This document shows positions 1 to 64,000 of a DNA stretch of 64,000 nucleotides, piece by piece; positions within the stretch are counted from its first letter, which is position 1, and each line of letters starts with the position of its first letter. The stretch lies in assembly GCA_021776335.1 (NCBI GenBank), contig JAJFGB010000009.1, positions 868,001 through 932,000 on the forward strand, read 5' to 3'. The notes below the pieces were generated by a model. It was given only the letters and a program-made list of their open reading frames with translations, searched no databases and was not told the DNA's origin. The DNA is from Hyphococcus sp. (GTDB lineage: Bacteria > Pseudomonadota > Alphaproteobacteria > Caulobacterales > Parvularculaceae). Position numbers and translations under genes: made by a program.

Positions 1-1
1 A

Positions 2-1438
2 ACGGGCGCCGATTTTGAAGGCAATCCTTTTACCGACCGACCGGGATCTATAGCCGAGGAAAATTTCTGGTTGCGATCGTGGACAAATGACACTTATTTA
101 TGGAACACCGAAGTGGTCGATCGTGACCCACGCAGTTTCAACAATCCGATAAATTATTTTGCAGTCCTGCGAACTACAGCGACGACGTCGTCGGGTAAAG
201 ACAAGGATGATTTTCATTTTAGTCAGTTAACCGATGAATATCTGAGGGCGCGCAATTCGGCGCCGCAGTCGGGTTATGGCGCGAGACTTCGCGCATTTTC
301 TTCAACCGTTCCACGTGATTTTCAGGTCCTCTATACCGAACCAAATTCACCGGCGTCGACTGTAGTTGCCGGCCAGGCGAATTTTATACGCGGAACAAAG
401 ATTCTTGAAGTTGATGGCGTTGATCTGATCAATGCCACCGGCCAGGCGCAGGTCGATACTTTGAACAATGGCCTCTTTCCCGCAACGGCAGGAGAACTAC
501 ATACATTTCTTGTGCAGGATCCGGGCAGCGCGCTTTCCCGGACGGTGATGATCATTTCGGCGGATATTGCACCCAAACCGGTCAATCGGATGAAGGTGAT
601 CAACACGCCGTCAGGCGATGTCGGCTATATTCTGTTCAACACTTTCAGCCCGTTCGCTTCCGAAAAAGACATCGCCGATGCGATTACAGCCATGAAAACC
701 GCCGGTGTAAACGATCTTGTCCTTGACCTTCGATATAATGGGGGCGGGCTTCTGGCGATCGCCTCACAGCTTGGCTACATGGTGGCGGGCAGCGCAAGAA
801 CTAACGGCAAAACCTATGAGCGGCTTCAGTTCAATGCAGCTGCCGGCAACCGAAATCCAGTTACTGGCGCGATCAATAACCCGACGCCTTTCTTCAGCAC
901 GGGCCTTGGGTTTTCTCTGGCCAATGGAACGCCGCTGGACAGTCTCGATCTGCCGCGCGTTTTTATCCTTTCGACGGACAGCACCTGCAGCGCAAGCGAA
1001 TCCGTCATCAACGGACTGCGCGGCGTTGACGTTGAGGTGATTTTGATTGGCGACACGACTTGCGGAAAACCGTTCGGCTTTTTTCCGGAGGACAATTGCG
1101 GCGAGACTTATTTCACGATCCAGTTCCGGGGCGTGAACGACAAGAATTTCGGAGATTATGCCGACGGTTTTGTTGCGGTGAATTCAAACGCTAGTTTTGG
1201 CGTGAGAATGTCAGGATGCGCTGTCAATGACGATCTCGGGCGCGAATTGGGCGATGAAAGCGAGGCTTTGCTCGCGGCAGCGCTGCAATATCGGCAGTCG
1301 GGAACCTGCCCAACGCCGCCGCCAATATCGGCGACAAGCAAGATTAGCTCGGTCAGAACCGACGGCGCGGCGCCTGCTATTCTGGCGCCCGTTGGAGATA
1401 TTTATGAGAGCAATCGTGATATGACTATGCCCAACTAG
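2..1438 (+). CDS. S41 family C-terminal-processing-type serine peptidase (5' partial)
   Basis: The reading frame is open from the first bases of the window, so the N-terminus (probably with a signal or lipoprotein sequence) lies upstream; the TTG at 71 is internal. A PDZ-like stretch lies around residues 85-140, followed by the S41 core: GDVGYILFNTF, then LDLRYNGGG, then the nucleophile motif TCSASESVINGL, and IGDTTCGKP. S41 enzymes of this kind are secreted or periplasmic endopeptidases. Several paired cysteines (TCSAS, TTCG, DNCG) suggest disulfides and an extracytoplasmic location. The C-terminal roughly 40 residues are low complexity. The substrate cannot be read from sequence. A second, shorter S41 peptidase occurs at 34691-35662. 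Confidence 0.88.
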   Translation, partial: TGADFEGNPFTDRPGSIAEENFWLRSWTNDTYLWNTEVVDRDPRSFNNPINYFAVLRTTATTSSGKDKDDFHFSQLTDEYLRARNSAPQSGYGARLRAFSSTVPRDFQVLYTEPNSPASTVVAGQANFIRGTKILEVDGVDLINATGQAQVDTLNNGLFPATAGELHTFLVQDPGSALSRTVMIISADIAPKPVNRMKVINTPSGDVGYILFNTFSPFASEKDIADAITAMKTAGVNDLVLDLRYNGGGLLAIASQLGYMVAGSARTNGKTYERLQFNAAAGNRNPVTGAINNPTPFFSTGLGFSLANGTPLDSLDLPRVFILSTDSTCSASESVINGLRGVDVEVILIGDTTCGKPFGFFPEDNCGETYFTIQFRGVNDKNFGDYADGFVAVNSNASFGVRMSGCAVNDDLGRELGDESEALLAAALQYRQSGTCPTPPPISATSKISSVRTDGAAPAILAPVGDIYESNRDMTMPN

Positions 1439-1454
1439 ATGAAGGCAGCGATCA

Positions 1455-1826
1455 ATGAAGGTCTCTTTTCAAAGGGTTGGCATACTAATCTTGATAGGCG
1501 CCCTGATGACGAGCGCCTGCCAGTCGTATCAGACAAGAACTTACGCCGTCTTGGTAACCGCTGATAGCCAGACAATGGCTGCGGTGAAATCTGTTCTGGC
1601 GCGCGCCATGAACACCGCAAGCGTCGACATTGGACCCGGCGATCTTACCAAAACATCAGTGATTTCTGTATTGCCGCCGAGGCCAGGCCTGCATGAAGAC
1701 CGGAGCACCGTGATGCCGACGCTGTTTGATATCATCATCAAAGGGTCGACATGTTTTGTCGTCAGGCGCGACACCGGCGACGAACATGTGTTGAGCGGCA
1801 TCGCCTGTCGATTGCTGGACGAATAA
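1455..1826 (+). CDS. small lipoprotein, unknown function
   Basis: Encodes 123 residues with a hydrophobic N-terminal segment (about residues 8-20) ending in the lipobox-like LMTSAC, so C22 is the probable lipidated cysteine. The rest is a soluble alpha/beta-looking domain without a motif I recognise; two further cysteines (FVVRR and IACRL regions) may pair. It starts 16 bases after the S41 peptidase stop, so it is probably co-transcribed with it and may act at the same membrane. No function is assigned. Confidence 0.65.
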   Translation: MKVSFQRVGILILIGALMTSACQSYQTRTYAVLVTADSQTMAAVKSVLARAMNTASVDIGPGDLTKTSVISVLPPRPGLHEDRSTVMPTLFDIIIKGSTCFVVRRDTGDEHVLSGIACRLLDE

Positions 1827-1974
1827 GCCTCCATGCGCATTATTCGACCGATCCGGATATTACTGAACGGCTTAATCAGATGTTTTTCTGGACACTGGCG
1901 GATCGATAGACCGGGTGTATTGCATCCTCGGCTGACCACAGCCAGTCTGCTCCGGTTCGACAACGGGATTTAGC

Positions 1975-3069
1975 ATGAACATCAATGGCAAGCATTATCG
2001 AACGATCTGGACAGCGCCGAACGGACGCGGCGCCGAAATTATCGATCAGGCGCGCCTGCCCCATGAAGTCGTTATTGCGCCGCTCGATACGCTTGAAGAT
2101 GCGGCGATTGCAATCGAAACCATGCAGGTGCGCGGCGCGCCCTGTATTGGCGCCACAGCCGCTTACGGCATGTATCTGGGCCTGGCCGAGGACGCGACGG
2201 ATGCCGGTCTTGAACGAACCAAAACCCGTCTTGCCAAAACGCGCCCTACAGCAGTCAACCTTGCTTGGGCGATCGAGGAACTCACAAAAACTGTCGCGGC
2301 ATTGCCGGAAGAAGGACGCGCTGTCGCCGCTCTCGCCCGAGCGGAGGAAATCTGTGATGAGGATGTCGAAATTAGCCGCGCCATGGGCGAACACGGGTTG
2401 CAGCTGATTGAGAACATTGCGGCAAAAAAATCAGGTCCGGTGAATATTCTCACCCATTGCAATGCGGGCTGGCTCGCAACAGTTGATTTGGGTACGGCAA
2501 CCGCGCCGATTTATCTCGCCCATGAAAAAGGCATCGATGTTCATGTCTGGGTTGATGAAACGCGCCCGCGCAATCAAGGCGCTTCGCTTACCGCGTTTGA
2601 ACTCGGCGCTCATGGCGTTCCCCATACAATCATCGTTGACAATGCCGGTGGGCATTTGATGCAGCATGGAAAAGTTGATCTTTGTATTGTCGGGACAGAT
2701 CGAACGACACGCGCCGGCGATGTGGGCAACAAGATCGGCACCTATTTGAAAGCGCTGGCCGCCCATGACAATGGCGTACCATTTTACGTTGCCCTGCCAC
2801 ACACCACGATCGACTGGTCGATCCGGGACGGTGTTGCGGAAATCCCCATTGAAGAGCGCGGATCAGAAGAAGTCACGCAAATGACCGGCCGCCTGCCCGG
2901 TGGTGATGTTGTTACAATTGATATCGCAGCGCATGGAAGCCCGGCGGCGAATTATGCCTTCGACGTGACGCCGGCGCGTCTGATCAGTGGGCTTATTACC
3001 GATCGCGGTGTCGCCGAGGCGAGCGAGAAAGGGTTGCTGAAACTCTTTCCTGAACGTCAGGGCGCGTGA
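1975..3069 (+). CDS. mtnA: S-methyl-5-thioribose-1-phosphate isomerase
   Basis: Full-length (364 residues) member of the MtnA/eIF2B-alpha-like family. It converts 5-methylthioribose-1-phosphate to 5-methylthioribulose-1-phosphate (and the 5-deoxyribose analogue in some organisms) in salvage of methylthioadenosine. Visible family signatures are [14 protein letters not shown] near residue 53, the catalytic cysteine C162 in [14 protein letters not shown], and the catalytic aspartate D242 in [19 protein letters not shown]; these correspond to C160/D240 of the Bacillus enzyme. No mtnK, mtnP, mtnB, mtnC or mtnD is in the window. The stop directly abuts that of the convergent aldolase-dehydrogenase gene, which suggests a functional link. 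Confidence 0.95.
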
Positions 3070-5121
3070 TCACCGCAGCATGGCTGAGACATTGCCGCCG
3101 TCAACGGTTGTCACGTCGCCTGTTGTTCTGATGGCAAGGGCGTGATGCAGGAAAGCTTGCGCGACGTCTTCAGCCCGCACTTCGAGCCCTAGAAGATTAC
3201 CGCCGAGATAGGCGTCTTCGGTCAATCCACGCGCGCCGGCGCGGCGGCGGATCATGTCGTCACTCAATATCCCGCTGCGAATTCGGTCCGCATTCACGAC
3301 ATTGGCGCGAATGCCGTATTTTCCACATTCAAGGGCGTATTGCCGGGCAAGAAAGAGGGTTGCCGCTTTTGCGGCGCCATAGGCGCCGAAATCCGCCCCC
3401 GGATTAATTGCCTGTTTTGAAGCATTAAAAAGGAGGGCGCCGCCAGTTTCCTGATCGCGCATGATCCGCGCCGCATGTTGCGCGACATATTGATGGCTGA
3501 AGAAGTTAAGCTCCATGCTGTTGCGGAGAATATTGTCGTCAAGATCGGCAATGGGCCCCTCAAAGGCGGCCCCGGCATTCGACACCAGAATATCAAGACC
3601 GCCGAATTCGGAAACAACAGCATTAAAGGCCCTGGCGATTGAGCTTTCGTCGGTCACATCGCACGGGGCGGCGAATGTGGCTCCTGAAATGCGATCGGCG
3701 GCAGCTTTTGCCATTTCAAAATCGATGTCGAGAAGGGCAACAGCGGCCCCTTGATCGGCAAAGGCGCGGGCGGTTGCAGCGCCAATAGCGCCAGCGGCGC
3801 CTGTAATAGCAACAATTTGGCCTTGCAGCGCCTTTGGTTTTGCTTTGCCGAGCTTTGCCTGTTCCAGCGACCAATATTCCATATCGAAAAGCTCAGCCGC
3901 GCCAAGTGCTTCAAAGCGCCCGACGCGGTCCGCCTTTAGCACCGTATCGACGGTAATCTCGGCGAGATCTGCAGCAACCTTCGCCTCGGATACGCTGCGA
4001 CCAAGGCCGAACAGTCCAACGCCAGGCGCGAGAATGACACGCGGTGCGGAATCGAGTTTCTGCTTCGCGCCATCGTAGCGCGCGTTGTTCTCTTCGAAAT
4101 AGGCGTCATAGTCGCGCCGATAGTCGGAGGCAGCGCTGCGCGCGGCTTCCTTGAAGCTATCAAGGTCGCCAGCTTTTGGAAACGGAACGATTAGCGGTTT
4201 GTTCTTTGTTCTGATGATATGATCCGGCGTTACGACGCCGCGAGCACCGTCTCCGGCCAGCCCTGAGCGATCAACAAATTCTCGTATCGCGTCGGACGTG
4301 CGGTACTCCAACAGAAATCGGTCAAAGGCGCCGTCACCACGTGTGTTGGCGCATGCGCCGCGCAAAATCGGCGCGATTGCCTGCGTTGCCGCCGCACGCT
4401 CGAGGCTGGCGCCGCCGCGTGCTCTCGACGGCGCTTTTTCAATCACCGCTTCTGCCTCGCTGACAAGCGCGATCATACGGTCATAAGACTGTCGTGCGGT
4501 GTCGCCAAAGGTAAAGAGCCCGTGTTTTTCCAGGATGATGCCTTCGACCTGCGGGTTTTGCTCGAAAGCGTCGGCCGTCGCTTTTGCGAGTTGAAAACCA
4601 GGCATCACATAGGGAACCAATGCGACCCGCTCGCCGTATATTTCGCGGCAAATACGGGTCCCATCTTTTTGATCGGAAAGTGCGAGGATTGCCGTCGCAT
4701 GCGAATGATCGACAAATTTTTGCGGCAGAAATGCGTGAAGAAGTGTTTCGACGGAGGGGTTGGGCGATGAAGGATTGAGCAGATTGAGGCGCTGAAAAGC
4801 GACCATGTCTTCGTCGCTGAGTTTTTCCCAATTGCGGACCTCATGCAGCGGCGCCAGCTGCAGCGCCGGCAGGCCAGCGGGTTCTATTGTCGCCAGATCC
4901 CAGCCGCTGCCTTTTACACAAATGACATCGCACTCAGCCCCGAGAAAATCCTTTACGCGCGTCTTCACCGAAGTGTTGCCGCCGCCATGGATAACAAGTT
5001 GCGGTTCGGCGCCAATCAGGCGGCTTGTATAGACACGCAATGCGAGGTCTTCGTTGACCCCCTCGGCATCATATTTTCTGACGGCCGCCTCTGCGTCCTG
5101 ATCTGACCAAAGGTTTTTCAT
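3070..5121 (-). CDS. bifunctional class II aldolase / short-chain dehydrogenase fusion
   Basis: 683 residues in two parts. Residues 1-400 are a class II aldolase/adducin domain: phosphate-binding HGGGNTS at 45-51, candidate acid/base E125, zinc ligands H139 and H141 (DHSHAT) and H200 (EKHGLF). Residues 434-683 are a short-chain dehydrogenase: TGAAGAIG near 440, NAG at 515-517, S568, and Y581-x3-K585. Such fusions are commonly annotated as rhamnulose-1-phosphate aldolase/lactaldehyde dehydrogenase. No rhamnose gene is present here and the convergent neighbour is mtnA. I therefore infer, without proof, that it cleaves methylthioribulose-1-phosphate or 5-deoxyribulose-1-phosphate to DHAP plus an aldehyde, and that the second domain oxidises or reduces the aldehyde. 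It follows the IMPase gene by 70 bases. Confidence 0.85.
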   Translation of the reverse strand: MKNLWSDQDAEAAVRKYDAEGVNEDLALRVYTSRLIGAEPQLVIHGGGNTSVKTRVKDFLGAECDVICVKGSGWDLATIEPAGLPALQLAPLHEVRNWEKLSDEDMVAFQRLNLLNPSSPNPSVETLLHAFLPQKFVDHSHATAILALSDQKDGTRICREIYGERVALVPYVMPGFQLAKATADAFEQNPQVEGIILEKHGLFTFGDTARQSYDRMIALVSEAEAVIEKAPSRARGGASLERAAATQAIAPILRGACANTRGDGAFDRFLLEYRTSDAIREFVDRSGLAGDGARGVVTPDHIIRTKNKPLIVPFPKAGDLDSFKEAARSAASDYRRDYDAYFEENNARYDGAKQKLDSAPRVILAPGVGLFGLGRSVSEAKVAADLAEITVDTVLKADRVGRFEALGAAELFDMEYWSLEQAKLGKAKPKALQGQIVAITGAAGAIGAATARAFADQGAAVALLDIDFEMAKAAADRISGATFAAPCDVTDESSIARAFNAVVSEFGGLDILVSNAGAAFEGPIADLDDNILRNSMELNFFSHQYVAQHAARIMRDQETGGALLFNASKQAINPGADFGAYGAAKAATLFLARQYALECGKYGIRANVVNADRIRSGILSDDMIRRRAGARGLTEDAYLGGNLLGLEVRAEDVAQAFLHHALAIRTTGDVTTVDGGNVSAMLR

Positions 5122-5191
5122 TCAGCGCTTTTCCTCGTATGTCGCTGGTTCGTCCTGGTTCGCAAACCCAACAGCCGGACCATAGTACTTT

Positions 5192-5995
5192 CTATCCTAG
5201 CAGGGTATCGCAAACGCGCGTCCAGTTTCCGTCGCTCCCTGACACGAGCAAAGGACGGCCGAATGATGGGCGTGGTGTATAGGCCGCCCCATCATCAAGA
5301 TATTCGGCGCGGCCGCCGATCTCGGTGAGCATCAAAATGCCAGCCGCGTGGTCCCATGGGTGGCATCGGGAAGACAGGGCGAAGTCACGCGCTCCACGCA
5401 GGAGTTTGATATAGCTGTAAGCCGCGCATCGCGACGGTTCGGTTTCGAATGCAGCGCGGAGCCCGGGCGTCAGGCGTGATTTCCACGGCTCTTTCATATT
5501 ACCCAATCCGCGATAGCCTCGTAGCGGGCCGTCGGAAGACTGTAACGGGGACATCGCTTCACCGCGCCATGTCGCGCCGTCGCCTTTCGAACCGATCGCG
5601 AAAGCATCATCAGGCACGGCATAGATCCAGCCTGCGCGGGTTTCGTGATTTTCAACAAGCGCGACGATCACACCGAATTCGGGCCGACCCTGCACAAAAT
5701 TGCGCGTCCCGTCGACGGGATCGACAATCCAGAATGCGCCGTCTCCTTCGAGTTTATCCAGAACGGAAGGGTCAGCAGCGACCCCCTCTTCACCGATAAA
5801 AATCGCGCCGGGATAAATATCGGAAAGCCCTATTTTCAGTTTTTCTTCCGCTGCGCGATCAGCTTTCGTCACGAAATCATTGGGGCCGGTTTTGGTGTCG
5901 ATATCAGCATCCGTGAGCTTGCCATAACGCGGCATAATCTCTTCTGCGGCGATATCAGCAATCAGTTTCGAGATCTTTTCCGGATCGATAATCAT
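5192..5995 (-). CDS. inositol monophosphatase family phosphatase
   Basis: 267 residues, normal length for the IMPase/HisN superfamily of magnesium-dependent sugar or amino-alcohol phosphatases. Visible are the GEE motif at 68-70, the metal-binding core DPVDGTRNF at 92-100 (D92, D95), and the C-terminal WDHAAGILMLTEIGG motif. The substrate could be inositol phosphate, histidinol phosphate or another sugar phosphate; the sequence does not decide. The start overlaps the hflX stop in ATGA fashion, so it is translationally coupled to hflX at the end of the hfq operon. That arrangement is unusual enough to note but may simply reflect operon drift. Confidence 0.88.
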   Translation of the reverse strand: MIIDPEKISKLIADIAAEEIMPRYGKLTDADIDTKTGPNDFVTKADRAAEEKLKIGLSDIYPGAIFIGEEGVAADPSVLDKLEGDGAFWIVDPVDGTRNFVQGRPEFGVIVALVENHETRAGWIYAVPDDAFAIGSKGDGATWRGEAMSPLQSSDGPLRGYRGLGNMKEPWKSRLTPGLRAAFETEPSRCAAYSYIKLLRGARDFALSSRCHPWDHAAGILMLTEIGGRAEYLDDGAAYTPRPSFGRPLLVSGSDGNWTRVCDTLLG

Positions 5996-7344
5996 GCGGT
6001 TTTGCGCACACTATCCGACAAAGGTTCAGCCTGGGCGGCAGGGAAAGATTTAAGGAACTGACCTTGTGTTTTTTTCGACAACCGCACTGTCAGCGCTAGT
6101 TCATGATCACGCGCCGTTTCTTCAATAATTTCCGCCCGCTGATGCAGCCAGGCGCGTGCGGCGCCGTCCGAAGCTGGAATGATCATCGTCACAGTGTCAT
6201 GGGCTGCTGTCAGGGCGACCTCGACGAGGGCAAGTAATTCGCTAACGCCCTCGCCTGTTTCCGCAGAAAGCGCAACGCGCAGCGGCGCCGCTATCGTTCC
6301 AGTTTTTTCGAGGTGACTGGCGCGGGCGATCGCATCGGTCGATGCCCGGACGTCGTCGCTCAGGAGGTCGATTTTGTTGAGCGCCTCAATGACCGGGCGA
6401 TCATCATCGGCGCTGATGCCCAACTCTGTCAGGACTGCAATGACGTCGTCGCATTGTGCATTTGTATCTTCATGAGCGATATCACGCACATGGACAATCA
6501 GATCAGCTTCGAGCACTTCTTCGAGAGTCGCGCGGAAGGCAGCGACCAGTTGTGTTGGCAGGTCTGAAATAAAGCCAACCGTATCCGAAAGAATGAGGCG
6601 CACGCCGGACGGCAGGTCGATCGCCCGCATGGTTGGATCGAGTGTAGCAAAAAGCAGGTCCTCTGCCTTTACGGCTGATTGGGTCAGACGATTAAAAAGC
6701 GTAGATTTTCCGGCATTGGTGTAACCAACCAGAGCAACGATCGGATGGGGCGCCCGTTTCCGCTTTGCGCGCTGCAATGTGCGGGTGCGTGTAACATCTT
6801 GCAGCTTCTTTTTGAGCCGCACAATTTTGTCTGAAAGGGCGCGGCGATCAGATTCGATCTGTCGCTCGCCTGGTCCGCCGAGAAATCCCGCGCCGCCGCG
6901 CTGGCGTTCAAGGTGAGTCCATGACCGCACCAGCCGCGAGCGTTGATAGTCGAGATGCGCAAGCTCAACCTGAAGACTGCCCTCTGCGGTCTGGGCGCGC
7001 TCGCCAAAAATCTCAAGAATGAGCGCTGTGCGATCAACGACCTTTGCGTTCCATTCTTTTTCAAGATTGCGATGCTGCACAGGTGATAAAGCGCCATCAA
7101 TGATCACGAGACCGGGCCGCGGCTCGAAAGAATTGAGAAGCGCTTCGATCTCCGTAACTTTGCCACCGCCGATCAGCGTCGCCGGCTTTGGTTGCGCGAT
7201 ATAGACAACTTTTGCGGCAACCACATGAAGATTGATCGCGGCAGCGAGGCCAACAGCTTCCTCAAGACGCGCCTCGGGCGGTCTCGCGCCAGCGCTGCCT
7301 TTCAGCGCCGGGTGGATGACAATGGCAGTTTCTTGATCCGGCAA
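5992..7344 (-). CDS. hflX: ribosome-associated GTPase HflX
   Basis: 450 residues with the expected HflX layout. An N-terminal nucleotide-binding-like domain contains LIGGGKV at 57-63. A coiled helical linker with RGGAGFLGGPGE (150-160) carries the signature GPGE-xxE loop. The G domain has P-loop GYTNAGKST at 207-215, DTVGF at 254-258 and NKID near 317. HflX splits stalled or heat-damaged 70S ribosomes. It lies 9 bases downstream of hfq, the classical arrangement. Confidence 0.96.
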   Translation of the reverse strand: MPDQETAIVIHPALKGSAGARPPEARLEEAVGLAAAINLHVVAAKVVYIAQPKPATLIGGGKVTEIEALLNSFEPRPGLVIIDGALSPVQHRNLEKEWNAKVVDRTALILEIFGERAQTAEGSLQVELAHLDYQRSRLVRSWTHLERQRGGAGFLGGPGERQIESDRRALSDKIVRLKKKLQDVTRTRTLQRAKRKRAPHPIVALVGYTNAGKSTLFNRLTQSAVKAEDLLFATLDPTMRAIDLPSGVRLILSDTVGFISDLPTQLVAAFRATLEEVLEADLIVHVRDIAHEDTNAQCDDVIAVLTELGISADDDRPVIEALNKIDLLSDDVRASTDAIARASHLEKTGTIAAPLRVALSAETGEGVSELLALVEVALTAAHDTVTMIIPASDGAARAWLHQRAEIIEETARDHELALTVRLSKKTQGQFLKSFPAAQAEPLSDSVRKTA

Positions 7345-7353
7345 AGGGGTAAA

Positions 7354-7590
7354 TTACTCGTCTTCGCTATCCCAAAGCGACACTGGTTGCTGAGGCATAA
7401 CCGTTGAAATGGCATGCTTATAGACAAGCTGGGATTGCCCGTCGCGTTTTAACAGAACACAGAAATTGTCAAACCAGCTGACAATGCCCTGCAGTTTTAC
7501 ACCGTTCACGAGAAATATCGTGACCGGCACTTTGCTTTTGCGGACATGATTGAGAAAAGTGTCCTGAAGGTTTTGTTTTTTATCGGTCAT
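7354..7590 (-). CDS. hfq: RNA chaperone Hfq
   Basis: 78 residues. The Sm1 motif includes [17 protein letters not shown] and the Sm2 motif YKHAIST, the Hfq-specific lysine-histidine (proximal face, poly-U binding). The protein ends shortly after the Sm fold (SLWDSEDE), giving the short acidic C-terminal tail usual in alphaproteobacteria. It forms a hexamer that matches small RNAs with mRNAs. A 110-base gap separates it from dat, leaving room for its own promoter in the T-rich stretch around 7608-7630. Confidence 0.97.
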
Positions 7591-7701
7591 TTGCGCCGCA
7601 TCTCACCTCTTTTTTTTTGTATATTATTGCAGTGCAGCATCATTGTGACGCTTCTGGACCCTATGTGCAATAGACATAAGACATCTGCGTCGCCTGAGAC
7701 C

Positions 7702-8556
7702 TCAAGCTGACCGGGCTCGCTCCTTGTATGCCTCGCGAAGCTGCGCCGCGATGGGCCCCGGTGCGCCATCTCCGACTTTTTGACCGTCAATCGCGATGAC
7801 CGGCATTACCAACACTGTCGCCGCGGTGATAAAGACCTCTTTTGCCTGCGCTGCTTCCGCCAGTGTAAATGGTCGCTCCTCCACTCTGATTTGTAAATCC
7901 CGGGCGCATGCGATCGCTGTTTCACGGGTGATGCCGCCGAGAATTTCCCGGCCTTTTGGATGCGTGATGATCGCGCCGGTATCGTCAACAATCCAGGCAT
8001 TGGAAGATGAGCCTTCGGTGACTTTACCGTCCTTGATAAGCCAGGATTCCACCGCGTTGGCTTCTACCGCAGCTTGCTTTGCCAGTACGTTGGGAAGCAG
8101 CGATATAGATTTAATGTCCACACGGGCCCATCGAATATCGGGCTGGGTAATGATTTTGACGCCCTTTTTCGCCCGCGCATCGTTGTCGTCGAGGTTGAAC
8201 CGGCGCGCTGTCATAACCAGAGCGGGGGTAACGCCGGCAGCCGGGAAAGGATGGTTTCGCGGCGCGACGCCACGTGTCACCTGCATATAGACCAAGGCGT
8301 CCTTCAACCGATTGCGGGTCAAAAGCTCCGCCATCACCGTTCTTAGAGAGGCGCGTGACATCGGTTGACGGATGCCCAATTCTTTGAGGGACCGGTCCAT
8401 CCGGTCAAGATGCCCCTCGGCGTCCCAATAGCGCCCATCAATGACAAGGCAGACCTCATAAATCCCATCGGCAAATTGGTAGCCCCGGTCTTCAATATGA
8501 ACTTGCGCGTTACTGCTTCGCAAATAGGCGCCGTTTACATACGCTATTCCCGCCAT
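7702..8556 (-). CDS. dat: class IV aminotransferase, D-amino acid aminotransferase-like
   Basis: 284 residues of PLP fold type IV. The N-terminus has VNGAYLRSSNAQVHIEDRGYQFADGIYE. The PLP lysine lies in the DIKSISLLPNVLAKQAA region, and EGSSSNAWIV and ILGGITRE are the phosphate-binding signatures. It interconverts D-alanine and D-glutamate type substrates with alpha-keto acids, or may be a branched-chain or 4-amino-4-deoxychorismate type enzyme; the family is hard to separate by eye. A dat gene just upstream of hfq is typical for this class. It follows trkH by 6 bases, so it is co-transcribed with the Trk genes. Confidence 0.85.
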   Translation of the reverse strand: MAGIAYVNGAYLRSSNAQVHIEDRGYQFADGIYEVCLVIDGRYWDAEGHLDRMDRSLKELGIRQPMSRASLRTVMAELLTRNRLKDALVYMQVTRGVAPRNHPFPAAGVTPALVMTARRFNLDDNDARAKKGVKIITQPDIRWARVDIKSISLLPNVLAKQAAVEANAVESWLIKDGKVTEGSSSNAWIVDDTGAIITHPKGREILGGITRETAIACARDLQIRVEERPFTLAEAAQAKEVFITAATVLVMPVIAIDGQKVGDGAPGPIAAQLREAYKERARSA

Positions 8557-8562
8557 GGCCTG

Positions 8563-9954
8563 TTATGCCCTCCAAAAGGCTCGATTAATAAGCGCGAGCG
8601 CTGCCGCCGCTTCGAGCCGGCCAAGGATCATCGCCGCCACCAGGAGCCAGCGCAACGGTTCGCTGAAACCGGCGTATCCCGCCGCGCCGCCCTCGGCAAG
8701 CTGGATCAACGGGCCAGTGTTACTGAGCGCCGCTGTCGCTGCCGCCGCTGCAAGATCAAAATTGTGTCCCCCAGTGGAGAGCGCAACAACAAGAGCGGCG
8801 AGCGTCATCGTAAAGACAATGAAATGCATCCACACGCCGAGTTCGTTTGCGACCTGTCTGATGCCAAAAACCCCACTGGGAATAATCAGTTTCCTGATCT
8901 CCTCGCGCGCACGGCGCATGATCACGATCCAGCGTAAAATCTTGAACCCACCTGCCGTCGAGACTGCCGCGCCGCCAATGATCGCTGTTACGAGTGCTAC
9001 CGTCAACGGCGGCGCCTCGCCAATCACATAGCCGTTCGTCGACAAAAGGGAGGCCGCGTTGAAAAGTTGCGGCGCAAACAGATCAAAATCGCCGGCGCCT
9101 GCGGTAATCCAAAAAAGCAGGCCCACGAAAACCATGATGAGCAGATAGGCGCCTGTCTCAACATCGCTGACGCGTTCACGTTTGCCGCTCAGGATGCGCG
9201 CGATGAGAACGAAATTAGCGCCGCCGAGCACGATGAAAGGAAAGATCATCCTTGCTACGCTCTGCGAATAGCCGCTTATTCCCGCTTCATGCGGAATAAA
9301 ACCACCGGAGGCTGCCGCCGACATCGCCATCACCGCAGCATCAAGCAAAGGGGCGCCCGCAAGCGTAATCGCCAAAAACGCCACGAGGGTCAGCAACAGG
9401 TAAATTGATGCAAATGCTCTTGTGGCGTTACGCAGTGAATGAAGAAAGGAATCTCCGTCGCCCCGCGAAAATGGCGGCAGCAATGTATCGATCCCAATAA
9501 AAGCAGGTCGGATAAATATGGCCGCTGCAATGGCAAGCGATGCAAGTCCCCCGAGCCATTGGAGTTCGGCACGCCACAACATGCCGGCAGGGCTCTCAAC
9601 TGCGCCAGCATTCGTCAACCAGCCGCCGGTTGTTGTCATCGCTGACACGGCTTCGAAATAGGCGTCGGCGAAGGGCATGGTTTCCGTCATGAAGGGCAGC
9701 GCAGCAAATACAGGAATGACCGCCCACCAAATGAGAACGATGATCAAGGCGCCGCGGAAATCCGTCGCCGGTTGCCGGCCGATACTGGCAGCGAAGGCGC
9801 CGCCGCCGGAAATGAGGGCCGCAGTCGCGCTGAAGAGATAGGCGCCAGCGCTTTCCTCATTGCCCGCAAGCGCCAGCACCATTGGAAACAGCATCATCAG
9901 GCCGATGATAATCAGCATGGCGGAAAAGCCGCGAAGAATGCTTGTCAGTCCCAT
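8563..9954 (-). CDS. trkH: Trk potassium uptake transporter subunit TrkH
   Basis: 463-residue polytopic membrane protein of the TrkH/KtrB superfamily. Four pore-loop-like segments are visible: SAMTTTGGW near 108, AASGGFIPHEAG near 220, LLSTNGYVIG near 300, and LSNTGPLIQLA near 420. It moves potassium across the inner membrane with the TrkA gating ring encoded just upstream (70-base gap that contains a small hairpin). Length is slightly below the E. coli protein, and the start is set by MGLTSILRGF leading into the first membrane segment. Confidence 0.93.
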   Translation of the reverse strand: MGLTSILRGFSAMLIIIGLMMLFPMVLALAGNEESAGAYLFSATAALISGGGAFAASIGRQPATDFRGALIIVLIWWAVIPVFAALPFMTETMPFADAYFEAVSAMTTTGGWLTNAGAVESPAGMLWRAELQWLGGLASLAIAAAIFIRPAFIGIDTLLPPFSRGDGDSFLHSLRNATRAFASIYLLLTLVAFLAITLAGAPLLDAAVMAMSAAASGGFIPHEAGISGYSQSVARMIFPFIVLGGANFVLIARILSGKRERVSDVETGAYLLIMVFVGLLFWITAGAGDFDLFAPQLFNAASLLSTNGYVIGEAPPLTVALVTAIIGGAAVSTAGGFKILRWIVIMRRAREEIRKLIIPSGVFGIRQVANELGVWMHFIVFTMTLAALVVALSTGGHNFDLAAAAATAALSNTGPLIQLAEGGAAGYAGFSEPLRWLLVAAMILGRLEAAAALALINRAFWRA

Positions 9955-9984
9955 GCGTCTTCGCCTTCGCGCCTAAACAGCATT

Positions 9985-10027
9985 TCAGAGCCGCTCCATG
10001 TTTCGATAAAACTCGAAACGGTTCTAG
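9985..10027. repeat. hairpin-bearing intergenic element between trkA and trkH
   Basis: Perfect 7-bp stem GTTTCGA (10000-10006) / TCGAAAC (10013-10019) with a 6-base loop, flanked by GAGCCGCTCC-like and GGTTCTAGA-like sequence. The flanks resemble dispersed intergenic elements of alphaproteobacteria. It overlaps the last codons of trkA and could tune transcription or mRNA stability between trkA and trkH. Confidence 0.4.
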
Positions 10028-11397
10028 AAATATTCGATACTGACACGGAACATCTGCTCGACGTCCTTAACGTTTTCACGCATGGTCATCAACACGATGC
10101 GATCGCCGGCATTGATAATTGTATCACCGGTCGGCATCTTTACTTCTCCGTCGCGATAGACAGCGCCAATCATCACGCCTTCCGGCAATGGCGCCTCTCG
10201 CAACGGCTTGTTAACAAGCGGAGAAGTCTCAAGAGCGACCGCGTCCACCAGTTCAGCGGCGCCATCCGATAATGAATAGACCCCTTTGATGCGGCCGCGG
10301 CGGATATGCTGCAGGATCGTCGAGATTGTGGTTGCTCGCGGGTCAATAAAACGGTCAATGCCGACCGCTTCTGACACCGGGCCATAATCATGATCATTGA
10401 TGAGCGCCATGGATCGGCGGGCGCCTTCGCGCTTTGCAACAACCGACGTCAAAATGTTGACTTGATCATTATCTGTGACCGCGACCACCGTCTCGGCCTC
10501 GCTGACGCCGGCTTCGCGCAAGATCGCACGGTCAAGCCCGTCACCCTGCAAAACAATTGTGCGTTCTAGTTCTTCGGCGATATGTTCGGCGCGCTTTCGA
10601 TCTTGCTCAATCAGGCGGATTTTCATTGCGCCAAGCTTTTCAAGGCCCTTTGCTACGTAAAGACCAATATTCCCACCGCCGACAATAATCACCCGTCGCG
10701 CCTGTCGCGCGGCTTCGCCCATAATTTCAAGCGCACGCGTGACATCGTGGCGATCGGCAATAAAAAATATCTGATCGCCTGGCTCAAGTTGATCATCAGC
10801 ATGAGCACGCCACATCTTCTCGCCCCGTTTTATGCCGACAATGGTAATTTTAAGGTCAGGAAATAGTTCAGCGACTTGCCGCAAGGGTGTATTGATGATC
10901 GGGCAGTCATCACGCAGCTTGACGCCAACTGCCCAGACACGTCCGTCAACGAACGATTTCAATTCAAAAGCGCCGGGCGTCGACATGCGCTGCATGATCG
11001 CTTCGGAGACTTCCCGCTCCGGCGAAATAATAACGTCGATCGGTATGTGGTTGCGCGAAAACAGGTCTGAATATTTCGGGTCGAGATAGGCTTGCGCCCG
11101 TACGCGGGCGATTTTTGTCGGCACGTTGAAAAGCGTGTGGGCGATCTGACAGGCGACCATGTTCACTTCGTCAGAATAAGTGACTGCAATCACCATATCG
11201 GCTTCGCGTGCGCCGGCTTCCTCCAGAGTTACCGGATAGGCGCCATTGCCCACAACGCCGCGCACATCCAGGCGCTCCGTGACCTTGCGGATCAACTCTT
11301 TAGATTGATCAATAACGGTAACGTCGTTTTCTTCACGCGCCAGCCTGCGCGCAATGCCGACGCCGACGCGGCCAGCGCCGCAAACGATCACTCTCAT
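10024..11397 (-). CDS. trkA: Trk system NAD-binding regulatory subunit TrkA
   Basis: 457 residues with the duplicated RCK architecture. The first Rossmann motif is GAGRVGVGIA at 6-15 and the second is IVGGGNIGLYVAKGLEKLG near 232. Each is followed by a TrkA-C domain (LRQVAELFPDLKITIVGIKRGE and LPEGVMIGAVYRDGEV). It is a peripheral cytoplasmic ring that binds NAD(H)/ATP and gates TrkH. It lies 30 bases downstream of ntrX and is probably co-transcribed with it, the usual ntrX-trkA linkage. Confidence 0.96.
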   Translation of the reverse strand: MRVIVCGAGRVGVGIARRLAREENDVTVIDQSKELIRKVTERLDVRGVVGNGAYPVTLEEAGAREADMVIAVTYSDEVNMVACQIAHTLFNVPTKIARVRAQAYLDPKYSDLFSRNHIPIDVIISPEREVSEAIMQRMSTPGAFELKSFVDGRVWAVGVKLRDDCPIINTPLRQVAELFPDLKITIVGIKRGEKMWRAHADDQLEPGDQIFFIADRHDVTRALEIMGEAARQARRVIIVGGGNIGLYVAKGLEKLGAMKIRLIEQDRKRAEHIAEELERTIVLQGDGLDRAILREAGVSEAETVVAVTDNDQVNILTSVVAKREGARRSMALINDHDYGPVSEAVGIDRFIDPRATTISTILQHIRRGRIKGVYSLSDGAAELVDAVALETSPLVNKPLREAPLPEGVMIGAVYRDGEVKMPTGDTIINAGDRIVLMTMRENVKDVEQMFRVSIEYF

Positions 11398-11427
11398 GAT
11401 CTAGAAATCCTTATCTCCGGCGGTTGA

Positions 11428-12816
11428 TTACGCGCTCTCTACACGGGCCTGGCCGTTTACGCCAAGCGCCTTGAGTTTACGATGTAACGCCGAACGTTCC
11501 ATACCTATAAACGCTGCGGTGCGAGAAATATTACCGCCGAACCGATTAATCTGGGTGATCAGATATTCGCGCTCAAAGCGTTCGCGCGCATCCCGCAATG
11601 GCAGGGCGATGATCTGTTCCAGCCCCTCGCCGGCTGGAATGGAAAGCCCTGCATCCATGACCTCCGAAGGCAATTGGTCACAGGTGATCTCCAGCGCCGG
11701 ATCCCGCCCCATCAATATGAGTGTTCGTTCGATCACATTGCGAAGCTGGCGAACATTTCCAGGCCAGCTATAGGTCTGGAGCGCCGCCATCGATTCCGCT
11801 GACAGGGGCCGCTTTGGCAAGCCGGACGCCCGAGAGATACGATCTACAAAATAGGCGACAAGCGCCGGAATATCTTCGCGTCGCTCATCAAGACCTGGCG
11901 CAATGATCGACACAACATTGAGGCGATGGAACAAATCCTCGCGGAAGTTTTTTTCCGCAGAGGCGACAAGAAGGTCCTGCGATGTCGTTGAGACAATGCG
12001 GACATCCACTTCAACGGCTTTTTCGCCGCCAACGCGCTTAAACCGTTGCTCAACCAGAACGCGCAGAATTTTTCCTTGTGTTTCCGAGGGCATGTCGCCG
12101 ATCTCGTCAAACATCAGGGTTCCGCCATGAGCCTTTTCCATAAGGCCGATCATGCGCGGCGCGCCGTCTTCCCCTTCAATGCCGAAAAGTTCTTCTTCCA
12201 TGCGTTCGGGGGCAATCGACGCTGCGCTGGCTACGACAAATGGGCGCCCTGCCCGCTGTGATGTTGTGTGCAGCAAACGCGCGATTACTTCTTTGCCTGA
12301 ACCAGGAGGGCCGGCAATTAATACGCGCGAGCGGGCATCGGCAACGCGATCAATGACACCGCGCAATGCTGATACTGCGGACGATGATCCAATCAGCCCC
12401 CAATCCGGTGTCCGTTCGCGTAGTTCAGAGTTCTCACGCCGCAGACGCGTCGCTTCGAGGGCGCGATTAACCACCAGGATCAGGCGGTCGGCATTAAACG
12501 GTTTTTCGACGAAATCATAAGCGCCCTTTTTGATGGCGGCGACCGCTGTTTCAATTGTTCCGTGTCCGGAAATGATAACGACTGGCAATTCCGGGTGGAG
12601 CTTTTTCAGCTCCTGCAGGATTTCAATCCCGTCCATGGCCGAATTCTGCAGCCACACATCCAGAACAACCAGTGATGGAAGCCTGTCTCGAACCGCCGCG
12701 AGGGCTGAAGTGGAATCTGCCGCAGAGCGCGGGCTAAACCCCTCATCCTCCAAAATTCCAGATACAAGCTCTCGAATGTCTTCTTCATCGTCGACGACCA
12801 GAATATCAATACTCAT
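11428..12816 (-). CDS. ntrX: NtrX response regulator
   Basis: 462 residues from the ATG at 12816, preferred over a GTG four codons upstream because GGGTGGG lies just before it. The receiver domain has D9/D10, phospho-acceptor D53 (VLDVW) and K105 (VEKPF). A AAA+ domain carries Walker A GPPGSGKEV at 169-177. The C-terminal Fis-type helix-turn-helix has NISRTAAFIGMERSALHRKLK. The sigma-54 contact motif GAFTGA is not present: after LFGIEG the sequence runs EDGAPRMIG. This agrees with NtrX proteins of related bacteria that work without sigma-54. It is partnered with NtrY, 27 bases upstream. Confidence 0.95.
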   Translation of the reverse strand: MSIDILVVDDEEDIRELVSGILEDEGFSPRSAADSTSALAAVRDRLPSLVVLDVWLQNSAMDGIEILQELKKLHPELPVVIISGHGTIETAVAAIKKGAYDFVEKPFNADRLILVVNRALEATRLRRENSELRERTPDWGLIGSSSAVSALRGVIDRVADARSRVLIAGPPGSGKEVIARLLHTTSQRAGRPFVVASAASIAPERMEEELFGIEGEDGAPRMIGLMEKAHGGTLMFDEIGDMPSETQGKILRVLVEQRFKRVGGEKAVEVDVRIVSTTSQDLLVASAEKNFREDLFHRLNVVSIIAPGLDERREDIPALVAYFVDRISRASGLPKRPLSAESMAALQTYSWPGNVRQLRNVIERTLILMGRDPALEITCDQLPSEVMDAGLSIPAGEGLEQIIALPLRDARERFEREYLITQINRFGGNISRTAAFIGMERSALHRKLKALGVNGQARVESA

Positions 12817-12843
12817 ATACCCACCCACATTGTTCCAAGTTCC

Positions 12844-15222
12844 CTATTCAGCCGCTGTTGCATGCTGCGTGCTCCGTTCTTCCGCTACGCGCGGCAATGT
12901 TATTGTCAGTCGGGCGCCACTCGCCCCCAGACTGTGATCGTCGGAAAATTCCAGCGAGCCGCCATGATCCTCCGCCACTTTTTTGACAATCGCGAGCCCA
13001 AGGCCGGTGCCCTTGGTTCGCGTCGTCATATACGGTTCGGTCAGCCGATGTCGTTCCGCAGCAGGCAGGCCGATGCCATTGTCGATGATTTGAATTTGCG
13101 AAACAGCGCCGATGACGTCGAGGCGAATGACAATTTTTCCGGGCGCGGCATCATCTTCTTGGGCAATACGTCCGCCAATTGACTCGCCGGCATTTTTGAG
13201 AAGGTTTGAAAGCGCTTGAACAATCAACCGACCATCGCATTCTGCGAAGATCGGCGTATCCGGCAGTTCGACCACAAACTCCACGTCGGCAAACGTCACC
13301 TTTTGCGGGAAGACAGCGGCTTTGATCAGCTCACGAAGATCTTCGCGGCCGATTACCGGCTTTGGCATGCGCGCAAAAGAAGAGAATTCATCGACCATGC
13401 GTCCGATGTCGTTAACCTGCCGGATAATGGTTTCGGTGCATTTGTCAAAAACTTCCGGCGTCGATTTCACTTCGCTCAGATATTTCCTTCGCAGCCGCTC
13501 TGCGGAAAGCTGGATTGGCGTCAACGGGTTTTTGATTTCGTGGGCGATGCGTCGCGCAACATCGCCCCAGGCGGCGTTGCGTTGCGCTGCAATCAGCTGG
13601 GTGATGTCATCAAAGGTAGCGACATAAGTTTGTTCGTCTTTAGCGTCGTCCTTTACGATTCTGACATTCAACATTCGCGTTCGTCCTTGACGAACCAGGT
13701 CGATCTGGTCGCCGACCTCCGCAAACGAAGATAGTGTCGCCCGTTTCAAGAGGCGCCCTAATTCAGGCATAATCTCATTGATGTTTCGCCCGGTTAGCGC
13801 AGCCCCATCTTCGTCAAGAAATTCAGCCGCCGATTTATTAGCGATAGTGATGCGTCCATCGGCGGCGAGACCGATGACGCCAGCGGTGACACCCGACAAA
13901 ACCGCTTCGGTAAAACGGCGGCGATCATCAAATTGTCGATTTGTATCAATCAAATCATCGCGTTGGGTCTGTAACTGCGCGGTCATGTGATTCATGGACC
14001 GCGCCAGCGCGCCAAGCTCGCCATCCTCTTTGTAAACTTCAACGCGTGCGTCCAACGCGCCGCCGGAGACGCGCTCCGCCATTTTCACGAGCCGGCCTAC
14101 GGGCTGCACAATCCGTGTCGCGGCCCAGAGCGCCAGCCAGATGGCGCCGAATAGAATAATGACCGCAAGCACAACGTAACCGGCGAGGAAAACACGCTCG
14201 AGGCGCGCGCGCCCAAGCTCCGCCTCCTGCCAGTCTTCGCGCATTTCACGCACGGCAAAAAGACGGGCGGTGGTGATACGGTCAATCGGTTGATAACCGA
14301 TCAGATAGCCGCCGCCATAATAATCCAGACTTAAGACACCGCGAAAAACGTCCAGCGTAGCATCGTCATTCACGCCGAAAACGAAAATTTCCCCGGCCTC
14401 ACCGGTTTTAAGATCAGCGAGCGATTGTGCCGAGGGCAAAGTGTATTGACCGGTATCGAGTTCAGCGCGAATAACAATGCGGCCTTCGCCATCAACCAAA
14501 TAAAGTGCAGATAGTTCGTGCACCTGCGCCAGCAGATATAAATAACGCCGGAAACTGATGGGTGTTTGTTCAAACCCGACGCCGGTCTCCTCCTGGCGAA
14601 TGAGGTCTTGCGCAATGAGACGCATCGGCTGTTCAAGTTCAGCGGCCTTGATTCCGATAAGCCCGTTTGCGAGATCGCGCGCTGTGTTTTGATATTTATC
14701 GATCCGTTCACTGAATACATCATTCAGGCTGGCGCGCAGGATCGTAAAAGCAAACAGAAATGCGATAATCGCCGGCACGACGGCAAGGAGCGAAAAAAGT
14801 CCAACGAGTTGCATGTGGGTGCGCGAGCCCGCCAGCTGATTGCGGCGGTCGGACCAGACGTGAAATAATCGGGCGCCAACCAGCAGCGCAAAACCCGCCG
14901 CGATGACAATATTGCCGATGATCATCGTCATCAGGAAACTGCGGTCGACGCGCTCGACCAGCGGCGACATCAAAAACCAGGTTGTCAGAAAGGCGACGAT
15001 ACCGGCGCCGAAGAGCGCCGCCGCGGCGGTCGTATTCGAAAGGGCCCATTGCGGCACGAAGCGACGCGCTGCGCGTAGTCCGCCTTCGTCTCCGGTCTGT
15101 TCTTGCGTTTCTTTTACCAACTCGCGCTGTCCTGCGGGATTAAACACCCAACTCAAAGCCCCCGCGTCGCAGCCCATTTCTTGACTGCTGCGCCTGCCTG
15201 TCCCGGTCGCAGACTTCTGCAA
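12844..15222 (-). CDS. ntrY: NtrY membrane sensor histidine kinase
   Basis: 792 residues if begun at the TTG at 15222; the ATG at 15177 (MGCDAG) gives 777 and is about equally plausible. Order: three membrane spans near 63-86, 98-118 and 138-163, a periplasmic sensor loop, a fourth span near 345-365, HAMP, PAS, then the phospho-acceptor H-box RRIAHEIKNPLTPIQLSAE and an HATPase domain with DNGIGLP and GTGLGLAIVKK. It phosphorylates NtrX and in related bacteria responds to nitrogen, redox or envelope cues. It lies downstream of dusB, where ntrB-ntrC would be expected between them. Confidence 0.95.
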   Translation of the reverse strand: MQKSATGTGRRSSQEMGCDAGALSWVFNPAGQRELVKETQEQTGDEGGLRAARRFVPQWALSNTTAAAALFGAGIVAFLTTWFLMSPLVERVDRSFLMTMIIGNIVIAAGFALLVGARLFHVWSDRRNQLAGSRTHMQLVGLFSLLAVVPAIIAFLFAFTILRASLNDVFSERIDKYQNTARDLANGLIGIKAAELEQPMRLIAQDLIRQEETGVGFEQTPISFRRYLYLLAQVHELSALYLVDGEGRIVIRAELDTGQYTLPSAQSLADLKTGEAGEIFVFGVNDDATLDVFRGVLSLDYYGGGYLIGYQPIDRITTARLFAVREMREDWQEAELGRARLERVFLAGYVVLAVIILFGAIWLALWAATRIVQPVGRLVKMAERVSGGALDARVEVYKEDGELGALARSMNHMTAQLQTQRDDLIDTNRQFDDRRRFTEAVLSGVTAGVIGLAADGRITIANKSAAEFLDEDGAALTGRNINEIMPELGRLLKRATLSSFAEVGDQIDLVRQGRTRMLNVRIVKDDAKDEQTYVATFDDITQLIAAQRNAAWGDVARRIAHEIKNPLTPIQLSAERLRRKYLSEVKSTPEVFDKCTETIIRQVNDIGRMVDEFSSFARMPKPVIGREDLRELIKAAVFPQKVTFADVEFVVELPDTPIFAECDGRLIVQALSNLLKNAGESIGGRIAQEDDAAPGKIVIRLDVIGAVSQIQIIDNGIGLPAAERHRLTEPYMTTRTKGTGLGLAIVKKVAEDHGGSLEFSDDHSLGASGARLTITLPRVAEERSTQHATAAE

Positions 15223-15315
15223 GCCGCGAACCAGCAGGGATGCTGCGGCGATTGTTGCAAAAAATCAACACATTTGTTGCCAAAATGAAACAGTCAGAAA
15301 TAGGGAGTGAGCCTG

Positions 15316-16326
15316 TCAGGCCGCTAGCCGCATAGCCGCCGCCACCTCATTTTCGAAGAACAGGCTCAGCGCTTCGATGACGTTTTCCGGCGCAGCGAGT
15401 CTGCAAATCGACCCCCGAAACGCCCTGCGGGTCCCGGAATCCATGTCCACCGGCGCATGATCGACATAGGCAGCAAGATGTTTACGCGCCATCCGGACGC
15501 CAAGGGGCGCGCCATAATGGGTAATGGTGTCGCGATAATGGGTGAGCGCGGCGTCTCGCTGAACCGATAATGCCGGCGCCGCCAAGCGATCGCCTGAGGC
15601 CAGCGCTGTTGCGACTGCGCCTGGCAGCCAGGGCCGGCCGGTCGCTGCGCGCCCAATCATTACGCCATCCGCGCCTGACTGAGTGAGCGCCCTGCGCGCG
15701 GTGAGGTCGTCAACAATATCGCCATTGACGATCACCGGTATCGAGACGGCATCTTTGACCGCCCTTACCGCTGTCCAGTCGGCGACGCCGGTGTAAAACT
15801 GGTTACGTGTGCGGCCATGGACCGTGACCATCTTAACGCCGGCGCTCTGGGCGCGGGCGGCAAGCTGCGGCGCATTGAGGCAATCATGGTCCCAGCCCAG
15901 GCGCATCTTCAATGTTACGGGCTTTGAGGTGGCGGCAACCGTGGCCTCAATCAGCTCGATTGCCTGATCGAGGTCGCGCATCAGCGCCGACCCCGACAAT
16001 TGTCCGGTGACCTGCCGTGACGGACAGCCCATATTGATGTCGACGATGTCGGCGCCGGACGCCTCTGCCAGCCTTGCGCCTTCTGCCATCCAGTGGGCTT
16101 TGCGTCCCGCAAGCTGAATGACAAAGGGCGCGATGTCACAATCGCCCACCGCGCGCCGCACCACATCGGGGCGCGCCCGCGCCAATTCCTCGCTGGCGAC
16201 CATCTCTGACACCACAAGCCCCGCGTCGAAGCTGTGGACGGCACGCCGAAACGGCAGATCGCTGACCCCTGACATGGGCGCCAGGACGACATTGTTTTTG
16301 AGGTTGATATCAGCGATTGAAAACAT
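15316..16326 (-). CDS. dusB: tRNA-dihydrouridine synthase B (NifR3 family)
   Basis: 336 residues from the ATG at 16326 (MFSIADINLKNN), chosen because the upstream in-frame 17 codons are not family-like. FMN-dependent TIM barrel: VLAPMSGVSDLPFR at the N-terminus, the catalytic cysteine C101 in INMGCPSRQVTG, VTLKMRLGWD, VHGRTRNQFYTG, and IVNGDI. It reduces uridine in the tRNA D-loop. The nifR3/dusB gene classically heads the ntrBC operon; here it is followed after 94 bases directly by ntrY. Confidence 0.95.
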   Translation of the reverse strand: MFSIADINLKNNVVLAPMSGVSDLPFRRAVHSFDAGLVVSEMVASEELARARPDVVRRAVGDCDIAPFVIQLAGRKAHWMAEGARLAEASGADIVDINMGCPSRQVTGQLSGSALMRDLDQAIELIEATVAATSKPVTLKMRLGWDHDCLNAPQLAARAQSAGVKMVTVHGRTRNQFYTGVADWTAVRAVKDAVSIPVIVNGDIVDDLTARRALTQSGADGVMIGRAATGRPWLPGAVATALASGDRLAAPALSVQRDAALTHYRDTITHYGAPLGVRMARKHLAAYVDHAPVDMDSGTRRAFRGSICRLAAPENVIEALSLFFENEVAAAMRLAA

Positions 16327-16413
16327 TCTGGCCTGAATAGCTTGGCGGCGGCTGTCTTTAGCCTCTAAACCAAGCACTTACAAACGACATTTGGCAAATG
16401 ACTCTGCAAACAT

Positions 16414-17601
16414 ATGGTTAAAACAAACATCATTGCCGTCATCGTTGCCGCAGGACGCGGCGCCCGCGCCGGCGCTGGCGGGCCGAAGCAATATCGTGAC
16501 CTTGCTGGCCGCGCGGTGATCGCCAGGACGGCGTCAGTATTTCTTGATCATCCGCAAATTGACGCTCTGCGCATCATTATCCATCGCGACGATCGCGAAC
16601 AATATAATGCGGCAATGGGTGAACTCCTCTCCTGTCCGGCTTTGCTCGAACCGGTTTTTGGCGGCGCCGAAAGGCAGGATTCCGTGCGCCTGGGTCTGGA
16701 GAGCGTTGAAGATGACGGACCAAGCCTGATCCTTATACACGACGCTGCGCGGCCGTTTATTGACGGTGAGACAATCTCGCGCGTGATTGGGGCGCTCGAC
16801 AATCATGACGGCGCCATCGCTGCCCTGCCCGTTTATGACACCTTGAAGCGCAGCGGCGACAACAGCCTGATCGAGACCACCGTTCCGCGCGATGCCTTAT
16901 GGCGGGCGCAAACGCCACAAGGGTTTCATTATGGCAAAATCCTAAGCGCCCATCGCGCGGCTGCGGGCCAACAGCTGACCGATGACGCAGCTGTCGCAGA
17001 AGCGGCGGGTATGAAAGTCGCGCTTATTGCCGGCTCGCCGGATAATATGAAAATCACGCAAGCTGAAGATTTCGGCATGGCTGAAACCCTCCTTGGGCGG
17101 AAGAAGAAGACAATGGAATATCGCACGGGCCACGGTTTTGACGTTCACGCCTTCGAAGACGGCGATGCGGTCGTCCTCTGCGGCGTCGAAATCCCTCATG
17201 ACAAAAAACTCAAAGGCCATTCTGACGCTGATGCAGGCATGCACGCGTTGACTGATGCGATATTGGGGGCGATTGGCGAAGGCGATATCGGCGATCACTT
17301 CCCGCCGTCCGATCCCCAATGGAAAGGCGCCGCCAGCGAGGTTTTTCTGGCGCGCGCGCGCGACCTTGTCGCTGCTCGAGGTGGCTGCATTACGCATTGC
17401 GATGTCACGATGATGTGCGAAGAGCCAAAAATTGGCCCGCATCGCGACAGGATGCGGGGCGCGCTCGCTTGTATTCTCGACCTCGACACCTCACGTATCT
17501 CGGTCAAGGCAACGACAACAGAGCAATTGGGGTTTACCGGCCGCCGCGAAGGCATCGCTGCAATGGCGACAGCGACAGTTGCATTGCCTGTCGCTGGCTA
17601 A
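16414..17601 (+). CDS. ispDF: bifunctional IspD/IspF isoprenoid biosynthesis enzyme
   Basis: 395 residues. The N-terminal IspD (2-C-methyl-D-erythritol 4-phosphate cytidylyltransferase, about 1-225) shows VAAGRGARAGAGGPKQY, LIHDAARPF, and RAQTPQGF. C-terminal IspF (MECDP synthase, from about residue 234) shows RTGHGFDVHAF, LKGHSDADAGMHALTDAILGA, GDIGDHFPPSD and the TTEQLGFTGRREGIAA closing motif. The fusion performs steps 3 and 5 of the MEP pathway and is widespread in alphaproteobacteria. It is divergent from dusB (87 bases between starts). Confidence 0.97.
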   Translation: MVKTNIIAVIVAAGRGARAGAGGPKQYRDLAGRAVIARTASVFLDHPQIDALRIIIHRDDREQYNAAMGELLSCPALLEPVFGGAERQDSVRLGLESVEDDGPSLILIHDAARPFIDGETISRVIGALDNHDGAIAALPVYDTLKRSGDNSLIETTVPRDALWRAQTPQGFHYGKILSAHRAAAGQQLTDDAAVAEAAGMKVALIAGSPDNMKITQAEDFGMAETLLGRKKKTMEYRTGHGFDVHAFEDGDAVVLCGVEIPHDKKLKGHSDADAGMHALTDAILGAIGEGDIGDHFPPSDPQWKGAASEVFLARARDLVAARGGCITHCDVTMMCEEPKIGPHRDRMRGALACILDLDTSRISVKATTTEQLGFTGRREGIAAMATATVALPVAG

Positions 17602-17625
17602 CGCCTAAGAGGAAGGATCTGATTT

Positions 17626-17859
17626 ATGCGCGAAATCATACGGACGACAGACCCGGTTCTGATTTCCTTTATTGAAAATATTTTAAAAGAGGCCGAAATT
17701 ATATACATGGTGGCGGATCAGAATATCAGTGTCATGGAAGGTTCGATCGGTGCGTTTCCACGGCGTATTCTTGTAAATGACGATCAGGAACCGAAAGCCC
17801 GGTCCCTCCTTGAGTCCGCCGAGCTCGGCGGTGATCTGCTTTCGAATATCACTAACTGA
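17626..17859 (+). CDS. DUF2007 small putative signal-transducing protein
   Basis: 77 residues. The pattern MREIIRTTDPVLISFIENIL...GAFPRRILVNDDQEPKARSLLESA matches the DUF2007 family of small soluble proteins thought to bind a ligand or a partner. A good Shine-Dalgarno (AGGAAGG) precedes the start by 8-9 bases. It lies between ispDF and pncC with gaps of about 24 bases each side, so the three are probably one transcript. Confidence 0.78.
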   Translation: MREIIRTTDPVLISFIENILKEAEIIYMVADQNISVMEGSIGAFPRRILVNDDQEPKARSLLESAELGGDLLSNITN

Positions 17860-17881
17860 ATTCTCAACTTGTTGAATCATA

Positions 17882-18382
17882 ATGTCCAACGCCACACTGC
17901 TTCAAGAGCTTTCCTCGTCGACTATCGCACGGGCGATTGATCGCAAGGTCATGATCGCAACCGCGGAATCCTGCACTGGCGGGATGATCGCAGCAGCACT
18001 CACCGACATCGCTGGATCCTCAGCGGTCGTCGATCGCGGCTTCGTCACCTATTCCAATGAAGCGAAAAATGAAATGCTTGGTGTCCCGATGGCACTCATT
18101 GAAAAGCATGGCGCCGTCAGCGAAGAAGTCGCGCGCGCCATGGCGCAAGGCGCAGTCGTGCATTCGCGTGCCGCACTGGCGGTTTCAGTGACGGGGATTG
18201 CCGGGCCATCCGGCGGTACATCGGAAAAGCCAGTGGGCCTTGTTTGGTTCGGGCTCGCCGACGGACACGCCATTGTGTGCGCCGAATGCAAAATATTTGC
18301 AGATGCTTCCAGAGCGGAGGTGCGCGCGCAAACTGTCGAAACAGCACTCTCGATGTTATTGGAATATCTTGAGCGGACTTAA
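17882..18382 (+). CDS. pncC: CinA C-terminal family nicotinamide-nucleotide amidohydrolase
   Basis: 166 residues, the length of the stand-alone CinA C-terminal domain with no MoCF-like N-terminal part. Family motifs: TAESCTGGMIAAALTDIAGSS, GFVTYSNEAKNEMLGV, GAVSEEVARAMA, SVTGIAGPSGGT, KPVGLVWFGLA. The enzyme deamidates nicotinamide mononucleotide to nicotinate mononucleotide in NAD recycling. It is convergent with the ABM gene, with only 27 bases between stops. Confidence 0.9.
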   Translation: MSNATLLQELSSSTIARAIDRKVMIATAESCTGGMIAAALTDIAGSSAVVDRGFVTYSNEAKNEMLGVPMALIEKHGAVSEEVARAMAQGAVVHSRAALAVSVTGIAGPSGGTSEKPVGLVWFGLADGHAIVCAECKIFADASRAEVRAQTVETALSMLLEYLERT

Positions 18383-18409
18383 CCGTGCTTGTGAATGTCT
18401 GGCGCCCGC

Positions 18410-18706
18410 TCAAAAATCGAGCAAATTATAGGTCTCAAGATCAAACTTCAGTTTTCCGGCTTCTATCAACGCTTCCCATTTCGGCATAAACGCACGCCAT
18501 TCATCACTGGACATGCAGTTTTCATGGTCTTCGCGGCGCGCCCAATTCCAATAGGTCATCAGTTGCGTCCGGTCGTGATTGATATGCATCACCATAGAAT
18601 TTAGTCCCGGCTGGGTGCGGGCAATGGGACCGGATTGTTCAGCTAGCGCCAAAACGTCATTTTCTACGTCCGGAGAAAATGAAGATCGTGTGATTACAAT
18701 GAACAT
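18410..18706 (-). CDS. antibiotic biosynthesis monooxygenase (ABM)-like small protein
   Basis: 98 residues with the dimeric ferredoxin-like ABM pattern: MFIVITRSSFSP at the N-terminus, then GLNSMVMHINHDRTQLMTYWNWARREDHENC. The last 20 residues extend beyond the usual fold. Members range from quinol monooxygenases to haem-degrading or simple stress proteins, and no catalytic residue is diagnostic here. It starts 12 bases after the stop of the COQ10-like gene, so probably lies in the same operon. Confidence 0.6.
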   Translation of the reverse strand: MFIVITRSSFSPDVENDVLALAEQSGPIARTQPGLNSMVMHINHDRTQLMTYWNWARREDHENCMSSDEWRAFMPKWEALIEAGKLKFDLETYNLLDF

Positions 18707-18718
18707 CTGTGCACCCTA

Positions 18719-19174
18719 TTAAGTTGATGAAGAACCGTAGACTTCATCAGCGCGTTTGACAAAAGCGTCGCTCATGCGGGCGAAGGCTTTGTCGAAGACA
18801 CTGCGCGCGGTTGCTTGCAGGATGAAATTGCTAAACTCAAAAGCAATTTCGAAGTGGATCGTCGATCCGCCATTTTTTAAATCCGTAAACTGCCAGTGAT
18901 TTTGCAGTGAGCGAAATGGCCCGTCCAGATAGTCCACATCGATTTTACCGGTGGTCCGATCAAAGAGAACGCGGCTGCGGAAGCGCTCGCGGAAAACCTT
19001 ATAGGCGACAACCATATCCGCCATCATTGCGCCCTTTTCGCCGTCATCGCGTTGCATGACGCGCAGCGCCACGCACCAGGGCAGAAATTCTGGATATTGC
19101 TCGATATCTGCGACAAGATCGAACATCTGCGCCGCGCTATACGGAACCTCTGTTGTCGTCCGCCGTTCGGTCAC
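18719..19174 (-). CDS. COQ10/RatA-like START (SRPBCC) domain protein
   Basis: 151 residues. YSAAQMFDLVADIEQYPEFLPWCVALRV is the diagnostic N-terminal stretch of the RatA/COQ10 branch; the C-terminus has FEFSNFILQATARSVFDKAFARM. Mitochondrial COQ10 binds ubiquinone and supports respiration, and the bacterial homologue RatA was described as a ribosome-association toxin. The lipid-binding role is more likely here given its presence near lipA. The start overlaps the stop of the upstream GST-like gene by four bases (ATGA), so the two are translationally coupled. Confidence 0.88.
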   Translation of the reverse strand: MTERRTTTEVPYSAAQMFDLVADIEQYPEFLPWCVALRVMQRDDGEKGAMMADMVVAYKVFRERFRSRVLFDRTTGKIDVDYLDGPFRSLQNHWQFTDLKNGGSTIHFEIAFEFSNFILQATARSVFDKAFARMSDAFVKRADEVYGSSST

Positions 19175-19857
19175 GCAGCTCTTTTTGCCTCGCGTCCATA
19201 ACCGCCAAAGAGATCAAGCATGCGTTCCTGCCATGCTGCAACGGCTTGCGGTGTTTCATAGAGCGTTTCTGAGGTGACGCAGCGCTGCCACATGAATGGA
19301 CTGAAAACAGTGTAATCACTGATGTTAGGGGCGTCGCCGCCGAGAAATTTATGACGCACGAGCGGTGCAGACAGCGTTTGTAAGGCTGTCTCGATGCGAT
19401 CCTTCAGGCCTGACGTTGCTGCAACCTCTTCAAGCGTTTTGCCGAACCGCGCCTCTCTGGTTTTGCGAAAATAGGCTTTGTCCGCTTCATGGGCCGCAGC
19501 GTGAACGCGAACGAACATCATCGGTCCCAATGCCGAAAAAAGATTAGCGCCAAGCCAGGCCTGGTAAAAGTCAGCGGCGGCCCGCTCGGCGGCTGTTGCG
19601 GCAAATGGCTCCCCACCATACTTCTTTTCGACATGCGCCAGGATGTTGGCGCTGTCGCAAATGATCTCGTCACCATCTCTCAAAATCGGTAATTTGCCAT
19701 GATCTTGGTCGGGGTAATTTTCCTTGTCCGTGAAGCGCAACGGCACAGTCTCGAAATCGAGGCCCTTATGGAGCAAGCCGAATTTCGCCAGCCAGCAAAA
19801 AGGGCTGATCCGGACCTCCGGATCGGCAAGAGCGAGGTCGTAAAGCTTTAACGTCAT
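19171..19857 (-). CDS. glutathione S-transferase family protein
   Basis: 228 residues from the ATG at 19857 (MTLKLYDLALADPEVRISPF). The N-terminal thioredoxin-like half has SPFCWLAKFGLLHKGLDFETVPLRF, then the cis-proline GKLPILRDGDEIICDSANILAHVE, which supplies the gamma-glutamyl contact. The C-terminal half is helical. The F-C-W position could offer a catalytic serine or cysteine. The substrate is unknown. It is coupled to the COQ10-like gene downstream. Confidence 0.85.
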   Translation of the reverse strand: MTLKLYDLALADPEVRISPFCWLAKFGLLHKGLDFETVPLRFTDKENYPDQDHGKLPILRDGDEIICDSANILAHVEKKYGGEPFAATAAERAAADFYQAWLGANLFSALGPMMFVRVHAAAHEADKAYFRKTREARFGKTLEEVAATSGLKDRIETALQTLSAPLVRHKFLGGDAPNISDYTVFSPFMWQRCVTSETLYETPQAVAAWQERMLDLFGGYGREAKRAA

Positions 19858-20179
19858 ATGCGGTGCATCCAGTTCCAGCAGATTGCAAAAAACAACCATC
19901 TACCGGTTGTCTTACCCACGCATTGGCAGTTCCGGCAAGGTCGATTTGGTTCCCATAAGCAGGGCGCCAAAGTTCACCCTCACACCAGCTGCTGAAGGTC
20001 ATATCCACTGAGGCGCCGGGAGTGCGCGGCGCAACTCAAATGATACTGCTGAATCTATAAGTAATACTAATCATTTAAAATGTACCCTCTATATGTGGAA
20101 AACTATTACTTAAAACAGCTTTGGAACATGGTAGATTGAGTTGCGGTCAATAGAGGAGATCGCACAGGGGGATATTGAA
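19858..20179. other. intergenic region, AT-rich, nothing recognised
   Basis: Region between the divergent GST-like gene and the small membrane-protein gene. Bases about 20035-20140 are clearly more AT-rich than the neighbours. I see no tRNA, repeat or convincing promoter pair; the composition change continues into the next two genes. Confidence 0.4.
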
Positions 20180-20437
20180 ATGTCGGAAAAGCTCACCCGC
20201 AGCTATCAAGATATAGCGATCATCAATGTTGGGAAATCGTGTAGCGGCGATGAGAAAAAATCCAAAAAAAATACGTTCCTATACGTCATAATCGCCGTAT
20301 TATCGGCGGTCTTGCTTATTGGATTTGGGTACGTCGCCTGCATCAAAGCTGGCTGGTTGGCGCCGCCTGATACAGCATGTTGTTTCGGTGTTTTGGTGCT
20401 TGATTTCGATTTTGAAATACCGGCGACAGATCAATAA
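20180..20437 (+). CDS. small single-span membrane protein, unknown
   Basis: 85 residues from ATG 20180, preceded by AGGGGG as Shine-Dalgarno; an upstream in-frame start at 20141 lacks one. The first 30 residues are polar and lysine-rich, then one membrane span (about residues 33-55, YVIIAVLSAVLLIGFGYVA). A short tail contains a CC pair. No family recognised. It lies in AT-rich DNA and precedes another unknown gene, suggesting a recently acquired pair. Confidence 0.5.
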   Translation: MSEKLTRSYQDIAIINVGKSCSGDEKKSKKNTFLYVIIAVLSAVLLIGFGYVACIKAGWLAPPDTACCFGVLVLDFDFEIPATDQ

Positions 20438-20524
20438 TCGGCTGCAGTAAATATCATGCGTTTCATCTTTGTCATTCGCCACCAATGAAGGGGGCGTCGA
20501 ACGGAAAGGTTTTTGGGGGTCGAA

Positions 20525-21175
20525 ATGAATAAGATAGCTTATGCACTTACTGCTATGGTCGTTGCGCTAACAGGGTGCACGCATAAAGTTGATGTCGGGG
20601 ATATCACCGTAAGAAAAGTACGTGTTGGCGGACCAACCCAGCCAACGATCGCTGAGAGGCAAAATATTGCTCACCAGACCTGCGAGGCGCAATATAATCC
20701 GGGTCGGCAGAACTATCTGTCTGCCATTCAGGCTGTAATTGCCGCCAGAGGTGGCCCGCCAAACGGTAATATTGTCCCGTTGAATCAATTTCGCGCTGAA
20801 ATCAACGCCGCATACAACACCGTGGTGATGCGCTGCAAAACCCACACGAACTGCCTTGAAGTTAAACTATATGACGAGGCAAGCTGCTATATGTCGGCGA
20901 GTGATCGCAAAGATGCCGAACGACGCTTTTCAGATCTATCTCAGCGCCTGCGCGAAATAGAGCGCGAGTATGATAAGAAACGTGTGCGTGCCGGAGCAAA
21001 AAAGCCCGGCATACGCGTTACTGTCGACACTGATGTTTCACAGACAAATGAGCAAACAAATGACACTCATGTGGGCGACAGAATAGAGGATCAGGACGTT
21101 CTGGTTTTATGTGGAGACGCTGGCAATCTTTTGGACCGGAAATGTCGTCAGGCTTGTGGGGCCGGGCGTTGTTAA
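20525..21175 (+). CDS. cysteine-rich lipoprotein, unknown
   Basis: 216 residues from ATG 20525 (an in-frame upstream start at 20513 is unlikely because GGGGGTCGAA lies between). The N-terminus is a lipoprotein signal with lipobox VALTGC (C18). The mature part has about ten cysteines, including HTNC, SCYM, VLCG, RKCRQAC and a terminal GRC, and a charged helical middle (SDLSQRLREIEREYDKKRV). This points to a disulfide-bonded envelope protein. No recognised family. Base composition is like the preceding gene and unlike lipA. Confidence 0.6.
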   Translation: MNKIAYALTAMVVALTGCTHKVDVGDITVRKVRVGGPTQPTIAERQNIAHQTCEAQYNPGRQNYLSAIQAVIAARGGPPNGNIVPLNQFRAEINAAYNTVVMRCKTHTNCLEVKLYDEASCYMSASDRKDAERRFSDLSQRLREIEREYDKKRVRAGAKKPGIRVTVDTDVSQTNEQTNDTHVGDRIEDQDVLVLCGDAGNLLDRKCRQACGAGRC

Positions 21176-21209
21176 GAACGCAATACCTGTTTGCCAGGCG
21201 CGGATTACG

Positions 21210-22178
21210 CTAGCCGTGCGCCCTCGCCCGCGCTGCCTTTAGTTTGGCAAAGTCCTCGCCGGCGTGATGCGAAGAGCGCGTCAGCGGCGATGCGGAAACC
21301 ATCAGGAATCCTTTGGCGCGCGCGACATTTTCGTATGACTTGAATTCATCGGGATGTACGAACCGATCAACCGCTGCGTGTTTGCGTGTTGGCTGGAGAT
21401 ATTGACCGATGGTGATAAAATCAATGCCCGCTGAACGCATGTCGTCCATCACCTGCATCACCTCTTCGCGGGTTTCGCCTAGCCCCACCATGATGCCGGA
21501 TTTTGTAAACATCTGCGGATCGCGGTCTTTGACTTTCTCGAGCAAGCGCAGGGAATTGAAATAGCGTGCGCCCGGCCGGATCGATAAATAAAGGCGCGGC
21601 ACGGTTTCAAGATTGTGATTAAACACATCGGGTTTGGAATCGATGACAATTTCTGCAGCGCTGCCTTTGCGCAAAAAGTCAGGTGTTAGAATTTCAATCG
21701 TTGTTTGCGGCGAGGCGAGACGGATGGCGCCCACGACCTTTGCAAAATGTTCAGCGCCGCCGTCAATGAGATCATCACGATCAACCGATGTGATAACAAC
21801 ATGTTTGAGGCCCATTTCGGCGACCGCCTCGCCCACATGATCAGGTTCTTCAAGGTCAAGCGCCGATGGTACGCCGGTCTTTACATTGCAAAAGGCGCAT
21901 GCCCGCGTGCAGGTGTCGCCCATGATCATCATGGTCGCGTGTTTCTTATCCCAGCATTCGCCGATATTGGGACAGGCTGCCTCTTCGCAGACCGTATGGA
22001 GATTTTTTGAACGGACAATGGCGCGGGTTTCGGCGAAGCCTTTCGATACCGGGGCCTTGACGCGAATCCATTCCGGCTTGCGCAGCACAGGACTGTCAGG
22101 CCGGTTTTGCTTTTCCGGATGGCGCGGCCGCTCTTTATCGTTGCGGCCGTCGCGTGTGGTGTCAATTATGGTCGCCAT
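21210..22178 (-). CDS. lipA: lipoyl synthase
   Basis: 322 residues, radical-SAM enzyme that inserts two sulfurs into octanoyl groups on E2 and GcvH proteins. Auxiliary cluster cysteines C64, C69, C75 ([12 protein letters not shown]) and the radical-SAM cluster C90, C94, C97 (CTRACAFC) are all present, as is the C-terminal serine motif [15 protein letters not shown]. The first 30 residues are a polar extension. In related genomes lipA lies beside the ratA/COQ10 gene; here two small unknown genes separate them from it. Confidence 0.97.
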
Positions 22179-22224
22179 AAGCCGTCATGTAGCAGCGGTG
22201 CCGGCGGATTGTAAGGGGTGCGCC

Positions 22225-22320
22225 TGGAGCGTTTTCAGCGAAAGCAGCCCCGGTGTTTTGCGGTTCGAAAACCAGATCAGGCAATCATTTGTCCAGAGCG
22301 TTGAAGTGATACTCCTCTAG
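22225..22320. repeat. dispersed alphaproteobacterial intergenic element (probable)
   Basis: The run GGAGCGTTTTCAGCGAAAGC, then GTTTTGCGGTTCGAAAAC, then AGAGCGTTGAAGTGATACTC has the composite structure of a dispersed intergenic repeat I know from other alphaproteobacteria. It contains the small dyad GTTTT...AAAAC. It fills the gap between the lipA start and the stop of the next gene. Recognition is from memory of the element's style, not a search. Confidence 0.45.
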
Positions 22321-23042
22321 TAAATTAATCGCCCAATGGCCTCGGTCAGCTCATCGAAGGGCCGGTGAATGATGGCGCCGTCAAGTGGCTCGCCCAGGGC
22401 GACATTAACCGCCTCCCATTCGTCTATCGAATCGATAACCGGTGATGCGCTGTGCCGCGCGAGTTTGGAGCCTTCAGTGGAAAATTTCACCACTTCACGT
22501 GATACCGGCAGGCGCAACCATCGCCAAACCCGGCGGTCCATTTCGTTATTAGCGAAGAGTTCCCAGCGAGGATCGCGACCGTCATTAGTGATATCGAAGA
22601 AAAGCGTTTTAAGATCGCCTGCATCGGCCAGTACAATGACGCCGTGGTCATGTTCAAAAAACCGGGGGGCCCGGCCATTGCTCAGAAATGACGATTCGCC
22701 GAAGCCACAACGAAGATCTGCAATGGCTTTACGTTTGGCGATTACATGGCTTTGAAATTTCGCAACAATATAGGGCCACTCATGCCGGCCAATATAGGCC
22801 AGCCCGCCGCCAACCAGCAGGAACAGAACTGCAGCGACCTGCAACATCTCCATGAAGCCGGCGCCCTGATAAACGAATGAAAGAACAACCGGTGCAATCA
22901 GCGCAAATGTCGCCGAGATTGGCCGACCAAATCCGATTAAATCTTCGCGCGCATAGTCATTTACGTTGTCGGAATAATCCGCGACTGTCTTGAGGCGCGC
23001 TTCGATGGGAACCGGAATATTCACTCGTGCGGTCGTAAGCAT
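22317..23042 (-). CDS. membrane protein, unknown (two central spans)
   Basis: 241 residues from the ATG at 23042, which has a strong GGAGG six bases upstream; a longer frame to 23090 is less likely. A cytosolic N-terminal segment is followed by two membrane spans (about residues 43-60 and 66-84), then a roughly 150-residue soluble domain with FFEHDHGVIVLADAGDLKTLFFDITNDG, which reads like a bacterial PH-like or YcxB-like beta domain. That reading is tentative. Function unknown. Confidence 0.6.
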   Translation of the reverse strand: MLTTARVNIPVPIEARLKTVADYSDNVNDYAREDLIGFGRPISATFALIAPVVLSFVYQGAGFMEMLQVAAVLFLLVGGGLAYIGRHEWPYIVAKFQSHVIAKRKAIADLRCGFGESSFLSNGRAPRFFEHDHGVIVLADAGDLKTLFFDITNDGRDPRWELFANNEMDRRVWRWLRLPVSREVVKFSTEGSKLARHSASPVIDSIDEWEAVNVALGEPLDGAIIHRPFDELTEAIGRLIY

Positions 23043-23514
23043 TTTTCCTCCGTCATGTGCGTAACCCGTTACAAGAAGGATGAAGTGCAATTTTTTAGGC
23101 GCGCTTAAAAAATGACAGCCAAATTTAATCGCATTGATCGAAAACGAGGCGCGGCATGTTTACGTTAATTCTGACAAATTTGCCCGTCAGGCGCGACGCA
23201 CGCCCGTTTTTCTGGTGTATCTTTTCTGGTCTCCGCATACAGGGTTAACAACAGGGCGGCGCGGCCGTGATGTGCGCCCATAAATTTACGTCATGATCCG
23301 ATCTGCCGACCAGTGATCGACAAATCAGCGCCTCTGGGTGATCTTTCCAATCGAGGCGCTGCAAAACCCGCAATTTTGCCCTTTGCTTAATGAAACATTA
23401 TGCTAAAGAGCGCCCGGGACAGCTGGCTCCTCTGAGGCTCGCTGTCCACCCAATCGCGAAAAACAAGCCTCGCGCGGTCAGTCTCACGCGGCGGTTTCAT
23501 AAGGGAGAAGAGCC
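23043..23514. promoter_or_regulatory. ald leader region with three dyads
   Basis: Divergent intergenic region upstream of alanine dehydrogenase. It holds a perfect 9-bp inverted repeat CAGCGCCTC (23326-23334) / GAGGCGCTG (23353-23361). It also holds an AT-rich near-palindrome centred on TAATG-AAA-CATTA (23388-23400, weak symmetry extending to 23382-23406), and a 7-bp stem GGACAGC (23417-23423) / GCTGTCC (23441-23447). The AT-rich dyad has the look of an Lrp/AsnC-type site, the usual class of ald regulator, but no such regulator gene is adjacent. No riboswitch consensus was found. Confidence 0.4.
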
Positions 23515-24627
23515 ATGCGCGTCGGCGTACCAAAGGAAATCAAAAATTCCGAATTCCGGGTCGGCCTGGTGCCGGGCAGTGTTCGGGAATATGTGCAAAA
23601 TGGTCATGACGTGCTGGTGGAAACCGGCGCTGGCGCCGGTATCAAGGTAAGCGATGCGGATTATGAAGCGGCGGGCGCTACGATAGCGCCTGACGCCAAG
23701 ACCGTATTTGCCTCATCGGACATGATTGTGAAGGTGAAAGAACCGCAGGCCAGCGAGTGGGCGCAGCTTCGCGAAGGGCAAATTCTCTATACCTATCTTC
23801 ATCTGGCGCCGGACCCGGATCAGACACGCGGCTTGCTGGAATCGGGCGTTACGGGCGTAGCTTATGAAACGGTTACTGATCCACTCGGCGGCCTGCCTTT
23901 GTTAGCGCCGATGAGTGAAGTAGCTGGACGTCTGTCGATTCAGGCTGCCGCTTATGCACTGACGGCGCATCAGGGCGGGCGCGGATTGTTGATGGGCGGC
24001 GTGCCGGGCGTTTTACCGGCGGAAGTAACGGTTATCGGCGGCGGCGTTGTCGGCACGCATGCGGCCCGCATGGCCGTTGGTCTCGGCGCAGATGTCACCA
24101 TCCTTGATCGCAGTCAGCGCCGCCTTGCAGAGCTTGATGAGCTTTTTGAAGGTCGCGCCAAGACGCGATATTCAACTTTCGACGCCCTTGATGAACAAAC
24201 GCGCCGTGCTGACGTCATTGTCGGCGCCGTTCTAATTCCTGGCGCCAGCGCGCCGAAACTGGTCACCCGTCAAATGCTGAAAGGCATGAAAGAGGGCGCG
24301 GTGCTGGTGGACGTGGCCATTGACCAGGGCGGCTGTTTTGAGACCTCAAAGGCAACCACCCATGAAGACCCGACCTATGTGGTGGACAAAGTCCTCCATT
24401 ATTGCGTTGCCAATATGCCGGGCGCTGTGCCGCTAACGTCCTCTCACGCCCTCAATAATGCGACGCTGGGTTATGGGTTGATGCTGGCGAATAAGGGGCT
24501 TGATGCTTTACGGGATAACGCTCATTTGCGTGACGGTCTTAATGTCCACAAAGGTAAAGTCACCTATAAGGCGGTTGCGGAGGCGTTAGGTGTCGATTTC
24601 GTGCCGGCGCTTGAGGCCTTGAAATAG
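23515..24627 (+). CDS. ald: alanine dehydrogenase
   Basis: 370 residues, exact family length. Converts L-alanine and NAD to pyruvate, ammonia and NADH. Motifs: [21 protein letters not shown] at the N-terminus, catalytic lysine in MIVKVKEPQ and histidine in YLHLAPD, Rossmann [18 protein letters not shown] near 175, and the C-terminal [20 protein letters not shown]. The start is preceded by AAGGGAGAAGAGCC, a good Shine-Dalgarno. The long leader suggests control by amino acid availability. Confidence 0.97.
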
Positions 24628-24664
24628 GGCAAATCCGCGCCATATCCGCCTTGGGCGATGGTCA

Positions 24665-24689
24665 ATTTTTCGTGAATTCCACGAAAAAT
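24665..24689. repeat. perfect 10-bp inverted repeat downstream of ald
   Basis: ATTTTTCGTG (24665-24674), spacer AATTC, CACGAAAAAT (24680-24689). The 25-base dyad lies 38 bases after the ald stop and 117 bases before the next start. The A/T-rich arms with a CGTG core look more like a protein-binding operator than a GC-rich terminator, although a stem in RNA could also end ald transcription. Confidence 0.6.
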
Positions 24690-24805
24690 GGTCCAAATCC
24701 GGGGTTTTGTTACGTCACTGTAAGGTAATCAAGGTATTGCGGACTGATCTACCGCTTGCCTGAAGGCGCGGATCGCAGGCATAATCGGCCCAGGAGAGAC
24801 GCATC

Positions 24806-25135
24806 ATGCTCAAGGCGACAACATTTATCGTAGCGGCCTTCGCCCTTAGTGCGCAGGCGGCCATGGCCGGCCCTTTGGGTGGTTCTATCACCGCCACTGA
24901 GGCCGGAGAAAAAAGCGAGAAATCGCTGGTTTCATCGGTGATGGAACAATTGAAGTTTTCCATCTCAACAATACGCGGTACAGCGGGCAGCTCCGGCGGA
25001 GAATCCTCGGATTATAAATCCAGCCCCAAGCAGCAATGTGACGAAACGGAAAAATCCGCAGATGAAAAAGAAGACGCCGGCACGGAAAAGAAAGCTCAGC
25101 CGGTCGGACCAGAGCCAATTTATTTCGGTTTCTGA
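24806..25135 (+). CDS. small secreted protein, unknown
   Basis: 109 residues with a classic Sec signal peptide (MLKATTFIVAAFALSAQAAMA, cleavage after AMA). The mature part is Ser/Gly/Glu/Lys-rich and probably disordered (SSGGESSDYKSS, EKSADEKEDAGTEKK), with a single cysteine. A Shine-Dalgarno GGAGAG precedes the start. A clear terminator follows. No family recognised. Confidence 0.6.
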   Translation: MLKATTFIVAAFALSAQAAMAGPLGGSITATEAGEKSEKSLVSSVMEQLKFSISTIRGTAGSSGGESSDYKSSPKQQCDETEKSADEKEDAGTEKKAQPVGPEPIYFGF

Positions 25136-25162
25136 TTAACCTGTGAATTCATCTAAAGAACG

Positions 25163-25192
25163 CGCGCTGAATTATTTGTTCAGCGCGTTTTT
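25163..25192 (+). terminator. rho-independent terminator
   Basis: Nine-bp stem CGCGCTGAA (25163-25171) / TTCAGCGCG (25179-25187), loop TTATTTG, followed by TTTTTG. It ends transcription of the small secreted-protein gene, 27 bases after its stop. Confidence 0.85.
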
Positions 25193-25222
25193 GTTTGTGC
25201 GGCGTTCACTGTTTGACGTGCG

Positions 25223-26029
25223 CTACACCCAATTTTTGTCTTTCATCTCTTTAGCGCCGGACCGCGATGCAGGCGCTATTGTTCCTGATTTCAGCGCAAT
25301 TGATATTTTCCCGTCGTTTTTTGTAATCGCATTTACACCATGCTGCGCAACCCACCATGAACGATGTGTTTTAACGCCTTCAACATCCTGAAGAAGTTTT
25401 TCAGCATTGGATAAGCGCATAAGCAGCATTGTCTCGCCGGCGCTCGTATGCACGCGGATATAATGATCTTCAGCGGACACGGCATAAATCTCGGCATTTC
25501 TGTGGGGCAAGGGCAGCAACGCCCGAAAGGGATGATTTGCCGGCGCCGTTTTCTCAACCACGGCCGACGCAGGCGGGCCTTCTATGTTGGAAGAAGCCGG
25601 AGGCTGCGTTGAGATAAATCGCAGGAAAAATTCGGTCAGCACGGCAAGCGCCAGGCAAATCACCCAGATCTGCACCATCAAATAGGCATGCCCGAGGATC
25701 GGACCAGCTATGGAGTGGCCGATCAACATTTGAACGCTGAAAATCGTAACCCACACCGCCGGCGTCGCTACAGTGGAACCGATGACGAGCCTCAACGGCA
25801 AACGGAGGTCGAAACGCGACCTCAAAAGCGCGCCGACAACGCTGCGCTCAATCGCAATCGAGATCAGGATCAATCCGAGCCAGTAAATGAACCGGGCTGC
25901 GAACGGTAAATAATAGACTGCGTTGTAGGGGGATGTGATTGCAAAGAACGCTGAAATGGCGACCGCTGCACTGATCAACAGCCCAATCTTGCGGCGATCG
26001 GCAAACATAACGCTTCCCGTCGATGTCAC
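25223..26029 (-). CDS. membrane-anchored LytTR-type DNA-binding regulator
   Basis: 268 residues (261 if begun at the ATG at 26008). Four hydrophobic spans fill about residues 15-145, then a proline-rich linker and a C-terminal LytTR domain (about 165-260) with IYAVSAEDHYIRVHTSAGETMLLMRLSNAEKLL and THRSWWVA. There is no receiver domain. LytTR domains bind direct repeats near -35 regions; a membrane-anchored version probably senses an envelope or lipid signal. It is divergent from a DUF2306 membrane protein, a plausible target or partner. Confidence 0.82.
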   Translation of the reverse strand: MTSTGSVMFADRRKIGLLISAAVAISAFFAITSPYNAVYYLPFAARFIYWLGLILISIAIERSVVGALLRSRFDLRLPLRLVIGSTVATPAVWVTIFSVQMLIGHSIAGPILGHAYLMVQIWVICLALAVLTEFFLRFISTQPPASSNIEGPPASAVVEKTAPANHPFRALLPLPHRNAEIYAVSAEDHYIRVHTSAGETMLLMRLSNAEKLLQDVEGVKTHRSWWVAQHGVNAITKNDGKISIALKSGTIAPASRSGAKEMKDKNWV

Positions 26030-26375
26030 TGGCGTGTCGTGAATGGTTCGCCTCCGTCATTCGCGAATTTTATCGGTGGTTTGACGCAAGCGAGACTGCA
26101 TCCGGCCCCCGAATTGTCAAGATAGCGTTTGTTGATCCAGCGGCGGCAGCATCGCACCGCTCAAAGAAAGAGGCTGTTTATAATGTTCCAGAAACCGGCG
26201 CGAGCAACCCTGTTACTTGTCTTTGCCACCTGTTGGCCCTTTGCAGTCGCCGCTCAAGGATCAGCCGAAGCGGCTTAAAGCCCCTCAAACGTCGCCAGCA
26301 TCAAGTCAAACTGATTTTAAGACCAGGCGACCCTCCTCACCGCGTTTCATTCAATTAGCTGAGATTGGTACTTCC
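26030..26375. other. divergent intergenic region, LytTR to DUF2306
   Basis: 346 bases between divergent starts. The only coding-like element is the short ORF at 26183-26278 listed separately. I cannot identify clear LytTR direct repeats by eye. Confidence 0.4.
26183..26278 (+). CDS. 31-residue signal-peptide-like micro-ORF or gene remnant
   Basis: ATG at 26183 is preceded by AAAGAGG at nine bases' spacing. The translation is a textbook Sec signal (MFQKPARATLLLVFATCW..., AVAA cleavage site) followed by only about seven residues and a TAA stop. It may be a secreted micropeptide, a leader ORF for the DUF2306 gene 98 bases downstream, or the 5' remnant of a lost secreted protein. Confidence 0.35.
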   Translation: MFQKPARATLLLVFATCWPFAVAAQGSAEAA

Positions 26376-26981
26376 ATGTTCGCACGACTATCAAACGGGG
26401 CCCTGTGGATTTTGATGTTCCTGGGCGCTCTGGGCATCGCGTTCTATGCGTTTGGTTACTTCAATATTTCGCCGGGGAACCATCCGTTTGAAGAGCAAAT
26501 GGAGGTTTACAAAACGCTCCAATTGCCGCTTCTGACCCATATCACCGGCGGCGCCATCGCACTGGTTCTGGGGCCGTTGCAATTCATTCCGATCTTGCGG
26601 CGGCGCGCGACTGGAATCCATCGGATGATTGGTGCGGTCTATGTCCTCGCCGTTCTGGCGTCCGCAACGGGCGGATTTGTCATTGCCCAAACCGCTTATG
26701 GCGGCGCGTCAGTGACCGCGGGCTTTTCAACCCTCGCTGTGCTTTGGTCCGGGGCGACGCTGACTGCATTGTATAAAGCGTTGCGGGGTGACTTTGCTTC
26801 CCATCGGCGCTGGATGATCCGGTCTTACGCCATGACCTTTGCAGCGTTTACGTTGCGCGCGCAGCTGGGGCTTTTGCAGGGGCCGGCGGCGCTGTCTTTC
26901 GAAGAAGCCTATCTCATCACAGCCTGGGTGAGCTGGGGGCTAAATCTTCTTATCGTAGAATGGTTTGTTCTGAAAAAATGA
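26376..26981 (+). CDS. DUF2306 integral membrane protein
   Basis: 201 residues from ATG 26376; the longer in-frame extension to 26217 reads as non-coding. Four to five membrane spans. The family signature THITGGAIALVLGPLQFIPILRRRATGIHRMIGAVYVLAV is present with its conserved His-Arg pair, and later HRRWMIRSYAMTFAAFTLR. DUF2306 proteins have no settled function; the conserved histidines in membrane helices could bind haem or metal, which is speculation. It is often seen near LytTR-type regulators, as here. Confidence 0.82.
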   Translation: MFARLSNGALWILMFLGALGIAFYAFGYFNISPGNHPFEEQMEVYKTLQLPLLTHITGGAIALVLGPLQFIPILRRRATGIHRMIGAVYVLAVLASATGGFVIAQTAYGGASVTAGFSTLAVLWSGATLTALYKALRGDFASHRRWMIRSYAMTFAAFTLRAQLGLLQGPAALSFEEAYLITAWVSWGLNLLIVEWFVLKK

Positions 26982-27004
26982 GGATGTACTGGAGGAAAAC
27001 CGTA

Positions 27005-27016
27005 TTAGGTACCTAA
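27005..27016. repeat. 12-bp perfect palindrome TTAGGTACCTAA
   Basis: Self-complementary 12-mer between the DUF2306 stop and the terminator stem. It may be a chance palindrome or a small binding site. Confidence 0.3.
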
Positions 27017-27021
27017 CAGCG

Positions 27022-27050
27022 CGCGCCGATATCTATTCGGCGCGTTTTTT
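27022..27050 (+). terminator. rho-independent terminator of the DUF2306 gene
   Basis: Eight-bp stem CGCGCCGA (27022-27029) / TCGGCGCG (27037-27044), loop TATCTAT, then six T. It overlaps the last codons of the convergent PepSY gene, so both genes share this end region. Confidence 0.85.
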
Positions 27051-27776
27051 CTTGTGCGGCTTCTCGCCTATGGCGAGCATGATGTCGTTTGTATACCGCC
27101 CGCGCTGGAGCCGAAAGACAACAATGAACATGCCAGAAATCGCAAACCCAAGACCGGCTGCCGATGCTATTTTAACGAACCAGTTATTGAAGTTGGTTCT
27201 CTCGTCATAATCCATGATGTGCAGCATCCAGAAGAAATCATAGAGCCGCCAGACATCATTGCGTCTTGAGGACACCTTACCTGTCGACGGCGACACATAA
27301 ATACGTGTGTGCAAATCATCATCGAAGTCGACACGCCACACCGGTTTTTCTCGCCTGTATTCATGAGGCGGGTCAGACATCAAGGTGGTTTTGGCAATTT
27401 CAGCGTCGCCTGAATAGTCATTTTTGGCGACGCGCCGGGCTATCTCTTCCGAAATGGGTGAGAGCTTTTCACCAGACGTTGCGTCAAAGATGGCAACACC
27501 GTTAATGCCCCTCACCTCATAAACGGGACGGCCCTGGAAGGTGCGCAGTTCAAGCGAGGTCGCGCCCTCCATCTGTGCAATCGCGCCGCCCGGTGATGCA
27601 TAAGCTGTCGCTTCAAGTTCCGGCGGAACGACGCTAACGGAATTGGTTTCACCCCTGACGAGGGAGATGTGGAACCAGCTCATGATGACACCGCTCAGCA
27701 TCCACAGCAAAACCTGCGCGCCAAGGATGAGCCCGGTCCATAAATGAATGCGTTGGACAATCGATTTGAAACTCAT
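27033..27776 (-). CDS. PepSY domain membrane protein
   Basis: 247 residues from the ATG at 27776, which overlaps the upstream stop as ATGA; the longer frame is not needed. N-terminal membrane span with the family pattern IVQRIHLWTGLILGAQVLLWMLSGVIMSW. Then a periplasmic PepSY region (VYEVRGINGVAIFDATSGEKLSPI, and VWRVDFDDDLHTRIYVSPSTGKV). A second span (IASAAGLGFAISGMFIVVF) leads to a basic tail. Related proteins include ferric-siderophore reductase-like and peptidase-inhibitor-like membrane proteins. It is coupled to the DUF885-like lipoprotein. Confidence 0.85.
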   Translation of the reverse strand: MSFKSIVQRIHLWTGLILGAQVLLWMLSGVIMSWFHISLVRGETNSVSVVPPELEATAYASPGGAIAQMEGATSLELRTFQGRPVYEVRGINGVAIFDATSGEKLSPISEEIARRVAKNDYSGDAEIAKTTLMSDPPHEYRREKPVWRVDFDDDLHTRIYVSPSTGKVSSRRNDVWRLYDFFWMLHIMDYDERTNFNNWFVKIASAAGLGFAISGMFIVVFRLQRGRYTNDIMLAIGEKPHKKKRAE

Positions 27777-29122
27777 TCTTCGCCTGCGATATCCGACGCT
27801 GAAAGCGGGGTCGTCAGTAATGTATGAAAAGCATCCCACCGGTTCTCGCCGCTGAGTGTTTTCCGGTCGACGTAATCGTAAACCAGATCGCGGCCGAGGT
27901 TATAATTCAACACATAGCCGCGATAGGTCTCGATAAACCGCATGCCTTGTTCTGCGCGTTCCGCTGATTCCAGCTTGTACCTCATGGACAATTCAATCGC
28001 TTCTTCGCGGGTGATGCGACCGTCGAGATATTCCCGGGCGATATGATTGCGTGCATGAGAAAGCCGGCGACGCAGCGTGTTCAGCCGATCGAGTTTGTCG
28101 GCGTCCGCAGGATCAAGGCCAGCGAGGGGAAACAGCGTTTTTCGTTCAAAGTCGATCTTTTCGCCGTGAGGAAATGCAAGATCAATCCCGTAATTGGCTG
28201 AGCCCTCGGCGATCAGCGAGAGCGGTGAAAACAGCGGATAGACCGAATATTCAATCCAGCCTTTGCCGTTTAAAATATCGCGCTCGAGAATGACGTTCCA
28301 GGTATGGTGGCCGGGATAGCCTTCGTGGCAGCCAAGATCGACGGCGCGATCGATGATGATCGGAAAATCCGTATTGACCTGGATGAGGCTGTCATAGCCG
28401 CCCTGATACCAGTTGTAGCCGCTCCAGGGTTTGTCGTTCACAAACTCCAGATCGAAGCGCTCATTATCCGGGAGCGTATAATGGGCCAGCGTGCGCGCAC
28501 GGCATTCGGCGATCGCAGCGTCAAAGACGACCTGCAATTTGTCTGACGGGATTGCGAGGCTGCTGCGAAAATTGTCAACGCGCTCATTGAGCGGCCCCTC
28601 ACCCGGGATCAGCGCATCGATCTCTTCGAGAACGACGTCGAATTCCGCCATATCGTAATCCGGCGCCACGGCGTCATAGAGCGCCCGGGTTTCCTCATTG
28701 AACGTGAATTGATCGCCGCGCGTCATCTGGATGCGAACGAGCGCCGCACGGGTGAGTTTTTCCAGCATGGCGCCGCGTATGGTCGGGCTATCCGCATTGG
28801 TGCGGGCAACGCTGATCAACAGCCCCTGGGCGTCTGTCTCCAGAGCATCAAGTGAGCGGGCCTCAGTTTTAGCGATTTCGGCCCATTCATTGGGACCATG
28901 ATAAGCGTCCACAAAGGCCGGATCATGAACGCCCACCGCGAGCGCCAGTTTGACGAACTCTTCGCCAATAGAATTGAGGCCGGCGGAAACGTCTTCTGTG
29001 GCGACGTATCGTTCGCCGTCAGTGGCGGCTTCAGCCGCACTGGATTGATCGGTAGAAGAGAGATCGCCGCCGCAAGCCGCTAGCGCGAGCCCGGCGACAA
29101 TGGCGGCGGCGATTTTGATCAT
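27773..29122 (-). CDS. DUF885-like putative metallopeptidase lipoprotein
   Basis: 449 residues. Signal with lipobox LALAAC (C17). The hallmark is HEGYPGHHTW at residue 266, matching the HEx-x-PGHH motif of DUF885 proteins, which are thought to be zinc peptidases. A downstream glutamate in SLIAEGSANYGIDLAFP could be the third ligand or a catalytic partner. Membrane-anchored in the periplasm. Ten bases after the preceding small gene and coupled to the PepSY gene: a three-gene envelope operon. Confidence 0.75.
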   Translation of the reverse strand: MIKIAAAIVAGLALAACGGDLSSTDQSSAAEAATDGERYVATEDVSAGLNSIGEEFVKLALAVGVHDPAFVDAYHGPNEWAEIAKTEARSLDALETDAQGLLISVARTNADSPTIRGAMLEKLTRAALVRIQMTRGDQFTFNEETRALYDAVAPDYDMAEFDVVLEEIDALIPGEGPLNERVDNFRSSLAIPSDKLQVVFDAAIAECRARTLAHYTLPDNERFDLEFVNDKPWSGYNWYQGGYDSLIQVNTDFPIIIDRAVDLGCHEGYPGHHTWNVILERDILNGKGWIEYSVYPLFSPLSLIAEGSANYGIDLAFPHGEKIDFERKTLFPLAGLDPADADKLDRLNTLRRRLSHARNHIAREYLDGRITREEAIELSMRYKLESAERAEQGMRFIETYRGYVLNYNLGRDLVYDYVDRKTLSGENRWDAFHTLLTTPLSASDIAGEE

Positions 29123-29131
29123 GACAGCGGC

Positions 29132-29428
29132 TTAAACGGCCGTGCCTGAAAATGTCGAGGTGCCAAAGGCGCCCAGCTTGACATTGCCGGAGATGGCGTC
29201 GCCTTCGATCGTGCCTTCAAATTCCAGCGTGATCGGCATTGGCGAGGTTACTTTGGCGTGCCAGCTCAGCTTTTCGCCTTCGACCTTGCCGTTTTCAATC
29301 GGCCCGCTGCCGGACGAACCGGACATGTCGCCATTCAGGGCGTCGCCGTCCTGCTTCAGGGTCAGCTCGCCACTCTGGTCGCCCATGGGCGTCTTGATTA
29401 CGATGTTCCATTTGCCGTCGACAGCCAT
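29132..29428 (-). CDS. small all-beta protein, unknown
   Basis: 98 residues of alternating beta pattern: GKWNIVIKTPMGDQSGELTLKQDGD, then GDMSGSSGSGPIENGKVEG, then LEFEGTIEGDAISGNVKLGAFGTSTFSGT. It looks like a small barrel or lipocalin-like repeat and has no signal peptide. The start has a perfect AGGAGG six bases upstream and heads the operon with the DUF885-like and PepSY genes. I know it only as a recurrent uncharacterised type. Confidence 0.7.
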   Translation of the reverse strand: MAVDGKWNIVIKTPMGDQSGELTLKQDGDALNGDMSGSSGSGPIENGKVEGEKLSWHAKVTSPMPITLEFEGTIEGDAISGNVKLGAFGTSTFSGTAV

Positions 29429-29644
29429 CTAGTCCTCCTCATTGGTCCCACCGTTCAATGGGGGGACGCCTTTCAAAATTCGGGGCGACCTTAGCGAATC
29501 CGCTCTTGCGTGCAAGGGCGGCGCGCAGATATGCGGCCCGCCGGCGGGCTGACGGTTACTGCCCTTAAAAGACTCCCGAAATGGCGCTGCGAAGCTGCAT
29601 ATGTCGATCTCGCCGCGGTGCATTTAATTCAGTTCCCTGCCCGA

Positions 29645-29675
29645 TTGACTCTCCACTTAGGGGAGGCCGTAGAGT
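29645..29675 (+). promoter_or_regulatory. MerR-type promoter with 19-bp spacer and internal operator
   Basis: -35 TTGACT (29645-29650) and -10 TAGAGT (29670-29675) are 19 bases apart, the over-long spacer typical of promoters activated by MerR regulators. Inside the spacer is the near-perfect dyad CTCCACT-T-AGGGGAG (29651-29665). It lies eight bases before the start of the MerR gene, so autoregulation of the MerR-hydrolase operon is likely. Confidence 0.7.
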
Positions 29676-29682
29676 TGGGCGC

Positions 29683-30561
29683 ATGACCGGATTACTTCGA
29701 ATCGGCGACCTGGCGCGCCTTGGTGATGTCTCTGTAAAGGCGCTGCGCTTTTACGACGAGCAGGGCCTGTTGCGGCCCGAGCATGTCGATCCCCAGACCG
29801 GCTATCGGTATTACACCCTCGCCCAGGCCGAAACGCTGGCGATGATCACAAATCTGCGCATGATTGATTTCACCATTGCCGAGATTTCCGCCCTCCTTGG
29901 CGGCGGTGGGCTGACGCCGGAAAATTTCAAAGCGGCGATAGAGGCAAAACGCGGGGCGCTGGAAGACGTTCGATCGGGCGTTGAGAACAAGATCAAAATC
30001 GCCGCGATGATGGCGCAATCCGCTGAGGGCGAAACCGATGATGCGCATCCGGTTTTCAAGTTCGCGTCGATCAGCGACAAACGCGTTTATTCCATCAAAC
30101 GCAAAGTTCCGCATCTGGGCGCGCCGGTGACGGAAATGTTCGAGGCGGCGGAGGCGATATCAGCCGAACATGAAGCGCGCGCGCCTTCAGCGCCTTTCCT
30201 GATTTTCCATGATCCGCCCACCACTCAGTCCGACCTGTTGGTGGAGGCGTGTGTGCCAGCCATTGATGATCCGAATTTAGCGCTCACCGTTAAAACCATC
30301 GCGGGAAGCCCTCTCACTTGCTCGATCGTTTATGCGGGCGGTTATTTTAAAACCGAGGATCTGTTCCGCCAGATGACAGACTGGATCGACCGCGCCGGAT
30401 TGAAACCGGCGGGGCCCCTGCGCGAGCTTTATCATCGTTTTGGCGCGGATCAGGAAGACTATCGCCTGCCCGCGAAAATGATCGCCAAGAACAGCCGCGA
30501 TTATCTCACCGAATTGCAGATCCCCGTATCCCTGACAGACCACAAAATGGAGACTGACTGA
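29683..30561 (+). CDS. MerR family regulator with GyrI-like effector domain
   Basis: 292 residues from ATG 29683. N-terminal winged helix: IGDLARLGDVSVKALRFYDEQGLLRP and GYRYYTLAQAETLAMITNLR. A coiled dimerisation helix is followed by a C-terminal domain of about 160 residues with the GyrI/BltR-type multidrug-binding pattern (SIKRKVPHLG, SPLTCSIVYAGGYFKTEDLFRQMTDWIDRAGLKPAGPLRELYHRF). It probably binds a hydrophobic ligand. Its stop is followed immediately by the ATG of the alpha/beta hydrolase, so the two are one operon behind the 19-bp-spacer promoter. Confidence 0.92.
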   Translation: MTGLLRIGDLARLGDVSVKALRFYDEQGLLRPEHVDPQTGYRYYTLAQAETLAMITNLRMIDFTIAEISALLGGGGLTPENFKAAIEAKRGALEDVRSGVENKIKIAAMMAQSAEGETDDAHPVFKFASISDKRVYSIKRKVPHLGAPVTEMFEAAEAISAEHEARAPSAPFLIFHDPPTTQSDLLVEACVPAIDDPNLALTVKTIAGSPLTCSIVYAGGYFKTEDLFRQMTDWIDRAGLKPAGPLRELYHRFGADQEDYRLPAKMIAKNSRDYLTELQIPVSLTDHKMETD

Positions 30562-31716
30562 ATGACCTCTTCAATCCGCCAATTGTCCCTTACTGTTTTC
30601 GCGACTTCCATATTGTTGGCGCCGGCTGCCTGCGCCCAGGAAGCCGGCAGCAGCGCAGAGGAAATCAACATCGCCGGACTGCTGCGAAAAGATGGCAAGC
30701 CGCTGGAAAGAATTGACGGCGTCGGCTCCCACTATGGTATGGTCGAAACTGTTGACGGCGCGAGGCTGCGCACGATCATCACGATTCCGGCTGATGCGAC
30801 TGCGCCGCCGCACCCGATTCTTTTTACGCAATGGGTTTCCTGCGGTACGATTGAGTTCCGCCCGGGTCGGTCGGGCGGCATTCTGGCGCGGCTTGCTCAA
30901 AAATCCGGTCTCGCATTGGTGCGTGTTGAACGGTCTTCGGACGGCGACAGTCAGGGCCCGGCCTGCGACGAACTCGACTACGATACGGAGATTGCTCATT
31001 ATACCGAGGCCTTCGACGCGCTCCTCAAGGACGAAAATCTCAACGCTGAAAAGATTTATGTTTACGGTTCCAGCCTCGGTTCAACGACCGCGCCGCTGGT
31101 CGCGCACGCGCTTCAGGAAAAAGGCTATGACATCGCGGGCATTGCCGTTCAGGGCGGCGGCGCCGAGACCTATTATGAACGCATGCTGACATTCGACCGG
31201 CAATATCTTGAGCGACGTCCCGATGAAGTAAACCCGGCGGATATTCATGATGAACTGATTGCCCGTGCTAAATTCCAATATGAATATCTGATCAAAGATC
31301 GCGACCCCGACGATATTGCCGGCGACAGCGCCGAGATGGCGGCAGTGCGCGCAGATGTGCGCGGCCTCGGCGACGTGAACCAATATGGCCGACCCTATGC
31401 CTGGCACCAGCAGGCGGCAAAACAGAATTTTCTCGCTGCATGGGCAGCGCTCGACGCGCCGGTGCTGGTTATATTCAACGAGTTCGATCAGTTCGAGGCG
31501 CGCTACGGCCACAAACTGATTACCGACACAGTGGAGCGCCTGCGCCCGGGCACAGCAACTTACGTTGAACAAAAAAATACCGGCCATTCCAGTGCGCGGT
31601 TTGATACCATCGAGGACGCCTATGCGGATCTCGACGGCGTCGGCGTGCCGGTCTGGGAAGGAACGGCGGATGTGATTTTGGGGTGGCTGGAGGAGGTGCA
31701 GGCGAGTAACGATTAG
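30562..31716 (+). CDS. secreted alpha/beta hydrolase
   Basis: 384 residues with a signal peptide (about 1-25, APAACAQ). Alpha/beta-hydrolase fold: strand and oxyanion region PPHPILFTQWVSCGTIEFRPG, nucleophile elbow VYGSSLGS with S171, acid D in IFNEFDQFEARYG, and H in NTGHSSARF. Probably an esterase or peptidase acting outside the cytoplasm. Its zero-gap position after a drug-binding-type MerR regulator suggests ligand-induced expression, perhaps on a compound the enzyme hydrolyses. Confidence 0.85.
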   Translation: MTSSIRQLSLTVFATSILLAPAACAQEAGSSAEEINIAGLLRKDGKPLERIDGVGSHYGMVETVDGARLRTIITIPADATAPPHPILFTQWVSCGTIEFRPGRSGGILARLAQKSGLALVRVERSSDGDSQGPACDELDYDTEIAHYTEAFDALLKDENLNAEKIYVYGSSLGSTTAPLVAHALQEKGYDIAGIAVQGGGAETYYERMLTFDRQYLERRPDEVNPADIHDELIARAKFQYEYLIKDRDPDDIAGDSAEMAAVRADVRGLGDVNQYGRPYAWHQQAAKQNFLAAWAALDAPVLVIFNEFDQFEARYGHKLITDTVERLRPGTATYVEQKNTGHSSARFDTIEDAYADLDGVGVPVWEGTADVILGWLEEVQASND

Positions 31717-31736
31717 AATTTCCGCACCAAAGCGCT

Positions 31737-34319
31737 TCAGGATCGGGAGCCTCGGGTAATCCTGCGGATATTTTCTTCGGTGAGCGCGTCGGTGGCGCCG
31801 CCGCCAATGATCTTCTGAATGGCTTCAATGTTAGCGTAGATTTTGATCGCTTCGGGCTTTTCATCTTTGCCGATCTTGGTCGCCCATTCCGGGTTATCGA
31901 TAAGGATATCGGCAACCGCAGGATAGCGTTGCTCAAGCACCGTCCAGCGGGCGATGGTTTCGGCGCTTGTCTCGAAGTCATTTTCCAGAACGCCGACAAT
32001 GTTACGCATGGTAAAGGCGTTGATCATGCGCACCATCAACCGGGGAATGTCAGGCAGATAGGCAGCATATTGTCGAAGCAGATGCTTCTGCTGTTTTTCC
32101 GCTTCCCGCGAGGTGTTGAGAACTTCTGCAGCTGCCGCTTTTCGAACCGAAGTGCTTTTTTCGCCTAGTTCTTTGTTGATGTCTTCGCGTGTGGCGCCGG
32201 CAGTGTATTTCTTGCCGAGGTCTTCGACTTCTTTTTTGACTGCCTCCTGAAAGTCTGCTTCGCTCAGGACCGGTTCCGCAGCTTCGACGATTTCATCGGC
32301 GGGTCTTGGGTCATCGCCGCTGGCGCCTGTGGCAAGACGATTAACATGGTCTTTTTTTAACTCATCGCTGATGCCGGGCACCGGCACGGACATTTGGAAT
32401 ATTTTTTCAAGAAACAGATAACCGAGCGGCTGTCCTGGTTTGCTGACTTTTGGCGCGAACGATTCATAGCGGGTTTCAAATGCGGCTTTGATCCAATTTT
32501 TATCTGCGGCGACCACATAGACGACATTTTCGTGCCGGAAGGCAGTCTGAACGCCTTCCAACAGATCAACGACAAAATCCGCGTTGCAGCGGTCGAGGTC
32601 ATCAATGAATATGCCGATCGGCGCCTCTACATCTTCGACAATGGTGCGAAAAAGTTTAGTGACGCGTTTTAGCGGGTCTTTAGAGAGTTCCGCGTGGCGC
32701 TCAGCATTCTTGGCGGCGCCATGCACGAACCAACGTCCGACAAGTGCCAGGGCTCCAAACGCCGCAGCGCCGGAGGTTAAAACCGAGAATAGTGTTTTGA
32801 CACCGCCGCTGCCTCCAAAGGATGGAATGAGCAGCAAAACTCCAAGCAAAAGTATAAATATCGCTGCAGCGATCAGATAAGGTCCCGCGACCGCCCAAAT
32901 ATTTGAAAAATGCCATCGCCGCCAAAGTCTGTTTGCAGTTTTTTGGTTGCCGTTAGTGAAATAAAAGCGTGCAACGGTTTTTTGAAGGGAAGCGAGTGTT
33001 CGGTTGTAGGTTTTCCGTTTTTTCTTATCCACACAACACTTGTCCAGATGCGCCTGACCGGCGCGATGCAGCGCTTCCATTAACGGCCACCAGGGCGGGT
33101 TGCGCCGCTCATGGCGCCAGGCGTTGAAATTGACAATCACCCAGCGCGCATCCGATGGCCGCTCCGGGGAGGTCATGTAATCTTCCATCATTTTGAGAAT
33201 GGAAGTTTTTCCTGCGCCCCACGGCGCATGCAGATGAACCGCAAAACCGTCGCCGCGTACGTCGTCCGCGCGGCCTGTTTCAGCCAGCGCCTCACGCTCT
33301 TTTGCCAGCGCCCCCAGTTGTGCGATGCGCACATTATTAATCCGCTGGGCCAGCGCTTCGGCGAAAGGTTTGCGTCCGAGAAGATCGAGCCGTGTCGCGC
33401 GGTCAGGAACAACTTTTGTGTCTTCAATGATGCGGGGCGGTAGTGGGGTTGGCGTCGTCGTAACGACCTGCTCCCCTCCAACAATCTGTGAAATATCCGT
33501 CATGACCACGTCGGGATCACGCTCCCAGAATTCATTGTCCTTGGTGGCAATTTTGAGGTCGGCTTTTTCGCCGAAGACGCTGTGAGGTTTCGTATAGGGA
33601 TCGTCGGGCAACAGTGCACGATACCACTCAGCGATTAAGCCCAAGCGGCTTGTTTCAGCCCCAGCTCTACGCTCGAATTCTTCCACGATTTCGCGCGCCC
33701 AAACAGGGATATTGGATGCGGTTGGAACGCCTAGTCGCCTGTCGTTCAGCCACAGAGGCTGGCGCGTCAAATTTGCTCCGCCGTCAAGTTTGCCGGATTG
33801 CTTTTCCAGCCAGAGCGCGTCGGACTGAATAGCCCTCCAGAGATAATCGCGAACACCGGCTTCCGAGATGTTGCTAGCGTAATCGGCAGCGTTCAAGGCG
33901 GCGGCGGCGGCGGCGGCCTGGTTGATGCTGGCGGCGGCGCGGGCGGCGCTGCTGGCGGCCCCGCTAGCAGCGATATTTTCAATGGATATTGCGCTGCCGA
34001 CGATGACGGCGTTGGCAGCTTCGGTGACGTGGGCAGAGAGTTCGAGCTTAACAGTTTCCACTGTTTTGACTATCTCGCCAAATGATACGTTCGCCAAAAA
34101 TACCGCGCGAAAGGACTGCAAAACCAAGGGCGGCAGCCAGTCAGGTTGCGTTTCACCTTTTTTTGGATTCGCGGTCTTTAATACCAGCGGAAAAACCCGA
34201 AGCGCAATACGTAGGGCGACCGCCTGTGCGTCGGCGCTCGATCGTCGATTTAGCCAGCGCACTAACGCCTCCAAACTATCGATTGTATCGGGCGTCGGTT
34301 CTTCGATTGGCTTGGCCAT
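31737..34319 (-). CDS. KAP family P-loop NTPase with two membrane spans
   Basis: 860 residues from ATG 34319 (GGGAGAT Shine-Dalgarno at six bases). Order: a helical N-terminal domain with an alanine-rich stretch (about 116-148), a linker with FWERDPDVVMTDIS, then the KAP domain. Walker A is HAPWGAGKTS (364-373), FNAWRHE follows, two membrane spans are inserted near 478-498 and 512-530, and Walker B is GIFIDDLDRC (569-578). The C-terminus is helical. KAP NTPases are membrane-associated STAND-like ATPases proposed to assemble signalling or defence complexes. It is a single-gene unit, followed after 20 bases by the end of the convergent hydrolase gene. Confidence 0.9.
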   Translation of the reverse strand: MAKPIEEPTPDTIDSLEALVRWLNRRSSADAQAVALRIALRVFPLVLKTANPKKGETQPDWLPPLVLQSFRAVFLANVSFGEIVKTVETVKLELSAHVTEAANAVIVGSAISIENIAASGAASSAARAAASINQAAAAAAALNAADYASNISEAGVRDYLWRAIQSDALWLEKQSGKLDGGANLTRQPLWLNDRRLGVPTASNIPVWAREIVEEFERRAGAETSRLGLIAEWYRALLPDDPYTKPHSVFGEKADLKIATKDNEFWERDPDVVMTDISQIVGGEQVVTTTPTPLPPRIIEDTKVVPDRATRLDLLGRKPFAEALAQRINNVRIAQLGALAKEREALAETGRADDVRGDGFAVHLHAPWGAGKTSILKMMEDYMTSPERPSDARWVIVNFNAWRHERRNPPWWPLMEALHRAGQAHLDKCCVDKKKRKTYNRTLASLQKTVARFYFTNGNQKTANRLWRRWHFSNIWAVAGPYLIAAAIFILLLGVLLLIPSFGGSGGVKTLFSVLTSGAAAFGALALVGRWFVHGAAKNAERHAELSKDPLKRVTKLFRTIVEDVEAPIGIFIDDLDRCNADFVVDLLEGVQTAFRHENVVYVVAADKNWIKAAFETRYESFAPKVSKPGQPLGYLFLEKIFQMSVPVPGISDELKKDHVNRLATGASGDDPRPADEIVEAAEPVLSEADFQEAVKKEVEDLGKKYTAGATREDINKELGEKSTSVRKAAAAEVLNTSREAEKQQKHLLRQYAAYLPDIPRLMVRMINAFTMRNIVGVLENDFETSAETIARWTVLEQRYPAVADILIDNPEWATKIGKDEKPEAIKIYANIEAIQKIIGGGATDALTEENIRRITRGSRS
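33890..33990. repeat. GCG/GGC trinucleotide-rich tract in the KAP gene
   Basis: Imperfect trinucleotide-rich run (strongest at 33897-33965), reading on the coding strand as a poly-alanine helix AAAAAAALNAAD. Such tracts are prone to length change. Confidence 0.5.
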
Positions 34320-34464
34320 GGTTGATCTCCCGGCGCGCATCATGGCGGCGCGCGAACAACAGCGCAAGCAAGCGCAGGCAAGTGATGGTTATGTTGTAAC
34401 TCTGATTTTGTTTTGTGAACTACGCTTCACGGCGTTGCATACACTATAATTTATACACAATGGC

Positions 34465-34571
34465 CATGCTCGGCTTTATGCCGAGCATCTCGGGCAACCG
34501 GCGAAAGTTGTCGATCTACTCCGGGTCGGTCCTGTGATGCCTGAGATCGTCGGAACAAGTCCGACGATGAC
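34465..34571. repeat. REP-like element, copy 1
   Basis: Two hairpins: ATGCTCGGC / GCCGAGCAT (34466-34474, 34480-34488) with loop TTTAT, and ATCGTCGGA / TCCGACGAT (34546-34554, 34560-34568) with loop ACAAG. The same pair of hairpins in the same order and orientation recurs at 36271-36369; the central 50 bases differ. Lies between the KAP and S41 genes. Confidence 0.85.
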
Positions 34572-34594
34572 CGCTGCAAAAAGCTCACCACGCT

Positions 34595-34649
34595 CGTCAT
34601 CCCGTGTCTGCAGTGCACCACTGCGCGCTGTGTTGCGCAAGGGATGACG
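34595..34649. repeat. second REP-like element with CGTCATCCC/GGGATGACG ends
   Basis: Perfect 9-bp terminal inverted repeat CGTCATCCC (34595-34603) / GGGATGACG (34641-34649) enclosing a smaller hairpin GCAGTG-CAC-CACTGC. The CGTCATCCC end also begins the element at 55888. Confidence 0.65.
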
Positions 34650-34690
34650 GCTGAGGAAACGGTGCATGTAGTCGGGAAAAACCGAAGGCC

Positions 34691-35662
34691 CTACTCCCCC
34701 GCCCTTGTCTCTTCAAAATGCGCGCGCGCTGCGTCGAATGCATCTTCCGGCGCGCTTTCAATATCGGGCGCAATGCCGGTGGCTTCCCAACCCATGCCGC
34801 TGCGCGGATCAAAGGTGCGCCCCACCGGGACAAAGATTGTAAAATCGCTGCTGATACGCTGCGTACTGCCGAAATGGCCGCCGCCGCCTGTACCCTCACC
34901 AACAGTGAGCGCGCGTCCCGTTGCTTTCATCCCGAAGGTAAAGGACTCGGCCGCAGAAAATGTGTGCTTGTTGGTCAGGATATAGAGCGGCTTATCAATG
35001 TAGCGCGCGCCTGCAACATCATCCAGCGTCCACCGCTCACGCGTATCTTCGCCGCGCGCTTCCGTGCTGACGAGGTGGGTTTTTTCATCAAAGAAATATG
35101 TGGAGAGTTGTCTGACAATCATCGGCCCGCCGCCGCAATTGTCGCGCAGATCAAGCGCCATCGCGCTTGTATCCGCCACAGCTTTCATCGCCTCATCAAG
35201 TTTTGCGCCATAGGCCTCATCGCCGAAAAACCGGGGAACGACAACAAGCCCCACATCACCCGCGATTTCGTAAGTCAGCGCTGCTGTCTGGCAATGGGCG
35301 ATATTGGGACGTGGTGAGGCTTGACCTTCTGGCCCCGCCCCATCGCCCTCACCGTCTGTTTCCGGGGCATAAAAAACCCGCAAATGCTTGTCATTGGCTA
35401 ACTCATAAAGATCCGTGGTCAGCTCTTTTGCAAATGCGCTTTTTTCTTCAATACCGGTATATTTAGCGTGATTATCGCGAAGATAACTTGCCAGCACCGC
35501 GGCCTTGTCTTCGTAAATATATTCGTTCTCCAATATGTCTGCGGCATTATTAATGACGCCCGCGCGCCAGTCATCTGCTGCATCTGTTTTAGCGGCGCAA
35601 CCGGCAAGGCCAATCAGCGTGGCGGCAGCCATGGTTCCAATTTTTGCAAGGTTCAAATTCAT
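34691..35662 (-). CDS. S41 family peptidase lipoprotein
   Basis: 323 residues. Lipobox LIGLAGC (C22). S41 tail-protease/IRBP-like core: GDVGLVVVPRFFGDEAYGAKLDEAMKAVADTSAMALDLRDNCGGG, nucleophile serine in KHTFSAAESFTFGMKATG, VGEGTGGGGH, and GWEATGIAPDI. Shorter than the S41 gene at the window start, with no obvious PDZ domain. Predicted to be anchored in the envelope. Its start overlaps the stop of the MarR gene by four bases, so a MarR-type regulator controls an envelope protease in one transcript. Confidence 0.88.
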   Translation of the reverse strand: MNLNLAKIGTMAAATLIGLAGCAAKTDAADDWRAGVINNAADILENEYIYEDKAAVLASYLRDNHAKYTGIEEKSAFAKELTTDLYELANDKHLRVFYAPETDGEGDGAGPEGQASPRPNIAHCQTAALTYEIAGDVGLVVVPRFFGDEAYGAKLDEAMKAVADTSAMALDLRDNCGGGPMIVRQLSTYFFDEKTHLVSTEARGEDTRERWTLDDVAGARYIDKPLYILTNKHTFSAAESFTFGMKATGRALTVGEGTGGGGHFGSTQRISSDFTIFVPVGRTFDPRSGMGWEATGIAPDIESAPEDAFDAARAHFEETRAGE

Positions 35663-36159
35663 TTTTTTCGTTCCACTCCAGTGTTTTCTTTCAGGCGTTC
35701 GAAACAGGTTTTGGCCTCCAGCGCAGTCTTTGCGCGAATAGCCGCCTCAAAAAGGTCGATATCAATTTCAGTGATGAGCCCCTCAAAGGTCTTCTGATAG
35801 GCTTCATCCATGTCAGCTATTTGTTTCGCTTCTGTGCGACCGGCTTTGGTCAGCGCCAAAAGGCGCACGCGATTGTCGTCAGGATCTTTTTTCTCTGAGA
35901 CCAGCTTATAATCTATCAGCTTGCTGATGACACGGATGATATAGGGATGAGACAGGCCTAATCGACTGGCGAGTTCGGTTACCCCGAGCGGACCTGCAGC
36001 GGCCAGCAGCGCGATCGTCGAGGCTGCGCGCGGCGTCGTTTTTAGTGCGAGCATATCGAAATATTGGTCGCTGCCATCCATGAGGAGATCGACAACGCGG
36101 CGCAGATGATGCGGCAGCACAGTGATGCCCAGTTCGTGCACAAAATCCGGCTTACTCAT
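35659..36159 (-). CDS. MarR family transcriptional regulator
   Basis: 166 residues. Winged-helix core: RAASTIALLAAAGPLGVTELASRLGLSHPYIIRVISKLIDYKLVSEKKDPDDNRVRLLALTKAGR, with the DxDxR wing signature. Helical dimerisation ends are present. It is coupled to the S41 peptidase gene. A dyad just upstream of its start (36173-36192) is the probable autoregulatory site. Confidence 0.92.
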   Translation of the reverse strand: MSKPDFVHELGITVLPHHLRRVVDLLMDGSDQYFDMLALKTTPRAASTIALLAAAGPLGVTELASRLGLSHPYIIRVISKLIDYKLVSEKKDPDDNRVRLLALTKAGRTEAKQIADMDEAYQKTFEGLITEIDIDLFEAAIRAKTALEAKTCFERLKENTGVERKK

Positions 36160-36171
36160 AGAATGTACCTA

Positions 36172-36192
36172 GATACGTAGTAGGATACGTAT
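36172..36192. promoter_or_regulatory. probable MarR operator
   Basis: Inverted repeat ATACGTA (36173-36179), six-base spacer, TACGTAT (36186-36192), which also reads as two direct GATACGTA copies 12 bases apart. It lies 13 bases upstream of the marR-type start codon, where binding would block transcription or translation initiation. Confidence 0.6.
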
Positions 36193-36270
36193 TATGAATT
36201 ACCAAAGAAAGTCAAGATGGTAACGCTGATAGGCGGCATGGAGATAAAGGCAGCGCCCAACTGCACGCGT

Positions 36271-36369
36271 CATGCTCGGATTTATTCCGAGCATCTCCGG
36301 AAACCAGCGCGAACGTTCTGATGTTCACGCACATTTGCCTGAGATCGTCGGAACAAGCCCGACGATGAC
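36271..36369. repeat. REP-like element, copy 2
   Basis: Same two-hairpin arrangement as 34465-34571: ATGCTCGGA / TCCGAGCAT (36272-36280, 36286-36294) and ATCGTCGG / CCGACGAT (36344-36351, 36359-36366). The closing base pair of the first stem differs from copy 1 by a compensatory change (C-G to A-T). Lies between rpoD and marR; with copy 1 it brackets the MarR-S41 pair. Confidence 0.85.
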
Positions 36370-36411
36370 GTTTGAATGGATGGCGGCGCGGCGTTGGGTG
36401 AAACGTCGCGC

Positions 36412-38370
<1,959 letters not shown>

Positions 38371-38384
38371 CTCGTAAAAAACCC

Positions 38385-40331
38385 TTACCGGTTAAATTTT
38401 GTATCAACGCTCTTTTTCATTCGATCCAGAGCGTCTTCAAACCGCTTTGGCGAGTCGCTTTCATCGCGCGCCTCGGCCTCACCTAGTTTGCTCGAATTGA
38501 TCAGTTCCTCTCGGGCCGCCGTCGCCGCTATCCAGCCCTCATCGCCGTCGGTGAATATCTGGGACGCCGAACGAGCGATCTCCTGTTTTAGTGTTGATTC
38601 AGATAGATGATGCGCCAGCGAGTTGCGAAACCCCTGGTCAACTTCGTCTAGCTCAGCTTCCGGGCGGAGGAATCGCTGTTTCGAGAGCTCTGGATCATTC
38701 AAGACCCGCTCCAATGGACCTGCCGCGCCTGTTTGGGTGAGATGGCTTTTCAATGCCGTGCTGTCAAGGCCGGGATTGGCTGAAATCGCTGACAAAATCT
38801 CACTAAGGAGCGATTTGAGGCCTGGATCGACAATATCGAGCTGAAAAAATGCCGATTCCTGGCGTTCAATCAGCGCCGGATGGTTGACTGCCGCGAGCAG
38901 GAATACTGCCTCGCGGCTCCATTGTGAGGGCCCGCCGCGCCGTTTGAGGTCATCTGTTGGCCGCGCGGGCGGCGCGTAGCGACCACGCTGATCGCCCGGT
39001 TTGCCCTGCCAGCCGCCGCCTTGGCGGGGCTTTCGCTCTTCCCATTTTCTTTTCGGCGGCGCGAATCGCTCATCGAGGCGTTTTGCCAGCTCAGCGCCAT
39101 AGGCGTTGCGTACGTCTTTATCGGCAATGGCTTTGACAAGGTCGCGCAGATGCATGCGCAGGGCGGCGCGCCGCTCAGGCGTATCGAGCGCATGGTTCTG
39201 GATCTCACGGTCCCAAAGCACATCAACGAGCGGCTGTTCATCGGCGAGGACCTGATTAACGGCGCTGACGCCCTCGGCCCGCAACAAATCATCGGGATCC
39301 TGTCCTTCCGGCATAAATGCAAAGCTGAGCGACTTTCCAGGCTTCAGCAAAGGCAGCGCCCGATCAACGGACCGGAATGCAGCGCCCCGCCCGGCCTTGT
39401 CGCCGTCAAAACACAAAACCGGTTCATCGGAAGCGCGCCACAGCAGCGCAAGCTGGTCTTCGGTCAGCGCTGTTCCCAGCGGCGCAACGGCGCGCTTGAT
39501 CCCCGCGCCCCACAACGCGATGACATCCATATAGCCTTCGCAGACAATCAGCGGCGCTTTTTCGTCCGCCGACGCTATCCGCGCCGGGGCGTAATTATAA
39601 AGAACAGAGCCTTTGTGAAAGAGCGGCGTTTCCGGTGAGTTTAGATATTTTGCGCGTGCATCCGGATCCAGCGCCCGCCCGCCAAAAGCAATGACGCGCT
39701 CACGGGACCCGCGTATTGGAAACATCACCCGGTTGCGAAACCGGTCGTAACTTGCCGAGCCGTCATCGGGTTTGATCAACAGTCCGGCTTCAATCAGCGT
39801 ATCTTCCGTGAACCCCTTATTGAGCAAAAAATCCTTTAAGGCTGATCGCGACGATGGCGCGAATCCGATGGCGAACGCCTCGATCTGTTCCTTGGTCACC
39901 TCACGGCCGGTCAAATAATTCATGGCGACGCGCCCATCGGCGCGATGCAACATGGCTGCAAAAAATTTTGCGGCCGCGGCCGACGCTTCGGCAAGACCTT
40001 GCGCTTTTTCAGCCCGCTCCGCCTCGCCGGGCGTTTCCACCGGCAAAGGCAGACCCGCCTCCTCCGCCAGTTGCTCTATCGCTTCAACAAATGTCAGTCG
40101 CTGCGTTTCCTGCAGGAACGAAATGATGTCGCCATGTTTGCTGGAAGAAAAGCAGTGGTAAAAACCCTTTTGGTCGTTGACGAAAAAGCTTGGCGTCTTT
40201 TCCTTGGTAAAGGGAGAAAGCCCCGCCCATTCATTGCCTTGCTTCTTTAACTTCACATAACGACCGATGACGTCGGAGGGCCTGAGACGGGCCTTCAATT
40301 CATCAAGAAAGTCGGGCGTGAAACGGGGCAT
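38385..40331 (-). CDS. dnaG: DNA primase DnaG
   Basis: 648 residues. The N-terminal domain aligns with the zinc-binding domain, but the ligands are degenerate: the usual CPFH is SPFT, and YHCFGCG is YHCFSSS, leaving one cysteine. This is a trait I associate with alphaproteobacterial primases. The TOPRIM catalytic core follows ([16 protein letters not shown], then [14 protein letters not shown]), then a proline/glycine linker and a helical DnaB-interaction domain. It primes lagging-strand synthesis. It ends 14 bases before rpoD; yqeY, its usual upstream neighbour, is 10 kb away. Confidence 0.97.
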
Positions 40332-40644
40332 GGTCGATAAACAGGTTCCGGCGGACGTCCAGGCAAGGTTCCGCGTGGGCTTCGGGCCGCCATCCTTATT
40401 TGGCTGGATCGGCGGGAGAAAGCCCTTTTACGGTAGAATTGGCTGATATTGGCTGGATTCAGCGGCTGGCGCCTGCCTATTTCTCCACAGGGCTGCTTGC
40501 GCGAGGGGTTAGCTGATTGTTTCACGGCAGCGCTTTTGATAGTTTGTCCACACAGGGTATGCGGGGGCACGCCTAAATCGGGGCGCTCGCCGCAGCATTT
40601 GTGGGGAATGGGCAGCCACGGGGGATCCCCCAGGGGAGTTGGTT
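40332..40644. other. intergenic region between divergent dnaG and TIR-WD40 genes
   Basis: 313 bases. Contains TTCTCCACA (40481-40489) and TTGTCCACA (40544-40552), each one mismatch from a DnaA box, and the palindrome listed at 40620. No small gene or RNA recognised. Confidence 0.4.
40620..40631. promoter_or_regulatory. GGGGGATCCCCC palindrome before the TIR-WD40 ribosome site
   Basis: Perfect 12-bp palindrome immediately followed by the Shine-Dalgarno AGGGGAG (40632-40638). The C-run could pair with the G-run of the ribosome site, so it may lower translation of the TTG-initiated gene, or bind a regulator as DNA. Confidence 0.4.
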
Positions 40645-42804
40645 TTGGCGAATCACGACGTTTTTATTTCATATTCGCGCGAAGATCGCCCGAAGATCGA
40701 AAAGCTTGCTCATGCGCTGACGCAAAAGGGCTTACGGGTCTGGTGGGACCCAGATATCAAAACCGGCGCCGGTTTCCGTCAGGAGATTGCTGACGCCCTG
40801 GACAGCACGCGATCGGTGCTGGTTGTCTGGTCACGCAATTCTGTCGGGTCGCGCTTTGTCTGCGACGAGGCCGATGAAGGCGCGGCGCGCGATGTTTTGT
40901 TTCCAGCGCTGATCGACAATGTCGATATCCCGCTCGGCTTCCGGCAAATTCAAACAGCAGATTTAACCCATTGGCGCGGCAATCTGAATGACCCTGCGCT
41001 GAAGGCTTTCGTTGACGCCATCCAAAATGGCGCGCGCAGCGGCGGCGGCGCCCCTGCCCGCCGACGTGCGCCTGAGCCGGCAGCGGAACCTGCTGCCGAA
41101 CCTGTTCGAGAGACGGCGAAGCCGGCAAAAAAAGTAAAGCCACCCAAGCAAAAGAAAATGCCAAAACAACGAAGCGCTTCAAGCAAATACACGACCACCG
41201 GTTCGCAAAAGCGTCTGGCTCTTTATGGCCAGGCGGTGTTCATGGCGGGGTTGATCGCCGCCGCGTTTGCGGCGCTGGCCTATACGTCAGATTTTGTATT
41301 TCCAACCTATCGGCCGTTCTTTGTCGGCGGCATGGGGTTACTCGCCTTTCTGTCACGCATCGGCACGCTCGAAGCCGACCGCGCCGCCGGCGCAGCATCG
41401 CTTGCGTTGCTGCCGCGTTCCTTCATTGCGCTGATTTTGTTTTCGCTGATCGCAACGGCGCCGCTTCTTCTGGAGGGGCGGATTTATGCGGCCGCTCTTG
41501 AAGGCGTTCAGGTCAAAGGGATTGACGGCGCTGACATTAATAATGTCACGCTTGATCAGGCCGGCGACCGGCTCTTAACGTCGTCAGACGATTCAACCGT
41601 AAAGCTGTGGGATGCACGCACCGGTGTCGAGCTGGGCGCCTTTACCGACCACGAAGAGTGGGTTTGGGGCGCCGATTTTTCACCTGAAGGAGACTTTGCC
41701 GTTTCCGCTTCGCGCGATCTGTCGGCCAATATCTGGAAAACATCAAACGCCAAACTGGTGCGCAAGTTAACCGGCCATGCAAATTCGGTCGTTGACGCCG
41801 CCTGGTCGCCGGATGGATCAGCGATTGCCACAGCCAGCAATGATGACACAATTATTATTTGGGACCCTGAGACCGGCGACATCCTCCGCACGCTGACAGG
41901 CCATAGCGACAACGTGAATGCGGTTGATTTTGATCCCGCTGGAAATATTCTCGCTTCGGCGTCTGCGGACGGCAATGTTCGTTTGTGGAACTGGCGCAAT
42001 GGCGCCCGCATCGGCGCCGTTTCAATTGGCGGTCCCGGCAATGATGTGAAATTCTCCAATGACGGGTCGATGTTTGCCGCGGCCGCGGATAATGGCCGCA
42101 TTCGACTGTGGCGCACACAGTCGCGCGACCGCATCGCCAGTTTCAACCATGGCGCTGACAAAGCCTTTGCTGTCGCCTTTGTTGACGGCGACAATAAACT
42201 TGCCACCAGCGGCATTGATCCGGTGATCCGCCTTTGGAATGTCGCCGATCAGACTGTCGCTGCGGAGCTCGAAGGCCACCAGCGCGGCGTGCGCGGCCTG
42301 GACTCTTCGTCTGACGGGACGAGGTTGGTCAGCGGTTCCCGCGATAACACGGCGCGTGTCTGGGATGTGACAAGCGGCAAGGAGATCATCACGATGGGCC
42401 ATATCACCTCGGCGATTGACCTGCCCATGGCGATTGATACGCCGCCGCTTTTTGTATCTTCGCAAGCGCCAGTGCCGGTGGATTTCACTAAAGACCCCGC
42501 TGCTGCGGGTTACCTTCTTGGCAAAGGCGTCGCCATTGCTTTTGCGATTCTGTTCGCTGCACTGATTGTCAAAGGGATTTTGTGGGTCTTGCGCGCGCGC
42601 GCAATCGCCCGGCCGACAGTTGTGGCGGCGCTGTTTGCGGTCGCCGCCTATGTCGGTCTCTTGATTGCGTCCGCCCTGCCCGTCGAAGCGCTCAGCCTCT
42701 GGGCGACACTCGCCTTTATCCCGGCGACAGTCTTTGCGCTGTTACGCTGGATGTGGCGCTCCGCCATTTTGAGCAACATCAACAAGCGTGGGCGTAAGGG
42801 CTAG
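40645..42804 (+). CDS. membrane TIR domain - WD40 repeat protein
   Basis: 719 residues from TTG 40645 (AGGGGAG six bases upstream); another TTG two codons earlier is possible. TIR domain at 1-135: NHDVFISYSREDRPKIEKL, LRVWWDPDI, and VWSRNSV with the candidate NADase glutamate E75 in FVCDEAD. A Pro/Lys/Ala linker (about 135-185) and three hydrophobic spans (about 190-285) follow. Then about seven WD40 repeats (285-585, e.g. DDSTVKLWDARTG, DDTIIIWDPETG, DNTARVWDVTSG) and three C-terminal spans ending ALLRWMWRSAILSN. The domain order suggests an NAD-cleaving or scaffolding TIR output governed by a beta-propeller sensor. Its last 54 coding bases but 16 are duplicated at 44883. Confidence 0.9.
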   Translation: MANHDVFISYSREDRPKIEKLAHALTQKGLRVWWDPDIKTGAGFRQEIADALDSTRSVLVVWSRNSVGSRFVCDEADEGAARDVLFPALIDNVDIPLGFRQIQTADLTHWRGNLNDPALKAFVDAIQNGARSGGGAPARRRAPEPAAEPAAEPVRETAKPAKKVKPPKQKKMPKQRSASSKYTTTGSQKRLALYGQAVFMAGLIAAAFAALAYTSDFVFPTYRPFFVGGMGLLAFLSRIGTLEADRAAGAASLALLPRSFIALILFSLIATAPLLLEGRIYAAALEGVQVKGIDGADINNVTLDQAGDRLLTSSDDSTVKLWDARTGVELGAFTDHEEWVWGADFSPEGDFAVSASRDLSANIWKTSNAKLVRKLTGHANSVVDAAWSPDGSAIATASNDDTIIIWDPETGDILRTLTGHSDNVNAVDFDPAGNILASASADGNVRLWNWRNGARIGAVSIGGPGNDVKFSNDGSMFAAAADNGRIRLWRTQSRDRIASFNHGADKAFAVAFVDGDNKLATSGIDPVIRLWNVADQTVAAELEGHQRGVRGLDSSSDGTRLVSGSRDNTARVWDVTSGKEIITMGHITSAIDLPMAIDTPPLFVSSQAPVPVDFTKDPAAAGYLLGKGVAIAFAILFAALIVKGILWVLRARAIARPTVVAALFAVAAYVGLLIASALPVEALSLWATLAFIPATVFALLRWMWRSAILSNINKRGRKG
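42735..42788. repeat. 54-bp direct repeat, left copy (3' end of TIR-WD40 gene)
   Basis: Identical over 54 bases to 44883-44936. This copy encodes the penultimate residues of the TIR-WD40 protein (ALLRWMWRSAILSNINKR), after which that protein ends GRKG-stop. Confidence 0.97.
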
Positions 42805-42853
42805 TCTGCGCTAGAGCGGTTGGGGAATCGCAAATTGCTGTCGGTGAAACTCC

Positions 42854-44746
42854 CTATTGAGTCAGCCCCGATACGCCTGCGAGGATGAACGAAACAAGGA
42901 TGAATCCCGTTAAAATATGCGCCGCAAAATAATATCGGCGCCAGCTATCGAATTCGATCTTGTAGTGTGGTTCGTGTAATTTGACGACTGGTATGAGTAG
43001 ATCAAGACTAAAAAAAATGCTCTCGGCAGGTCTTGTGGTTTCTGCCACCGATGACGTCTTGTGGACAACCGCACCAATAGCAACGAAACCGGCTATCCAG
43101 ATCAACGCCAAGTAAATGCGGTAGCCATAGCCGATCAAAAACTTGTGAAGCGTCAGATTGATCCAACTCAATCCTTCTGCCCGCTGCCGTTGTTTTTCCT
43201 TGCTGGCATAGAGTATTTCTGCTGCAACATTAGGTCTGTCTTCGCGTTCCAGCGCACTTGCCAATTGATTGTAGGGTTGAGACGAAAACCTGCTCTTCTC
43301 GAGCCAGTGTTGCTTGTACCAGTCTGCGTCCAACGTGTTGTTCACGTCCTCGCCGACGATTGTTGTTAAGCGTTGATATTGAAGCCCTTCCAGTGAGAGC
43401 GGCCATGGATTTTCGCTCGTTTTGTTCGGTAGTGCGTGCTCAGATATCGCAATCCGTTGAACCAGCGCTTCTCCCAAATAGATTGAAGCGCCTTCTCCCC
43501 AGGTGGCTGTTTCCGTGCCGTTGGAAAACTGTAAGACACCGGTGATTTTAGCGCTGGATAGATAAATAGCCTGCTCAAAATGTGCTCCGCGCATTAGTAA
43601 ATGCGTGCCAACCTGAACGCTATCCATCTCCAAATCGCCTGCGAATTTTGCTCCGCCCACCCCAATTTGGCCTTTTATAGTAGCGCTGATCATATTGATT
43701 ACGAGGTTGGCCTCAGGATTTTCTGGGTTGGCGAGCGCAAACTCGGCGTCATGCATCAACAAATGCCCATCTATCTGGATACTGCTCATTTCCAAAAGGC
43801 CTTTGAATTTGGCTCCCAACATGGAAACCTGACCGCCAACATTGGCACTGCTTAGATTGACAACGCGTGGGGAGTGAGCGTTTTTGGGATTGGCGAGTGT
43901 GAACTCGGCATTATCCATCAACAAAAGTTCGCCGATCTGAATACCATTCATGTCCAACTGGCCTGTGAATTTGGCCCCGCTCATCGAAACTTCCCCGTCA
44001 ACTCTGGCGCCGATCAGATCGACGACAGGAAGGGCATTTAGGTTCTCGGGGTTGGCAGGTCCGATCTCGGCGCTGCGCATAAACAAACTCCTGCCGACCC
44101 GAATACTGTTCATATTCAATTCGCCTGTAAATTTGGCTTCATCAAAATTTGCGTAGCTGTCGATACTGGCGCCGCTAAGATTCACAGTGACGAAATGTGC
44201 GCCGGCGCCCATAAATAGAGATTTACCGATGTGCGCGTCATACAACTCCAACTCTTGTTCAAATTGGGAATTATCAAAGCTCAACGATCTGTTGAATTCG
44301 GCGCCAGGAAAAAAAACGGGCCCTTTGAACAGTGAGCCGGTGAGTTCCAATTGAGCATCGATCCTGGCGTTGGAAAAATTCAAGCTTTCCAGAAACAATG
44401 CGCCGTCAATCCCAACGCCTTTTTCCGGAATAGCATCGCGAAAGGGCGCACGAAGCAGAATGGTTTTCAAAAACCGTTCACTCAGAACTCGATCCGCGGG
44501 AAAATCCATTTTATTACTCGACGACAATGGTACGCCGCCGTCCCGCATGTTGAGGTCGGCTGTTCTTCCCTCACATATCTGAGTCCAGACCCATTTTTCC
44601 TGGGCGCTCCAGCCCAGTTCAAGACCGGGGGTTACGCGGCACGGTGCTCCTGGGTGGGCGCGTTGGTCTTGGCCCCAGGCGGACATTGCTCCGACCATAA
44701 GAGAGATAGCGACGACAAGCCCCAAGCTTTTGCTGTGGTTGGACAT
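42854..44746 (-). CDS. pentapeptide-like beta-solenoid membrane protein
   Basis: 630 residues. Signal peptide (about 1-25), then a repeat region rich in LxF/AxF steps. Four tandem units of exactly 54 residues begin at 193, 247, 301 and 355, each with an AKF (at 204, 258, 312, 366), a block like GQLDMNSIQIGxxLLMxxAEF and a linker ANPEN. Then come a helical part and two membrane spans (about 528-550, 605-626), with SIFFSLDLLIPVVKLHEP between, a sequence seen at the end of large pentapeptide membrane proteins. Function unknown; possibly an envelope scaffold. It lies between the two 54-bp direct repeats and is AT-richer than the flanking housekeeping genes. Confidence 0.75.
   Translation of the reverse strand: MSNHSKSLGLVVAISLMVGAMSAWGQDQRAHPGAPCRVTPGLELGWSAQEKWVWTQICEGRTADLNMRDGGVPLSSSNKMDFPADRVLSERFLKTILLRAPFRDAIPEKGVGIDGALFLESLNFSNARIDAQLELTGSLFKGPVFFPGAEFNRSLSFDNSQFEQELELYDAHIGKSLFMGAGAHFVTVNLSGASIDSYANFDEAKFTGELNMNSIRVGRSLFMRSAEIGPANPENLNALPVVDLIGARVDGEVSMSGAKFTGQLDMNGIQIGELLLMDNAEFTLANPKNAHSPRVVNLSSANVGGQVSMLGAKFKGLLEMSSIQIDGHLLMHDAEFALANPENPEANLVINMISATIKGQIGVGGAKFAGDLEMDSVQVGTHLLMRGAHFEQAIYLSSAKITGVLQFSNGTETATWGEGASIYLGEALVQRIAISEHALPNKTSENPWPLSLEGLQYQRLTTIVGEDVNNTLDADWYKQHWLEKSRFSSQPYNQLASALEREDRPNVAAEILYASKEKQRQRAEGLSWINLTLHKFLIGYGYRIYLALIWIAGFVAIGAVVHKTSSVAETTRPAESIFFSLDLLIPVVKLHEPHYKIEFDSWRRYYFAAHILTGFILVSFILAGVSGLTQ
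43530..44170. repeat. 162-bp tandem coding repeats in the pentapeptide-like gene
   Basis: Four tandem units with a protein period of exactly 54 residues. The units are diverged at DNA level, so the duplication is not recent. The fourth unit is incomplete at its end. Confidence 0.8.
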
Positions 44747-44882
44747 GAACCCTCATGAGTTGATTACATGCGTCGTCTACTGTTTATTATAGAAGTCCAT
44801 GAGAAAAAACAATATAGATGCAACCCGCTTCGAGTGTGAGAGATCGCTCCCGCAGCGATCTTCGCAATGCAGCGCATTTCTA

Positions 44883-44936
44883 TGCGCTGTTACGCTGGAT
44901 GTGGCGCTCCGCCATTTTGAGCAACATCAACAAGCG
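44883..44936. repeat. 54-bp direct repeat, right copy (orphan TIR-WD40 gene end)
   Basis: Identical to 42735-42788. Read in the same frame it encodes the same residues and then continues SPKKI-stop (TAG at 44952-44954), a complete alternative C-terminus with no gene body in front of it. Confidence 0.95.
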
Positions 44937-45010
44937 CAGCCCAAAAAAAATCTAGGATATTGACCGCATCTCTGACTAGCCGTTTGCGGAATGCGGCGTG
45001 GCGCATGAGG

Positions 45011-45044
45011 CTCGGCTTCGTGACAACAAGGCGCCGAAGCCGAG
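45011..45044. repeat. 10-bp perfect stem-loop
   Basis: CTCGGCTTCG (45011-45020), 14-base loop, CGAAGCCGAG (45035-45044). It lies downstream of the minus-strand secreted-protein gene, whose transcript it could end or protect, but no T-run follows on either strand, so a simple rho-independent terminator is unlikely. Confidence 0.55.
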
Positions 45045-45089
45045 GTGTTCTTAATCTGCCTGAATTACGGGGTTGGGCAGCCGGTCCAA

Positions 45090-45575
45090 TCATCGCACAC
45101 GGGCAAACCACGTTAATTTGGAATTGAGCGTTATTGCAGTCCGCCCAAGATCTGCGCCACCGTACACTGAAGCTCGTGCAAGGCCGTACTGCCCTCTTGT
45201 GTCGATCCATTCATAGGTCAGATATGGCGGGGACCTCACGACAACGATTGGCTCCACGCCATTAACCAAGGCGACATTCGTGCTTTGGCAGCCGAGATGT
45301 TCAACGCCGCCGACGCTAAACGCCTCAACAAAATCGCAAGTCCGTACATATTGGTCGTCAACCATTACCTTGACGTCAGCACCCGCGCGCATGGCTCTTA
45401 GGAGCCGCTTTAAGGTTCCACGCTCAACAGAGCCAACTGAATCTGTTTCATAAGCCACAACCCACCCGCTAATTTTTTCTGGATCGCCAGATACGTCAGC
45501 GCGAAGGGGCGTTGTATAGAAAGCGATTGCGATCGCTGACATCAAGTACATGCTCAGCCTGTTCATCTTCCTCAT
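45090..45575 (-). CDS. small secreted protein, unknown
   Basis: 161 residues from ATG 45575, with GGAG eight bases upstream. Signal peptide with cleavage near TPLRA-DVS (about residue 26). The mature part has two cysteines (VRTCDFVEAF and EHLGCQST), likely a disulfide, and a beta-rich pattern (YEWIDTRGQYGLARASVYGGADL). No family recognised. Divergent from the AraC-type regulator with 109 bases between the start codons, so it is a plausible target of that regulator. Confidence 0.55.
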   Translation of the reverse strand: MRKMNRLSMYLMSAIAIAFYTTPLRADVSGDPEKISGWVVAYETDSVGSVERGTLKRLLRAMRAGADVKVMVDDQYVRTCDFVEAFSVGGVEHLGCQSTNVALVNGVEPIVVVRSPPYLTYEWIDTRGQYGLARASVYGGADLGRTAITLNSKLTWFARVR

Positions 45576-45642
45576 TGATCAATCTCCAAATTTCCGATGG
45601 GGTCAATTTCGTCTGCTTTTCATCAGTAAATTGCTCAACTAT

Positions 45643-45676
45643 ACAAAAACAGACCAATAACGAGACAAAAACGGAC
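45643..45676 (+). promoter_or_regulatory. two direct repeats upstream of the AraC gene
   Basis: ACAAAAACAGAC (45643-45654) and ACAAAAACGGAC (45665-45676), 22 bases apart (two helical turns) with one mismatch in 12. The second ends eight bases before the start codon. Spacing and orientation fit AraC-family half-sites for autoregulation or control of the divergent secreted-protein gene. Confidence 0.5.
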
Positions 45677-45684
45677 AAATGTGA

Positions 45685-46692
45685 ATGGCCGAAACTTATG
45701 TCCCAATTCATTTTTTGAAGAACCTTGTCGATCTTATCGCGGATGAGGAAGGGTATCACCGCTCCCATGTTTTGCGCGGTACGGGCATCACTGTGTCAGA
45801 GATAATGGACGAAGGCGGTCTGGCGACATTCGCTCAGTCTACGGCGGTTTATGAGCGGGTGGCTGAACTGTCGACCTTGCCAGGGATCGGTTTTCGCTCG
45901 CCTTCAGCATCCAGCTTCGCCGATCAGGGGGTGTTGGGTGCGATGTTAATTACGGCGCCGACGGTCGGTGTGGCGTTTCAAAAACTCAGTGAGTTCATCG
46001 ATGTGATTGGCGGTACGGTGGATTATGGCTACAGAATTGAAAATGACAACTTTGTTGTAACGTGTACAGATAAGGACTCTTATTCCCCATCTGCCCATAT
46101 GTTGATCACGGAAGAAAATCTTGCGGTTTGGAAGTTCATTAGCCTACCGATAGCTCATCTCGATTCTTATTTGAAAGAAATTCGCGTTGACTACCCAAGG
46201 CCAAAACACTGGCGCATGTATGTAGACCTGTTTCCAGAGTGTGAAATTCGTTTTAAGCAAACGGAGGTTGCAGCTGTCCTATCTCGGGACGTTGTGGATA
46301 TGCCTATTCAAACAAACAACCCAAAAGCCCATAAGAATTTGGAACAGGCCTGCGAAGAGTTGATGAGCCGGATCAACCCCAGCATGTATAGTCGCGTCGT
46401 GGAGTTTCTTAATAAAGCCAAACCTTGTGAATGGAGCGTATCAAATATCGCTGACGGACTGAACACCACACAAAAAACGCTGCGGCGAAGGCTGGGCAGA
46501 GAGGGGCACTCCGCGCGCGATATGCTTACTGCGCACAAAAAGCACTATTCTATGGAGTTGTTGGCAAAGGGCGATGACGACAAAAGAGTCGCCGCTACTT
46601 TAGGTTATTCTGATAGAACGTCTTTTGCCCGCAGCTTCAAGCAATGGACCGGCCTGACGCCAAGTCTCTACAGAAGGCGCCATTGCCGATAG
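45685..46692 (+). CDS. AraC family transcriptional regulator (OruR/ArgR-like)
   Basis: 335 residues. The N-terminal domain (about 1-200) matches the arabinose-binding-like domain of the OruR/AraC subfamily (GVLGAMLITAPTVGVAFQKLSEFI, HWRMYVDLFPECEIRFKQ). C-terminal double helix-turn-helix: WSVSNIADGLNTTQKTLRRRLGREGHSARDML and DKRVAATLGYSDRTSFARSFKQWTGLTPSLYRR. The ligand is unknown. It lies inside the TIR island, AT-richer than rpoD or dnaG, and is the only regulator there, so it may govern neighbouring genes. Confidence 0.9.
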   Translation: MAETYVPIHFLKNLVDLIADEEGYHRSHVLRGTGITVSEIMDEGGLATFAQSTAVYERVAELSTLPGIGFRSPSASSFADQGVLGAMLITAPTVGVAFQKLSEFIDVIGGTVDYGYRIENDNFVVTCTDKDSYSPSAHMLITEENLAVWKFISLPIAHLDSYLKEIRVDYPRPKHWRMYVDLFPECEIRFKQTEVAAVLSRDVVDMPIQTNNPKAHKNLEQACEELMSRINPSMYSRVVEFLNKAKPCEWSVSNIADGLNTTQKTLRRRLGREGHSARDMLTAHKKHYSMELLAKGDDDKRVAATLGYSDRTSFARSFKQWTGLTPSLYRRRHCR

Positions 46693-46732
46693 ATCTTCGA
46701 CAGAACTCTGTCGAGCAGGCAAGCCCTGAATA

Positions 46733-48739
46733 TTAATCGCATTCAAAATCCGTCTCAGATAAAACGTGGCATTGCGGCGGAAATCCCGCTTCACGCCAAT
46801 AGGCGACAAGCCCTAAATCTTCCGTAAGCTGCTTAAATTGCGGCGTTTTGCGATAGTGAGAAAATTGCGGCAGCCACAGATAAACATAATCATTGTCAAA
46901 TGTGTTGACATTGATGTCGTCATAAGCCCGCAGCGCCAGCATAAGGTTGGTGTTGTCCGAGACATCGACTCTCTTTTTATCGCCCCAATTCAGGAAGGTC
47001 TGGAGCCGGCCTGGCCGCTGGTCGTCAGGATCTTCCAATGCGCTGATCAGCTCATAATGGGGAAAGCCCACCTGCCAGTTCTCCATGCGTGAAGCGGCAT
47101 AGGCCATCATGCGTTCGTCGCGCATGAGGAGCGCTGGAATATAAACATCGAACCCTCTAAAATAGTTGGCCTCAGCGTTCACATTGGCATCGGCCATCGC
47201 TGCGTCCATGTCGCCCAAGACAAAATTGGAGGCAGACCGGTAGCGTCGGCATTGTTTGCGGGTTTCATCGAGTTCGAGACATTTCGTAAAAGCATTGACA
47301 GCATTGTCATGGGCGCCGACAGCCATATAGTTCATACCAATCCACTGCCACGCGCTGACATTTTTCGAATCGCGCTCCAGCGCTTTGTTGAGATTGTCAA
47401 AGCTCTCCGCCCAGGGCGTTGGGTAATGGGTGCGATAGGTCAGCCCGATAACCGCGTAAGGCATGGAAAGATCTGGATCGATTTCCAGCGCCTTTTTATT
47501 GGTGACGAGCGCCAGGGCCGAATAATCCCGGTCCGATATGCCATAGCTGGTGGCGACGCCGTAAACAGCCGCCAGCCCTTCCCATCCCCTGGCAAACCCC
47601 GGATCCATTTCAACCACACGCTCAAACAGATGCATGCTTCTTTCAAGGGTTGCGCGACCGGCGCTGCGCCCAAGATAGAGCTCGCGCGCTTCAAGATACA
47701 TTTCATAAGCGCTGATATTTTCAGTGTCGCGTTTTTTGACGATTGGCGCGCCGGCAGTCTCGATGCCGAATTCCTTGCGCAGTTGAACGACAACGGCGGT
47801 GGCGATCTCATCCTGAATGCGAAAGATATCTGTTGATTGCCGGTCAAAAGTATCTGACCATAAATGCTTGTTATCGCGGGCGTTGATCAGCTGTGCAGTG
47901 ATCCGCACTTCATCGCCCATTTTGCGGACGCTGCCTTCAAGGATGTGATTGACTTTAAGGCGGCCGGCGATGTCCTCGATATCGATATTGAGTTCTTCGA
48001 TCTTGCTTTCGGTATAGGTGAAAGATGAAGTGCGTGACGCAACGCCCAGGCCTTCAACGCCAACAAGCAGGTTTAAGAGCTCCTCCGACAAGCCTCGCGC
48101 GAAGAAATCCTGATTGCCCTCTGGCGACATGTCGGCAAAAGGCAGGACTGCAATTGAAACTTCGGATGGCCCCGGCAGCGCGCCTGAAGCCGGCCCATCG
48201 TTGGGGCCCAATCCGCCGCCCATAAAGAACAAAACAATTAACCCCACCAGCGCGAGCGCAGCTGCGCCGGCGCTGAGCCGGTAGGGCGTTTCCGTCATGA
48301 TTTTCTGGACCCAGGTTTTCTTCGCTGGCGTCGGCGGAACAAGCGCTTCACCGCCGCTAATTTCCGCAATGGCGCTCAGCAGTGAGTGCGTCGCCGGTGC
48401 AGCCGGATCGCCCTTCCAGTTTTGAAAATCGATGGTCTGATATTGCCGAAATCCCATGGGCGCTTCGCAATCAGTGAGGCAAATCGGGATCAGCTTGCCC
48501 TTGTCGCGCGCAAAAACCGCTTCATCCTTGACCCAGTCAGATTCATTGGCGTCTGACGACCAGGCAACGATAATGGCGTCGGCTTTGTGAAGCTGGGCCT
48601 CGATATCCTTGGCAAAAGCGGCGCCGCCACGGATATGGCGGTCCCACCAGACAGAATGGCCTGCCTCCTCCAGCACTGCCGACAGCTTTTCGATGACCGG
48701 CCGGTCATTTCGCGAATAGCTGATGAATAAATGCGCCAT
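46733..48739 (-). CDS. TIR domain - TolB-like - TPR membrane protein
   Basis: 668 residues from ATG 48739. TIR domain at 1-140: [27 protein letters not shown], candidate catalytic E73 in WVKDEAVF, and [12 protein letters not shown], closely matching the TIR of the WD40 protein 6 kb away. One membrane span near 180-200. Then a TolB-amino/FlgO-like domain (about 215-340, [60 protein letters not shown]), then TPR-type helices to about 620. Such proteins are often labelled adenylate cyclase-like but no cyclase domain is present. A membrane signalling protein is likely; NADase activity is untested. Confidence 0.88.
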
Positions 48740-48889
48740 TCCTGCTGTCCCGACCTCTCCCTGTCCGCTTGTGTTGCGGCGGAGCGCCTGTCGCCCACGG
48801 GTTTGTCTATAGCCCAATCTGCACGTCTTTGTAGGGAAATCGATATAACCCCTTGCTTACCGGCTAAAAATAGCGCACCTCGCGGCCCC

Positions 48890-50740
48890 ATGACGCAACG
48901 CACAATACCGCTCCGAAATATCGCCATCATCGCCCATGTGGACCATGGCAAAACCACGCTCGTCGATGAGATGCTGCGCCAGTCCGGCGCGATCCGCGAA
49001 GGCTCGGAAATGGCCGAACGCGCGATGGATTCAAATGATATTGAACGTGAGCGCGGCATCACCATTCTTGCCAAATGCACCAGTGTCGTCTGGGAAAAGG
49101 GCGATCAACCGGTACGGCTCAATATTGTCGATACGCCGGGTCACGCTGATTTCGGTGGCGAGGTGGAGCGTATCTTGTCCATGGTCGATGGCTGCCTTCT
49201 CCTGATTGACGCCGCCGAAGGCCCGATGCCGCAGACCAAGTTTGTTTTGTCCAAGGCGCTTGCGCTGGGTCTCAAGCCGATTGTGGTTCTTAACAAAGTC
49301 GATCGTCCGGGCGCAGAGCCTGATAAGGCGCTTGATGCGGCGTTTGATCTGTTTGGCGCCCTTGGCGCCAATGATGAGCAACTCGATTTTCCAACGCTTT
49401 ACGCAGCCGGCCGTGATGGCTGGTCCGCGCGGACACTTGAAGATCCCCGCGAGAATCTGACGTCATTATTTGAAACTGTCATTGCCCATGTGCCGCCGCC
49501 GCAAACCGGCGAAAACAGCGACACTGAACCTTTCCAAATGTTGGCGACGACATTGGAGGCCGATCCCTATCTTGGGCGGATATTAACCGGCCGGGTTGTT
49601 TCGGGCGTCGCCAAACCGGGCGTCACGATGAAGGCATTGTCCCATGATGGCAGCGTCATTGAGCAAGTGCGCGTCACCAAGGTGCTGGGCTTTCGCGGCC
49701 TGAAACGAACACCCATCGAAGAGGCGCGGTCAGGTGACATCATCGCGCTAGCCGGTTTTTCGAAAGCATCGGTTGCTGACACCCTATGCGATCTTACGGC
49801 AACTGATCCCTTACCGGCGCAGCCGGTCGACCCGCCGACCCTTTCGGTGACGATTTCTCCCAATGACTCGCCCCTCGCCGGCCGTGAAGGCAGCAAAGTG
49901 CAGTCGCGCGTTATTCGCGAACGGTTGATGCGTCAGGCCGAAGGCGACGTCGCGATCTCGGTCACCGAAACTGAAAATAAAGACGCCTTTGAAGTTGCCG
50001 GCCGCGGCGAATTACAACTTGGCGTGCTGATCGAAAATATGCGCCGCGAGGGTTTTGAACTAGCCGTGTCGGGGCCTCAAGTCGTGACGCGCCGTGACGA
50101 AAACGGGACGTTACTTGAGCCCATCGAAGAAGTCGTGATCGACGTTGACGACGAATATTCCGGCGTCGTCATTGAAAAGCTGTCACAGAAAAAAGCCGAG
50201 CTTGCGGAAATGAAACCGGCGGGCGCCGGCAAAACGCGCCTTGTGATGCACGCGCCGGCGCGTGCGCTGATCGGCTATCATGGCGAATTTCTAACCGACA
50301 CACGCGGCACCGGTGTCATGAACCGGTCTTACCTCGAACACGCCCCTTATAAGGGCGCGATTGAGGGACGCCGCAATGGCGTTCTTATTTCCAATGGCGA
50401 CGGCACAGCCGTACCTTTTGCGATCTGGAATCTTGAAGATCGTGGCGTCATGTTTATTTCGCCGGGCGATAAAATCTATGAAGGCATGATTGTCGGTGAA
50501 AACGCCAAGCCAAATGATCTTGACGTTAATCCGCTAAAAGCTAAGCAGCTCACCAATATCCGCGCCGCCGGCAAAGACGAAGCCGTGCGCCTGACGCCGC
50601 CAAAAATCATGAGCCTTGAACAGGCGATTGCTTATATCGATGAAGATGAGCTGGTCGAGGTGACGCCAAAATCAATCAGGCTTCGGAAGATTGCGCTCAA
50701 ACCGCATTTGCGCAAACGCCGCGCGAAAGAGATGAGCTAA
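48890..50740 (+). CDS. typA: ribosome-binding GTPase TypA/BipA
   Basis: 616 residues from ATG 48890; a longer in-frame extension upstream is not family-like. The translational GTPase G domain has [48 protein letters not shown] and [10 protein letters not shown]. The EF-G-like domains and the TypA-specific C-terminus ([59 protein letters not shown]) follow. It acts in 50S assembly and stress or cold adaptation. It is divergent from the TIR-TolB-TPR gene. Confidence 0.97.
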
Positions 50741-50769
50741 AACGCAACTGTTTTCGATTGAATACCGCT

Positions 50770-51228
50770 CTAGCTCAGCGATTCTTTCATGAGCTTGCCG
50801 GCGGCGCCAAAATCCATCGCGCCATTATAGCGTTCTTTCAGGGCGTTCATGCATTTGCCCATATCCTTGAGGCCGGAAGCTTCAAATTCCTTGATGACGT
50901 CCTCGACCGCTGTCTTTGTTTCTTCCTGTGAAAGCTGGCGCGGCAGGAATTCGCGGATGACTTCGATTTCCGCTTTTTCCTGTTCGGCGAGTTCCGGCCG
51001 ACAGCCTTTTTCAAAGGCGGCGGCGCTTTCTTCGCGCTGCTTCACCATCTTTGTCAGGATTGCGAGGATTTCTTCATCGGTTGCGCCTTCACAGCAATCC
51101 TTGCCGCGCGCCGCGATATCCCGATCCTTGATGGCGGCGTTGATCAATCGCAGCGTCGCGACGCGCAATTTTTCATCTTTCGCCTTCATCGCCGTCACGA
51201 GGTTTGTACCGATTTGCTCTCTGAGCAT
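50770..51228 (-). CDS. yqeY: GatB/YqeY domain protein
   Basis: 152 residues. LREQIGTNLVTAMKAKDEKLRVATLRLINAAIKDRDI, then KMVKQREESAAAFEKG, then EIEVIREFLPRQLSQEE and MKALKERYNGAMDFGAAGKLMK-type ending match the YqeY family, a stand-alone relative of the GatB tail domain that binds tRNA. GGAGAAT precedes the start. It commonly lies between carA and dnaG; here carA is the divergent neighbour as expected, but dnaG is displaced by about 10 kb. Confidence 0.93.
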   Translation of the reverse strand: MLREQIGTNLVTAMKAKDEKLRVATLRLINAAIKDRDIAARGKDCCEGATDEEILAILTKMVKQREESAAAFEKGCRPELAEQEKAEIEVIREFLPRQLSQEETKTAVEDVIKEFEASGLKDMGKCMNALKERYNGAMDFGAAGKLMKESLS

Positions 51229-51454
51229 TGTGATTCTCCAAAGAACGATGCGTCAGCGATTTATAAACCGCGCCGCCGCCTTTTTTATTTCTTATCTTGT
51301 TGTTTCAGTGGGATAAACTCGATCTTATCCGTTTGTTGACCCCTAGGTCGCCTTCGCATAGCTTCCGGCCGATTTTGCGCGCGAGCCCGAGCCGCTATCG
51401 CCAGCCTGGCCGCGCCGTCGCATGAGCAACGAAGCCGGGAAGAGATATTCATCC

Positions 51455-52624
51455 ATGAAGATTAGTCAAGCGTCTGCCGAAAAACCGACGGCCGCTCTAA
51501 TTCTTGCAGACGGAACAGTGCTTTATGGGCAGGGGCTTGGGGCGACTGGCGAAGTCGTCGGTGAAGTTTGCTTCAATACGGCAATGTCGGGCTATCAGGA
51601 AATACTGACAGACCCGTCTTATGCAGCGCAGATCATCACCTTTACCTTTCCCCATATCGGTAATGTCGGCGCCAATAGTGATGACACTGAAAATGCATCC
51701 TCTGCGGCTGCAACTGCAGCGCGCGGCGCGATTTTCCGCGCCGAAGCGACAAGCCCGTCAAACTACCGTGCACAGATTGATATTTCCGCCTGGATGCGCC
51801 GGCGTGGCATTGTCGGTATCGCAGGCATTGATACGCGCGCGCTAACATCGCTTATTCGCGAGCAAGGCATGCCACATGGGGTCATTGCGCATAATCCGGC
51901 CGGTCAGTTTGATGTACCCGCATTGCAGAACCGCGCCGCAAGCTGGGAAGGTCTTGAGGGGCGCGATCTTGCGAAAGATGTAACAACACTTCAGTCCTTT
52001 GCGCATCATGAAAGCGGTTGGGCGTGGCCTGATGGATACGCAAACCAAAATGCTACCGGGCCGCATATTGTCGTCATTGATTATGGGGTTAAGCGAAACA
52101 TTCTTCGGCGCCTCGTCAGTGAAAACTGCCGCGTGACCGTCGTAACGGCGACAGCAAGCTATGACGACATCATGGCGAAAAAGCCTGACGGCGTTCTTTT
52201 ATCCAACGGTCCAGGTGATCCGGCAGCGACTGCAGAATATACCGGCCCGGTCATCGCCAAGCTGATTGAAAACAAAATCCCGACTTTCGGCGTTTGCCTC
52301 GGTCATCAGATATTGGCGCTCGCGGCCGGCGCCAAAACCAAAAAAATGACCCATGGCCATCATGGCGCAAACCATCCAGTGAAAGACATCGCCACTGGCA
52401 AGGTCGAAATTGTCTCCATGAATCACGGCTTTACAGTGGATGGCGATACATTGCCGGACAATGTCGAGGAAACGCATGTCTCACTCTTTGACGGATCAAA
52501 TTCCGGCATAGCGTTGAAAGACGCGCCGGCGTTTTCTGTACAGCATCACCCGGAGGCCTCCCCTGGCCCGCAGGACAGTTTTTATATTTTCCGGCGGTTT
52601 ATTGATGGGCTGAAAGCCGCATAG
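51455..52624 (+). CDS. carA: carbamoyl-phosphate synthase small subunit
   Basis: 389 residues from ATG 51455; an in-frame ATG at 51422 would give 400 and cannot be excluded. N-terminal domain [43 protein letters not shown]. Class I glutamine amidotransferase domain: [14 protein letters not shown], nucleophile cysteine in [10 protein letters not shown], and His/Glu in [10 protein letters not shown]. It supplies ammonia to CarB for arginine and pyrimidine synthesis. carB follows on the same strand but 6.5 kb downstream. Confidence 0.97.
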
Positions 52625-52639
52625 GCGCGTTCAGGCTCT

Positions 52640-53812
52640 CTAGCATTTCCATTCCAGGTCCCGCGCCCCGACAAACCGACCCATGCGCTCCAGTTCAGCG
52701 TCGAGTTTTTTGAGGCGCGCCGGCGTCGCTTTCACGCCCTTCTCCCACCAGAGATTGTCAACCTGAATGCGTCCTTGTTTGCGGTCGGCTTTGGCTTCAA
52801 TGCGACCGACAAACCGGTCGCCCTCGAGCATTGGGTAAACATAATAGCCATATTGGCGCTTTGCAGCGGGTACGAACATCTCAACGCGATAATCAAAACC
52901 AAATAATCGCGCCAAGCGATTGCGGTCACGAATGACCGGATCAAACGGGTTTAAAAGGCGTAATCGACTGGTTGGCGCTTTCAGCCGCGTGAGATTTTCT
53001 TCAACATCCTCTGGCGCCAGCGCCTTGTAGGTCTCGCCACTGGCAGTTTTGATTTCGACATCAACGAGTTTCTTGCGGCGCTTTTTTGTCCAGGCTTTGA
53101 TCTCGTCCAGATCCATCGCATCCCAAAAACGTTGGAGATCGCCCTCGCTGGCGAAACCGAGCCGGTCGAGTGCGTTGGAACAGAGCCAGTCGATCTGCCG
53201 GTTGTCGCTTAGTTCCTTTTTCCGCACCTCCGCAGGGATCACTTTTTCGCAAGTGTCATAATGCTTGATAAAATTCCGCCGATGGCAGGTCGCGAGGATG
53301 CCGGCATACCAATAGTAATCAAGCGCTACCTTATGGGGCGGACGCACCCATGCCGCCTTGGTTTTCTTGCTTGCCTTTGTTTCAAAATCCCGCGTCGATA
53401 AAGGCCCCTCCGCCTCAACGCGTTTGAGGATTTTTTCGCGCGCGTTTTTGGAAGGCATGTATTCATACCAGCGGCTGTCATCCACGCGCCGACGCATCCG
53501 ATCGAATTGCCGGCGCCAATAAGGATAAAACGCCATAGGCAGCACTGAGGCGTCATGAGTGAAATGCTCAAACGCAACACGCTTTTTAACAAGCCCGTCG
53601 AGCATCTCTTCCCGATAGTTCTGGTTTCGCGACCACAGAATATGGTCATGCGCGCGCGCAATGATCCTGATCGTATCGAGTTGTACAAACCCCAACCGTT
53701 CGACGATTGCCGTCAATCCGTCATCATCAAGCGCGCCTGTGGGCGTTTCCGCCAAGCCCTGACGGTCAAGCCATAGCCGGCGCGCATCGCGGTTGGAGAT
53801 CGTTAATGTCAT
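52640..53812 (-). CDS. YcaQ/AlkZ-type winged-helix DNA glycosylase-like protein
   Basis: 390 residues from ATG 53812 (AAGG upstream). The HTH_42/YcaQ family shows the N-terminal pattern LTAIVERLGFVQLDTIRIIARAHDHILWSR with the catalytic-type QLD at 44-46. Then YWRRQFDRM, FHxx-type SRLRLLNPFDPVIRDRNRLARLFGFDYRVEMFVPAAKRQYGYYVYP and LEGDRFVGRIEAKADR. Related enzymes remove alkylated bases and unhook interstrand crosslinks. It sits in the material separating carA from carB. Confidence 0.88.
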   Translation of the reverse strand: MTLTISNRDARRLWLDRQGLAETPTGALDDDGLTAIVERLGFVQLDTIRIIARAHDHILWSRNQNYREEMLDGLVKKRVAFEHFTHDASVLPMAFYPYWRRQFDRMRRRVDDSRWYEYMPSKNAREKILKRVEAEGPLSTRDFETKASKKTKAAWVRPPHKVALDYYWYAGILATCHRRNFIKHYDTCEKVIPAEVRKKELSDNRQIDWLCSNALDRLGFASEGDLQRFWDAMDLDEIKAWTKKRRKKLVDVEIKTASGETYKALAPEDVEENLTRLKAPTSRLRLLNPFDPVIRDRNRLARLFGFDYRVEMFVPAAKRQYGYYVYPMLEGDRFVGRIEAKADRKQGRIQVDNLWWEKGVKATPARLKKLDAELERMGRFVGARDLEWKC

Positions 53813-53926
53813 GAGACCTTGTTGCGGAGCTATCTGACGGATTTGCGTTTTGTCATAAAACCATAATGCAGCGGCAACTGCCAAATTTCATTTTCACCCA
53901 ATGCGAGCCCGCCTAGTGTCTGACGC

Positions 53927-54352
53927 ATGACACAAGAAGAAATGAAATCGCTCTTTCAGAAAATCACTGACCAGGGCTTTACCGGAGAGGCGGGATTTAA
54001 AATCCGCAGTTTCGAAGAAGGCGCCATCACCCTTGAAGTGGCGCCAAAGCCGGAATTGACGCAATTCCTCGGCTATGTACATGCGGGCGTTGTCACGGGG
54101 CTCGCCGATCACGCCGCCGGCGCGGCCTATACGACAGTGCTGCCTGAAGGCCGGGCGTGCTTGACGATCGAACTCAAAATCAATTTTCTGAAACCGGCGG
54201 CCGGCGATATGCTTGCCGCTGAAGCCCGGGTTGTTTCCGCAGGGAAATCGATCGGCGTTGTTCAGTCCGATGTTTATGGAGAAAAAGACGGCGATCGCAT
54301 TCTTTGCGCGACCGCCCTGGTGACGTTGCGTTCTGTTTCTGTCGGCGGCTAG
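53927..54352 (+). CDS. PaaI-type hotdog-fold thioesterase
   Basis: 141 residues. Hotdog signature VHAGVVTGLADHAAGAAYTTVLPEGR, with the family aspartate/glutamine region in GLADHAAG, then TIELKINFLKPAAGDMLAAEARVVSAGKSIGVVQSDVY. Likely hydrolyses acyl-CoA or aryl-CoA thioesters. It is convergent with the YHS gene; the two overlap by four bases at their stops. Confidence 0.85.
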   Translation: MTQEEMKSLFQKITDQGFTGEAGFKIRSFEEGAITLEVAPKPELTQFLGYVHAGVVTGLADHAAGAAYTTVLPEGRACLTIELKINFLKPAAGDMLAAEARVVSAGKSIGVVQSDVYGEKDGDRILCATALVTLRSVSVGG

Positions 54353-54972
54353 CCGTCTTTTGAAACAGCACTGAAATTGGCGTTGCTCAGGAATGTATCC
54401 GCCTGCTCCCAATATTGATCCCCCGCCTCAATCGATCGACCGCGATGTTCGCGGAAGGCATTGTTGGCGCCTGCTGATCGCGTCAGATAAAGACGGTCGC
54501 CATGGACGGTCCAGTGGACAGGGTCCGCAGGCGTAAGGGCGCCGTTAGCCAGCGTTTCTGTGCAATAGCCGCCATAAGCCGGAATAAATTTCTCAGGTGT
54601 GGTGATAAACATCTGCCGATGCTCGGCGTTGGCGAAATAGAATGTGGCGCCTTGATATTCGGCCCGATGGGTCGGATCGCCAAGTAAGGCTTTGCCTTCA
54701 GTAAAGTAACCGACCGGATCATAGCCTTCGATCGCGAGACCGCTTCCGGGGTCTTTAACGATGGTCGTGATTGATCGCGCCAGAACCGGGTTTTCAAGAG
54801 CGCTGATGGGAAGAACGATGGCCGTGCGTGTCGAACCGGCAGCCTGATTGATGGCGGCCTGAAGCGCTCTTTGGGACGCCTCATATTCGCGATCCAGCGC
54901 CGGCTGGGCGAGCGCGGCGGCGCTTGCAAAGGACAGGATGAATGCGGCGGTGAGCGTCGAGCGGTTGATCAT
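54349..54972 (-). CDS. secreted YHS domain protein
   Basis: 207 residues with a signal peptide (about 1-22, ALAQ). The YHS-like domain is at about 80-150: IEGYDPVGYFTEGKALLGDP, EYQGATFYFANAEHRQMFITTPEKFIPAYGGYCTETLANG, the single cysteine of the motif being present. YHS domains occur in metal-handling proteins. The last 50 residues (YLTRSAGANNAFREH) follow the family of periplasmic YHS proteins. Function unknown. Confidence 0.83.
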   Translation of the reverse strand: MINRSTLTAAFILSFASAAALAQPALDREYEASQRALQAAINQAAGSTRTAIVLPISALENPVLARSITTIVKDPGSGLAIEGYDPVGYFTEGKALLGDPTHRAEYQGATFYFANAEHRQMFITTPEKFIPAYGGYCTETLANGALTPADPVHWTVHGDRLYLTRSAGANNAFREHRGRSIEAGDQYWEQADTFLSNANFSAVSKDG

Positions 54973-55120
54973 GTTGGTCCCCTGCGAATTGGTTATTTTG
55001 CTGTTGAGGAAGAACTAGCCTGTCCCGTTTGTGGCGGCCAATCACGCTTGGTCACAAACTCGACGATCCAATGTGAGCTTGCCGCTTTAAATCAATCAGC
55101 GCCGCCGCTATCTATGACCT

Positions 55121-55849
55121 ATGACAAACACAGAACCGCCATTTCAAATTCGCGTTGTCCCGGTAACGCCATTCCAGCAGAATTGCTCGATCATTCGCGC
55201 GCCCTCGGGCAAAGCCGCAGTGGTCGACCCCGGCGGCGAACCGGAAAAGATTCTAAAAGCCGCCGAGGAGTTCGATGCGCGGATTGAACAGGTCTGGCTC
55301 ACCCACGGTCATCTCGATCATGCAGGCGGCGCAGAAGCGATTAAACGCGAAACCGGCGCGCCCATCATCGGCCCTCATCAGGAAGATACATTCTGGCTCG
55401 ACGAGATCGCCGCTCACTGGGCGCAATATGGTCACCCCGGCGCCGGCGAAGACTGCAAGCCGGACAAATGGCTCAATGATGGCGATCAGCTGGAACTCGA
55501 CGGGATCAAGTTTGATGTTGTTTTCACACCCGGCCATACGCCAGGCCATGTGGTTATTCACCATCAGGGCGCCAATATCGCCTTTGTCGGCGATGTCATA
55601 TTTGCGGGCTCAATCGGACGCACGGATTTTCCGCGCGGCGATCATCAAACGCTGATCAATTCGATTACGCAAAAGCTTTGGCCTCTGGGCGACGAGATGC
55701 AGTTTGTGCCGGGCCACGGCCCCACCTCAACTTTTGGGGCTGAGCGTAAATCAAATCCTTTTGTCGGCGACAGCATCACCGGTTATGGCGGCGCCACAAA
55801 ACAGGCGCCGAATGAAATAGATCAGAAACTGTCAAAACGCTGGCAGTGA
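55121..55849 (+). CDS. metallo-beta-lactamase fold hydrolase (glyoxalase II-like)
   Basis: 242 residues. Metal site HGHLDHAGG (H62, H64, D66, H67), later H in TPGHTPGH, D in FVGDVIFAGSIGRTDFP, and H in VPGHGPTSTFGAER. This is the short glyoxalase II-like branch (YcbL/GloC type) lacking the substrate domain of GloB, so it may act on S-lactoylglutathione or another thioester. Confidence 0.9.
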   Translation: MTNTEPPFQIRVVPVTPFQQNCSIIRAPSGKAAVVDPGGEPEKILKAAEEFDARIEQVWLTHGHLDHAGGAEAIKRETGAPIIGPHQEDTFWLDEIAAHWAQYGHPGAGEDCKPDKWLNDGDQLELDGIKFDVVFTPGHTPGHVVIHHQGANIAFVGDVIFAGSIGRTDFPRGDHQTLINSITQKLWPLGDEMQFVPGHGPTSTFGAERKSNPFVGDSITGYGGATKQAPNEIDQKLSKRWQ

Positions 55850-55887
55850 AGAAGCTTTGCTGCATTTTGCAGCTTCATCGCGCTATG

Positions 55888-55968
55888 CGTCATCCCGGAC
55901 TTGATCCGGGGTCCAGAATTCAAGCACGGCGCCTGCGTGTGGATTGCGGGTCGGAGCCCGCAATGACG
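55888..55968. repeat. REP-like intergenic element with CGTCAT/ATGACG ends
   Basis: Ends CGTCAT (55888-55893) / ATGACG (55963-55968). Contains hairpins CCCGGA-CTTGA-TCCGGG and ATTGCGGG-TCGGAG-CCCGCAAT. The sequence type CGTCATCCCGGACTTGATCC is a dispersed element I know from many alphaproteobacteria. It lies between convergent genes. Confidence 0.75.
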
Positions 55969-55999
55969 ATCTAAGCAACCACCGTAACATGGCGATCTA

Positions 56000-56515
56000 T
56001 TATTCCGACGGAATAGTCACCGCCTTAAAATGAATCACATCTCCAAAAGGCGATTGGTCGTCATTGCTCTCATTGACCGCGATGTAGAATGTGACCTTGT
56101 CTTCCGAGACATCAGGCGCTTGCCACCGCATGTGCCATTTGGTTTCACCTTCCGCTTTTTTTTGGCGGATGGATCGAATTTCATTTCCGTTCGCCACCAG
56201 AAAGCCGCCACCAGCGTATAATTCTCCGCCAGTCGCGGTAACAAGTAATCCGGAAGGACCGGTATCCATTCGAGAAAAGGAGATGGCAATTATATATACC
56301 GAGCCCGGCGTATATTGATCCGATATGCCGGCGAGTGTGATAGCTGCGGAGTTCAAAACCGGTTCCTGATCATAATGACAGGATGCGCAATTCATCGCCG
56401 CATTTGGATCAGCGGCGCCCCATGGCGCGCCATCGGGGTTGGCGTGCGCTGTGCTGACATTAAACGCAGCAACGAATATCAAGCCGATCAAAGCGCGCAT
56501 GGGGTTGCTAATCAT
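56000..56515 (-). CDS. secreted CxxCH-containing protein
   Basis: 171 residues from ATG 56515 (overlapping the upstream stop by eight bases; ATG 56500 is the alternative). Signal peptide ending STAHA-NPDG. The mature N-terminus has AAMNCASCHYDQEP, a single haem c-binding or metal CxxCH motif, followed by a beta-sandwich resembling the Reeler/choice-of-anchor type domain (ITLAGISDQYTPGSVYIIAISF, WHMRWQAPDVSEDKVTFYIAVNESN). Only one CxxCH and no clear distal methionine. It is co-transcribed with the beta-propeller gene just upstream; both products are exported. Confidence 0.7.
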   Translation of the reverse strand: MISNPMRALIGLIFVAAFNVSTAHANPDGAPWGAADPNAAMNCASCHYDQEPVLNSAAITLAGISDQYTPGSVYIIAISFSRMDTGPSGLLVTATGGELYAGGGFLVANGNEIRSIRQKKAEGETKWHMRWQAPDVSEDKVTFYIAVNESNDDQSPFGDVIHFKAVTIPSE

Positions 56516-57503
56516 CGATCGGTTCAACAATCGCGCGACCGACAAAATTTGTATCAGTACCAAACCAGATCGCGCCAGATGGCTGATGGTAGTGCATATG
56601 GCGCACTGAGCCGCCGCCGGACGGAATGCTGGTTTCGCCAAAGAATTCCTCACTTGCCGGATCAAACCCTAAAAAGATGTTCGGCTTCGTGCCCGTTGCA
56701 ACTATCCAAATCCGGCCGCTCGAATCTGCCGCGGTGCCATAGGGCCGAGCGCTCTCGCCTTGCGGCATTTTCCATTCCTCGATTTCCTGGCTCGCCGGGT
56801 CATAAACGCCGAGCATGCCCTTGGCGTAATCCACATACCAGACGCGGCCATCTTCGGTTACTTCAACGCGGCGCGGGCGCGTCTCTGCGCGCGGCAGGTC
56901 AATTTCCGTGAGTGTCAGCGTGTCGGGATCGATGTGACCAAGCTTTGGCACGCCGAATAACGCGATCCAGACGGACCCATCGGGCGCCATCTTGATACCA
57001 TAGGGTCGCGCGCGCTCAGATTTTGACGGAATAAGATCGACCTTGCGTGAAGCGATGTTTAGCCGACCCATCATATTGGCGCCTTGCAGGGTGAACCAGA
57101 TGTTTTTTTCGCCCTCATCAAAAACCAGCGTATGCGGATCACGCGCCGCGGGATCGGGCATTGGAATTTCTTCGGTCACGCCGGTCGCTGGATCATAGCG
57201 GCCGATCAGGCTGGTGCGGTTACCCGCATACCAGACAACGCCATCCGACCCGACAATGAGGTTGTGCGGACCAGAACCAGATTTTAGATCAACTTTCGAA
57301 ATCTCGCCTGTGCTGACATCAAGACGCGCGAGATAGCCGGTGCGCTGGCCAACGAACCAAACGGAGTTTGCGCTTTCAGCAAAGGGATCGCGCGGGCGGG
57401 AGCTTTCGTAAGGAACTTCCCATTCGCGAATATCGACGCTCTCTTGCGTGAATGCGCTGCCAGACCCCACAAGACCTGCCAGCATTGCCAATAAAATCCG
57501 CAT
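56508..57503 (-). CDS. secreted Vgb-like beta-propeller protein
   Basis: 331 residues from ATG 57503, with GGAGGGG as Shine-Dalgarno. Signal peptide (about 1-20, GSAFTQ). Six to seven propeller blades of the virginiamycin B lyase/SMP-30-like type: NSVWFVGQRTGYLARLDVSTGEI, DGVVWYAGNRTSLIGRYDPATG, GRVWYVDYAKGMLGVYDPAS, GRIWIVATGTKPNIFLGFDPAS. True Vgb enzymes have defined catalytic histidines that I cannot confirm here, so this may be a binding protein or lactonase. It is coupled to the CxxCH protein. Confidence 0.82.
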   Translation of the reverse strand: MRILLAMLAGLVGSGSAFTQESVDIREWEVPYESSRPRDPFAESANSVWFVGQRTGYLARLDVSTGEISKVDLKSGSGPHNLIVGSDGVVWYAGNRTSLIGRYDPATGVTEEIPMPDPAARDPHTLVFDEGEKNIWFTLQGANMMGRLNIASRKVDLIPSKSERARPYGIKMAPDGSVWIALFGVPKLGHIDPDTLTLTEIDLPRAETRPRRVEVTEDGRVWYVDYAKGMLGVYDPASQEIEEWKMPQGESARPYGTAADSSGRIWIVATGTKPNIFLGFDPASEEFFGETSIPSGGGSVRHMHYHQPSGAIWFGTDTNFVGRAIVEPIDD

Positions 57504-57627
57504 GATCCCCTCCAAAATATGATTGGCGCCCAATACAGCGCCCGATTTTGGAAAATCTTAGCATAGAACCATACGGAAAATCAGGCGCCCAGTATCCCCG
57601 GGCGCCTGATTGCAGCTAAATTTTCCG

Positions 57628-58050
57628 TTACCTCAACACCCGGCGCAAGCGACCAAAATGCTCGTCCCAGCCAGTGTCGTGGTTTGCCGCCATACCGAAG
57701 GCATCGTCTTCGACTTTGTCCCATCCTTCGTGGACGAGCGTTAACACTGTGCCGCCGCCAACGCCTTCCAGCGTCCAGGTACAGGTTGTTTCAACCTCTT
57801 GCAAAAATGGATGGGTAAAGGTGTGCACCAGCTTTGCTGGTGGTTTCATTTCCTTGACTGTTCCCCAACACATGCGCTCGCCTTCTTTGCCAAGGCTATT
57901 GGTCAAAAGCGCCCAGTCGCTGCCCTCTGTTAAATCATTTTCACCTTGATGAAACCACGTCGCAAGCTTGTCCGCCTCGGTCAGGAATTTCCAGACATGG
58001 GATGGCGGCGCCTTTAGAAATATTGTTTTGACGATGTTTAATGCGGTCAT
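57628..58050 (-). CDS. SRPBCC (AHSA1-like) domain protein
   Basis: 140 residues. IFLKAPPSHVWKFLTEADKLATWFHQGENDL, then HTFTHPFLQEVETTCTWTLEGVGGGTVLTLVHEGWD and GWDEHFGRLRRVL are the AHSA1/START-like pattern with a hydrophobic pocket. These small proteins are commonly encoded right after an ArsR regulator, as here (ATGA overlap). The ligand is unknown. Confidence 0.88.
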   Translation of the reverse strand: MTALNIVKTIFLKAPPSHVWKFLTEADKLATWFHQGENDLTEGSDWALLTNSLGKEGERMCWGTVKEMKPPAKLVHTFTHPFLQEVETTCTWTLEGVGGGTVLTLVHEGWDKVEDDAFGMAANHDTGWDEHFGRLRRVLR

Positions 58051-58370
58051 TTTTTTTCCTCTACAGCTTGTTTAAGTTTTGACAGGCGATCATCCCAGAA
58101 ATGATCGAAGTGATTGAGCCAGTCCTGCGCGGTTTTAAGCGCAGCAGGATTGAGTTTATTAATCCGTTCACGGCCTATCGCTTCGACGCTGATCAAATCG
58201 CCCTCTTTCAAAATGGCGAGATGTTTTGCGACCGCTGGCCGGGTCATGTCGAACTTGGCGGCGATGTCGCCGATCGGACGATCGCCGCTGGCGAGCATCG
58301 CCAGGATGGCGCGCCGCGTTGGATCGGCAAGCGCCCGGAAAATCGGCTGAGCTGGATCTTGAATATTCAT
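58047..58370 (-). CDS. ArsR family transcriptional regulator
   Basis: 107 residues. Winged helix: IFRALADPTRRAILAMLASGDRPIGDIAAKFDMTRPAVAKHLAILKEGDLISVEAIGRERINKLN. No metal-binding cysteine pair is seen, matching the ArsR type paired with SRPBCC proteins rather than metal sensors. It is probably autoregulated through the dyads at 58372-58420. Confidence 0.93.
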   Translation of the reverse strand: MNIQDPAQPIFRALADPTRRAILAMLASGDRPIGDIAAKFDMTRPAVAKHLAILKEGDLISVEAIGRERINKLNPAALKTAQDWLNHFDHFWDDRLSKLKQAVEEKK

Positions 58371-58371
58371 A

Positions 58372-58423
58372 ACATAAAACCTTTTGGTTTCTCTTTATAT
58401 GAAACCTTTTGGTGTTATGTCAA
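58372..58423 (-). promoter_or_regulatory. ArsR promoter and paired operator
   Basis: On the minus strand: -35 TTGACA (complement of 58418-58423) and -10 TATAAA (complement of 58394-58399), 18-base spacer. Two copies of AAACCTTTTGG, each followed by T-rich sequence, at 58377-58390 and 58402-58416 (25 bases apart). One is inside the spacer and one is just downstream of the -10. The outer ACATAAAACC and GGTGTTATGT form a further dyad with one mismatch. Strong candidate for autorepression. Confidence 0.75.
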
Positions 58424-58433
58424 CAGCGCGTTG

Positions 58434-58940
58434 TTACCGGGCCCAGCTGCAATAGAGCGCGTTTTCCTCTTTCATGAGGTCCCAGAGCCAGACCATCCGG
58501 TCGAGAAACCAGAGTTTTGCGAAGACCGCAAAGTGCCAGCCGAGAAAGGCGGCCCAGAAATCCTGTGCCATAAAGCCATATATCGCGATCGGCAGTGTGA
58601 CGCCGGCTGTTAAGCTGGTCAGGAATGCTGCACGGGCGTGCCCTTTCGGAATCGGCACATTTTTGCGGTTGAGCCATACCCTTTCGCCGAGGACACCCTT
58701 GGTCATCCATGCTGACTTGCGTTTTGGTGGCGGGAAAGCCCGCGGATTGAGCCACGTCCAGGCAACAAGGATGATAATGGGCCCAAGGGCATACCAGCTG
58801 ATCCAGACATGGCTCCAAACAGCGAGGAACCAGAATGGCGCTGTGGCTAGTCTGGTCCATCCGCTCAGCGGATTTGCGTGCCGCGCCCATGTCTCGTCGT
58901 CCATACCCATCAGGGTCTCGGTGGCTTTACCGTAGTCCAT
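58434..58940 (-). CDS. DUF6653-like membrane protein
   Basis: 168 residues with three to four hydrophobic spans. The pattern WARHANPLSGWTRLATAPFWFLAVWSHVWISWYALGPIIILVAWTWLNPRAFPPPKRKSAWMTKGVLGERVWL resembles the DUF6653 family of small membrane proteins (conserved ARHANP, NPRxFP and GE motifs). The function is unknown and the assignment is from memory of the pattern. Confidence 0.6.
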   Translation of the reverse strand: MDYGKATETLMGMDDETWARHANPLSGWTRLATAPFWFLAVWSHVWISWYALGPIIILVAWTWLNPRAFPPPKRKSAWMTKGVLGERVWLNRKNVPIPKGHARAAFLTSLTAGVTLPIAIYGFMAQDFWAAFLGWHFAVFAKLWFLDRMVWLWDLMKEENALYCSWAR

Positions 58941-59166
58941 TGAGATTTCCTTCCATTCAGGTCTCTCAATATCAGTCGCGCCGCAGCGTTCCCCGGTTCA
59001 AAAGAATCGCCGCTATTTCATGCAAATTGTGGATTTGCGACGGATGTGGCTTTTTTTTCCGGGCGTCATCACCTAATACACCGCTTTAGCCGACAACTGA
59101 TTCCATTCCCGCTCGCGAGCGATCCACCAGGGTCCGCTTCGTTGGCGCGGCTGCGCGCGAGTAAAG

Positions 59167-62100
59167 ATGCCAAGACGTACAGACATATCCTCGATCCTGA
59201 TCATCGGCGCAGGGCCGATCGTAATCGGCCAGGCCTGCGAATTTGACTATTCGGGGGTTCAGGCGGTGAAAGCGCTGAAGGAGGAAGGCTACCGGGTCAT
59301 TCTGGTAAATTCCAATCCGGCGACGATTATGACCGATCCGGAACTTGCTGACGCCACCTACATCGAACCGATTACGCCCGATTTTGTCGAAAAAGTTATC
59401 GCGCGCGAACGTCCTGACGTGTTGCTGCCGACCATGGGCGGCCAGACAGCGCTTAATTGTGCACTGGCGCTCGAACAGTCAGGTGTTCTTGAAAAATACA
59501 ATGTCGAGATGATTGGCGCGCGCGCCGATGTTATCGAAAAAGCCGAGGACCGCGAAAAATTCCGCGCCGCCATGGATAATATCGGGCTGGAAAATCCGCG
59601 CGCGACGATTGCCGCTGCACCGCCGATCAGGGACGAAGCTGGCGCCATCATCGGTTATGATCGCGCTGCCGGCGTTGCGACTGCGCTACAGAAGATCGAT
59701 GAGATCGGCCTGCCAGCGATTATCCGGCCCGCCTTCACCCTCGGCGGCACCGGCGGCGGCGTTGCCTACAACCGCGAAGAGTTTGAGCATATCGTTCGCT
59801 CGGGGATTGACGCCTCCCCTGTCGGTCAGGTGTTGATCGACGAAAGCCTTCTTGGGTGGAAAGAGTTTGAGATGGAAGTTGTTCGCGACAAGGCGGACAA
59901 CTGCGTCATCATTTGCTCCATCGAAAATATTGACCCCATGGGCGTCCATACGGGCGATTCCATCACGGTGGCGCCCGCGCTGACACTGACGGACAAAGAA
60001 TTCCAGATCATGCGTAATGCGTCGATCGCGGTGATGCGCGAAATTGGCGTAGAGACTGGCGGCTCTAATGTTCAATTTGCGGTTCATCCTGATACTGGCC
60101 GCCTCATCGTTATTGAGATGAACCCGCGCGTGTCGCGGTCTTCCGCCCTTGCTTCGAAAGCTACCGGTTTTCCGATTGCGCGCATCGCCGCAAAGCTTGC
60201 GATCGGGTACACGCTCGATGAACTTGATAATGATATCACCGGCGCGACACCTGCTGCTTTCGAACCGTCGATTGATTATGTTGTCACCAAAATTCCACGC
60301 TTTGCCTTTGAGAAATTTCCCGGCGCTGAACCCAACCTTTCAACTGCGATGAAATCTGTTGGTGAAGCGATGGCGATCGGCCGCTCATTCAACGAGTCGC
60401 TGCAAAAAGCCCTGCGCTCGCTCGAGACCGGGCTTTGCGGGCTCGATCCCATCCATATCGCCGGTCTTGATGAAGGCGATGATGCGAATGCGTTTCGCGC
60501 AGCGCTGGCAGCGCCGACGCCGGATCGGCTGCGGGTCGCGGCCCAGGCGATCCGTCATGGGTTGGCGATCGAACAAGTACGCGCAATCACCCAATATGAC
60601 CCGTGGTTCCTTGAGCAGCTCGAAGAAATTGTCGCAGCTGAACGGCAGGTCGAAGCTGACGGCCTGCCCGGTGACGCAGAACGATTGCGGGCGCTCAAAT
60701 CCATGGGCTTTTCCGATCAGCGCCTTGCCCAGCTTTGCGACGGAGATGAAGGGGAGGTCCGCGCCTTTCGCCACGATCGCGGCGTGAAGCCGGTATTCAA
60801 ACGTATTGATACCTGCGCGGCCGAGTTCGCCGCCAAAACACCCTATATGTATTCGGCCTATGAGCCTGCCTTTGGTGGCGCACCGGAATGCGAAGCCAAA
60901 CCCAGCGATCGTAAAAAAGTCATCATCCTGGGCGGCGGACCCAACCGCATCGGTCAGGGCATAGAATTTGACTATTGCTGCTGTCACGCGGCGTTCGCGC
61001 TTGCTGATATTGGCGTTGAATCGATCATGGTGAATTGCAATCCGGAAACCGTATCAACCGATTACGACACCTCCGACCGGCTCTATTTTGAGCCGCTCAC
61101 GGCAGAAGATGTTCTCGAAATCGTGCGCAAGGAACAGGAATCGGGCGAACTCCTTGGCGTCATTGTGCAATATGGCGGGCAGACGCCGCTCAAGCTTGCC
61201 GGCATTCTCGACGCTGAGGGCATTCCCATTCTGGGTACGTCCTATGACGCTATTGACCTTGCCGAAGATCGCGAGCGTTTCCAGAAGCTGGTTACGAAAC
61301 TCGGTCTTAAACAACCAAAAAATGCAACGGCGCCGTCTCGTGAGAGTGCAGCTGCTCTTGCCGAGAGCGTCGGTTATCCCCTGGTGACACGGCCCTCTTA
61401 TGTCCTGGGCGGCCGGGCCATGGAAATCGTCCGCGATGAAGCGGGCCTGAAGCATTATCTCGCCACCGCGCAGATTGATATATCACCCCGTGAGCCCCTC
61501 CTCCTTGATCAATATCTGCAAAACGCTGTTGAAGTTGATGTGGACGCCATTTGCGACGGTGAAGAGGTCTTTATCGCTGGCGTGATGGAACATATTGAGG
61601 AAGCTGGCGTTCATTCCGGCGACAGCGCTTGTTCGCTGCCGCCTTATACGCTTTCCGACAAAATGATCGCGGAATTAAAAGAACAAACAACGCAGCTCGC
61701 GCTTGAGCTGGGCGTTGTCGGCTTGATGAATGTTCAGTATGCGATCAAAGAGGATGTGATTTTCCTTCTTGAGGTTAATCCGCGGGCTTCACGCACGGCG
61801 CCTTTCGTCGCGAAATCTACTGGATTGCCGATCGCCCGAATCGCGGCGAAGGTGATGGCCGGGCATAAAATTGCGTCGCTCGGACTTTCCTATCCCGTCT
61901 TTAGCCATGTCTCTGTCAAGGAAGTGGTCTTTCCGTTTTCGCGTTTTCCAGGCGTTGATACGGTTCTTGGGCCCGAGATGCGCTCTACCGGTGAAGTCAT
62001 GGGCGTCGATGTCAATTTTGCCAAAGCGCGCGCAAAAAGTCTGATCGGCGCCGGCGCGCATATCCCGATGTCCGGCTGCGTTTTCATCTCTCTCAAGGAT

Positions 62101-62472
62101 TCTGACAAGGCGCAGATGATCAGCACTTCAAAACGGCTTCTCGAAATGGACTTCAAGATCATCGCAACCGGCGGGACTGCTGATTATTTTATCGAGCAAG
62201 GGCTTGATGTGTCGCGCGTCAATAAAGTGCTTGAAGGCCGGCCGCATATTGTCGATGCGCTAAAGAATGGCGAGGTTGATCTGGTCTTCAACACGACCGA
62301 GGGCGCCCAGTCGATCAAAGACTCGCGATCGATCCGTATCACCTCACTGGCGCAAAAAATCCCGTGTATTACGACCGCTGCGGGCGGGCGCGCCGCCGTG
62401 AGAGCAATTGAGGTTATGCGTGCGGGCGATCTCGAAGTGACGCCGCTACAGGCCTATTTTCGCGGCGAATAG
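59167..62472 (+). CDS. carB: carbamoyl-phosphate synthase large subunit
   Basis: 1101 residues, family length. Two homologous ATP-grasp halves: [25 protein letters not shown] at the N-terminus and [29 protein letters not shown] near 580. [12 protein letters not shown] and [34 protein letters not shown] and [22 protein letters not shown] are the paired motifs. The C-terminal allosteric MGS-type domain ends the protein. It condenses bicarbonate, ammonia and two ATP. The gene is separated from carA by nine accessory genes. Confidence 0.98.
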
Positions 62473-62585
62473 TATGATCGGCACGGTGAGCCGTCTTTAA
62501 TGCGTCAACACCTCAAGTTAGTTTATGAGACTACACCGAACACGGATAACCGCATCAAAAGCACTTTTTAAAAGGGGACGTTCCA

Positions 62586-64000
62586 ATGAAATCTCATCTT
62601 AATCTAGGCGCCGCGCTTATAGCGCTTGTCATGGCAGGATCGATCGCCGCCTGCGAAAACAATCCCGGCGGGACCGCAACAACGTCAGCGCAAGAAAAGT
62701 CGGCCAAGATCGGCGCGTGGGGCGTTGATCTTGATCAGCGCGATCTTACCGTCAATCCGGGCGATGATTTTAACGCCTATGTGAATGGCGAATGGATGAA
62801 GACGACGGAAATTCCGGCGGACCTTTCCCGTTACGGCATGTTTGATCAGCTGCGCCTTGATGCGGAAGGAGATGTCCGCGCTATCGTCGAAGAACTGGCG
62901 GCAAAGGAAGCAGCGCCTGGATCGCTGGAACAAAAAGTTGGTGATTTTTATGGTTCGTGGATGAACGTTGCCGCCCTTGATGAGATTGGCGTCGCGGCGG
63001 CGCAGCCGCATCTTGACGCGATTTACGCCATCGACAGTCCCGAAGGATTGATGAAAGCCTATGCCAGTCAGCATGGCGACGCGCCCTTCGGCGTTGGTAT
63101 CATCCCTGATCCGGCCGATACGACGCGATATGTCGCCATCATCGGACAGTCAGGCCTCGGCATGCCCGATCGCGATTACTACCTAAAAGAAGATCAGCGC
63201 TTTGCTGACTATCGCGCAGCTTACAAAAATTATGTCGCAGCAGTGATGGAGCTTGCCGGTCTTGAAGATGCGGCGACACGTGCTGACACAGTGATTGCGT
63301 TGGAAACCTCCCTGGCCGAAATCCACTGGTCGGCGCAGGACTCTCGCAATATTCAAAAAATATATAACCCCATGTCCCCGGAAGCGCTCGCTGCGCTGGC
63401 GCCCGAGTTTGACTGGTCGTTGGTATTTGAAGAAGTCGGCCTTGGCGGCGTGAACACCTTCGTTGTGTTGCAGCCAACGGAAATCGATGCGGCAGCGGAG
63501 CTCTTCGCGGCCACTCCAATGGATGTACTCAAAGATTATCTGGCGTTTCATTTCATCAATGAACAGGCTGCCAATCTATCGACAGCGTTTGATGACGCCA
63601 GCTTTGAATTTTTTGGACGCACGCTTCAGGGCACTGAAGAAAAACGCGAACGCTGGAAGCGTGGAATTCAGCAAGTCAATGGCGGTCTCGGTGAAGCCGT
63701 TGGTCAGATCTATTTGGAGCGTCATTTCCCGCCGTCTTACAAAGCAGAGATGGAAGTGTTGGTCGGTAACTTGACAGCCGCTTTGGAAGAACGACTTCAA
63801 CTCAATGAATGGATGGACGACGAGACCCGCGAAGGGGCGCTGTTGAAGCTCTCCACCTTTGAAGCAAAAATTGGCTATACGGAGAAATGGACGGACTACG
63901 GACCGCTTGAGATCGGTGCTGATACGCTGCTCGAAAACGCGCTCGCGATTACCGAGTTCCAGTGGCAAGAGCAGCTCGATCGTCTTGAGGGACCCGTAGA
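62586..64000 (+). CDS. M13 family (PepO/neprilysin-like) metallopeptidase lipoprotein (3' partial)
   Basis: Frame open from ATG 62586 (AGGGGACG upstream) to the window edge, 471 codons. Lipoprotein signal with lipobox SIAAC (C23). The M13 N-terminal domain signature is clear: VNPGDDFNAYVNGEWMKTTEIPADLSRYGMFDQL, then KVGDFYGSWMNVAALDEIG, GLGMPDRDYYLKED and EALAALAPEFDWSLVFEEVGL. The zinc-binding HExxH lies beyond the window, so catalytic competence cannot be judged here. Anchored in the periplasm; cleaves peptides. Confidence 0.9.
   Translation, partial: MKSHLNLGAALIALVMAGSIAACENNPGGTATTSAQEKSAKIGAWGVDLDQRDLTVNPGDDFNAYVNGEWMKTTEIPADLSRYGMFDQLRLDAEGDVRAIVEELAAKEAAPGSLEQKVGDFYGSWMNVAALDEIGVAAAQPHLDAIYAIDSPEGLMKAYASQHGDAPFGVGIIPDPADTTRYVAIIGQSGLGMPDRDYYLKEDQRFADYRAAYKNYVAAVMELAGLEDAATRADTVIALETSLAEIHWSAQDSRNIQKIYNPMSPEALAALAPEFDWSLVFEEVGLGGVNTFVVLQPTEIDAAAELFAATPMDVLKDYLAFHFINEQAANLSTAFDDASFEFFGRTLQGTEEKRERWKRGIQQVNGGLGEAVGQIYLERHFPPSYKAEMEVLVGNLTAALEERLQLNEWMDDETREGALLKLSTFEAKIGYTEKWTDYGPLEIGADTLLENALAITEFQWQEQLDRLEGPV

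Follow-up and report, generated by a model that had tools for sequence, protein, structure and literature searches.

A 54-bp direct repeat beside acquired genes at a variably filled site between convergent TIR-WD40 and TIR-TPR genes of Hyphococcus sp.

A gene end present twice

In a 64-kb stretch of the Hyphococcus sp. genome (the window; 64,000 nt), the last part of a gene encoding a TIR-WD40 protein occurs a second time, past a pentapeptide-repeat gene. The question raised by this locus is how a gene end came to stand on its own: whether the repeated bases are the attachment site of a cassette that replaced the end of the gene, or the scar of another kind of join. The features concerned are as follows (window positions).

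40639..42804, + strand: TIR-WD40 gene (Pfam TIR_2 and WD40), adjoining a dnaG-like gene
42735..42788, + strand: left 54-bp copy, within the TIR-WD40 end (codons 699 to 717 of 721)
42789..42804, + strand: gene end past the left copy, ..RGRKG-stop, a family-type tail
42854..44746, - strand: gene for a pentapeptide-repeat protein of 630 aa (Pfam PF13576)
44835..44890, no strand: two tandem hairpins at the cassette end (DNA fold)
44883..44936, + strand: right 54-bp copy (orphan)
44937..44955, + strand: right tail, the last base of an Arg codon, then SPKKI-stop
44957..44969, + strand: ATATTGACCGCAT, right after the right stop, sharing 11 of its 13 bases with the end of the TIR-TPR gene (46730-46742)
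45090..45575, - strand: 161-aa ORF, no Pfam match and no match in 59 relatives
45685..46692, + strand: AraC-type regulator gene, with distant paralogues only in relatives
46733..48817, - strand: TIR-TPR gene (Pfam), convergent neighbour of TIR-WD40

The copies at 42735-42788 and 44883-44936 are identical at 54 of 54 positions, in the same orientation and the same frame; extended leftwards to 42731 and 44879, the comparison gives 57 identical bases out of 58 (one mismatch). No exact direct repeat in the window is longer than this pair, and the runner-up measures 22 nt. Exact direct repeats of at least 40 bases were found in one of 20 stretches of 20 kb sampled from the same genome (400 kb of 4.18 Mb, each stretch compared within itself), where they lay within a gene of 309-nt periodicity. 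The original prediction, made from the sequence of this DNA, had described the arrangement correctly: 54 identical bases in one orientation, the left copy inside TIR-WD40 and followed by GRKG-stop, the right copy leading in frame to SPKKI-stop with no gene before it (no further TIR-WD40 sequence was detected in the insert), and between them a single gene, whose pentapeptide type agrees with its Pfam match. The prediction had also asked whether the 54-bp sequence flanks other cargo elsewhere in this genome; a whole-genome search returned just these two places and no third copy. The exact 54-mer had no match in viral contigs either. The 54-bp duplication beside acquired genes is real and recent-looking, and it is ordinary in kind.

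Acquired genes between TIR-WD40 and TIR-TPR

The 2.1-kb segment between the copies had been taken for the whole insert, which is in fact about 3.9 kb long, with two more genes past the right copy. Its order is pentapeptide gene, two hairpins, 54-bp copy, 161-aa ORF and AraC-type gene, and we treat it as two putative blocks, the first being the pentapeptide gene and the second the 161-aa ORF together with the AraC gene. No orthologue of any of the three genes was found in the 59 relatives: the pentapeptide protein met weak matches only, in G012 and G014, and the AraC gene met paralogues with at most 26% identity across nearly the whole protein. At the DNA level there was no good match to the insert in the 27 other genomes of the genus; the two brief ones, of 53 nt (G011) and 29 nt (G002), fall within the AraC gene. 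GC content is 0.50 in both blocks versus 0.55 in the window, and the codon preference of the insert genes is lower than that of seven other genes measured. Based on the lack of orthologues and DNA matches in relatives, the lower GC and the atypical codons, both blocks look acquired. The same results, along with the compact sites in relatives described below, uphold the earlier proposal that the cassette was acquired.

In a class-wide search, the pentapeptide protein was matched in 20 of 384 other genomes. The closest homologues (G285 and G075) aligned in pieces of 37-47% identity, and in both genomes the gene is a single one amid housekeeping-type genes, as judged by reading the ORF lists. No match to the protein was found in phages; plasmids gave 22 records, all below 60% identity, and the 3.9-kb insert had no DNA-level match in plasmid records. 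Direct repeats of at least 16 nt near three distant homologues (L119, L120 and L122) stood at tandem offsets of 61-63 nt, or of 132 nt and its multiples, apart from one 16-mer pair in L119 at offset 1644, away from the pentapeptide gene. The protein may belong to an unnamed membrane family. A C-terminal motif, S-x-D-x-L-x-P ... H-Y ... S-G-L, was also read in the L119 and L120 homologues.

The same site in related genomes

A search for TIR-WD40 covered 60 genomes including its own; among the 27 other genomes of the genus, 16 had a readable 3' end of the gene, with an identity of at least 60%. The gene names dnaG, rpoD, typA and carA were assigned by reading the sequences. TIR-WD40 and TIR-TPR are convergent in 13 of these 16 relatives, between dnaG-like and typA-like genes. 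In two others (G010 and G020) TIR-TPR is missing at the spot and the typA-like gene is next to TIR-WD40, and in G018 the contig comes to its end. Measured from match to match by tblastn, the gap between the convergent genes is 8-14 nt in seven of the 13 (G026, G007, G023, G001, G017, G013 and G012) and larger in the rest, namely 61 nt in G019, 109 nt in G016, 130 nt in G006, 658 nt in G024, 727 nt in G011 and 1335 nt in G015; in the window it is about 3.9 kb. The six larger gap sequences and the window insert showed no mutual match by blastn or blastp at E 0.01. Given the varied gaps and the lack of mutual matches, about half of the relatives have a compact site and others carry different DNA there. 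Within this one genus, the space separating the convergent TIR genes is thus a site of variable cargo, and it would appear that foreign DNA has been taken up there repeatedly.

The gap insert of G015 resembles, by reading, an amine-oxidase-type gene. The 130-nt gap of G006 (L074, 4095-4224) reads as a short, MITE-like insert with terminal inverted repeats. For the TIR-WD40 and TIR-TPR pair itself, PADLOC and NCBIfam returned just weak or partial TIR and repeat matches, and a literature search found no paper on bacterial TIR-WD40.

The two possible ends of TIR-WD40

The C-terminal part of the TIR-WD40 protein is hydrophobic, as read from its sequence. According to the original prediction, the cassette appeared to have replaced the 3' end of this gene. 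The two tails were compared with those of relatives. A C-terminal profile of 16 relatives scored the protein at 69.4 bits with the left tail, 66.0 bits with the right tail and 61.8 bits with no tail, a lead of 3.4 bits for the left tail over the right. R at the second tail position is shared by 14 of the 16 relatives and the left tail and is not found in the right tail; the TIR-WD40 of G011 ends in RKG-stop, as the left tail does. Together these observations point, by a small margin, to GRKG as the ordinary end of the gene and not a replacement: RGRKG fits the family and SPKKI fits it less well, contrary to what had been proposed.

The bases that follow the right stop bear on the status of the other tail. 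At the fixed position, a match of 11 in 13 to the TIR-TPR end was equalled or exceeded by 24 of about 6000 random window segments (slightly fewer than 6000, since those lying less than 60 nt or just 60 nt from one or other site were left out). In local-alignment shuffles over 50 x 70 nt, 268 of 2000 were as good as the match between the right tail and the TIR-TPR end. The fixed-position comparison, made with the junctions of seven relatives, gave no signal for the right tail. In view of the likeness between the 13 bases behind its stop and the end of TIR-TPR, the right copy could be a true gene end too. If the likeness is real, the right copy would be an old TIR-WD40/TIR-TPR junction, with the AraC block inserted just inside it. 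The tail profile and the 13-nt likeness both fit if the two tails are true ends of two alleles. The likeness would also suit the right copy as the original end of the gene, and to that extent it counts against the explanation that we prefer below.

Hairpins and possible microhomology at the junction

A perfect 8-4-8 inverted repeat (8-bp arms) covers, with one of its arms, the left edge of the right copy: the right arm of the second hairpin, ATGCGCTG at 44882-44889, overlaps the start of the copy. The 61 nt from 44835 to 44895 fold as DNA at -19 kcal/mol (z = -4.67), and hairpin arms of this kind cover 0.41% of window positions. The arm at the edge of the right copy contains TGCGCTG (7 bp; 10/11 as TCTwTGCGCTG). 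Having the copy begin within a hairpin arm suggests an illegitimate join guided by microhomology or by the hairpin, with microhomology assessable at one of the two breakpoints. In our reading, ATGCGCTG belonged to the cassette end from the outset and agrees with the TIR-WD40 sequence by chance, so that the join would have used a microhomology of 7 bp (10/11). Less probably, the arm would belong to the core site of a recombinase. Elsewhere in the same genome, the hairpin region and the right tail met chance-level matches only (best E 0.15 and 0.59, respectively).

Proposed origin of the right copy

Probably, if far from certainly, the locus is a repeatedly filled site with two acquired blocks, in which the right copy is a by-product of a microhomology-guided illegitimate join and not an attachment site. 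On the route that we prefer, two fillings of the site, TIR-WD40-GRKG-pentapeptide and TIR-WD40-SPKKI-161aa-AraC, would have met through transfer between close strains. The incoming DNA would have paired by homology on the TIR-TPR side; on its other side it would have been joined at the 7-bp (10/11) TGCGCTG match at the foot of the hairpin, and through this join the last 54 bp in common with the second allele of TIR-WD40 would have come to lie on the right-hand side. The process we favour is thus illegitimate recombination, homology-facilitated or of a similar kind, by which a single site came to hold both fillings. We infer which allele was the donor, how the events followed one another and by which route the recombination ran, and the donor is hypothetical, as neither of the proposed single-block alleles occurs in any of the 27 other genomes of the genus (one genome per species).

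Homology-facilitated illegitimate recombination in natural transformation is outlined in PMC6382021 as a homologous anchor combined with an illegitimate join of 3-10 bp, which is the combination of anchor and short join proposed here. The process outlined there was, however, described in other, competent bacteria (PMC6382021); at this locus the donor is hypothetical. A ComEC-type gene is present in the genome (a control search found the family in 10 of 14 genomes); by itself it does not show natural transformation. Ku (PF02735) had no match in the genome, which is 99.5% complete, and the control search matched one of 14 genomes; Ku-dependent capture with filled-in staggered ends is therefore less likely.

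If the preferred route is right, the recent-looking scar may preserve a trace of the way in which two alternative inserts came together. The 54-bp direct repeats should permit loss of the pentapeptide gene by recombination, which would yield a TIR-WD40 gene with the SPKKI tail.

Alternative explanations

The same scar would be expected from tandem duplication followed by deletion, or from template switching at the hairpins; these and the preferred route are all microhomology events, and the two are close rivals of it. In the first, a 2148-bp unit (54 bp, GRKG and the pentapeptide gene) was duplicated across TGCGCTG and most of the second unit was then deleted. The shared TGCGCTG (10/11 with TCTwTGCGCTG) stands where the duplication join would sit, but two events are needed, and comparison of the flanks with the insert shows no remnant of TIR-WD40 or TIR-TPR except the 54 bp. 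We consider this course of events unlikely.

The mechanism of the original prediction is an integrase-less cassette that entered the 3' end of TIR-WD40 by site-specific integration; the att core would be the 54 bp, with GRKG as the end brought in and SPKKI as the displaced original. The geometry of the repeats agrees with it, in that direct repeats flank a segment, one of them at the 3' end of a target gene, as in integrative elements; there is one cargo gene between them, the tail past the right copy has some likeness to the end of TIR-TPR, and at the edge of the right copy an inverted repeat can be read, with arms of 7 bp and a spacer of 6 nt. Cis-mobilizable elements (CIMEs), in the account of PMC5704250, retain the attL and attR of an ICE or IME. 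The likeness is that direct repeats, here at the 3' end of a gene, enclose cargo that has no genes for integration; they differ in that no related element or integrase was found here and the cargo is a single gene. An autonomous element would be expected to have an integrase inside it or close by, and a CIME has lost its own. The prediction had noted the absence of an integrase, and no integrase or transposase was found in the 36 ORFs scanned with Pfam among 51 selected window ORFs (of at least 120 aa), and the duplication, at 54 bp, is not of the short kind left by a transposon. No further att-like copy, and so no other element using this site, was found in the genome itself or in the 59 relatives by a DNA search that misses more diverged gene ends, so that a strongly diverged copy would escape it. 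Direct repeats of at least 14 nt between gene end and gap were present in none of nine relatives checked, six of which have extra gap DNA. The target gene has a patchy distribution, occurring in 16 of 27 other genomes of the genus, and GRKG is the family-type end. Site-specific entry is accordingly improbable in our view: of the mechanism as predicted, acquisition of the cassette is supported and replacement of the gene end is not, and the whole is weakly supported and ranks below plain illegitimate recombination. If the 54 bp were nevertheless a recombination site, the locus would hold a minimal integrase-less cassette.

One apparent extra copy, in G008 (79% identity over 47 nt, E 6e-4), was set aside as chance, tblastn with TIR-WD40 on the surrounding 3.5 kb giving no E below 1.5.

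With template switching during replication, at the two strong hairpins, a short piece of the end of TIR-WD40 could have been copied, as templated filler or by what is called short-patch double illegitimate recombination. In favour of this explanation, it is at the junction that the hairpins end, and the patch is short and identical, but the TIR-TPR-like 13 nt past the right stop are left unexplained, and we find it quite unlikely. In Acinetobacter baylyi, double illegitimate recombination reportedly inserts DNA by illegitimate joins at both ends; the likeness is that template switching with a short patch also proposes joins at both ends. A literature search for intragenomic double illegitimate recombination with microhomology found none.

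A further variant seems to us very unlikely: a recombinase-less single-gene cassette, mobilized in trans by way of a hairpin-bordered recombination site (arms of 7 bp, spacer of 6 nt) that adjoins the 54-bp core, would rewrite the TIR-WD40 C-terminus whenever it enters or leaves. Duplication and decay of a full second TIR-WD40 gene, named in the original prediction as an alternative, was rejected, the insert holding the 54 bp and otherwise chance-level short matches to TIR-WD40 and TIR-TPR. An assembly artefact is hardly credible: the flanks of the two copies differ, and, ordinary sequencing reads being longer than the 54-bp repeat and both copies lying on a single 1.0-Mb contig (the assembly has 11 contigs), such an error can be taken as unlikely.

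Other observations in the window

The S41 peptidase and MarR genes stand between the two copies of a 34-nt repeat (97% identity; 34538-34571 and 36336-36369), which contains an inverted repeat. A gene at 31740-34367 encodes a KAP NTPase of 876 aa, with partial matches to the QatA, PifA and PDC-S20 defence models.
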